A stretch of DNA of 38,443 bases, taken from positions 1 through 38,443 of the forward strand of contig JAMCPS010000172.1 in the NCBI GenBank assembly GCA_023379705.1, given 5' to 3'. This DNA comes from Campylobacterota bacterium (GTDB lineage Bacteria > Campylobacterota > Campylobacteria > Campylobacterales > Sulfurimonadaceae). The notes under the pieces are model-generated. The model was not told the DNA's origin. It was given only the letters and a program-made list of their open reading frames with translations, and did not search any database. Made by a program: the position numbers and the translations under genes. Shown here in pieces: positions 1 through 38,443 of the stretch (position 1 is the first letter of the stretch; each line of letters opens with the position of its first letter).

Positions 1-423
1 ATTATATTTGACACACCGCCAGGTTTTAGCCCAATGGCTGATTTAGCCATGCAGCTTTCCGACACTATCATTGCTGTACTAGAAGCAGATGCTACCTCAT
101 ATGCCACTTTAGACCTTATGCAAAAAGCACTTTCAACAATAAAAAAACACCATGAAAACAAAAGAATCTATTTTGTAACCAATAAAGTATTTACTGATGA
201 GATCAGTGTCAATTTCGAAACTATTTACCGATATCTCTTTGATACGATGTACCTTTTTGCATTGCCATTTGATTCTAATGTAAAGCATGCTGCTGCTCAA
301 ATGCAAACTTTAGAGGACTATAACCATCTTTCTCCACTGTACCAAAGTCTCTTACAGATGCTTGAAAAATTGCTTCCTGATTTTAATGCAGATACTTTAC
401 GCTATAAAAGTAAAACGCCATAA
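1..423 (+). CDS. bcsQ: BcsQ/YhjQ-like ParA/MinD-family ATPase, C-terminal part (5' truncated by window edge)
   Basis: Frame 1 is open from base 1: IIFDTPPGFSPMADLAMQLSDTIIAVLEADATSYATLDLMQKAL. The DTPPG switch II and the 'EADAxSYATL' stretch resemble BcsQ. The Walker A lies outside the window. Confidence 0.65.
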   Translation: MIFDTPPGFSPMADLAMQLSDTIIAVLEADATSYATLDLMQKALSTIKKHHENKRIYFVTNKVFTDEISVNFETIYRYLFDTMYLFALPFDSNVKHAAAQMQTLEDYNHLSPLYQSLLQMLEKLLPDFNADTLRYKSKTP

Positions 424-1014
424 TTCATCCGAACCTTCTGAAGATTTGAGAGCAAGTTTTGCTTCTACTACCAATCCCATCAGATGTTCGAAAAAAGTTC
501 CATAAAAGCTAATTGAATACGATTCACCGAATCGAATAAATATATTTTCATCAAATTTGGTAAAAAAATAATCTACCGTAACCGTCTTTTCATATTCATT
601 TACAGTACATTGAAAACATCCCATACGCTTAAGCAAGAAGAGCTCATTTAGATACTCTACTAATACGTCAAAATGCTCTTCGCTTTGAATCAAACGGCAT
701 CCATCAATAATTTCCTGTGCCAATGCAATGCTCCAATGTTTCAAAATCATTTGAAACTCATCTTTATCACTCAACCTAGCCAACTCTCTCAACAGTGAGA
801 AAAGAAGATAATTACCACTTTCATGCAATGCTGATTTCTCTCGTATACCATCAATAGAATCTGGAAAGGTAGCCAATACAAGATGCTTGCTCCCCTGATT
901 CAGATTATTATGATGATTCATGGATTGAAAAAAATCACTCTCCTTCGCACTCTTTACGAATGCTACCCCACCTTGTTTATGATCATTTTTAAAAAGTTTC
1001 ATTACCAACTCCAT
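397..1014 (-). CDS. Hypothetical protein, possible BcsD-like (cellulose synthase D subunit-like)
   Basis: 205 aa ORF, last gene of a tight operon. By-eye pattern similarity to AxCesD: 'ALAQEIIDGCRLIQSEEHFDVLVEYLNELFLLKRMGCFQCTVNEYEKTVTVDY' versus 'GMAQRL..CQTVHELQAELNSLLALIGWGRVRL', followed by a C-terminal helix 'YGTFFEHLMGLVVEA'. Confidence 0.5.
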   Translation of the reverse strand: MELVMKLFKNDHKQGGVAFVKSAKESDFFQSMNHHNNLNQGSKHLVLATFPDSIDGIREKSALHESGNYLLFSLLRELARLSDKDEFQMILKHWSIALAQEIIDGCRLIQSEEHFDVLVEYLNELFLLKRMGCFQCTVNEYEKTVTVDYFFTKFDENIFIRFGESYSISFYGTFFEHLMGLVVEAKLALKSSEGSDELWRFTFIA

Positions 1015-1021
1015 TTTTAAA

Positions 1022-2005
1022 TTATTGTATCTTTTTTTGTAGCCTTATCTGCTTAAAATAAGGACTTGAAGGCTTAGCAGAAAAATTGGACCGATAAATT
1101 CCAAAATATTTTTCTCCTTCATTGAAATATCCCTCATGACTAGGTACATCAACTAAATGAAAAATATTTATACCAAAAATCCCATTCTTTTGCAGTATAT
1201 CCTGTCGCTGGGAGATACGATTTAATACCTCTCCTTGAAGCTTCTCACCATCTTCTCCCTGCGTTGAAATTGCGAGATAAGCCAACATAACAGGCTTATT
1301 ATAGGTTGAATTAAGATAGGAAGCAAATGATTCAATCCGTTCTGGTACTTTTTCTATCTGTTGTTTAGTATTTTTAGTCAATGCACGCATCTCTTGAAAG
1401 GCAATAAAATCAAATGCATATATCGATGTTCTAAGAGATGCATCAAATTTTTTCCAATTTGAAGAGTCGAAACTTTTGTCATAATTTCCAAAATCACCCA
1501 CACATGGACCAATAAGAATATCACCGTGATCAAGAATTCTTTTACTTTCCAAAAGCAATTCATTAAATCCACTCCATTCTTCTACGCCATGTTCATTATA
1601 TTCTGGATTAAGAACAATAACTTTTTTCCCGTCAATTTGATCTAAATAATCTCTAAAACGTTTTAAATACGCAAAATATTCCGCTTTATGTTCTTGTATA
1701 TAAGCTACCGAAATATCATCGGCGAACCAATAGAGAATAAATATAGGACTAAATCCTTCTTGTACAATACTTTGATTAATTTCTTTGGCAGGATACCACT
1801 CTTTTACCCAGTCTTTTGTAATCCAAAGTGAAATAGCATTTACTTGTGTTAAATTCGTATCTTTCAAAATTTTAGCAATAGGAACATAATTAGAAGTTGG
1901 TGACGGCTTGTATTCATAACCGCCAACACCAATTAAATCGAATGCAAATATCGAGCTGTTCAATAGAAGGATAAAGAAACTTCCACACAGCCATTGTATC
2001 CTCAT
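1022..2005 (-). CDS. Secreted glycoside hydrolase-like TIM-barrel protein (DUF4434-like)
   Basis: 327 aa with N-terminal signal peptide (MRIQWLCGSFFILLLNSSIFAF). Alternating hydrophobic strands such as FSPIFILYWF, KKVIVLNPEYNEHG, FDFIAFQEM, KPVMLAYLAIS and GIFGINIFHLVD are typical of GH-type barrels. Overlaps the upstream gene by 4 bp (ATGA). Confidence 0.5.
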   Translation of the reverse strand: MRIQWLCGSFFILLLNSSIFAFDLIGVGGYEYKPSPTSNYVPIAKILKDTNLTQVNAISLWITKDWVKEWYPAKEINQSIVQEGFSPIFILYWFADDISVAYIQEHKAEYFAYLKRFRDYLDQIDGKKVIVLNPEYNEHGVEEWSGFNELLLESKRILDHGDILIGPCVGDFGNYDKSFDSSNWKKFDASLRTSIYAFDFIAFQEMRALTKNTKQQIEKVPERIESFASYLNSTYNKPVMLAYLAISTQGEDGEKLQGEVLNRISQRQDILQKNGIFGINIFHLVDVPSHEGYFNEGEKYFGIYRSNFSAKPSSPYFKQIRLQKKIQ

Positions 2006-3840
2006 CGGTATGCGGCAAGAAGAGAAAATTGTTTTCTAGGTGCCAAATCAGTGAAGGTAATATCAGTATATCGTTCATTGCTATTATGTAGATAAGTAAA
2101 ACTGACCCCTGTAGTATCTGCTTTGATAGACTTTACATTCCCAAAACGAGGCCAATAAAGACGTATAATAACTTCAGGAACGGTGATTTTATTATTATTA
2201 ATCAAAGAAACAATATAGTTCTCATGACTTATCGAAACAGAGGTGTCAATTAAACTGACCATTTTAATACGTTTAGCAATATCACGACCTTGTCGAAAGG
2301 TAGTTGTGTCTTTTTCTTTTAACTGTCTTAAAATAGATCTTACGATCGAAATATTATGAGGATCGCTGAAAAGGTGCGTATGAATACTTAATGTATAAAT
2401 TCCATCAAGAGCATCGATAAAAGATGCTTCATTTAACATAGTTTTTACCAGTGCCTCTTCATCTAAAGTATGATTCGCAATAAAAGAAAAATCATCCGTA
2501 CCAACCCTGGAAATAACAACCAAATCTTTTCGTATGATAGTAGGATAAAGATGGTTTTTATTTTTTTCCATCGTATATTCATATCCACTTTCAAGTAATT
2601 TTTGCGCTATTCTATCGTTAATCTCTTCACGAGGAGGGCGAAAACCTGTCACTTTGCTTTGACTTAGTGTTTCAAGAATCTGTTTGGAGCCCAATAATTC
2701 TCGAGTCAGCCCATCCTCATTCTCCGCTAATAAGTCACCGTGGGTATGACTATGCGATCCTACTTCTAAAAATGAATTTTCACCAAGCTCACGGGTTACC
2801 TCAGGAAAGCGTTCAGCTAACATACTAACACAAAATGCCGTACTTGGGACTTGTAATTCTTTGATTACCTCAGAAAAATAGCGAGAGTTTTCATAACGAA
2901 ACTCAGTATCTTCAGAAATAAAAACAGGATTTTTACCACTTAAATAAGGATGGATACGTACTGCAACTCCATCAATAGCGAAACGCACAATTCCCTTCCA
3001 GAGAGCACTGTACTTTTCATTATCCGCTCCTGAAGAGAAAAAAACATATGATGGAAAATTAAAATAGACCCAACTACCCTTACCTTTTGATCCATGCCAC
3101 AATGCTCCGCTAAATTCAGATGGCAAATGAACATCATCAATCTTCGGAGAGTTGTACTGTGTCCAATCCGTATACATCATATCGGGCTTCATTGTTTTTG
3201 GAGTGCGAAATAATGGAATATCCTCATAATAGACAAATGAAAGCAATGGACCACTCTTAAGCTGTGTCGTAAGTGGAGAAAAGACCTTTGGGCTACAAAA
3301 AATACCTGTCTGCTTTTTTAAGGTATTAATATAAGGGTCAACTTCTAATCCAGTTATTTCACGTACAAATGCATCACCGCGCCATCCTCCATCCGGCCCG
3401 CTAAATCCACTGTATTGGTTAAAAATCAGAGATCCTCCCTCTTCAACAAATCTGACGATACTGGCTGTTTCCTCACTTGTCATAGCAATGGCATCTAATA
3501 CGAATAAGGTATCTGAAGTTTTAAGTGTTTTTAGCATCTCTAAATCTATCATCTGCACATCATATCCTTGTTTAGATAACAATGTTTTCATCTCATCCAG
3601 TTGTTTTTCATAGCCTGAACCATTATTTCCAAAACTTTTTAAACGATTAATAGTTGTTTCAGAACGTAAAAGATAAATGTTATTGGTAGTGCCACCTGAA
3701 AGAGCAAAATTTGCTGGTGAATAATTGTTAAATAAAAAATAAAATACTGGTGACATCAAGATCGCAATAAGAATAGTAATCAGTAAAGCCCGATTTTGAT
3801 ATGAAAAAGAAATCCGATTAGCTAGAAAAAGGGCCGTCAT
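2002..3840 (-). CDS. Membrane-anchored polysaccharide deacetylase (CE4/NodB-like) with N-terminal glutamine-amidotransferase-like domain
   Basis: 612 aa; N-terminal TM anchor; GATase1-like 'FVLDAIAMTSEETASIVRFVEEGGSLIF'; NodB-like motifs 'FISEDTEF' (motif 1), 'GSHSHTHGDL' (HxxxH), 'FRPPREE' (motif 3) and 'SIHTHLF' (C-terminal His motif). Confidence 0.75.
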   Translation of the reverse strand: MTALFLANRISFSYQNRALLITILIAILMSPVFYFLFNNYSPANFALSGGTTNNIYLLRSETTINRLKSFGNNGSGYEKQLDEMKTLLSKQGYDVQMIDLEMLKTLKTSDTLFVLDAIAMTSEETASIVRFVEEGGSLIFNQYSGFSGPDGGWRGDAFVREITGLEVDPYINTLKKQTGIFCSPKVFSPLTTQLKSGPLLSFVYYEDIPLFRTPKTMKPDMMYTDWTQYNSPKIDDVHLPSEFSGALWHGSKGKGSWVYFNFPSYVFFSSGADNEKYSALWKGIVRFAIDGVAVRIHPYLSGKNPVFISEDTEFRYENSRYFSEVIKELQVPSTAFCVSMLAERFPEVTRELGENSFLEVGSHSHTHGDLLAENEDGLTRELLGSKQILETLSQSKVTGFRPPREEINDRIAQKLLESGYEYTMEKNKNHLYPTIIRKDLVVISRVGTDDFSFIANHTLDEEALVKTMLNEASFIDALDGIYTLSIHTHLFSDPHNISIVRSILRQLKEKDTTTFRQGRDIAKRIKMVSLIDTSVSISHENYIVSLINNNKITVPEVIIRLYWPRFGNVKSIKADTTGVSFTYLHNSNERYTDITFTDLAPRKQFSLLAAYR

Positions 3841-4033
3841 GATGTTGTACCTTTTTAAAAAATAAAAATTCTTTATTTTTACTAGCTAATAATTCTTCGT
3901 ATCCTTCATTTATAATGTGGACTTTTCTTCTCGACTCTCGTACTTTATAAAGAAAATAAGCCAATACTCCAAATACAAGTGTCAAAATGGTAATTACCAA
4001 AATAGCAAACGTCATAAACGTTATTAAATTCAT
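3818..4033 (-). CDS. Small single-TM membrane protein (BcsF/PgaD-like position and topology)
   Basis: 71 aa; one N-terminal TM helix (FMTFAILVITILTLVFGVLAYFLY) followed by a basic cytosolic tail (KVRESRRK). Abuts the GT2 gene directly and overlaps the deacetylase start. Confidence 0.55.
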   Translation of the reverse strand: MNLITFMTFAILVITILTLVFGVLAYFLYKVRESRRKVHIINEGYEELLASKNKEFLFFKKVQHHDGPFSS

Positions 4034-5329
4034 CTACAATCTTCCTTTTCTGTCAAGTTTTCCCCATGTCATTCCGATTCCAAGCCACTCTTCAATTGTT
4101 GCAAATATTTTGGCTATATTGATAATACCTATAAAATAAAGACGATATAGTATAGCGTAAAAAACCAAAGAGAGTTTCTCTTTGGTAACTAAAATACAGT
4201 AGAGTGCCCCTGCCAAATCAAGCACAGTAAAAAGTGACCACCATAAAAAGAGTAAAGAGTTTACCCCAGTAATCAAGGTAATATAAAGTAAAAATAGCGT
4301 TGCCCACACGTCCATAAATGGCCAAAAAATAGATTCAAATAGCATATACCAAAGGACTACCGTCATTGAAGGGCGTCCATGAGTACGAAACAAATAATGC
4401 TTGTGCTTACGGATAGCTTGTAAAATTCCCCGCGTCCAGCGATAGCGCTGCTTGATTAAATCAAGTAGATGTTCAGGGGCTTCAGTATAAGCTACCGCAT
4501 CTGACTCAAAATCAATTGCATACCCCTCAGCTAAAAGTTTCAATGTCACGTCACAATCTTCTGCAAATGTATCGTGAGCATAAAGCCCGACTTTTTTTAA
4601 CGCTTCTAACCTAAACATACCAATGGGCCCTGGGATAATATTAACCAACTTTAAAAAAGCTTGGCCATTACGAACCATATTTAACCCTTCAATGTATTCC
4701 AGTGCTTGCAGTCTTGTAATACTATTGATTTGATTCACCACATAAACTGATCCTGCAACCGCAGCAATCTTTGGATCATCGAAATATTGTACCATCAATG
4801 ATACCGCATCATCATTCAATCTTGAATCAGCATCAACAACCATGATTAAATCACCTGTTGCATGTTCAATTCCCGTATTAATAGCTCTGGATTTTCCACC
4901 ATTTTGTTTTGTAATCACCTTTACTTTTGGTCCTTGGTACCTTTTTGCAAAAGGATATGTATGGTCTTTCGAACCATCATCTACTACAATGACTTCCATA
5001 TTAGGATACGTTTGTTGCAACAATGATATAATTGATCGGCTTATTACTACCTCTTCATTGTATGCCGGAACAATAATTGATACGCGAAGATGAGTATGAA
5101 TATTTCTCTCTCTTGTCTCTTTTTCTGTTTTCAAGCCCACTTTGAAAATTGAAAAAAACATCAAAGCCAAATAGCGCAGAATTACTATTCCAGTAAAAAC
5201 AACAATCATAATCACTGCAATCATTATAAATGTATTATCAATTATTAGATAAAAAGAATACAGTTCTACAAGATTGATAAACGCAAGATAAGTTAGTGAA
5301 AGGAGTAAGGCGATGATAAAGAAAGGCAT
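4034..5329 (-). CDS. Family 2 processive glycosyltransferase (PgaC/HasA-like), no PilZ domain
   Basis: 431 aa; DDGS, 'VVDADSRL', 'EDCDVTLKL' and Q-x-x-R-W ('QRYRWTRG'); two N-terminal and several C-terminal TM helices; ends 'LDRKGRL' with no room for a PilZ domain. Confidence 0.85.
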   Translation of the reverse strand: MPFFIIALLLSLTYLAFINLVELYSFYLIIDNTFIMIAVIMIVVFTGIVILRYLALMFFSIFKVGLKTEKETRERNIHTHLRVSIIVPAYNEEVVISRSIISLLQQTYPNMEVIVVDDGSKDHTYPFAKRYQGPKVKVITKQNGGKSRAINTGIEHATGDLIMVVDADSRLNDDAVSLMVQYFDDPKIAAVAGSVYVVNQINSITRLQALEYIEGLNMVRNGQAFLKLVNIIPGPIGMFRLEALKKVGLYAHDTFAEDCDVTLKLLAEGYAIDFESDAVAYTEAPEHLLDLIKQRYRWTRGILQAIRKHKHYLFRTHGRPSMTVVLWYMLFESIFWPFMDVWATLFLLYITLITGVNSLLFLWWSLFTVLDLAGALYCILVTKEKLSLVFYAILYRLYFIGIINIAKIFATIEEWLGIGMTWGKLDRKGRL

Positions 5330-5339
5330 TCTAGACTAA

Positions 5340-8009
5340 TTACCAGTTAAGTAAAAGTTTAGCATCACAAGTATCATACGAATATGGGACAATTTTACCT
5401 GCAGCTCCAATAGATTTATTATTGAAACATCCTAAACGAAAAGTTATACCTTTTGAAAATGGCTTCTCAATCCAACCGCCAAATTTATACAAGTAAACAT
5501 TACTCTCATACGAATATCCAAATCCACCCATAAACTTCAACATTGTATTCTCATACATCGGCATGTCTAAATAATTGGTAATAAAAGTTCCATCGGCAAA
5601 TTTTGGTGAATAGTAGTCAACAGTTGGTTTAGAATTAAAAATATACCAACCATCTACCGCAACAGACCACAACCCAGAAAAAATAGGCGTTTGATAAAAT
5701 CGATATTGAAACTGGGGAGTAAAAATGACATTCCCCTCTTCATCCCAGGCAACTTCGGCAGCACCCCAAAATTCATCATTATCCGAGAATAATGCATAAT
5801 CACTCAGTTGTAATGAACTAAGTGTATTATGTTTCTTTAAAGGGGCAATTGCATTTTTAACCAATCCGACATTTCTACGATAACCCGTAAGAGTAAGTGT
5901 ATGAGATTCCATCGGATAAGAAAATCGAAGATAGGGATTAAAGTCAGCTTTTTCATCAATACCATCTACATACACTCCGGCTTCTAGACTATCATTTCCT
6001 ACCGAAAAAAATCCACTTTTACCTTGCATGTATTCTGTATTCTTGCTAAGCTTATACCCCCCTGCAGTTCCCTGCAATGAAACTCCATTTGATGTTGTTA
6101 ATTTTCCTACAACTTTTGCTGAAGTGACTTGCAAACCATCAGAATCAGTCAATTGCTCACCCTCTAGCCCAATATTTAAAGAGATTTTATTTTCATGAAA
6201 CAAAGGCTCTTCTATCGCAGTAGCAGTAGTATTATTTACTTCATCGTTTTTTGATACCGACTCTATCATTAACACAGCTGCAATAGCTTCAGCCTCTTCG
6301 TGATTGCTTGATTCTTTAAGGGTTTGAACATACAACTGTCCATACATAGGAATAGAGGTTTTCAAATAAAGCGATCTGTATATCCTTGCCGCCTCATCAA
6401 ATTTTCCTTTCTTACGCAAAAAAACAGCATAATCTGATTCTTCTTTATAAGCAGTATCACTCGATACAGGAAAAGACTCAGGTGAAGGCGCTGATGTTAA
6501 TGAATTCACATTTACAGAGGATGCAGGCTTAATCTCTTCTATCAATGTTTTGACTTCTAATGATACATCTGAGTCATTTTTAATTTTTTTCAGTATGACT
6601 AATGCTTCATTGGGATGATCGGTCCACATAAGATTTTTAGCGTATTCAAGCCAAGCATAGGCTGTATCGACCTTTATCGCATAAGCTTTCCAATAATTAA
6701 GCCCAATAGCTGATTCTTTCGAACGTAATGCAATATTGCCCATCTCTTTTAATAGATTAGGGTCTTGAGTGATTGCATACTGTTTCTCAAAATAATACAG
6801 TGCTTTTTGTTCTTGGCCATCTTGGATCAGTAAAGATGATAATCGTTGTATTATCTTAATATCCTGAGGAGATTTTTTTTGAAGTGCTTCATATTTATTA
6901 ATTAGAGGAGCAAAGTGTTTTTTATCATATAAGACTTCTTCCCGTACTTCTTCATCTCCTGGTCTTTCGTGATTCAACACAATAAATAGTTCTTTTGCTG
7001 TTGAATGATCACCCTTCCATCGTGCAATATAAGCAAGACTTTTTTTCGCATCATAACGCTGAATATCATTTCCAAAACGTATTACTTCATCTAATAAAGG
7101 CATAGCGCCAGAATAGTCACCTTTCCATGATAAAATTTGACCACTCGCTAATTTAGCATCATATTTATGATTACCTTCAACCATATGTAAATAATCGAGC
7201 GCCTCATCATATCGTTTCTGCCATCCCAAGTTTTTTCCCAGCAATAGGCGAACTTCATAATCAAATGGATAATTTTCAACATGATGCTTTAAAAATGACA
7301 TCTGCTCTTCTGGTTTATCCATTTGCGTATAAAGATAGGATATAACTTCAATATTTTTCATCGAACTGTCTTTACGATATTCATCTAAAGCATCACTAAG
7401 CTTCTCATTAAGAGATTTAGTTTTGGCCTTTATGGGTTGCTGAGTAGTCACTTCAAAAACTCTTTGAGCTTTTTTATCTGATATGTCAGCAGTTTTTACT
7501 ATATTCTGAGACTTAATAGTCAACTCCTCAGGTAAAAGTTCTTTGGAAATCTGAGTAAGAATAGATCCTGCCAATATTTTATTAGGCCCTTCACCAATTT
7601 TATTTCCTAAAATTCGTTGCGCAGGTACATCTATTGGAATATGAAAACGATTAAGGGCGCCATATAGCTTTTCTGCATCTTGAGAAGATAAGCCCGATGC
7701 AACTGAGCCTACATTACTTCCTGCAGAATCAATATTTAATTCCTTTAAATACGCTTTATCTCTTTTCCAATATTGAATATCCTTCATCAGATTAACAACG
7801 GACTCATTTTTAGAAACATCAACTCCTTTTAAGACATCTAATGCTTCTTCAGCATTATCATGTTCCAGCAAAGAACGCGCATAGATTACTTTGCTTTGAA
7901 CGTTAGAGCTGGATTGGATAGATTCTTTCAATGTAGCTTCATCTACCCATATTGTTGCGTGCAAGCTACCTATCAATACAACAAACAATAAACAAATACT
8001 ACGCTTCAT
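5340..8009 (-). CDS. TPR-rich outer-membrane beta-barrel exopolysaccharide export protein (PgaA/BcsC-like)
   Basis: 889 aa; signal peptide MKRSICLLFVVLIGSLHA; TPR-like repeats (PFDYEVRLLLGKNLGWQKRYDEALDYL etc.); C-terminal beta-strand-rich region ending in an aromatic residue (KLLLNW). Confidence 0.8.
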   Translation of the reverse strand: MKRSICLLFVVLIGSLHATIWVDEATLKESIQSSSNVQSKVIYARSLLEHDNAEEALDVLKGVDVSKNESVVNLMKDIQYWKRDKAYLKELNIDSAGSNVGSVASGLSSQDAEKLYGALNRFHIPIDVPAQRILGNKIGEGPNKILAGSILTQISKELLPEELTIKSQNIVKTADISDKKAQRVFEVTTQQPIKAKTKSLNEKLSDALDEYRKDSSMKNIEVISYLYTQMDKPEEQMSFLKHHVENYPFDYEVRLLLGKNLGWQKRYDEALDYLHMVEGNHKYDAKLASGQILSWKGDYSGAMPLLDEVIRFGNDIQRYDAKKSLAYIARWKGDHSTAKELFIVLNHERPGDEEVREEVLYDKKHFAPLINKYEALQKKSPQDIKIIQRLSSLLIQDGQEQKALYYFEKQYAITQDPNLLKEMGNIALRSKESAIGLNYWKAYAIKVDTAYAWLEYAKNLMWTDHPNEALVILKKIKNDSDVSLEVKTLIEEIKPASSVNVNSLTSAPSPESFPVSSDTAYKEESDYAVFLRKKGKFDEAARIYRSLYLKTSIPMYGQLYVQTLKESSNHEEAEAIAAVLMIESVSKNDEVNNTTATAIEEPLFHENKISLNIGLEGEQLTDSDGLQVTSAKVVGKLTTSNGVSLQGTAGGYKLSKNTEYMQGKSGFFSVGNDSLEAGVYVDGIDEKADFNPYLRFSYPMESHTLTLTGYRRNVGLVKNAIAPLKKHNTLSSLQLSDYALFSDNDEFWGAAEVAWDEEGNVIFTPQFQYRFYQTPIFSGLWSVAVDGWYIFNSKPTVDYYSPKFADGTFITNYLDMPMYENTMLKFMGGFGYSYESNVYLYKFGGWIEKPFSKGITFRLGCFNNKSIGAAGKIVPYSYDTCDAKLLLNW

Positions 8010-8011
8010 TG

Positions 8012-9463
8012 TTACTTATCCATCCCAAAAGTACGTTCAAATAAAAGTTCTTTCCCGCTGAACAGTTCAGGAGCTTCAAATGCATTTTCATAGATCATGT
8101 CTTCTTTTATCATCAAAAGCTTTTTCCATAAAATTTGATGATCTTCTTTTTGTGCATTTATTAAAAGCAAATACAACTTATGGTTATCTTCATCCAAATA
8201 GGCCAGATCTTCTTCACGAAATACTGTATTCAGCAACTCATTTTGAAACGCTGCAGTATAGTTAAATACAAATACCGTAAATATTCGTCTTAATTTCAAC
8301 TCCGCTTCAATAAAATCAGCAAAATTCATTGATGAATCAACCATAGTAGCGTGAATACTTTTATGTATGTTATTAGAGTAAAATGAGTTATCTAAAGTTT
8401 TTTCAATCCCCAACACATAATCAAGTACACGAATATTCTTAGCAAAGATTTCAGATCCACCCAATTGATGAACATCAACTTTATCTTCAGCCCTCACAAA
8501 CCCTCGGGTTAATATTCCAATCGTTTTGGCTATAGGATTATGAAACTTTGCCTCCGTATAAAAATTAAGAATTGATTCCATTTTATCATTGCTATAGATA
8601 ATCAAGTCACTTTGCGTCCAAATTTCATCAGGCATCTCCAATAACTCTCTAAAGCGGCGTAACGATACTCTAGCTAAGTTTCCAAAAAGATACTCGTTCC
8701 ATTGTGCAAGTGGGTCATTCTGACTAACAATAAGAATATCGATTGTTTCTTTTTTATTTGGCTTAACATCCGGCGTAATGATGGCAGGCCTAATGTCATG
8801 TAATGCTGGAGGAAAAGTGTCTGCAAGAGGTTCATTGTATTTTTCATTTAATTCAAATCTATTATCACGATAAACAAAACTGTAAACTGCATGCTCAAGA
8901 GGATAAAAGGATGCAACAACATTTACCAAACGCCCCTTTTGCTGATTATCATTAGAAATAGAGAGTGTAAGATCAGCATAATTGAGCAAAGCATCATGAA
9001 TAGAAAGATAATTATCGCTTGGCTTCAGGAGTGAAACGATTGTCTTTACTTTACGACTTAAAACCAGACGTGCTATATCAGAAATTATTTCAAAACTGTC
9101 CAACTGATCCATCATATCGAATAATAAATCAATTCGCTGAATATATAATATTTTTGCGCCTGTCGTATCTAAAAGCTTTTCTATGTCATTAATGATAAAT
9201 TTCAGTCCTAACTGACGCTTGGTTTGTTTCCAATCCTCAGATAATAACAGAATATGAGCAAACTCAAAGCTATCTTCATTCATCATGCTTTTGGTAATTT
9301 CTTGCTTTTTGTAATAAGTTTCTTCAGGTATTGTAACAATAATTGTCGCTTGATCAAGATGTGATGAAGTAGTAAAAAAAATTGAAAGCATATTTTTACC
9401 GGTTCCTCTATCTCCTTCAATCAAGATAAATTCGGCGTTCGAAGCAACTTGTTCTAATGTCAT
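8012..9463 (-). CDS. BcsE-like protein: degenerate RecA-like NTPase + REC-like + degenerate GGDEF-like domain (candidate c-di-GMP receptor)
   Basis: 483 aa; Walker A-like GDRGTGKN (9392-9415); 'KETIDILIVSQND...' REC-like; C-terminal 'LKLRRIFTVFVFNY...FREEDLAYLDEDNHKLYLLLI' resembles a GGDEF fold with RxxD (REED, 8207-8218) at the I-site position. Confidence 0.6.
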   Translation of the reverse strand: MTLEQVASNAEFILIEGDRGTGKNMLSIFFTTSSHLDQATIIVTIPEETYYKKQEITKSMMNEDSFEFAHILLLSEDWKQTKRQLGLKFIINDIEKLLDTTGAKILYIQRIDLLFDMMDQLDSFEIISDIARLVLSRKVKTIVSLLKPSDNYLSIHDALLNYADLTLSISNDNQQKGRLVNVVASFYPLEHAVYSFVYRDNRFELNEKYNEPLADTFPPALHDIRPAIITPDVKPNKKETIDILIVSQNDPLAQWNEYLFGNLARVSLRRFRELLEMPDEIWTQSDLIIYSNDKMESILNFYTEAKFHNPIAKTIGILTRGFVRAEDKVDVHQLGGSEIFAKNIRVLDYVLGIEKTLDNSFYSNNIHKSIHATMVDSSMNFADFIEAELKLRRIFTVFVFNYTAAFQNELLNTVFREEDLAYLDEDNHKLYLLLINAQKEDHQILWKKLLMIKEDMIYENAFEAPELFSGKELLFERTFGMDK

Positions 9464-9520
9464 TTTGATCCTTAATTTTTAAATATAAAAATTATTTTAA
9501 TCTGTTTAAGTTTATATTGT

Positions 9521-9556
9521 ATCTAAATTTAGATCTTATTCTTACTTTTAAGAATA
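9521..9556. promoter_or_regulatory. Two adjacent palindromic elements upstream of the exopolysaccharide operon
   Basis: Perfect 14-bp palindrome ATCTAAATTTAGAT (9521-9534) and TATTCTTA-CTTT-TAAGAATA (9537-9556) in the only long intergenic gap 5' of the operon. Confidence 0.45.
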
Positions 9557-9584
9557 TCATTGTTCGTCATAAAAAACAAGAATC

Positions 9585-10079
9585 TTATTTAAAAAAAATG
9601 GGTGAAAGTTCCTTTAATTTCTTATAAATCTTCTCAAAATCGGTCGAATAAACCCGCGTTTTCGCTATTGATGTTATAAAGTTCGTATCTCGTTCCCAAC
9701 GCGGTACGAGATGCATGTGAATGTGTTCTGCTATACCTGCACCCGCTTCTCGTCCTAAATTCATTCCGATATTGACCGCATGAGCATTAAAGCCCTCTTT
9801 GAGCATACGCACCCCTTTTTGCGCCAATGCACTCATGTGCAGCCATACTACAGGATCAAGAGCTTCCATCGCATCAGTATGAAAATGGGGAATGATCATA
9901 AAATGGCCCGGTGTATAGGGATAACGGTTCATGACGACAAAGCAATGCTCGTCACGATACAAAACATGATGTTCTTCATCCAAAGCTTCATTCTCACTAA
10001 TATGGCAAAATACACACCCTTCGCATTTTGCTCCCGCTACGTACTCATTACGCCATGGGGCATAAAGAATGTTATTCAT
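9585..10079 (-). CDS. HIT family hydrolase (AP4A-type)
   Basis: 164 aa; CxxC-type N-terminus (CEGCVFCHI) and HIT motif 'HIHMHLVPRW'. Confidence 0.9.
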   Translation of the reverse strand: MNNILYAPWRNEYVAGAKCEGCVFCHISENEALDEEHHVLYRDEHCFVVMNRYPYTPGHFMIIPHFHTDAMEALDPVVWLHMSALAQKGVRMLKEGFNAHAVNIGMNLGREAGAGIAEHIHMHLVPRWERDTNFITSIAKTRVYSTDFEKIYKKLKELSPIFFK

Positions 10080-11518
10080 CAGATAAAATTCGGTGCATCA
10101 TTCGCGAAAAGGATTATATCCCCAGCTCTCGTCACCTCACCCAGCGTTTTAACCAACTGCGCTTTATCAGCGAGCATTACGACTTCGTTCACCTTTAACT
10201 CGGTTTGAAATTGAACCGCATTGAGCTGTCCTGTAATAATGGCAACATCAAAGACGCCATTGATAGCGTTAATCAGTTGACTATTTAGTTCGGCCGTACT
10301 TTCCACTAGTCCTGGGGTTACGATCACTTTTCGTCCGGTATGCAAGGAGCATAATCGTACACCCTCAAGCATCCCATCGATATTTCCATTGTAGCCATCA
10401 TCGAGTATGATTTTCCCACCGGAATCAATACGCTCAAGACGGTGCTCAACACTTTTGAGATGATACACAGCTGACTCGATCTCTTCCGCACTCATTCCCA
10501 TTTCATACGCTATTAAAATAGCGGCATTCATATTCATCGTTTGAAAACCACCCAATACAGACGTATGAAAATGGTGTTCTCTTCCCTCTAAAGAAAGATC
10601 AAAGTCGGTCCCTTCCAATGTCGCATTGAGATTATGAATATCATCACCGAAAAATGTCACCTTCTCATGAGGAACATCGGTAACCGACGTATGAATAAAT
10701 GCTTTTTGCAAACGGTTGGAATGTATGATTTCGAGTTTGGTTTGCTTGATGCGCTCTACTGTTTTAAAGTACTCCAAATGCTGAGGCCCCACTTTACCTA
10801 CTACGACGATTTGAGGGTTCAGCAACTGTGTAATGGCATAAATATCCCCAAACTCGCGGGCTCCTGCTTCACAAACATACACTTGTGTATTTACGGGAAG
10901 CGATTCATTGACATCGCGAATAATACCGCCGATCGTATTGACACTGCGAGGCGTCGCATAGACATTGAACTTGGAGGATAACGTCTGTGCAATAAAGTTC
11001 TTCATCGATGTTTTACCGTAACTACCAGTAATACAGATAATCGTCAAATCACTCATGGATTCAATCTTACGTTTTGCCTCTTTTTTGTACATTAAAAATA
11101 AAAACTTTTCCATTCCCCATGAAGTCAAATACGCAAGGCTCAGCGGTAAAAATACGCCATATGTATCGCTGACACTTCTAAGACTCCAAAGGGTATTCAA
11201 TATGACGGTAATAAAAAGCAAAAGAATCAAGAAACGCTTCACACGCCATGTCAAAACCAGCTTTTTATCGAGTTTGGAATGCCAAAGGTAGAGAAATGGA
11301 ATATAGGCAACCAATACAAACGGCCCATACGTACCCAGTACATAATAAAGGATAAAAGGAAGTACAAAATACAGGACATGCCACCACGTCTTATGGTGAC
11401 GCAACACAACACGCTCTATACGGTAATCATACCACTGTAAATTGGTAATAAGATACCATCCCAAGGCAAAAACAAAAAGAAAATTGGCTCCAAGAGCGAT
11501 CATCTGTGTTAATTCCAT
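10079..11518 (-). CDS. murF: UDP-N-acetylmuramoyl-tripeptide--D-alanyl-D-alanine ligase (MurF-like) with N-terminal multi-TM region
   Basis: 479 aa; P-loop 'TGSYGKTSMKN'; Mur ligase motifs 'EAGAREFGD', 'LERIDSGGKIILDDGYNGN'; N-terminal ~140 aa hydrophobic with several TM segments. Confidence 0.85.
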   Translation of the reverse strand: MELTQMIALGANFLFVFALGWYLITNLQWYDYRIERVVLRHHKTWWHVLYFVLPFILYYVLGTYGPFVLVAYIPFLYLWHSKLDKKLVLTWRVKRFLILLLFITVILNTLWSLRSVSDTYGVFLPLSLAYLTSWGMEKFLFLMYKKEAKRKIESMSDLTIICITGSYGKTSMKNFIAQTLSSKFNVYATPRSVNTIGGIIRDVNESLPVNTQVYVCEAGAREFGDIYAITQLLNPQIVVVGKVGPQHLEYFKTVERIKQTKLEIIHSNRLQKAFIHTSVTDVPHEKVTFFGDDIHNLNATLEGTDFDLSLEGREHHFHTSVLGGFQTMNMNAAILIAYEMGMSAEEIESAVYHLKSVEHRLERIDSGGKIILDDGYNGNIDGMLEGVRLCSLHTGRKVIVTPGLVESTAELNSQLINAINGVFDVAIITGQLNAVQFQTELKVNEVVMLADKAQLVKTLGEVTRAGDIILFANDAPNFI

Positions 11519-12250
11519 TTACTTTTCCTTCTTATCCATACTTTTTTCTATTTCATCTGCAATCGAAGCAGCCTCTTTCAAGAGAAAATAGTGATCTCCC
11601 TCATACGCAATAAGACGCGAGTCGTCAATAAGGCCTTGTATTACTTCACCCGTCCATAAAGGGGTTGCCGTATCTTGCTTGCCAAAACATAACAAAGCTT
11701 TATGTTTAAACGCTTTAAAATAATCCGTAAAATCTTCATTAACCACATTTTTAAACGTTTGATACATTGCTTCAGACATACCTTGCGCATCGGGTGCGAC
11801 AAAGAGCGATCGCAGCGAGGTAAGGCCTGTAAATTTGAGCATCTTGAAAAGAGCGATTTTCGTACGGACTTTTAATGGTTTTGGAATCAATATTCCTGCC
11901 GATGCTACAAGTACCAAAAGCTCAGGATTGAGTAATGTGGCTACTTTTCCTCCAAATGAATGTCCTAAAATAATATTTTTACTAGCATCAATTTGCGTTA
12001 AAAAAAGTTCCATAATTTGGACATAATCGGTCGTTTGAAGGGAGATATCGCAATTACTGCCGCCAAAGCCAGGCATATCGATGTATATATGGCGAAAAGC
12101 AGGAAGTGTTTTACCAAAAGCTTGCTTCATGAGGTTTTTATTCGAGCCCCATCCATGTAAAAAAATAATATCAGAGGTCTGATTGGGATTGAGAATTTCA
12201 TAACTAACGGTAAACGTAGCGCCCTTATAATGAACCGTTTTTACTGCCAC
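11519..12250 (-). CDS. Alpha/beta hydrolase
   Basis: 243 aa; 'FLHGWGSNK' oxyanion region, nucleophile elbow 'GHSFGG', C-terminal 'EGDHYFLL'. Confidence 0.9.
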   Translation of the reverse strand: MAVKTVHYKGATFTVSYEILNPNQTSDIIFLHGWGSNKNLMKQAFGKTLPAFRHIYIDMPGFGGSNCDISLQTTDYVQIMELFLTQIDASKNIILGHSFGGKVATLLNPELLVLVASAGILIPKPLKVRTKIALFKMLKFTGLTSLRSLFVAPDAQGMSEAMYQTFKNVVNEDFTDYFKAFKHKALLCFGKQDTATPLWTGEVIQGLIDDSRLIAYEGDHYFLLKEAASIADEIEKSMDKKEK

Positions 12251-12252
12251 TC

Positions 12253-13290
12253 TTATTTACCTTTGGCTTGAGAAATGGAGTGAATGTAATCATACTGGAT
12301 ACGGATCTCTTTTTTTGCCGGCAATGACCCTAAAAGGGTATTGATCGCCCCGCTAAAATCTTCAAAGAGATAGTTTGCCATTGATCCCGGGATCGGGTTG
12401 ATCTCATTGAGATACACAACGCCATCGATTTCAAAAAAATCACATCGAATAAGAGCCCCCTCAAACAACGGAGAATAAAGGGTTTTGAAGGCATCGCGCA
12501 ATTGGGTTACGAGCGTATCGCTAACGGCTGCTTCGGCCACTTTTGCCGATCGTGAAAAGTCGAGGTATTTTTTTTCAAAATCCAAAAATTCTACTTTTTG
12601 CGGCTCTTCGACGATTGAATAAGTGATCTTACCATGTGAACCGTAACCCGCGAGATTGTACTCTTTGACACCGCTGATAAACGGTTCGATTAGCAGGGTA
12701 TTGTCAAATTCAAACGCCACATCCAACGCATATGCCAACTCGCTGGCCTCACGTACAATACTCACTCCAATTGAGCTTCCTAGACATGAAGGTTTAATAA
12801 TAAATGGATAAGGAGTGCTAATGGTTTTGATGTTCTCTCTTCTAATCACTTCGTATGGAAGGGTTTTCACCCCCATCGACTGTGCAAACCATTTGGTGTA
12901 ATGTTTGTCAAAACTCAGCATCGATGCCTCTTTGCGCGGTCCGATAAATGAAACTCCGTAAAAATCAAACAGTGCCGCTATCGAACCGTCTTCACCATCA
13001 CCCCCGTGAATGAGATTAAGAACAGGCATGTCGTGTAACTTTGAGCCAAAAAGTCCGCGCTGTTGAAATCCACCTTTTACCAATGCAAGTTGTGGCATTT
13101 TGAGGTGTTTTGCTCTCGAAAACGTAATTGCTTTCATATGCGCATCATCAATAAGATAAAAACGATGATCCTGATCGCAAAAAATAAAGCTCAAGTCAAA
13201 ATTGGAAAGTTTCCCTTTTACGGTAATCGCACTGACAATGCTGATCTCGTGTTCGTAACTGGCTCCGCCGAATAAAATTGCTAATTTCAC
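12253..13290 (-). CDS. ddl: D-alanine--D-alanine ligase
   Basis: 345 aa; 'LFGGASYEHEISIVSA', 'HGGDGEDGSIAALF', 'KPSCLGSSIGVS', 'YLNEINPIPGSMANYLF'. Confidence 0.95.
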   Translation of the reverse strand: MKLAILFGGASYEHEISIVSAITVKGKLSNFDLSFIFCDQDHRFYLIDDAHMKAITFSRAKHLKMPQLALVKGGFQQRGLFGSKLHDMPVLNLIHGGDGEDGSIAALFDFYGVSFIGPRKEASMLSFDKHYTKWFAQSMGVKTLPYEVIRRENIKTISTPYPFIIKPSCLGSSIGVSIVREASELAYALDVAFEFDNTLLIEPFISGVKEYNLAGYGSHGKITYSIVEEPQKVEFLDFEKKYLDFSRSAKVAEAAVSDTLVTQLRDAFKTLYSPLFEGALIRCDFFEIDGVVYLNEINPIPGSMANYLFEDFSGAINTLLGSLPAKKEIRIQYDYIHSISQAKGK

Positions 13291-13299
13291 TTATTTCCT

Positions 13300-13863
13300 T
13301 TAAAGTTTTTGTAATTGTTTCAATGCTTCTCTCACCAAAGAAGCAGTATCGGTAGCACTCGATGCACTCAATGCCTTGGCAATTTGTTCACGCTTAAATC
13401 CAAGCGATTCAAGCGCCATAGAAGCCTCGGTTGCAGCACTGCTGATAACGGTATCACCTTGTAACAGCACAGCATCAAAGCCTGCCAACTCCACCATAAT
13501 CCGTCCCGCACTTTTAGGTCCGATTCCAGGAACTTTTTTTAGCGCATTGACATCTTTAGACGTAATAATACCCGCAAACTGCTCCGGCGTAAAGGTGCTG
13601 CAAATTGCAAGCGCTGCTTTGGGACCGATTCCATTAATTTTAAGCATCCCCTCAAAGAGTGTTTTTTCCCCTTTTTGGATAAAACCATAAAGCTGCTGTG
13701 CATCTTCACGAATGATGTGCGTTGTATGTACCCTGATGCGCTCACTGCTCAATGCACTGTAGGTATGCAAGGAAATAAAAACCTCATAAACCACCCCGTT
13801 TACATCCAGATGCATTGCTGATGGCTCTTTATAAACAATGTTTCCCTCTAATCCTATTATCAT
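13300..13863 (-). CDS. ruvA: Holliday junction DNA helicase RuvA
   Basis: 187 aa; 'MIIGLEGNIV', HhH motifs 'INGIGPKAALAI' and 'VPGIGPKSAGRIMVEL'. Confidence 0.95.
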   Translation of the reverse strand: MIIGLEGNIVYKEPSAMHLDVNGVVYEVFISLHTYSALSSERIRVHTTHIIREDAQQLYGFIQKGEKTLFEGMLKINGIGPKAALAICSTFTPEQFAGIITSKDVNALKKVPGIGPKSAGRIMVELAGFDAVLLQGDTVISSAATEASMALESLGFKREQIAKALSASSATDTASLVREALKQLQKL

Positions 13864-15767
13864 TTTGACAGTACCTTAATTGAAAAAATTCCCTCATCAC
13901 TCATATGCAACCCATATATACCGCCGACACTGTTGTCTGGGGGAAGAAACGTAATATTAATAGGCGGATCTATCAATTTAAAAATAATTTCATTGTAATT
14001 GTGCCAACGGTCATGATTAATAACACGTGCTTCAAATATCTCATCTTGCAGTGCTCTATGCCGTCCGCTGATAAAAGCATAATGGTCCAATTTGTCTTGA
14101 TACTCTTTTCTTAATACATCAAGCTTAAATTTAAATTCTTGAAACTGCTTATATTTTTGCGCATAGGCAATGGGAATTTTTATCCCGTTATTTTTGTAGT
14201 TAATCAATTTTCGTTTAATATCTTCATAGACAGGTTGATTTTTTGTCATCGTTTCTTCATAAGCGGAAAGCTCTTTAGCCACATCATGGATCACTTTTTT
14301 AACTTCAATCATGAGACTTTGTTCTTCATCTAAAAATTCTCGTGATTCATTGAGCAAAGGGTCAATCGTTAAAATATTTTCCCCGCCTTGTAGTTTTTGA
14401 ATTTCAATACGTTTTGATGCTGTCAATTTCGTATGAGATCCTAACAGCTCGACATCAATCTCTTTTGCGTGTACTGTTCCGCCTGTTGCCTGAGCGACAC
14501 TGACATGATCACCTTCCACACTTCCATGCTCTAGACGTGTCACATGAATTTCTTTTCCATAAGCTTTACCTTTGTGAACATTGATCGTTAAATCATCCGC
14601 CGTAATCGTTGCACTGTTATGAACCTGACCTTCTACGACAGCTTTGTGTGCCGTTACTTTTGCATCGGGGCCAATATTGCCATCAATGTTAATCACATTG
14701 ACGGTCACTTCCATACCCGTACCTATGGCATCTTTGAGCGGATCTTTTTCTTTGACATTAATGGATACATCTGCGTCCAATTGGGTTTCAATCGAACCCG
14801 TGGAGCGAAAACTGATTTCAGTAACGTCCATCTGGGTTTTAATGTCATACATACCACCCTCAAAGGTAACATAACCGCCTGTTTTAGCACGGAATTCAAT
14901 TCTGACATCATTTTCATCACGCAGGATGTTTTCACCTATGGTAAAGGTAGGTTCATAACGAATAAGCGGCTCTTTTGTGATGATAAATTCCCCCCTGCAA
15001 TTGCGACCGCTCGTCCCTTTTCTCGGCTTAATGTACTCTATAAGCAAATCGTTGGCTACCACGCTGATAATATACCCGCGTTTTGCATAGTCAATACGTC
15101 CTGCTTCATCAAGACCATTTTGCTTTTTATCATAATGCATTATCAATGCATCGTCAACAGTCGGCATAGGTTCTATGCCCTCCCCTACAACAAAACGTTC
15201 TTGCTCTTTAACACGATACAAACCATTAACTTTTACTTTGGCTAGAAACTCTGACAAGTTACTGTGCATCATGGAATCAAAAATCCCAACCATAAGGTTT
15301 GCCCGAAGCTTTTTTTTCATAATGAGCTCAAAAAAGTCTTCCTCAAAGGTATCATCATAAATCAGCTCACTGCCCGATTTAATCGTTAGATAAATTTTAC
15401 AAAGAGTTGCATTGCCGGCAATGGACAATTCGATATGATCGAGTTTTCCTAATTCTGTTATGGAAAATATTTCTGCTTCGTAAATCTGCTTAAGCTCAAA
15501 CTTTGGATTGAGATAAAGTTCATTGCCAAGCGCATTAATATCCGCTGGAGAAAGCTCAGTCCACTCATCCGAATCGGCTTTAACTTCATTAGCCATCAAA
15601 CTAAGTGTTTGCACTTCCAAGAGTCTAAAGTCAAGTGAGTGAACAGAAACTTTGTGCATAGATGCTGCTTGCATCAGCTCTTTTGCAATGTTATTGGTGC
15701 GAACAATAAAAGGAACAATAGCGGATGAACTCTCAGAAATAACTCTGACATGCGGTAAATCCACCAT
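13860..15767 (-). CDS. FapA/DUF342 family polymer-forming protein
   Basis: 635 aa; 'PRKGTSGRNCRGEFI' and repetitive beta-helix-like core ('VEGQVHNSATITADDLTINVHKGKAYGKEIHVTRLEHGSVEGDHVSV') typical of DUF342. Confidence 0.85.
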   Translation of the reverse strand: MVDLPHVRVISESSSAIVPFIVRTNNIAKELMQAASMHKVSVHSLDFRLLEVQTLSLMANEVKADSDEWTELSPADINALGNELYLNPKFELKQIYEAEIFSITELGKLDHIELSIAGNATLCKIYLTIKSGSELIYDDTFEEDFFELIMKKKLRANLMVGIFDSMMHSNLSEFLAKVKVNGLYRVKEQERFVVGEGIEPMPTVDDALIMHYDKKQNGLDEAGRIDYAKRGYIISVVANDLLIEYIKPRKGTSGRNCRGEFIITKEPLIRYEPTFTIGENILRDENDVRIEFRAKTGGYVTFEGGMYDIKTQMDVTEISFRSTGSIETQLDADVSINVKEKDPLKDAIGTGMEVTVNVINIDGNIGPDAKVTAHKAVVEGQVHNSATITADDLTINVHKGKAYGKEIHVTRLEHGSVEGDHVSVAQATGGTVHAKEIDVELLGSHTKLTASKRIEIQKLQGGENILTIDPLLNESREFLDEEQSLMIEVKKVIHDVAKELSAYEETMTKNQPVYEDIKRKLINYKNNGIKIPIAYAQKYKQFQEFKFKLDVLRKEYQDKLDHYAFISGRHRALQDEIFEARVINHDRWHNYNEIIFKLIDPPINITFLPPDNSVGGIYGLHMSDEGIFSIKVLSK

Positions 15768-15859
15768 TGTAATCCCCTTTCTTTTATGTATACTATTTGG
15801 CTATTTTAATCACATATCGGTTAAACTCACGTAAAATTTAACAATGGTCCTATTTATCT

Positions 15860-17263
15860 ATGTTTAAATCAATTTTTTCCAACTCATTTGGCATCCTTAT
15901 TTCACGCATTAGCGGTTTGGTACGAGACATACTCATGACCTCCGTGCTGGGTGCCAATATGTGGAGTGATATTTTTTTAATGGCATTTAAATTTCCCAAC
16001 CTTTTTCGCCGTATTTTTGCAGAAGGGTCGTTTACGCAAAGTTTTATGCCCTCCTACATTGCCTCCAAACAAAAAAGTGTTTTCGCGGTTGCAATATTCA
16101 TCCGATTTATGGCTTTTATCGTCTTTTTATCGTTATTAGTAACCCTTTTTCCCGAATTCTCGACCAAATTACTGGCCTGGGACTGGAATGCGGATCTGAT
16201 TGCCAAAACAGCACCGCTCACGATGATCAATTTTTGGTATTTAGATCTTATTTTCATTGTTACCTTTTTGGGAACTCTCCTGCAACATAAAGAGCATTTT
16301 TTTACCACCGCATTCTCCACCGTATGGCTTAATATCGCGATGGTTACCGCGCTGTTGCTCTTTAGTCACAGTGATCCCAAAACCATCGTTTATGCACTCA
16401 GCTTTTCGATTCTCATCGGCGGAGTCATGCAGGTGCTGACCCATTTATATTCTATACGCCAACAAGGGCTTATGAAGTTGCTCATTGGGGGATGGAAATA
16501 CCGTAAGACAAAAGATGTCAAAGAGGAAGAATCTAAATTTGCGTCCCTCTTTTTTCCCTCGCTGCTGGGAAATTCTACGGCGCAGGTCGCCTCATTTATC
16601 GATACGAGTTTGGCCTCCTTTTTGGCCGCAGGCTCGGTTTCGTACCTTTTCTACGCCAACCGTATTTTTCAACTCCCTTTTGCCATTATTGCCTTAGCCA
16701 TTACGACTGCACTCTTTCCCTCTATCGCCAAAGCAATCAAAAACGAAAACCATGTTCTTGCCTACCAAAACCTCCATAAATCATTTTGGCTGCTGAGCGC
16801 ATTGTTGGGTTTATCGGTTTTGGGTGGTGTTCTCTTGTCTGAGCCTATTATCTGGCTGTTATTTGAGCGAGGCAATTTCACAATACAAGATACCCACAAC
16901 ACTGCTGATGTCTTGATGATGTACATGGTAGGACTTATCCCTTTTGGGCTTGCAAAACTTTTTTCGCTCTATTTATACGCCATGCACAAACACATGAAAG
17001 CCGCCAAAATAGCAGGAATATCCCTCATCATCAATCTTATCTTTTCACTCTTGCTTATGAAACCTATGGGAGCTGCCGGATTGGCGCTAGCCGGAAGTAT
17101 CGGAGGAGTTGCCCAACTTATCCTCACTGCCAGAGAGATAGGGTTTGGAATCGTTTGGAATCTTCTCAAAACCAAATACAGTTTCTACTTTATCCTCGGT
17201 GTTGGGATTTTTGGAGTATCATTTTATTCTCTAAACCATTTTTTACTCAATTTAATACGATAA
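15860..17263 (+). CDS. murJ: Lipid II flippase MurJ (MviN)
   Basis: 467 aa polytopic; 'SNSFGILISRISGLVRDILMTSVLG', 'FRRIFAEGSFTQSFMPSY'. Confidence 0.95.
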   Translation: MFKSIFSNSFGILISRISGLVRDILMTSVLGANMWSDIFLMAFKFPNLFRRIFAEGSFTQSFMPSYIASKQKSVFAVAIFIRFMAFIVFLSLLVTLFPEFSTKLLAWDWNADLIAKTAPLTMINFWYLDLIFIVTFLGTLLQHKEHFFTTAFSTVWLNIAMVTALLLFSHSDPKTIVYALSFSILIGGVMQVLTHLYSIRQQGLMKLLIGGWKYRKTKDVKEEESKFASLFFPSLLGNSTAQVASFIDTSLASFLAAGSVSYLFYANRIFQLPFAIIALAITTALFPSIAKAIKNENHVLAYQNLHKSFWLLSALLGLSVLGGVLLSEPIIWLLFERGNFTIQDTHNTADVLMMYMVGLIPFGLAKLFSLYLYAMHKHMKAAKIAGISLIINLIFSLLLMKPMGAAGLALAGSIGGVAQLILTAREIGFGIVWNLLKTKYSFYFILGVGIFGVSFYSLNHFLLNLIR

Positions 17264-17273
17264 AAGAGAAACG

Positions 17274-18671
17274 ATGTTCCTATACGACAGTGTACAAAAA
17301 ACAAAATGCAAATTTGAACCGCTTATTGAGGGAAAAGTTTCCCTCTACGTTTGCGGACCGACCGTCTATGATGATGCTCATTTGGGGCATGCCAAGAGCG
17401 CATTGGCTTTTGATCTATTACGTCGTGTTTTGGAAGCCAATGGCTATCAAGTGACTTTTGCACGTAACATCACCGACATTGATGATAAAATTATTAACAA
17501 AGCTACAGAACTTGGAGTTGCTCCAAGCCAAATCGCTTCACGTTACACCGATGCCTACACCCGTGATATGAGCGCAATTGGGGTACGTCCTCCAACCCTT
17601 GAACCCAAAGCAACCGAATCTATTGACGCCATGGTGACAATGATTCAAAAACTTTTGGACAAAAAACACGCCTATACGATCAACAACGGCGATATTTATT
17701 TTGATACCGCCAGTGATAAAAACTATTTGAGCCTCTCAAACCGTCAAAGCAGCGAAAACATCAGCCGCGTTGAAAAAGTTTCTGAGAAAAAAAATGACGC
17801 TGATTTTGCTCTTTGGAAAGCAGTCCATGATGATACCATTTCATTTGATTCCCCTTTTGGTCCCGGACGTCCCGGATGGCATTTAGAATGTTCTGCCATG
17901 ATTGATAAATATTTTCCGACTCAAGAGATGTCCTATGCCATAGACATTCATGGCGGAGGGGCAGATCTGTTATTCCCTCACCACGAAAATGAAGCCGCAC
18001 AAACACGCTGTGCGACCAATCACGAATTAGCGCGCTATTGGATGCACAACGGTTTCATCAATGTTGATGGTGAAAAAATGTCCAAAAGTTTGGGGAACAG
18101 TTTTTTTCTCAAAGATGCCCTCAAAGCCTACCATGGCGAAGTGCTACGTTTTTATCTACTGAGCACCCACTACCGTGGTGACTTTAATTTTAATGAAGAG
18201 GATTTGATCGCTTCTAAAAAACGCCTTGATCGCCTATATCGACTCAAAAAACGTATTTTTGGGCTCACGGCGGAAGTCATCGATACCGAATTTAAAACGG
18301 CCTTGCTGGAGGTGCTTAGCGATGACCTGAATGTTTCCAAAGCGTACGCGCTTATCGATGAATTGATTTCTAATGCAAATGATGCGCTGGATGCGAATCC
18401 AAAAGACAAACTCTATCGCCAAAAACTTCTCTCTTCTCTTGGATTCATCGAAACCGTATTAGGATTCGGAGGTCAAAATCCGTATGAATATTTTCAATTC
18501 GGTCTGGATGAGGCGACAAAAGCTAAAATCGACGGCTTGATTTCAAAACGCTCCGAAGCCAAAGCACTCAAAGATTTCGCAGCTTCCGATGCGATTCGTG
18601 ATGAATTGATTAGTATGAATGTGTCGATCATGGACACGGTTAATGGAACGTTTTGGGAGATTAGTAATTGA
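17274..18671 (+). CDS. cysS: Cysteinyl-tRNA synthetase
   Basis: 465 aa; 'VCGPTVYDDAHLGHA' (HIGH-like), 'GGGADLLFPHHENE', 'KMSKSLGN'. Confidence 0.97.
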   Translation: MFLYDSVQKTKCKFEPLIEGKVSLYVCGPTVYDDAHLGHAKSALAFDLLRRVLEANGYQVTFARNITDIDDKIINKATELGVAPSQIASRYTDAYTRDMSAIGVRPPTLEPKATESIDAMVTMIQKLLDKKHAYTINNGDIYFDTASDKNYLSLSNRQSSENISRVEKVSEKKNDADFALWKAVHDDTISFDSPFGPGRPGWHLECSAMIDKYFPTQEMSYAIDIHGGGADLLFPHHENEAAQTRCATNHELARYWMHNGFINVDGEKMSKSLGNSFFLKDALKAYHGEVLRFYLLSTHYRGDFNFNEEDLIASKKRLDRLYRLKKRIFGLTAEVIDTEFKTALLEVLSDDLNVSKAYALIDELISNANDALDANPKDKLYRQKLLSSLGFIETVLGFGGQNPYEYFQFGLDEATKAKIDGLISKRSEAKALKDFAASDAIRDELISMNVSIMDTVNGTFWEISN

Positions 18672-20380
18672 AATTCAAAGATCTTTTAAAACGTTATTGG
18701 CCCTATATTAAAGGGTATAAATTTCATTTTACACTGGTTCTGATTGGTATTTTGTTGATGGCGGGGGCTACTGCATCCATCGCACACATCATGAAACTAA
18801 TAATTGATGATATGTTTATTAAAAAAGAGCAATATATGCTCTACTTCATCCCCATTCTTTTAATTACCGTTTATCTTTTAAAGTCTATTGGACGCTATAT
18901 GCAATCTGTTTCTACAACACATATTGGATTACATATTGTTTCAAGGCTTCGTGAAGATTTACTCGAAAAAATCATGCACATCGACATGCAATTTCTTTAC
19001 ATAAACCGTAGTGGTGAACTAATCTCCCGTATCACTAATGATATCACTCGTGTACAATACTTTGTATCAAGAATGCTTCCAGAACTTATACAGTCTATTT
19101 TTACAGTTATTGCATTAGTAAGCTATGTCATTTATCTCAACCCTACATTGGCTTTTTGGGCACTTGTTGTTGTCCCATTAGTCGTTGTTCCTCTTATAAA
19201 AATCACCCGTCGTTTAAAAAAACTATCTCACCGCTCTCAAGAAAAAAATGCTGATGTCGTTACCCGTCTCACTGAAGTATTCAACAACAATGAAATCATA
19301 AAAGCAAATGCTACTGAAAAATATGAGCTAAGCCGTTTTCGGGAAGAAAATGAACGTTTTTTCAAAATAAATATGAAATCCACATACACATCAGAACTAG
19401 TTTCACCATTGATGGAAATCATAGGAGCTACAGGACTTGCAGCTGTCATATTTGTTGGAGGACAACAAGTATATAGTGGACATATGAGTCCAGGAGATTT
19501 TACAGCTTTCCTAACCGCTGTGGGACAAACTTTTGATCCTTTACGACGCGTTAGCTCTATTTACAGTAAAATTCAAGATGCACAAGCTGCAAGCGAACGT
19601 ATTTTCGATATATTTGACCTCGATAATACCATCCAAGACGGTCCAAAAGAACTCTCTGAGGCCATTTCAAACGTAGAGTTTAAGAACGTGACACTCAAAT
19701 TTGGAGAAAAAACCGCTTTGGAAAACTTGAATCTCACCATTCACGCAGGACAAAACATTGCTCTTGTAGGACAAAGCGGCGGCGGGAAAAGTTCGCTGGT
19801 CAACCTGCTGCTTCGCTTTTACGATGCCGATGATGGATGTGTCATGATTAACAATCATAACATCAAAGAGTACACCCAAAACTCCCTGCGCCACCAAATC
19901 GCCAGTGTATCCCAACGGGTCTACATCTTCCAAGACACCCTTGCTGCCAATGTTGCCTATGGAAATGATGTTGATGAAGAAAAAGTCATCGAGGCCTTGA
20001 AAATGGCAGATGCAATCGAGTTTGCAATGAATCTGCCTGAGGGCATCTACACGATGATGCAAGAGTTTGGAGCCAATCTCTCAGGCGGTCAGCGTCAGCG
20101 CATTGCCATTGCCCGCGCTATTTACAAACACGCTTCTCTGCTTATTTTGGATGAAGCGACCAGTGCACTTGACAATGAGAGTGAAAAACGGATACAAAAT
20201 GCTCTTCATGAATACTCAAAAGACAAGATCACGGTTACCATTGCTCACCGTCTGAGTACCATCACCCATGCCGATGCTATTTTGTATTTTGAAGCGGGTA
20301 AAATCATTGCTCGAGGCACGCATCAAGAGCTTTTGGAAACCTCCGATGCCTACCGCCGTTTAGCGGGTGAAATGGTTTAA
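18668..20380 (+). CDS. ABC exporter, TMD-NBD fusion (MsbA-like)
   Basis: 570 aa; N-terminal TMs; Walker A 'GQSGGGKSS', signature 'LSGGQRQR', Walker B 'LLILDEATSALD'. TTG start overlaps the cysS stop. Confidence 0.92.
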   Translation: MKFKDLLKRYWPYIKGYKFHFTLVLIGILLMAGATASIAHIMKLIIDDMFIKKEQYMLYFIPILLITVYLLKSIGRYMQSVSTTHIGLHIVSRLREDLLEKIMHIDMQFLYINRSGELISRITNDITRVQYFVSRMLPELIQSIFTVIALVSYVIYLNPTLAFWALVVVPLVVVPLIKITRRLKKLSHRSQEKNADVVTRLTEVFNNNEIIKANATEKYELSRFREENERFFKINMKSTYTSELVSPLMEIIGATGLAAVIFVGGQQVYSGHMSPGDFTAFLTAVGQTFDPLRRVSSIYSKIQDAQAASERIFDIFDLDNTIQDGPKELSEAISNVEFKNVTLKFGEKTALENLNLTIHAGQNIALVGQSGGGKSSLVNLLLRFYDADDGCVMINNHNIKEYTQNSLRHQIASVSQRVYIFQDTLAANVAYGNDVDEEKVIEALKMADAIEFAMNLPEGIYTMMQEFGANLSGGQRQRIAIARAIYKHASLLILDEATSALDNESEKRIQNALHEYSKDKITVTIAHRLSTITHADAILYFEAGKIIARGTHQELLETSDAYRRLAGEMV

Positions 20381-20400
20381 TTTTTACCCTTAAACCATTT
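20370..20400 (+). terminator. Perfect 11-bp inverted repeat at the 3' end of the ABC exporter gene (candidate terminator/attenuator hairpin)
   Basis: AAATGGTTTAA (20370-20380) / TTAAACCATTT (20390-20400), 9-nt loop; stem includes the stop codon; only a short T-run follows. Confidence 0.45.
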
Positions 20401-20405
20401 TAGAG

Positions 20406-20411
20406 TATAAT
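20406..20411 (+). promoter_or_regulatory. Candidate sigma70 -10 element for pyrD
   Basis: Perfect TATAAT 32 bp upstream of the pyrD ATG. Confidence 0.5.
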
Positions 20412-20443
20412 CGCACCAATTTATCACAAGAAGGCAAGTACCT

Positions 20444-21499
20444 ATGATCGATTACGAATCATTAAAACCGTGGTTATTCAAGCTTCAGCCCGAAAATGCA
20501 CATACATTAGGGGCTATTGCTTTACGCGGTGCCGGCCTATGTCCGCCTCTATTAAACCACTTTATCACTAAATATTTTGTCACGCATCCTTCTTTAACCC
20601 AAGAAATTTTTGGACGTACTTTTCTCAATCCGGTAGGCCTTGCCGCAGGTTTTGATAAGAACGCCACTATGATCGAGGGGACGCTAGCAATGGGATTTGG
20701 TTTCACCGAGATCGGTACCCTTACCCCAAAACCTCAAGAAGGCAATCCCCGTCCAAGGCTTTGGCGTCATATCGAAGAAGAGAGTTTGCAAAACGCGATG
20801 GGATTTAACAACGACGGATTGTTCCGTATTTCTCATCGTCTGAAAAATGTTTATCCTTTCAGCAGCCCAATCGGTGTCAATATCGGGAAAAATAAACTTA
20901 CCTCCGAAGAAAATACCCTCAAAGACTACACAACCCTCATTAAGGCATTGCATCCGTATGCCGACTATATGGTTATCAACATCTCTTCACCCAACACACC
21001 GGGATTACGTGATTTGCAAAATGAAGAGTTTATTGCACAGCTCTTTCAAACCGCTAAAACACTGACATCCAAACCGATCCTTCTCAAAATCGCTCCTGAT
21101 ATGTCTGAGGACCAAGCGGTAGCATTGTGTGTCCATGCAGTGGAGAGCGGAGCGGATGGCATCATTGCAACCAATACCACCGTTGATTATTCCCTTCTCA
21201 GCGACCCTGAAGACATCGGCGGAATCAGCGGTGAAGTGTTACGCGAACGCAGTTTTTATATATTTGATGCCATCGCACGAGAGCTGTATGGGAAAACGAC
21301 TCTTATCAGTGTCGGCGGTATTTCTACTCCTGAAGAAGCGTATCGCCGTATTCGTGCCGGAGCTTCCCTTGTTCAGTTGTACAGTTCTCTGATTTTCAAA
21401 GGGCCTGAAGTCGTTGAAGACATCAACACGGGTCTAATCGATTTACTCGTACAAGACGGTTATACCTCGATCACTCAAGCCATTGGCGCTGATCGTTAA
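20444..21499 (+). CDS. pyrD: Dihydroorotate dehydrogenase (quinone), class 2
   Basis: 351 aa; 'NPVGLAAGFDKNA', 'GFTEIGTLTPKPQEGNPRPRLWR', 'NISSPNTPGLRDLQ'. Confidence 0.97.
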   Translation: MIDYESLKPWLFKLQPENAHTLGAIALRGAGLCPPLLNHFITKYFVTHPSLTQEIFGRTFLNPVGLAAGFDKNATMIEGTLAMGFGFTEIGTLTPKPQEGNPRPRLWRHIEEESLQNAMGFNNDGLFRISHRLKNVYPFSSPIGVNIGKNKLTSEENTLKDYTTLIKALHPYADYMVINISSPNTPGLRDLQNEEFIAQLFQTAKTLTSKPILLKIAPDMSEDQAVALCVHAVESGADGIIATNTTVDYSLLSDPEDIGGISGEVLRERSFYIFDAIARELYGKTTLISVGGISTPEEAYRRIRAGASLVQLYSSLIFKGPEVVEDINTGLIDLLVQDGYTSITQAIGADR

Positions 21500-22800
21500 T
21501 GAAACTGCTCACGATATTATTTTTTACTCTAGGAACTTTAATGGCCACTTCTTTGCCTCACTACGAAACCCAAACGCTTTCCAATGGATTGCAAGTTGTT
21601 GCCATCCCTATGGACAATCATTCCGGTGTTATTTCTACCGATATCTTTTATAAAGTAGGAAGCCGCAATGAGGTCATGGGTAAAAGCGGTATCGCCCACA
21701 TGTTAGAGCACATGAACTTCAAATCCACCAAAAATCTCAAAGCGGGTGAATTTGACGAAGAGGTCAAAAGCATCGGCGGACTCAACAACGCATCTACGGG
21801 ATTTGACCATACACACTACTACATCAAATCTAGCAGCGACAATTTGGGAAAATCGCTCACACTCTTTGCCGAACTGATGCAAAATCTCAATCTCAAAGAC
21901 GAAGAGTTCCAGCCCGAGCGTAATGTCGTGGCTGAAGAGCGCCGCTGGAGAACCGATAACAACCCGATGGGCTATCTCTATTTTCGCCTATTTAACAGCG
22001 CCTATGTTTACCACTCTTATCACTGGACGCCAATCGGATTTATGAATGACATTCAAACATGGACGCTTCAAGACATCCAAGACTTTCATAAAACCTATTA
22101 TCAGCCAAAAAACGCGATTCTCGTCGTAACGGGTGACATCAAACCCCAAACAGTCTTCGCCGAGGCTCAAAAACATTTTGAAAGTGTTCCCAATACCGTT
22201 GATATCCCCTCAATGAAGATCGTTGAGCCCGAGCAAGACGGAGCACGACGTGTTATCGTTCACAAAGAAAGTGAAGTCGAGATGCTCGCGATCTCGTTTC
22301 CGATTCCCAATTTCCAACACGCCGATCAAGTGAAACTTTCAGCGATAAGCGAATTGCTCAGTTCTGGTAAGAGTTCACGTCTTTACCGCAAACTCGTCGA
22401 TGAAAAACGCCTTGTAAACCAAATACATGCCTACAATATGGAAACCATCGATCCGGGCGTCTTTTTGTTTTTAGCCATTGCGAACAAAGGGGTTACTGCT
22501 GAAGTTATTGAAAAAGAGCTTTGGAAAGAGATTAAAGCACTGCAAGCAAAACCGGTCAAAAAAGCGGAATTGGATAAAATCAAAATCAATACCCGTGCTG
22601 ATTTCATCTATTCATTAGAGAGTTCTACCTCAGTAGCGGAACTGTTTGGAAGCTACCTCGCACGTGGCGATATTTCCCCTCTCGAGCGTTATGAATCTTC
22701 GATCAATGCACTCACGCCCTCTGATATCCAAGAAACAGCTAAGCGCTATTTTGACATTGACAAATCAACCACCATCATTTTACGTAAAGGTCAAAAATGA
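21499..22800 (+). CDS. M16 family zinc peptidase (processing-peptidase-like)
   Basis: 433 aa; signal peptide; HxxEH motif 'HMLEHMNF'; 'ERNVVAEERR'. Confidence 0.93.
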   Translation: MKLLTILFFTLGTLMATSLPHYETQTLSNGLQVVAIPMDNHSGVISTDIFYKVGSRNEVMGKSGIAHMLEHMNFKSTKNLKAGEFDEEVKSIGGLNNASTGFDHTHYYIKSSSDNLGKSLTLFAELMQNLNLKDEEFQPERNVVAEERRWRTDNNPMGYLYFRLFNSAYVYHSYHWTPIGFMNDIQTWTLQDIQDFHKTYYQPKNAILVVTGDIKPQTVFAEAQKHFESVPNTVDIPSMKIVEPEQDGARRVIVHKESEVEMLAISFPIPNFQHADQVKLSAISELLSSGKSSRLYRKLVDEKRLVNQIHAYNMETIDPGVFLFLAIANKGVTAEVIEKELWKEIKALQAKPVKKAELDKIKINTRADFIYSLESSTSVAELFGSYLARGDISPLERYESSINALTPSDIQETAKRYFDIDKSTTIILRKGQK

Positions 22801-23690
22801 ATCTAGTCACAGGCTCTACAACCGCACTCATTACTCCATTCAAAAACGGAAAATTGGATGAGCAAAAGTACGCTGATCTGATACGCAGACAAATTGCCAA
22901 CGGGATCAATGCCGTTTGTCCTGTGGGCACTACGGGTGAGAGTGCAACGCTTAGCTATGACGAAGACCGTATCTGCATGGAAATTGCCGTAGCAGTGTGC
23001 AAGGGCACCAATACCAAGGTTCTCGCAGGCGCAGGAAGTAACTCAACAGCCGAAGCGATCGAAGCCGCAAAAGTTGCCCAAAAATGCGGTGTTGATGCGA
23101 TATTCTCTGTAGCTCCTTATTATAATAAGCCTTCTCAAGAGGGTTTGTATCAGCATTACAAAGCAATCGCGCAATCAGTGGGCGATCTCCCTTTTATGCT
23201 CTACAATGTTCCGGGACGTACCGTTGTAGACATCAGTGCTGATACCGTTATTCGACTCTTTGATGATGTAGAAAATATCTACGGTATCAAAGAAGCAACC
23301 GGCAGTATTGAGCGTACGATAGAACTGCTTTCACGCAGACCTGATCTAAAAGTATTTTCAGGGGATGATGCGATTGACTACGCTATTTTGGCATGTGGCG
23401 GCGCTGGAATCACCTCTGTGACTTCCAACCTGTTACCTGATATGAAAAGTCAGTTGGTTGCCAAAGCATTAGCGGGTGATTTTGAGGGTTCAAAAGCAAT
23501 CAACGATACGCTGTATCCGATTAACAAAGCTCTCTTTGTTGAATCCAATCCGGTTATGATCAAAGCCGCTATGTACATCGCAGGTCTTATCGATACCTTG
23601 GAATATCGCCTTCCCCTCGTTGCACCAAGCGCAGCCAACCTAAAAATGATTAAAGAAGTCATGAAAAATTACACGATTCAAGGAGCATAA
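22797..23690 (+). CDS. dapA: 4-hydroxy-tetrahydrodipicolinate synthase
   Basis: 297 aa; 'GTTGESATLSYDE', 'APYYNKPSQEGLYQHYKAIA', 'YNVPGRT', 'GIKEATG'. Confidence 0.97.
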   Translation: MNLVTGSTTALITPFKNGKLDEQKYADLIRRQIANGINAVCPVGTTGESATLSYDEDRICMEIAVAVCKGTNTKVLAGAGSNSTAEAIEAAKVAQKCGVDAIFSVAPYYNKPSQEGLYQHYKAIAQSVGDLPFMLYNVPGRTVVDISADTVIRLFDDVENIYGIKEATGSIERTIELLSRRPDLKVFSGDDAIDYAILACGGAGITSVTSNLLPDMKSQLVAKALAGDFEGSKAINDTLYPINKALFVESNPVMIKAAMYIAGLIDTLEYRLPLVAPSAANLKMIKEVMKNYTIQGA

Positions 23691-24467
23691 ATGACGAACA
23701 TGAAAGGCAAAACACTGGTAATTACCGGAGCCACCAAAGGAATCGGTCAAGCCATCGCTGAAAAATTTGCACAAAATGGTGTCAACATCGCATTTACCTA
23801 CAATTCGAACGCTGAAACTGCCGCTGTGTTGGCACAAGGACTCGAAGAAAAATACGGGGTCAAAGCACGCGCCTATCCACTTAATATTTTAGAAACAGAC
23901 GAATTCAAACCTCTTTTTGAAGCAATCGATGCTGATTTTGACCGTGTTGACTTTTTTGTCAGCAATGCAATGATTTATGGCCGTCCCGTTGTTGGCGGAT
24001 ACGGTAAGTTTATGCGTCTAAAACCGCGTGGTCTTAACAATATCTATACTGCAACAGTAAACGCATTTGTCGTGGGAACTCAAGAAGCGGCAAAACGTAT
24101 GGAAAAAGTGGGCGGTGGTGCCGTTGTCACCATGTCCAGTACGGGTAATCTCATCTACATCGAAAACTATGCGGGTCACGGAACCAACAAAGCGGCAGTA
24201 GAAGCGATGAGCCGTTATGCCGCAGTGGAGCTAGGCGAGATGAATATCCGTGTCAATGCCGTTTCAGGAGGCCCTATCGACACCGATGCCCTCAAAGCAT
24301 TCACCAACTACGAAGAGGTCAAAGCCGAAACCATCAGACGCTCTGCGATGAACCGCATGGGAAGTCCAAACGATATTGCAGGAGCCGTTTATTTTCTCTG
24401 TACCGAAGAAGCAGGCTGGATTACAGGTCAAACGATCGTTGTTGATGGTGGAACTACGTTTAGATGA
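23691..24467 (+). CDS. fabL: SDR family enoyl-ACP reductase, FabL-like
   Basis: 258 aa; Rossmann 'TGATKGIGQAIA'; 'YAGHGTNKAA' (Yx6K); 'VNAVSGGPIDTDALKAF' close to B. subtilis FabL 'VNAVSGGAIDTDALKHF'. Confidence 0.8.
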   Translation: MTNMKGKTLVITGATKGIGQAIAEKFAQNGVNIAFTYNSNAETAAVLAQGLEEKYGVKARAYPLNILETDEFKPLFEAIDADFDRVDFFVSNAMIYGRPVVGGYGKFMRLKPRGLNNIYTATVNAFVVGTQEAAKRMEKVGGGAVVTMSSTGNLIYIENYAGHGTNKAAVEAMSRYAAVELGEMNIRVNAVSGGPIDTDALKAFTNYEEVKAETIRRSAMNRMGSPNDIAGAVYFLCTEEAGWITGQTIVVDGGTTFR

Positions 24468-25018
24468 TCAATCTCCCCAATCTCCTCGCATTCTCACGCC
24501 TTCTCATCGCTCCCGTGATGTTTTGGGTGATTCTCAATCCGCAAGTTTTTACCGATAACGGCTGGCATATTAGCTGGAGCTACTATACCGCATCATTGCT
24601 GTTTGTCCTTGCCAGTGTTACCGATTTTTTTGATGGCTACATCGCACGCCAGCTCGATCAAATTACCATCGTCGGGCAAATTCTCGATCCTTTGGCCGAT
24701 AAAATGCTCACTTTGGCTGCTTTTTTAGGTCTTATGATGGCCGGTGTTGCTTCGCCATGGGCAATTTATATCATTATCGGACGTGAGTTGTTTATCACAA
24801 GCCTCCGTACCCTCTCCATCTCGATCGGAATTGATGTAAGTGCTTCATTCATGGGTAAAGTCAAAACCGTTATTCAGATGATTGCTATTGGATTTTTGCT
24901 CATGCATTGGGATGGTGGAAATATTCTTTTGTGGATAGCAGTTGCTGTTACGGTCTATTCCGGCGGTGAATATCTCTCAGGTTTTGCAAAAGCATACCGT
25001 AGCAAGGAAATCGCATGA
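24464..25018 (+). CDS. pgsA: CDP-diacylglycerol--glycerol-3-phosphate 3-phosphatidyltransferase
   Basis: 184 aa; CDP-alcohol phosphotransferase motif 'SVTDFFDGYIARQLDQITIVGQILDPLADK'. Confidence 0.95.
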   Translation: MINLPNLLAFSRLLIAPVMFWVILNPQVFTDNGWHISWSYYTASLLFVLASVTDFFDGYIARQLDQITIVGQILDPLADKMLTLAAFLGLMMAGVASPWAIYIIIGRELFITSLRTLSISIGIDVSASFMGKVKTVIQMIAIGFLLMHWDGGNILLWIAVAVTVYSGGEYLSGFAKAYRSKEIA

Positions 25019-26067
25019 GTTGGATTGTTTCCCTCGCCGTTTTATCTGCCCTTATCTTTTTTCATGAATTAGGGCATTACTCTGCCGCTAAATTTTTTGG
25101 TGTCTTCGTGGAAGTATTCAGTATTGGATTTGGTAAAAAACTTTTTTCATTCAACTGGCTTGGAACGCAATGGCAAATCTGCGCTATTCCTTTGGGCGGT
25201 TATGTCAAAATGAAAGGGCAGGATGATCTGGACCCGACACTCATCAGCAGTGATAATGACAGTTACAATTCAAAAAAGCCTTGGCAGCGGATCATCATCC
25301 TGCTTGCAGGACCTCTTGCAAACTTTTTACTCGCTTGGTTTTTGTTTTATGCCATTGCTCTTGGTGGGCCAAAAGCACTCTCTCCGGTTATCGGTATGGT
25401 TTCTGTCAATTCACCGGCCAGTGTTGCGGGTCTTCAAAAAAATGACCGTATTCTCTCTGTAGACGGTGAAGCGATAACGCAGTGGAATGAACTTTCTGAT
25501 TTCATTATGTCATCTACGGGTAATTTGACACTGCAAATACAGCGTGAAAATACACTGCAATTTATCACCCTCACCCCTCGCATCAGTGAATCCACCAATA
25601 TGTTCAAGGAAAAGATTCAAAAAAGGATGGTAGGCATCGCACCCTCTGGCGAAACACATATTCTTGATTTGACACTTGCACAAGGGCTTGTTTATGCTTC
25701 AAAAGAGACCCTTAATGCTTCATTAATGATTTTTCAAAGCGTCCAGAAACTGATTACCGGCGTTGTCCCTGCCAAGGAGCTTGGAGGTGTTGTCAGCATC
25801 GTACAAATCACTGCCGATGCTACCCAATACGGATGGATAAGTCTCTTTTTCTTTGCGGCACTCATCTCCGTCAATCTGGGGGTTTTGAATCTTCTTCCTA
25901 TCCCTGCTTTGGATGGAGGACATATCATCTTCAATCTTTACGAAATGATTCGTAAAAAAGCCCCCAGTGAAGCTGTCATCACTCAACTCACTATAGGCGG
26001 ATGGGTTATCTTGCTGGGACTTATGACTTTGGGTTTATACAACGATATAACGAGATTAATGCAATGA
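25015..26067 (+). CDS. rseP: Site-2 protease family, RseP-like zinc metalloprotease
   Basis: 350 aa; 'HELGHY' (HExxH), single PDZ region, 'IPALDGGHIIF'. Confidence 0.93.
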   Translation: MSWIVSLAVLSALIFFHELGHYSAAKFFGVFVEVFSIGFGKKLFSFNWLGTQWQICAIPLGGYVKMKGQDDLDPTLISSDNDSYNSKKPWQRIIILLAGPLANFLLAWFLFYAIALGGPKALSPVIGMVSVNSPASVAGLQKNDRILSVDGEAITQWNELSDFIMSSTGNLTLQIQRENTLQFITLTPRISESTNMFKEKIQKRMVGIAPSGETHILDLTLAQGLVYASKETLNASLMIFQSVQKLITGVVPAKELGGVVSIVQITADATQYGWISLFFFAALISVNLGVLNLLPIPALDGGHIIFNLYEMIRKKAPSEAVITQLTIGGWVILLGLMTLGLYNDITRLMQ

Positions 26068-26741
26068 ATACACTGGAACAAAAACGTCATTTTGATGCAA
26101 TCATTGAGAAAATTGAACGTGCACGTATTCGTGTAAGCGAACATCATATTGTTAAAATCGTTGCCGCGAGTAAATATGTGGAGGCAGATGCCATACGTGA
26201 TATGTACGCCATCGGTCAACGTGCTTTTGGTGAGAATAAAGTCCAAGACTTGAAAATAAAAGCTGACTTACTGGACGAACTTCCCTTGGAATGGCATTTT
26301 ATCGGGACACTGCAAAAAAATAAAATAAATCAACTTTTGGGTATCCGTCCTCATATGATCCACTCTATTGATTCTCTTGATCTAGCACGTGCACTTCAAG
26401 AGCGCCTCTGTAGAGAAAACCAAACACTGCGCGCACTTGTGCAAGTCAATTCTGCCTACGAAGAGAGTAAATCAGGCTTCACCCCCGAAGAGTTCTTGGA
26501 TCGTTACGCACAAATCGCGAATGAGTGTCCTAATCTTCATCTTCAAGGAATTATGAGTATCGGTGCGCATACCGATGATCTCAAAATTGTCCAAAAAAGT
26601 TTTGAAACAACCCGTTCTTTATTTGAGAAGATTCCCGATGCAACCACATGTTCTATGGGGATGAGCAGTGATTTTGAGCTTGCAATAGAGTGCGGGTCTA
26701 ACCTCGTACGCTTAGGATCTATTCTTTTTACACAAAAATAG
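26064..26741 (+). CDS. YggS-family PLP homeostasis protein
   Basis: ATG at 26064 overlaps the rseP stop (ATGA), a better start than 26001. 'IVAASKYVEADAIRDMYAIGQRAFGENKVQDLKIKADLL', 'WHFIGTLQKNKI', 'CSMGMSSDFELAIECGSNLVRLGS'. Confidence 0.95.
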   Translation: MNTLEQKRHFDAIIEKIERARIRVSEHHIVKIVAASKYVEADAIRDMYAIGQRAFGENKVQDLKIKADLLDELPLEWHFIGTLQKNKINQLLGIRPHMIHSIDSLDLARALQERLCRENQTLRALVQVNSAYEESKSGFTPEEFLDRYAQIANECPNLHLQGIMSIGAHTDDLKIVQKSFETTRSLFEKIPDATTCSMGMSSDFELAIECGSNLVRLGSILFTQK

Positions 26742-26812
26742 TTTTTTAATATTCAGTTAAGGAAATGAGATTTTTATGCTATCATTAGTACAAAAATATT
26801 ACAGGATTTTGA

Positions 26813-29011
26813 GTGCATAAAATACGAATAAGAGCGACACTGTTTGCGATGGGAATTGTCCTCTTACTCGTAGGCTACTTTGTTTACTCTATTTTACAAG
26901 ACAAAAAACGGGTACTGGATGAGAAAACCCAGTCTCACCGTGAACTTTTACGAAATGCTTATGAACTTTCTGTTCTAGATACCGAAAAAGGGCTCAATCA
27001 TTTTGCGTGTAAAATGATGGCTGATCATCGTATCGTGGATGCTTTTGAAGCACATGATCGCGATGCTCTCTATGCCCTTGCTATGCCGTATTTTAACGAT
27101 GCCCATGTTCGCGGCGATGTTGATTTGACCGGCTTTATTCACAAAGACGGTTTTCATTTTCTCCGTCTAACTGATCCAAAAAAATTCGGCGACAATATTA
27201 CCAAACAACGACCCATGCTCGCAAAAGCTATACGTACACGTGAACCTCTAACCTCTTTGGATGTCACCAAATACAATCTCTCTCTTGTCAGTATTATTCC
27301 TGTGTTTAAAGAAGAGGAATTTATAGGTATCATCCAAGTATCTGCAAAAATTCAACGAATACAAGATCGTCTAAATGCCCATTCAGCCATCAGAAGCGCT
27401 CTTGCTTTTGACACCAAAGCTCTCCATCAAATGTTACCGAATCATCAATCAAAAACGTATGGTTCTTATTCCCTTATTTCTTCCAATGATTCATTGTTTG
27501 AGCAATTACCTGCTGATTATTCGTTTATTGATTCTCTGAGTTACAAAATAGGAAATAAAACCTATATCATTGCCTCTCGAGAATTAATGACTTATGCTCA
27601 CAAACCTTTAGCCAAAATGATCTATGCACTGGACATCACCGATGATGAGCTGGCTTATGAAAAAGAAATTAGAAACGTCTTGCTCATCAGCTTGCTATTA
27701 CTTTCGTTGTTATGGATTATATTGCATATTGGTTTTAAGGCCCTTATCAATCGAATACGTACCCTTTCCTCTCAGATTACACAACAATTAGATGATCAGC
27801 TCCATATGGACAGCCTTACAGCCCTTCCAAACCGAAAAGCGCTTCTTGAAAACATCCAACAAAAAAAGCACATTGCCGTCTTACTCCTGAATATTAACAA
27901 TTTCAAAGAGATCAATGATTTATATGGCCATGAAATTGGCGATAAGATACTCAAAGAAATGGCAAACTCTATTCAAGTGATTATCGAAGAATATTCTCTT
28001 AAATTGTATAAAATGCATTCGGATGAATATGCACTGGCTCTTAGTGAGTACATCAATGTTGAACAATTTGACACGATGTGCCAAACGATTTTAACTCGTC
28101 TTCATGCCATAAATTGTGAAGTTGACTCTATTACCATTTTTATCACTTTTAGTATGGGAGCGGATATCTGTTTTGATAAAGGGTGTAATCTGGTCGGACG
28201 TGCGGACATGGCACTTAAAACAGCAAAAAAGAAAAACTTAACCTTTGTTAAATACCACGACTCTCTGCATATCAAAGAAGAGTATCAGAATAATATTTTG
28301 TGGAGCAAAAAGCTTAAAGATGCTATTAACCACAACCGATTTGCTCTCTATTTTCAAGGAATTCATGAGGCTTCCACCCAGCGTATCTTTGAATATGAAG
28401 CCCTCATACGGATCATGGACGAAGATGGCACAGTGATCACTCCTGCCTCATTTTTAGATATTGCTAAAAAATCACGTCTTTACTCTCATATCACTGAGTT
28501 TGTGATTCGCCAAATCTTTAAACAGCTCATTGCAACACCACACCGCTATTCGATCAATCTTTCCATAGATGATATACTTGATCCTAAAATTCAAACTTTA
28601 CTTTATGAACTTCTTGCCGAGAATTCTGTTGGTGATCGACTTATTTTCGAACTTCTTGAAGGAGAAGGGATTGAAAACTATCAAGAAGTTTTAGCATTTA
28701 TTTTGCGTGTAAAAGAGTATGGATGTTCAATAGCCATTGATGATTTTGGAACAGGTTATTCCAATTTTGCCCATATTATGAAGCTAAATGTAGATTTCAT
28801 CAAAATTGACGGCTCTCTTATCAAACGCCTTGACCTCGATCTTAGCGCACAAGATATTGTTCGCACGATCGTTGAGTTTGCTCACCGTTTAAATATTAAA
28901 ACCGTTGCCGAGTTCGTTTCTACTCAAGACATCTATGACGAGTGTATTGAGCTTGGAATCGACTATATACAGGGATATTACCTAAGCAAACCAAAACCGA
29001 TGCCGCTATAG
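26813..29011 (+). CDS. Cache-like sensor - GGDEF (degenerate) - EAL protein
   Basis: 732 aa; N-terminal TM, periplasmic domain 'DVDLTGFIHKDGFHFLRLTDPKKFGDN', second TM, GGDEF site degenerated to 'HSDEY', EAL motifs 'YEALIR', 'IAIDDFGTGYSNF', 'KIDGSLIK', 'TVAEF'. GTG start. Confidence 0.9.
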   Translation: MHKIRIRATLFAMGIVLLLVGYFVYSILQDKKRVLDEKTQSHRELLRNAYELSVLDTEKGLNHFACKMMADHRIVDAFEAHDRDALYALAMPYFNDAHVRGDVDLTGFIHKDGFHFLRLTDPKKFGDNITKQRPMLAKAIRTREPLTSLDVTKYNLSLVSIIPVFKEEEFIGIIQVSAKIQRIQDRLNAHSAIRSALAFDTKALHQMLPNHQSKTYGSYSLISSNDSLFEQLPADYSFIDSLSYKIGNKTYIIASRELMTYAHKPLAKMIYALDITDDELAYEKEIRNVLLISLLLLSLLWIILHIGFKALINRIRTLSSQITQQLDDQLHMDSLTALPNRKALLENIQQKKHIAVLLLNINNFKEINDLYGHEIGDKILKEMANSIQVIIEEYSLKLYKMHSDEYALALSEYINVEQFDTMCQTILTRLHAINCEVDSITIFITFSMGADICFDKGCNLVGRADMALKTAKKKNLTFVKYHDSLHIKEEYQNNILWSKKLKDAINHNRFALYFQGIHEASTQRIFEYEALIRIMDEDGTVITPASFLDIAKKSRLYSHITEFVIRQIFKQLIATPHRYSINLSIDDILDPKIQTLLYELLAENSVGDRLIFELLEGEGIENYQEVLAFILRVKEYGCSIAIDDFGTGYSNFAHIMKLNVDFIKIDGSLIKRLDLDLSAQDIVRTIVEFAHRLNIKTVAEFVSTQDIYDECIELGIDYIQGYYLSKPKPMPL

Positions 29012-29044
29012 TTTATTTACACCGCTTTTTATCGTATTTTAGGT

Positions 29045-29050
29045 TATAAT
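29045..29050 (+). promoter_or_regulatory. Candidate -10 element upstream of second GGDEF-EAL gene
   Basis: TATAAT 29 bp before the ATG at 29080. Confidence 0.4.
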
Positions 29051-29079
29051 ATTTTTTGATCCTGAAATAGGCATGAAAA

Positions 29080-31320
29080 ATGGAACAAATACGTACGAAA
29101 GCGTTACTGCTCACCATAACGCTGCTCACCTTTTTGATTGCATTTTTCTTTAGCGTCATTGTGCAAGACAAGCAGGATGTATTAGACCAAAAAATCACTT
29201 CCCACCACCAACTAATCGACAATTCCTATGAACTAGCAGTTGCAGATACCGAAAAAAAACTGACTCAATTTGCCTTTAATCTGATGTCCGATAGCGCGAT
29301 ACTGGATGCATTTTCTGCACGTGATCGCAATAAACTCTTAATCCTTGCAGCCCCCTATTTTAATAAAGCCAACGCTCACGGTGATGTTGATCTCGCCGGC
29401 TTTATCCAAAATGACGGTCATCATTTTTTACGCCTTACGGATCCAAATAAATTTGGGGATAACATAGCTAAAAAACGTCCAATGATTGCACTTGCCCTTA
29501 AAGAACGAAAACCAATTACCTCCATGGATGTTACGCTTTATAATATTTCTATCGTAAACATTGTGCCGATTTTTAATAAAGGGAAATTTTTGGGAATATT
29601 ACAGACTTCCTCTAAAATTGAACGATTGCAAAATCGTCTGAACCTTCGTTCGGGCATTAAGAGTGCTCTTGCTTTTGATTCTAAAAAGATTGCTGCTTTG
29701 TTACCAGAAAAAAAATTTCAAACCTATGATGCCTTTGCTATCATCTCCTCCAATGACACTCTCTTTGACTATTTACCCTATACGTATGCCTTTCCAAAAT
29801 CACTTACACATACCATCGAAGATAAAACATTTGTATTTGTAGCCAAAGATATAAAAACCTATACCAATAAGCCATTAGCAAAAATCATCTGTTCTATTGA
29901 CATCACTAAAGATGAAGAAGACTACAAAAAACAAATTTTTCAACTAAGCACCATTACCCTGATACTCACACTCGTTTCATTTTTTATTCTTAATATTGGG
30001 TTCACTGTACTCATTCGACGAATTAATGAAGACATAAAAATCAAAGAGGATTTAAACGAAAGATTGTCCCATCAACTTTATGTCGATCACTTAACAGGCT
30101 ATCTCAATCGTCATGCGATTCTCAGAGACTTACAACAAGAATCATTTTATGCAATAATCTTGCTGAATATTAACAATTTCAAAGAGATCAATGACTTTTA
30201 TGGCCATGAAATAGGGGATAAAGTGATCCTATCTATTGGCAATACCATCCAACAAGAAATCAAGAAATACCCAATGCGTTTATACAAAATGCCCTCAGAT
30301 GAATATGCAATTGCCCTTCTCAGCCCTATATCAGGTCATGAATGCGAAGGGATTAGTCAGTCAATTTTGAGCAATATTCAAACAATGCACTATGATTTCT
30401 CAGGTATTCATATTCATATTACCCTTACCATGGGAATTAATATGTTTATTCATACTTCAGGTGCCAATGATTTTTCTACTCCGCTGATTAATGCCGATAT
30501 GGCACTCAAAGAGGCCAAAAAACGTCATAAGAGCTACCTTGTCTACAGTGAAGATATGCATATAAAACAAGAGTATCAACAAAATATCTTGTGGAGTAAA
30601 AAGGTCAACGATGCAATTAATGAAGACCGTTTGGCTCTGTATTATCAACCTATACATGAGGTGGGAGGCAACATCGTTGAATATGAGGCCCTTATTCGCA
30701 TTATTGAACCCGATAATACCGTTATTACTCCCTATTATTTCCTTGAAGCTGCTAAACGTTCAAATCTTTACCATCACATTACTAAATTTGTCATCAGCAC
30801 TGCATTTTCCTTTGTTGAATCAACCCAAAAAAGCATCTCTATAAATTTTTCCGTAGATGACATCCTAGATACCGCTACCGTAGAATTCTTCCTCTATAAA
30901 CTTACCCAATGCGCTCATTCAAATCAAATTATTATCGAGCTGTTAGAAACAGATGGCATTGATAATTATTCTGAAGTTTCTTCCTTTATTAAAAAAGTAA
31001 AAGAATACGGTGTCCGCATTGCGATAGATGATTTTGGAACAGGATATTCCAATTTTGCCCATATCTTGCGTCTCAATGTGGATCTACTCAAAATTGACGG
31101 CTCACTTATCAAACACATTGACACCGATACGAATGCACAAACCGTAGTTCGAGCCATTGTCCACTTTTCCAAACAGCTTGGTCTTAAAACGGTTGCTGAA
31201 TTCGTCCACACACAATCGGTGTATCAAAAGTGTATTGAGCTTAATGTGGATTATTTCCAAGGTTACCATCTCAGCGAACCGAAGCCCATGGGGTTTCTAA
31301 CATCTATACCTCAGGATTAA
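29080..31320 (+). CDS. Cache-like sensor - GGDEF (degenerate) - EAL protein, tandem paralog
   Basis: 746 aa; co-linear with the preceding protein; 'DVDLAGFIQNDGHHFLRLTDPNKFGDN'; GGDEF site 'PSDEY'; intact EAL motifs 'YEALIR', 'IAIDDFGTGYSNF', 'KIDGSLIK', 'TVAEF'. Confidence 0.9.
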   Translation: MEQIRTKALLLTITLLTFLIAFFFSVIVQDKQDVLDQKITSHHQLIDNSYELAVADTEKKLTQFAFNLMSDSAILDAFSARDRNKLLILAAPYFNKANAHGDVDLAGFIQNDGHHFLRLTDPNKFGDNIAKKRPMIALALKERKPITSMDVTLYNISIVNIVPIFNKGKFLGILQTSSKIERLQNRLNLRSGIKSALAFDSKKIAALLPEKKFQTYDAFAIISSNDTLFDYLPYTYAFPKSLTHTIEDKTFVFVAKDIKTYTNKPLAKIICSIDITKDEEDYKKQIFQLSTITLILTLVSFFILNIGFTVLIRRINEDIKIKEDLNERLSHQLYVDHLTGYLNRHAILRDLQQESFYAIILLNINNFKEINDFYGHEIGDKVILSIGNTIQQEIKKYPMRLYKMPSDEYAIALLSPISGHECEGISQSILSNIQTMHYDFSGIHIHITLTMGINMFIHTSGANDFSTPLINADMALKEAKKRHKSYLVYSEDMHIKQEYQQNILWSKKVNDAINEDRLALYYQPIHEVGGNIVEYEALIRIIEPDNTVITPYYFLEAAKRSNLYHHITKFVISTAFSFVESTQKSISINFSVDDILDTATVEFFLYKLTQCAHSNQIIIELLETDGIDNYSEVSSFIKKVKEYGVRIAIDDFGTGYSNFAHILRLNVDLLKIDGSLIKHIDTDTNAQTVVRAIVHFSKQLGLKTVAEFVHTQSVYQKCIELNVDYFQGYHLSEPKPMGFLTSIPQD

Positions 31321-31321
31321 A

Positions 31322-32737
31322 ATGATGAAAACAGTCTCCATACTGTTGATTTTGTTATTGTTACTTCCATTCCAAGTGCAGTGCTATGAAAGTTCTTTTG
31401 GAAAAGTGCAAGGGCAGATACGTGCTTTCACGATGATTGAAGATTATCAAGAACCATTGCGCGATTATGAGGCAACCGCAGTGGGTGGAAAACTGCTGTA
31501 CCTAACACCGCATTGGAATAACTGGCAAGCGGTCATAGGTGCTTACACAACACACTTTGTAAACGATAATATCTCTTCTCAAAATACCGAGCCGTTGGCA
31601 TCCAATAAAAATTCTCGCTATGTCGTGGGATTAGTCGACTCTACCAATTTCGATGCATCCAGCATTAGTGGTATCGGGGAAGCTTATCTTCGATATAAAA
31701 AAGGGCAAGACTCTCTTACCCTAGGGCGAATGAAACTCGATACCCCGTTTGTCAATCCACAAGATGGACGTATGATCCCTACTTTTGAACAAGGAATATG
31801 GGCTACGTGTGCTCTGTCATCTCAATGGAGCATCCAAGCGGGCTACATCAACGCCTTTTGGAATCGAAATACACCCCAGTGGAGAAGTGTTGAAGACTCT
31901 TTGGGATACGGTTATGAAATGGGTAACAGTGCGATTGAGGGGGCTACTGTTGCTGGAAACTACTATGGCAACACCTCTTCCGATGGTCTTTTTATCACCA
32001 ATCTCCGCTACGAACAAAACGGGGGAATCCGTTTGGATTTCTGGGATTATTATCTGGAGAATATTTTCAATCTAGGGTATGCAGAAGCACTTTACGCTCA
32101 TCCTCTAGGAGAAGTGGAACTTTCTTATGGTTTGCAACTCATTCACCAACGTCAATCGGGTGATGGAGGCAATGGTGAGGACAACATTGCCTCACCTACC
32201 AATGCCCTCAAAGCAAAATCGTATATGCAAGAAGGAGAAAGAAGTATAACGTATGGTGTCAAATCAGCTGTAAAGTATGAAAAATCAAAGTTAACCCTAG
32301 CCTACACGAAAACAACCGACGAAGGTCGCTTTTTATTTCCACGGGAGTGGGGAAAAGAGCCCCTTTATACGTTTCAAAAACGCGAACGCAGTGATGGAAG
32401 CGGTAATTGCCATGCATGGCTGGTAACAATCGAGCATGATTTTGCCCAACAGGGCTTGAACGGATTGGACATGATGGTGGGATACGGCGAATACGTCAAA
32501 AATGATCCCAAAACATGGATTTACAACAAATATGGATTCCCAAGCTATGCGCAATGGAACATCGATATTTTTTATCGATTCAGCGGTGTGTTCAAAGGAC
32601 TGCGAGCTGAATATCTCATGTCCCGAAAAGTTGCACGGGGTGAAACTTATCAAATAGCTGGATCTTCAGAATATAACTTTATCTTTCGCAAAAATGGCCT
32701 TACCCAACAAAATTTTATTCTAAATTACGACTTTTAA
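31322..32737 (+). CDS. OprD-family outer membrane porin
   Basis: 471 aa; signal peptide; 'GGKLLYLTPHWNNWQAVIGAY', 'LGRMKLDTPFVNPQDGRMIPTFEQG' as in Campylobacterota OprD-like porins; C-terminal 'NFILNYDF'. Confidence 0.8.
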   Translation: MMKTVSILLILLLLLPFQVQCYESSFGKVQGQIRAFTMIEDYQEPLRDYEATAVGGKLLYLTPHWNNWQAVIGAYTTHFVNDNISSQNTEPLASNKNSRYVVGLVDSTNFDASSISGIGEAYLRYKKGQDSLTLGRMKLDTPFVNPQDGRMIPTFEQGIWATCALSSQWSIQAGYINAFWNRNTPQWRSVEDSLGYGYEMGNSAIEGATVAGNYYGNTSSDGLFITNLRYEQNGGIRLDFWDYYLENIFNLGYAEALYAHPLGEVELSYGLQLIHQRQSGDGGNGEDNIASPTNALKAKSYMQEGERSITYGVKSAVKYEKSKLTLAYTKTTDEGRFLFPREWGKEPLYTFQKRERSDGSGNCHAWLVTIEHDFAQQGLNGLDMMVGYGEYVKNDPKTWIYNKYGFPSYAQWNIDIFYRFSGVFKGLRAEYLMSRKVARGETYQIAGSSEYNFIFRKNGLTQQNFILNYDF

Positions 32738-32747
32738 AGGAAACAAA

Positions 32748-35156
32748 ATGTCATTTATCCGATTTTTCGATGAAATATCCAATAAGGATGTGAGTACCGT
32801 TGGCGGTAAAAATGCCAGTTTAGGTGAAATGTACCGTAATCTCTCAGCACAAGAGATAAATGTCCCTTTTGGCTTTTCCACAACGGCGGAAGCTTACCGT
32901 ACTTTTCTAAGTGAGACAGGTATCAAAGAACCGCTGATACAGCTGCTTTCGACGCTTGATCCCGATGATGTCGATTCTCTCTCAAACGTCGGACAAAAAA
33001 TCCGCACGCTTATTCTCAATACCCCTTTTCCAAAATCTCTTACAGAAGCGATTGCCAGTGCCTACAGCACTCTATGCGCTCACTACAACCTCTCAATAAT
33101 CGATGTTGCCGTTCGCTCGTCTGCAACGGCTGAAGACCTTCCAAATGCTAGTTTTGCGGGGCAACAGGAGAGTTTTTTAAATATCTGCGGTGAAGAAGCT
33201 CTTTTGAAACATGTTCATCGATGCTATGCCTCTCTTTTTACCGATCGTGCCATCAGCTACCGTCACCATAACGGATTTGAGCACATGAGCATCAGTTTGT
33301 GCGTGGGTGTCCAGAAAATGGTCCGAAGTGATCAAGCCAGCAGCGGTATTATGTTTACCATCGATCCTGATTCCGGATCGGACTCTTTGATCATTATCAA
33401 CTCTGCGTGGGGGTTGGGAGAAAACATCGTTGGCGGTAAGATCAATCCCGATGAGTTTATCGTCTTCAAACCAACCTTGGCACACCATTCAACGATTCTC
33501 AAACGTCAAATGGGGACAAAACGATTGCAGATGATCTATGATCCCCAAGATAGCTCCAAAACCCTCAACATAACGACACCCGAAACGCTGCAACATCAGT
33601 TTTCTCTTTCGGATGATGAGATTATGTATCTTGCGAAAAATGCGTATGTTATCGAACAGCATTATTCCAAACTCTCCGGCCAAGAGTCTCCTATGGACAT
33701 CGAATGGGCGAAGGATGGAGTGGATGGGAAGCTCTACATCGTTCAAGCACGTCCCGAAACGGTCCAAAGCCAAAAAGAAAAAAACTTCACCCTCTCCTCC
33801 TATGTCTTTGATGCAAATACTCCCAATAAAGAGCTTTTAAGCGGTACAGCAGTAGGTGAGCGAATCGGAAGCGGAAAAGTCCGTATCATCCATAACAGCA
33901 GTGAGTTTCATCTGTTCCAAGAAGGTGAAGTGCTCGTAACGGATAATACCGATCCCGACTGGGAACCGGTGATGAAAAAAGCCTCTGCCCTCATCACCAA
34001 TCGCGGGGGACGAACGTGTCATGCGGCGATCATTGCCCGCGAGATAGGGGTGAGTGCCATTGTGGGCGCGTCCAATGCCACAACGCAATTGAAAGATGGA
34101 CAAGAAGTGACCATCAGCTGTGCCCAGGGGGAGATTGGATACGTGTACGAGGGAATTATCCCCTATCATATTCATACTCTGGATCTAAGCGATTGCGGTG
34201 AGCCTCAAACACACCTCTATCTCAACATAGGCGATCCGCAGAGTGCTTTTCGCTACGCCCGATTGCCCAATCACGGCGTAGGACTCGCACGTATGGAATT
34301 TGTCATTAACAATACCATCAAAGCCCATCCGCTGGCTTTGATCGATATGATGGAAAATAAAACCATTCCAAACGCCGATGAAATCAAAACCCTAATGCGA
34401 GGATACGATAATCCTAAAGCATTCTTTCAAGAGAAAATCATGGAAGGAATCGGTATGATCTGCGCCGCTTTTTATCCCAAACCCGTCATCGTCCGTACCA
34501 GTGATTTTAAATCCAACGAATACCGTCATATGATCGGCGGTGAAGCGTATGAGTCAAAAGAAGAAAACCCGATGATAGGATTCAGGGGAGCTTCCCGATA
34601 CAACTCTGACATTTACAAAAAAGCATTTGAATGGGAATGTGAAGCCTTACGAAAGGTGCGTGATGAGATGGGGTTAACCAACATGCAGTTGATGCTTCCC
34701 TTTGTCCGTACCCCGCAAGAGGGGCGTAATGCCATTGCGATTATGAATACCCAAGGGCTGGTACAGGGGGTTAACGGTTTGAAAATCTACGCCATGTGTG
34801 AAATTCCCAGCAACGTCATCCTTGCTGATGAATTTTTGAAAATTTTCGATGGCTACAGCATCGGCTCCAATGATTTGACACAGCTTACTTTGGGTGTTGA
34901 CCGTGACAGTACCCTCGTAGCCTCCATCTTCGATGAGCGCAATGAAGCGGTAAAACGTATGCTGAAAATGGCGATTGACGCGTGTAAAAAAGAGAAAAAA
35001 TACATCGGTATCTGTGGCCAAGCCCCCTCGGACTATCCCGAAATTACCCAGTTTTTAGTAGAGTCAGGTATTGACTCGATCTCTTTGAATCCCGATTCCA
35101 TCGTCAAAACATGGAAACTGGTTTTGGAATTGGAAAACGCCAAGAAGGGATCTTAG
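32748..35156 (+). CDS. ppsA: Phosphoenolpyruvate synthase
   Basis: 802 aa; 'VGGKNASLGEMYRNL', 'VRSSATAEDLPNASFAGQQES', 'TNRGGRTCHAAIIAREIG', 'GSNDLTQLTLGVDRD'. Confidence 0.97.
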   Translation: MSFIRFFDEISNKDVSTVGGKNASLGEMYRNLSAQEINVPFGFSTTAEAYRTFLSETGIKEPLIQLLSTLDPDDVDSLSNVGQKIRTLILNTPFPKSLTEAIASAYSTLCAHYNLSIIDVAVRSSATAEDLPNASFAGQQESFLNICGEEALLKHVHRCYASLFTDRAISYRHHNGFEHMSISLCVGVQKMVRSDQASSGIMFTIDPDSGSDSLIIINSAWGLGENIVGGKINPDEFIVFKPTLAHHSTILKRQMGTKRLQMIYDPQDSSKTLNITTPETLQHQFSLSDDEIMYLAKNAYVIEQHYSKLSGQESPMDIEWAKDGVDGKLYIVQARPETVQSQKEKNFTLSSYVFDANTPNKELLSGTAVGERIGSGKVRIIHNSSEFHLFQEGEVLVTDNTDPDWEPVMKKASALITNRGGRTCHAAIIAREIGVSAIVGASNATTQLKDGQEVTISCAQGEIGYVYEGIIPYHIHTLDLSDCGEPQTHLYLNIGDPQSAFRYARLPNHGVGLARMEFVINNTIKAHPLALIDMMENKTIPNADEIKTLMRGYDNPKAFFQEKIMEGIGMICAAFYPKPVIVRTSDFKSNEYRHMIGGEAYESKEENPMIGFRGASRYNSDIYKKAFEWECEALRKVRDEMGLTNMQLMLPFVRTPQEGRNAIAIMNTQGLVQGVNGLKIYAMCEIPSNVILADEFLKIFDGYSIGSNDLTQLTLGVDRDSTLVASIFDERNEAVKRMLKMAIDACKKEKKYIGICGQAPSDYPEITQFLVESGIDSISLNPDSIVKTWKLVLELENAKKGS

Positions 35157-36139
35157 CCAAGGGTGATAATAAACCCTTTGCGTCCACTGGTGCAAAGCTC
35201 AATATTCCCACCGTGAGCATTCGCGATGTTTTTGGCCAGTACCAATCCTAACCCGTTTCCTTTTTCTTTGGTACTTTTAAACGCTTCAAACAGCAGTTTC
35301 TCATTGACGATTGCAATACCGCTGTCATAGATGGCAAAACGATGCAAGCCCTCTGTATGAGAATACACGATCTCTACGATTCCCTCTTCATGCTCATCAT
35401 CCAGCTCGATCGCATCGATGGCATTGAAAATGAAATTGGAAAAAAGCATTCCCAACAAATCCAAATCCCCTTGCAGTTCAAAGTCCTCTTGCGGAAAGAC
35501 AAATTGAATCTCTTTGGCATAGCTGTAATAGCCGATGGCATTTTTGAGCTCGTTTCGAATCACGCTCCACTGCAAGGGAGCTTTTTGGGTACTGATCCCT
35601 TTAGAAAACATCAACGTCGCTTTGATAATGCGCTCGATACGATAAAGCGATTTTTGGATCTCGCTGACGATTGGCTTATTCTCTTCTTTTACTCTTTTCA
35701 TGAGCGTCGAGGCCAAAAGGGCAATCGAACCGATCGGATTTCGAATCTCATGACTCAGGTGCGCCGCCATTTGTCCCATGGTTGCGAGATTTTCTTTGCG
35801 CTTTTGATCAGTAATGTCAGTGGCACTAAAGAGCTGTTTTTCATTATGCAGTGCCGATTTGATCAAATACGACCTATCTCCAAACGTCACCTCGTAATCC
35901 TGTTCATCCCAACGCAATGTTTCAAACAAGTTTCCCAATCCTTTTGCCTGAGAATTTTGCAAAAAAATCGACCCGTCATTATCTACAATCCATATCGCAT
36001 TGGGCAAAAATTCGATGACTTGCTCAATCGTTGATTGCAAGTGATCATACGACTGCCGCAACGCGAGAAAGTCTTCTTCAACCTTATAGGTTTGATCGAT
36101 AAGGGCTTTGAGCTCTTCAGGGGAGATTGTTTCAGACAT
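35153..36139 (-). CDS. flgS: Soluble sensor histidine kinase, FlgS-like
   Basis: 328 aa; no TM; PAS-like N-terminus; H-box 'HLSHEIRNPIGSIALLAS'; N-box 'NFIFNAIDAI'; 'GNGLGLVLAKNIANAHGG'. Resembles Campylobacterota FlgS. Confidence 0.7.
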   Translation of the reverse strand: MSETISPEELKALIDQTYKVEEDFLALRQSYDHLQSTIEQVIEFLPNAIWIVDNDGSIFLQNSQAKGLGNLFETLRWDEQDYEVTFGDRSYLIKSALHNEKQLFSATDITDQKRKENLATMGQMAAHLSHEIRNPIGSIALLASTLMKRVKEENKPIVSEIQKSLYRIERIIKATLMFSKGISTQKAPLQWSVIRNELKNAIGYYSYAKEIQFVFPQEDFELQGDLDLLGMLFSNFIFNAIDAIELDDEHEEGIVEIVYSHTEGLHRFAIYDSGIAIVNEKLLFEAFKSTKEKGNGLGLVLAKNIANAHGGNIELCTSGRKGFIITLG

Positions 36140-37377
36140 TACACTTCCCCGATATGCAGCAGAATTTGATACAGACCATAGGCATCTTCGCTCCCTGCCA
36201 ATTCTCGTATCGAGTGCATTGCCAGTGTCGGTACACCCACATCGATTGTTTCAACTCCTAGTCGCGTTGCAGTGATGGGACCGATGGTTGAACCGCAACC
36301 CATGTCACTGCGGGTAACAAAGGTTTGCGTTGCAACAGCAATTTCGTCAGCACATTGAACAAATCGCCCCATTGTCCGTGAGCTGGTTGCGTAACGCTGA
36401 TTGGAGTTGATCTTAATCGCAACCCCTTTGTTTAACAGCGGAGCATGCTCACTTTCGTGTTTTGAGGGAAAATTAGGATGCTGTGCATGGGCATTGTCAC
36501 ACGATACCATAAGCGATTGACGCATAAGAGTAGAGAAATCTTCACCAGCGATACGACGAAGCACCTCTTCAACAAACGTCCCCCCTGCCCCTACATGCGA
36601 ATCACTTCCTACCTCTTCGTGATCCATGCACGCTAGCATCATTGGATCAGAAGTATCTATAAGCGCTTGCAAGCCTACATAACAGCTCAACAGATTATCC
36701 AAACGTGCGGAGGTGATAAACTCTTCATGAACTCCGAGAAATGACCCTTTTTGCACATCGTAAAAACTCAGTTCATGTGCCAACAGTTTTCCACGGCTCA
36801 CGAGCGCTTCTTCCAATACCCATGATTCGAAATCAAATTCTTCACCGCACGCCATCAACGGGACGATATCCGTTTGTGAATTGATCGATCTGTTGTTGTT
36901 TGCTTCACGGTCAAGGTGTATCGCCAGAGAGGAGACAATCCCTATTGGGCGTTTGATATCTATGAGCTTCTCACGGCGTACACCCGTCTCATCCAAATAG
37001 ACAATTCGCCCTGCGAGGCTCAAATCACGGTCAAACCACGGATTGAGCAATATTCCGCCATACGGCTCAACCCCAAATCGAATCGTCCCTGCACTCTTCG
37101 TAACAGGATTTGGTTTGAGACGCAAATGAGGAGAATCGGTATGCGCTCCAACAATAGTGTAGCCTTTATCAAAATAGGGAGGATAGGTAAATGCGACGAT
37201 CGACGAATCATTGCGCGTGACGTAATAACCCATTCCGTCATGTAAATCCCATTTTTCCAATTCATTGAGTCTTTGGTACCCAACCGCATCCAGCTCAGTC
37301 ACCATTTGTTCCACAGCATGAAACGGCGTTGGAGAGGCATCGATAAATTGAATTAGTTTTTCGTTAAATTCACGCAT
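36139..37377 (-). CDS. M18 family aminopeptidase
   Basis: 412 aa; 'VGAHTDSPHLRLKPNP', 'CMDHEEVGSDSHVGAGG', 'VSCDNAHAQHPNFPSKHE', 'IGPITATRLGVETIDVGVPTLAMHSIRE'. Confidence 0.95.
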   Translation of the reverse strand: MREFNEKLIQFIDASPTPFHAVEQMVTELDAVGYQRLNELEKWDLHDGMGYYVTRNDSSIVAFTYPPYFDKGYTIVGAHTDSPHLRLKPNPVTKSAGTIRFGVEPYGGILLNPWFDRDLSLAGRIVYLDETGVRREKLIDIKRPIGIVSSLAIHLDREANNNRSINSQTDIVPLMACGEEFDFESWVLEEALVSRGKLLAHELSFYDVQKGSFLGVHEEFITSARLDNLLSCYVGLQALIDTSDPMMLACMDHEEVGSDSHVGAGGTFVEEVLRRIAGEDFSTLMRQSLMVSCDNAHAQHPNFPSKHESEHAPLLNKGVAIKINSNQRYATSSRTMGRFVQCADEIAVATQTFVTRSDMGCGSTIGPITATRLGVETIDVGVPTLAMHSIRELAGSEDAYGLYQILLHIGEV

Positions 37378-37410
37378 TGTTTTGCTTTCTCATAATAATT
37401 TATTTTTTGA

Positions 37411-37746
37411 TTACCCGATAACTTCTACAATCCCCGTCTCGTTACTCAAAATCATCGATTGAATCTGCATTGCATGCCGTAGGAGAAGCTCCGCGTTTTT
37501 ATCAACAGAACTATTTCCTGAACGAAGCCAAATAATATGAGGGGGAAATCCGTGATAGGTGGTGAGATCATTGAAATCGGAATCTTTGGTCACAATGACG
37601 AAGCCATTGGTTTTGGCAAATTCCCAAACGTTGTAATCAGAAGCTTTATCGAGGTTCAGTGCAGCAACATGTGCAGATTTTGGGAAAGCATCACTCACTT
37701 TCGCGACCAATCTATAGGAGAGATTCTGATCAAACAAAAGCTTCAT
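37411..37746 (-). CDS. DUF5615 family PIN-like protein (putative toxin)
   Basis: 111 aa; 'MKLLFDQNLSYRLV', 'NGFVIVTKDSDFNDL', 'IIWLRSGN' typical of DUF5615; overlaps the DUF433 gene by 4 bp. Confidence 0.88.
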   Translation of the reverse strand: MKLLFDQNLSYRLVAKVSDAFPKSAHVAALNLDKASDYNVWEFAKTNGFVIVTKDSDFNDLTTYHGFPPHIIWLRSGNSSVDKNAELLLRHAMQIQSMILSNETGIVEVIG

Positions 37747-37967
37747 GCGCAGATGGAAACTTTGTGTTCTTTATCCGCCGTATAGGAAAGTGCCGCAAGA
37801 ATATCCTCTTCATTCAATTCTGGAAAATCTTCGATGATATCGGTCAAACTCATCTTGTTGGCAAGCATATCGAGAATGTCGTACACAGTGATGCGCATAC
37901 CCCTAATTGTTGGTTTACCGGAACGGATTTGCGGGTTGATGGTGATGATGGATTGGTATTCAGCCAT
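37743..37967 (-). CDS. DUF433 family protein (putative antitoxin)
   Basis: 74 aa; 'SIITINPQIRSGKPTIRGMRITVYDILDMLANKMSLTDIIEDFPELNEEDILAALSY' is the DUF433 signature. Confidence 0.92.
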   Translation of the reverse strand: MAEYQSIITINPQIRSGKPTIRGMRITVYDILDMLANKMSLTDIIEDFPELNEEDILAALSYTADKEHKVSICA

Positions 37968-37999
37968 AATGTTTCCTCATGGAAAGTTAAAACATTATA
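37966..37999 (-). promoter_or_regulatory. Promoter/operator candidate of the DUF433-DUF5615 operon
   Basis: Minus-strand TATAAT at 37994-37999; 9-bp inverted repeat ATAATGTTT (37966-37974)/AAACATTAT (37990-37998) with TTTCC-N4-GGAAA (37972-37985) nested inside. Confidence 0.5.
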
Positions 38000-38060
38000 A
38001 CAAATATTTCGTGATACTTTCCCACACACTATTTATAGGTACTTTGAGGACTTACTTTGT

Positions 38061-38443
38061 TCACGGCAACAGCGGCAATCCAAGTTCTTTTAAAAACTTA
38101 TTATGTTCGTTTGTATATTTAACTATCTCTTCTTCAAAATTTACCAGTTTTTCATTCTCTTTTTTTAAATCTATTTTTTTCTCATCTTTAGCTGTACTTA
38201 TGTATCTTGATATATTGAGATTATATCCCTCTTCTTCGATCCGTTCGAGAGATATTCGTTTAGAGTACCTATCTTCTTCTGTTCTGTATTTATACGTGTT
38301 GACTATCTTCTCAATGTCGTTAGGTTCGCCGTTTTCTCCTACACGTAAACGGTTTTGACGCTTACCTTTGGCGTAATGCTCACTAGCATTGATAAATAAC
38401 ACGTCATCAGACAATTTACATCGCTTAAGTACCAAGATACATA
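38061..38443 (-). CDS. hsdM: Type I restriction-modification DNA methyltransferase subunit HsdM, C-terminal part (truncated by window edge)
   Basis: Frame open to the window end; '(C)ILVLKRCKLSDDVLFINASEHYAKGKRQNRL...EEEGYNLNISRYIST' is characteristic of N6-adenine MTase HsdM C-termini. Confidence 0.85.
   Translation of the reverse strand, partial: CILVLKRCKLSDDVLFINASEHYAKGKRQNRLRVGENGEPNDIEKIVNTYKYRTEEDRYSKRISLERIEEEGYNLNISRYISTAKDEKKIDLKKENEKLVNFEEEIVKYTNEHNKFLKELGLPLLP

Follow-up and report, generated by a model that had tools for sequence, protein, structure and literature searches.

Here, we report that the BcsE-like protein encoded on the minus strand of the window (the whole stretch of 38,443 nucleotides that was analyzed) is probably a c-di-GMP receptor of the BcsE type, and that it would exclusively serve a synthase-dependent, non-cellulosic exopolysaccharide system of Campylobacterota by switching on the GT2 synthase of that system; this reading draws on sequence comparison and structural modeling. 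We infer the following course. Two c-di-GMP molecules, probably as an intercalated dimer, would be held between two motifs, R324xxD327 in the receiver-like (REC) domain and R416xxD419 in the degenerate GGDEF domain, and the two domains would close on each other, with the dead NTPase domain serving dimerization and docking. The closed receptor would then dock at the membrane on the GT2 and a small single-transmembrane (single-TM) partner and activate the synthase. The polymer, probably a PNAG-like N-acetylhexosamine, would be deacetylated and trimmed in the periplasm and exit via the TPR outer-membrane protein. The coordinates of the gene, its domains and its operon are collected in Table 1.

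Table 1. Features of the BcsE-like gene and its operon in the window
Feature	Position	Strand	Basis
BcsE-like protein, 483 aa, degenerate NTPase-REC-GGDEF	8012–9463	minus	ORF, ATG start; alignment, profiles, AlphaFold model, Foldseek
Degenerate RecA/KaiC-like NTPase domain, residues 1–207	8843–9463	minus	Pfam PF06745 below cut-off; model and Foldseek; catalytic positions lost
Relict P-loop GDRGTGKN, residues 17–24	9392–9415	minus	Sequence and alignment column counts
Receiver-like (REC) domain, residues 240–357, phospho-acceptor Asp replaced	8393–8746	minus	PDB-sequence profile search and model
First RxxD (R324AED327), counterpart of R306ATD in E. coli BcsE	8483–8494	minus	Invariant 21/21; hhalign register
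Degenerate GGDEF domain, residues 378–463	8075–8332	minus	Model secondary structure and Foldseek
Second RxxD (R416EED419), I-site counterpart of R415TGD in E. coli BcsE	8207–8218	minus	Invariant 21/21; hhalign register
TPR-rich outer-membrane export protein, 889 aa, barrel-like C-terminal region	5340–8009	minus	Pfam TPR; synteny; barrel inferred
GT2 processive synthase, 431 aa, without PilZ	4034–5329	minus	Pfam; NCBIfam PgaC/IcaA below cut-off; catalytic motifs
Small single-TM protein, 71 aa, directly after GT2 stop codon	3818–4033	minus	15/15 gaps; codon-position-3 bias
Polysaccharide deacetylase, 612 aa, N-terminal beta-galactosidase-trimerisation-like domain	2002–3840	minus	PF01522, E 3.8e-15
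Glycoside hydrolase, 327 aa, with a clan GH-A-like (beta/alpha)8 fold and an N-terminus resembling a signal peptide	1022–2005	minus	AlphaFold, Foldseek, invariant E135/E205
Co-directional 205-aa protein without family match	397–1014	minus	Beside the operon only here and in nearest relative (L008)

Family libraries do not name this protein. Pfam PF10995 (CBP_BcsE) gave no match to it at E ≤ 1 and found nothing in this genome and 20 relatives, with the E. coli control matched; Pfam GGDEF did not match, Pfam KaiC (PF06745) stayed below its cut-off (E = 2.2e-4), NCBIfam did not identify it, and a single-sequence PDB search returned a chance match only. Profiles and structure were used because these searches failed, and we keep "BcsE-like" as the safe name because the protein lies outside PF10995. 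A profile search against PDB sequences recovered the REC-like middle segment that an earlier note on this DNA had read from the letters (PhoP receiver, E = 5e-6, profile positions 224–328). The AlphaFold2 model, built on a 16-sequence alignment (pLDDT 79, pTM 0.50, linker 210–237 disordered), ends in a strand (395–401), a helix (408–413), a hairpin (420–424/429–435) and a second helix (439–450), i.e., a GGDEF-like core with the RxxD just ahead of the hairpin. The same note had placed an RxxD just before a lost GGDEF motif, and its REED is found exactly there, at residues 416–419, with the active-site position reading DEDNHK in place of GG[DE]EF. The comparison of predicted structures that it had proposed also came out as it expected: besides this core around REED, the five best Foldseek matches in the PDB are full-length E. 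coli BcsE chains (9fo7, 9fnn twice, 9fp0 and 9fp2; E 5.5e-15 to 6.4e-13, ~520 alignment columns, 10–11% identity), and KaiC ranks after them. The degenerate NTPase-REC-GGDEF order of BcsE is thus present by AlphaFold, Foldseek and profile–profile comparison. Please note that whole-chain TM-scores to BcsE are only ~0.26, owing to the uncertain relative placement of the domains in the model; we count them, together with the unmatched PF10995, against our reading.

Homologues were collected from 151 genomes of the window's family, seven of which carry the protein. At class level, 398 genomes were searched with a profile; 11 strong full-length matches (two already known) were obtained, plus weaker matches to two shorter proteins, in G156 and G385. 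The other weak matches were almost all ordinary receiver domains and were left out of the counts. The first alignment held 16 full-length proteins with 18–53% identity to the window protein, the later one 19 full-length homologues (median pairwise identity 24%) and two short forms, 21 altogether. Eleven positions are invariant in the 19 full-length proteins (K82, D164, F196, F260, R324, D327, E354, F361, Y362, R416 and D419), and R324, D327, R416 and D419 are invariant in 21/21, the short forms included; the two RxxD motifs therefore supply 4 of the 11. If 11 invariant positions were scattered at random among 483, these four would all be included with a probability of 1.5e-7, and the conservation of R416/D419 in the alignment exceeds chance. 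The first motif, equally invariant, had been overlooked in the earlier note.

Aligned by hhalign, the profiles of the BcsE-like family and of BcsE score 45.4 (E = 8.8e-5, 325 columns), as compared with at most 17.4 for 60 column-shuffled BcsE profiles and 15.2 for the reversed profile, and the register puts R324AED327 on R306ATD and R416EED419 on R415TGD of E. coli BcsE. When the four RxxD columns were masked, the same 325-column path was returned with a score of 26.3. The spacing between the motifs is 88–96 residues in the BcsE-like family versus 109 in E. coli BcsE, which holds an intercalated c-di-GMP dimer via R306ATD of its REC domain and R415TGD of its GGDEF domain (PMC11470070); R415 and D418 were ligand residues in an earlier crystal as well (PMC7439463). 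The relation is supported through hhalign but not through PF10995, and "divergent BcsE", as the protein had been called, agrees with the architecture, the fold match and both RxxD motifs but not with formal family membership. Identity to E. coli BcsE is ~10%, and of a BcsQ-binding tail little or nothing is left. The protein here keeps a recognizable GxxxxGK P-loop, which is lacking in the enterobacterial BcsE sequences of the alignment.

Because the catalytic residues of NTPase, receiver and GGDEF are lost, the pair of RxxD motifs appears to be the conserved business of the protein. A loss of enzymatic residues in all three domains would also suit a protein of BcsE-like ancestry that has lost c-di-GMP sensing and serves the synthase as a structural scaffold or in its assembly, and E. 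coli BcsE is able to bind BcsRQ independently of c-di-GMP too (PMC7439463). We consider a mere scaffold unlikely, however, since the only functional motifs that the family has conserved are the two c-di-GMP RxxD pairs, without exception in 21 sequences.

The BcsE-like gene, like bcsE of E. coli, stands first in its operon, which is conserved in Campylobacterota at every locus with enough sequence, the order being BcsE-like protein, TPR outer-membrane protein, GT2, single-TM protein, deacetylase and GH-A hydrolase on the minus strand, nearly without gaps. Other carriers keep this order on all contigs of sufficient length, with the hydrolase gene absent at a few loci; the TPR protein is syntenic in all sufficiently long loci and is split into two ORFs in some relatives. 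In the GT2, the catalytic motifs D117D118, D166xD168, E257D258 and Q294xxRW are invariant, the nearest NCBIfam model, TIGR03937 (PgaC/IcaA), is matched at 192 bits versus a cut-off of 422.3, and no PilZ was found by Pfam. PgaC-PgaD is the c-di-GMP sensor in E. coli; PgaD (PF13994) is absent from the operon locus in all 18 genomes searched, and a PgaD gene lies elsewhere in the genome in three carriers (G082, G180 and G392). We count a GT2 without PilZ and a locus without PgaD in favor of a dedicated BcsE-type receptor, and likewise the presence in the window of a c-di-GMP turnover protein with dCache-GGDEF-EAL domains by Pfam (26813–29011, plus strand) and of its paralogue by similarity (29080–31320, plus strand). 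These two lie adjacent (26813–31320) and are 732 and 746 aa long. Neither a c-di-GMP riboswitch nor any other Rfam RNA was found in the window. The BcsE-like operon has no bcsR, bcsQ or bcsF, the only trace being the end of a BcsQ-like gene where the window begins, and this we count against our reading.

Among known systems, PgaABCD (PNAG) is similar in having a PgaC/IcaA-type GT2, a TPR outer-membrane protein, a polysaccharide deacetylase and a hydrolase, but deacetylase and hydrolase are separate proteins here. The hydrolase was modeled with a pLDDT of 89.5 as a barrel of the clan GH-A type, with Foldseek matches to GH5/GH10/GH39-PslG (E about 1e-9). A PelA-like reading of deacetylase plus hydrolase found no support, as neither matched PelA. 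The polymer is probably an amino-sugar polymer of the PNAG type, as suggested by the deacetylase and the PgaC-like GT2. The operon differs from that of E. coli BcsE, which has BcsA/B/Z/G where PgaC-like GT2, deacetylase and GH-A hydrolase are found here. PelD, from the Pel system, sits in the membrane and contains a GAF domain. It is likewise a receptor of a synthase-dependent polysaccharide system with a degenerate GGDEF domain and an I-site (PMC7439463), features that are predicted from sequence in our case, but the BcsE-like protein additionally has the NTPase and REC domains and a second RxxD.

Directly upstream of the BcsE-like gene, two relatives have a gene for a ~600-aa histidine-kinase-like ATPase with TPR, plus FecR in one (L045, 10716–12611; L046, 7015–8886), and ORFs of similar size occupy this position in several other loci. 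In one genome, an Alginate_lyase2-family gene is located there (L052, 10560–11291).

The earlier note had described the cluster as not a classical cellulose operon. This holds in that the GT2/TPR/deacetylase/hydrolase operon comes without bcs genes in most carriers, but a cellulose cluster may adjoin it. The window begins with the C-terminal 140 aa of a BcsQ/ParA-like protein (1–423, plus strand), truncated where the contig ends. Its homologue in the nearest relative, G082 (L008, 11884–12630), is the BcsQ of a BcsQ-C-Z-B-A cluster that is complete and runs convergently to the BcsE-like operon; going by this homologue, a cellulose cluster may therefore lie beside the operon in this genus. Contig C99, which has a BcsQ-family match, was rejected as the continuation of the window edge, as its ParA-like gene sits beside obgE and housekeeping genes and there is no overlap. 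In a rival reading, the BcsE-like protein is the BcsE of such a neighboring cellulose operon, acts together with BcsQ and BcsA-PilZ like its E. coli counterpart, and precedes the GT2 operon by chance. At all loci, however, its gene accompanies the GT2 operon and not the bcs genes, and it is not encoded with cellulose synthase (bcsA/bcsB). Among 16 genomes with the full-length protein, five have BcsB (G082, G144, G105, G005 and G002), and it was not found in the other 11, this genome included. BcsA was not found in this genome either (the operon GT2 is not BcsA), nor was BcsC, in a search without a positive control. Since, in addition, the BcsQ-binding tail of the E. coli protein is here reduced or gone, a role in neighboring cellulose secretion seems decidedly improbable to us, and a receptor of the GT2 system is preferred.

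The N-terminal domain shares its fold and a GxxxxGK relict with KaiC/ArlH-type RecA-like ATPases, but differs from them in its lost catalytic residues and in the C-terminal REC-GGDEF part. The P-loop-like GDRGTGKN, with N in place of the final S/T, and the Walker B-like strand without acids (ILYIQRID, residues 105–112), both pointed out in the earlier note, prove to be family traits: the GK is kept in 17 of the 19 full-length homologues and is followed by N, M, F, L or, once, T (canonical S/T absent in 18/19), and the strand ends in Q/H where the acid is expected in all 19. Neither Walker A (GxxxxGK[ST]) nor the Walker B acid of KaiC/RecA ATPases is thus present in the protein. The phospho-acceptor column of REC has an Asp in one of 21 homologues. 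By these residues, the NTPase domain is dead and the REC domain phosphorylation-incompetent. It is for this reason that we give very little credit to a two-component-type regulator of the operon in which a KaiC/RecA-like ATPase would work with a phosphorylated receiver, to which the weak Pfam KaiC match, the rank of KaiC next after BcsE in Foldseek and the kinase-like gene upstream in the two relatives examined would point. RxxD is a short motif, and K82, D164 and E354 are invariant as well, which would suit Arg/Asp pairs kept for folding and not for ligand binding. This is scarcely credible, however, since each pair falls on a ligand-contacting pair of BcsE, on an alignment path independent of them.

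The operon also encodes a hidden membrane protein. The gap between GT2 and deacetylase genes, 70–195 bases in all 15 loci examined, has in 15/15 an ORF of 57–72 aa that begins at, near or overlapping the GT2 stop codon. It is shorter than the usual ORF length cut-offs. The product has one transmembrane helix and the motif FG(V/I/L)(I/L)(A/T)YFLYKxRE; basic residues follow the helix, and the tail ends close to YIFFE. It matches no Pfam family above cut-off. Changes concentrate in third codon positions (e.g., 2, 0 and 14 at positions 1, 2 and 3 over 36 codons), and the ORF is therefore very probably translated and under purifying selection. The positive charges would place the tail in the cytosol.

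A collection of 85,462 genomes was scanned with this small protein, a query that biases the survey toward loci with the operon. Nineteen loci were found, 17 of them with the GT2-small protein-deacetylase core. By name, these 17 are mostly Campylobacterota (Sulfuricurvum, Nautiliaceae, Nitratifractor and Helicobacteraceae), the exceptions being one 2-kb contig labeled Thermaceae and one labeled only "bacterium". A BcsE-like gene is present in 11/11 scan loci that reach far enough upstream, one of them as a fragment cut by the contig end. On a Rhodothermales contig (L071, 8171–13204), a GT2 is accompanied by a large deacetylase-type protein and by a 226-aa protein that resembles the small protein in its N-terminus and TM segment, and no BcsE-like gene was found there. 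This suggests that the GT2-plus-small-protein module is wider than Campylobacterota, and we count it against our reading of the receptor. BcsF, which anchors BcsE in E. coli, likewise has a single TM segment and a basic tail, and its gene shares the operon of bcsE. Homology of the small protein to BcsF was rejected, as only the topology is common. With its occurrence in Rhodothermales in the absence of a BcsE-like gene, the small protein is most simply a synthase partner, and it may be a subunit of the synthase rather than an anchor of the receptor.

The interpretation of the protein as a divergent BcsE in a non-classical-cellulose cluster is largely correct, and the case is strengthened by the conserved operon, the small membrane protein and the RxxD in REC. 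In the papers cited here, BcsE is an accessory of type II cellulose systems that aids a synthase already sensing c-di-GMP through PilZ, and its "activation by proxy" has been compared with systems that sense through separate subunits (PMC11470070). The operon reported here would be a case in which a BcsE-type protein alone does such separate-subunit sensing. If it is the sole receptor of a different synthase, then activation by proxy becomes a general principle, testable in a simpler complex of receptor, GT2 and one small membrane protein, and Campylobacterota of vents and sulphidic habitats would gain a defined c-di-GMP output in matrix production. Bundalovic-Torma et al. noted pga-type operons without pgaD, with BcsE outside their analysis (PMC7112194). 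Nothing relevant on BcsE homologues outside cellulose systems, or on BcsE with Campylobacterota, was found in the open-access literature, which is weak evidence of novelty because subscription literature was mostly uncovered.

We would go further only tentatively, and hesitate to claim an even chance for it: these loci may form a distinct Campylobacterota class of synthase-dependent polysaccharide secretion, with all c-di-GMP control exerted via a BcsE-type dual-I-site receptor and a 57–72-aa single-TM synthase partner, without PilZ, PgaD, BcsQ or BcsR, and BcsE itself may be the cellulose branch of a wider receptor family, with its origin in the fusion of a KaiC-like ATPase to REC and GGDEF. 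The NTPase domain found here would represent an intermediate, still P-loop-bearing stage of that of BcsE. Two proteins of 266–269 aa consist of the REC-GGDEF half alone with both RxxD present (L054, 9602–10402; L055, 5726–6535), and it is possible from their sequences that they are free-standing c-di-GMP receptors; the L054 gene adjoins glyS and metabolic genes, outside any polysaccharide operon.
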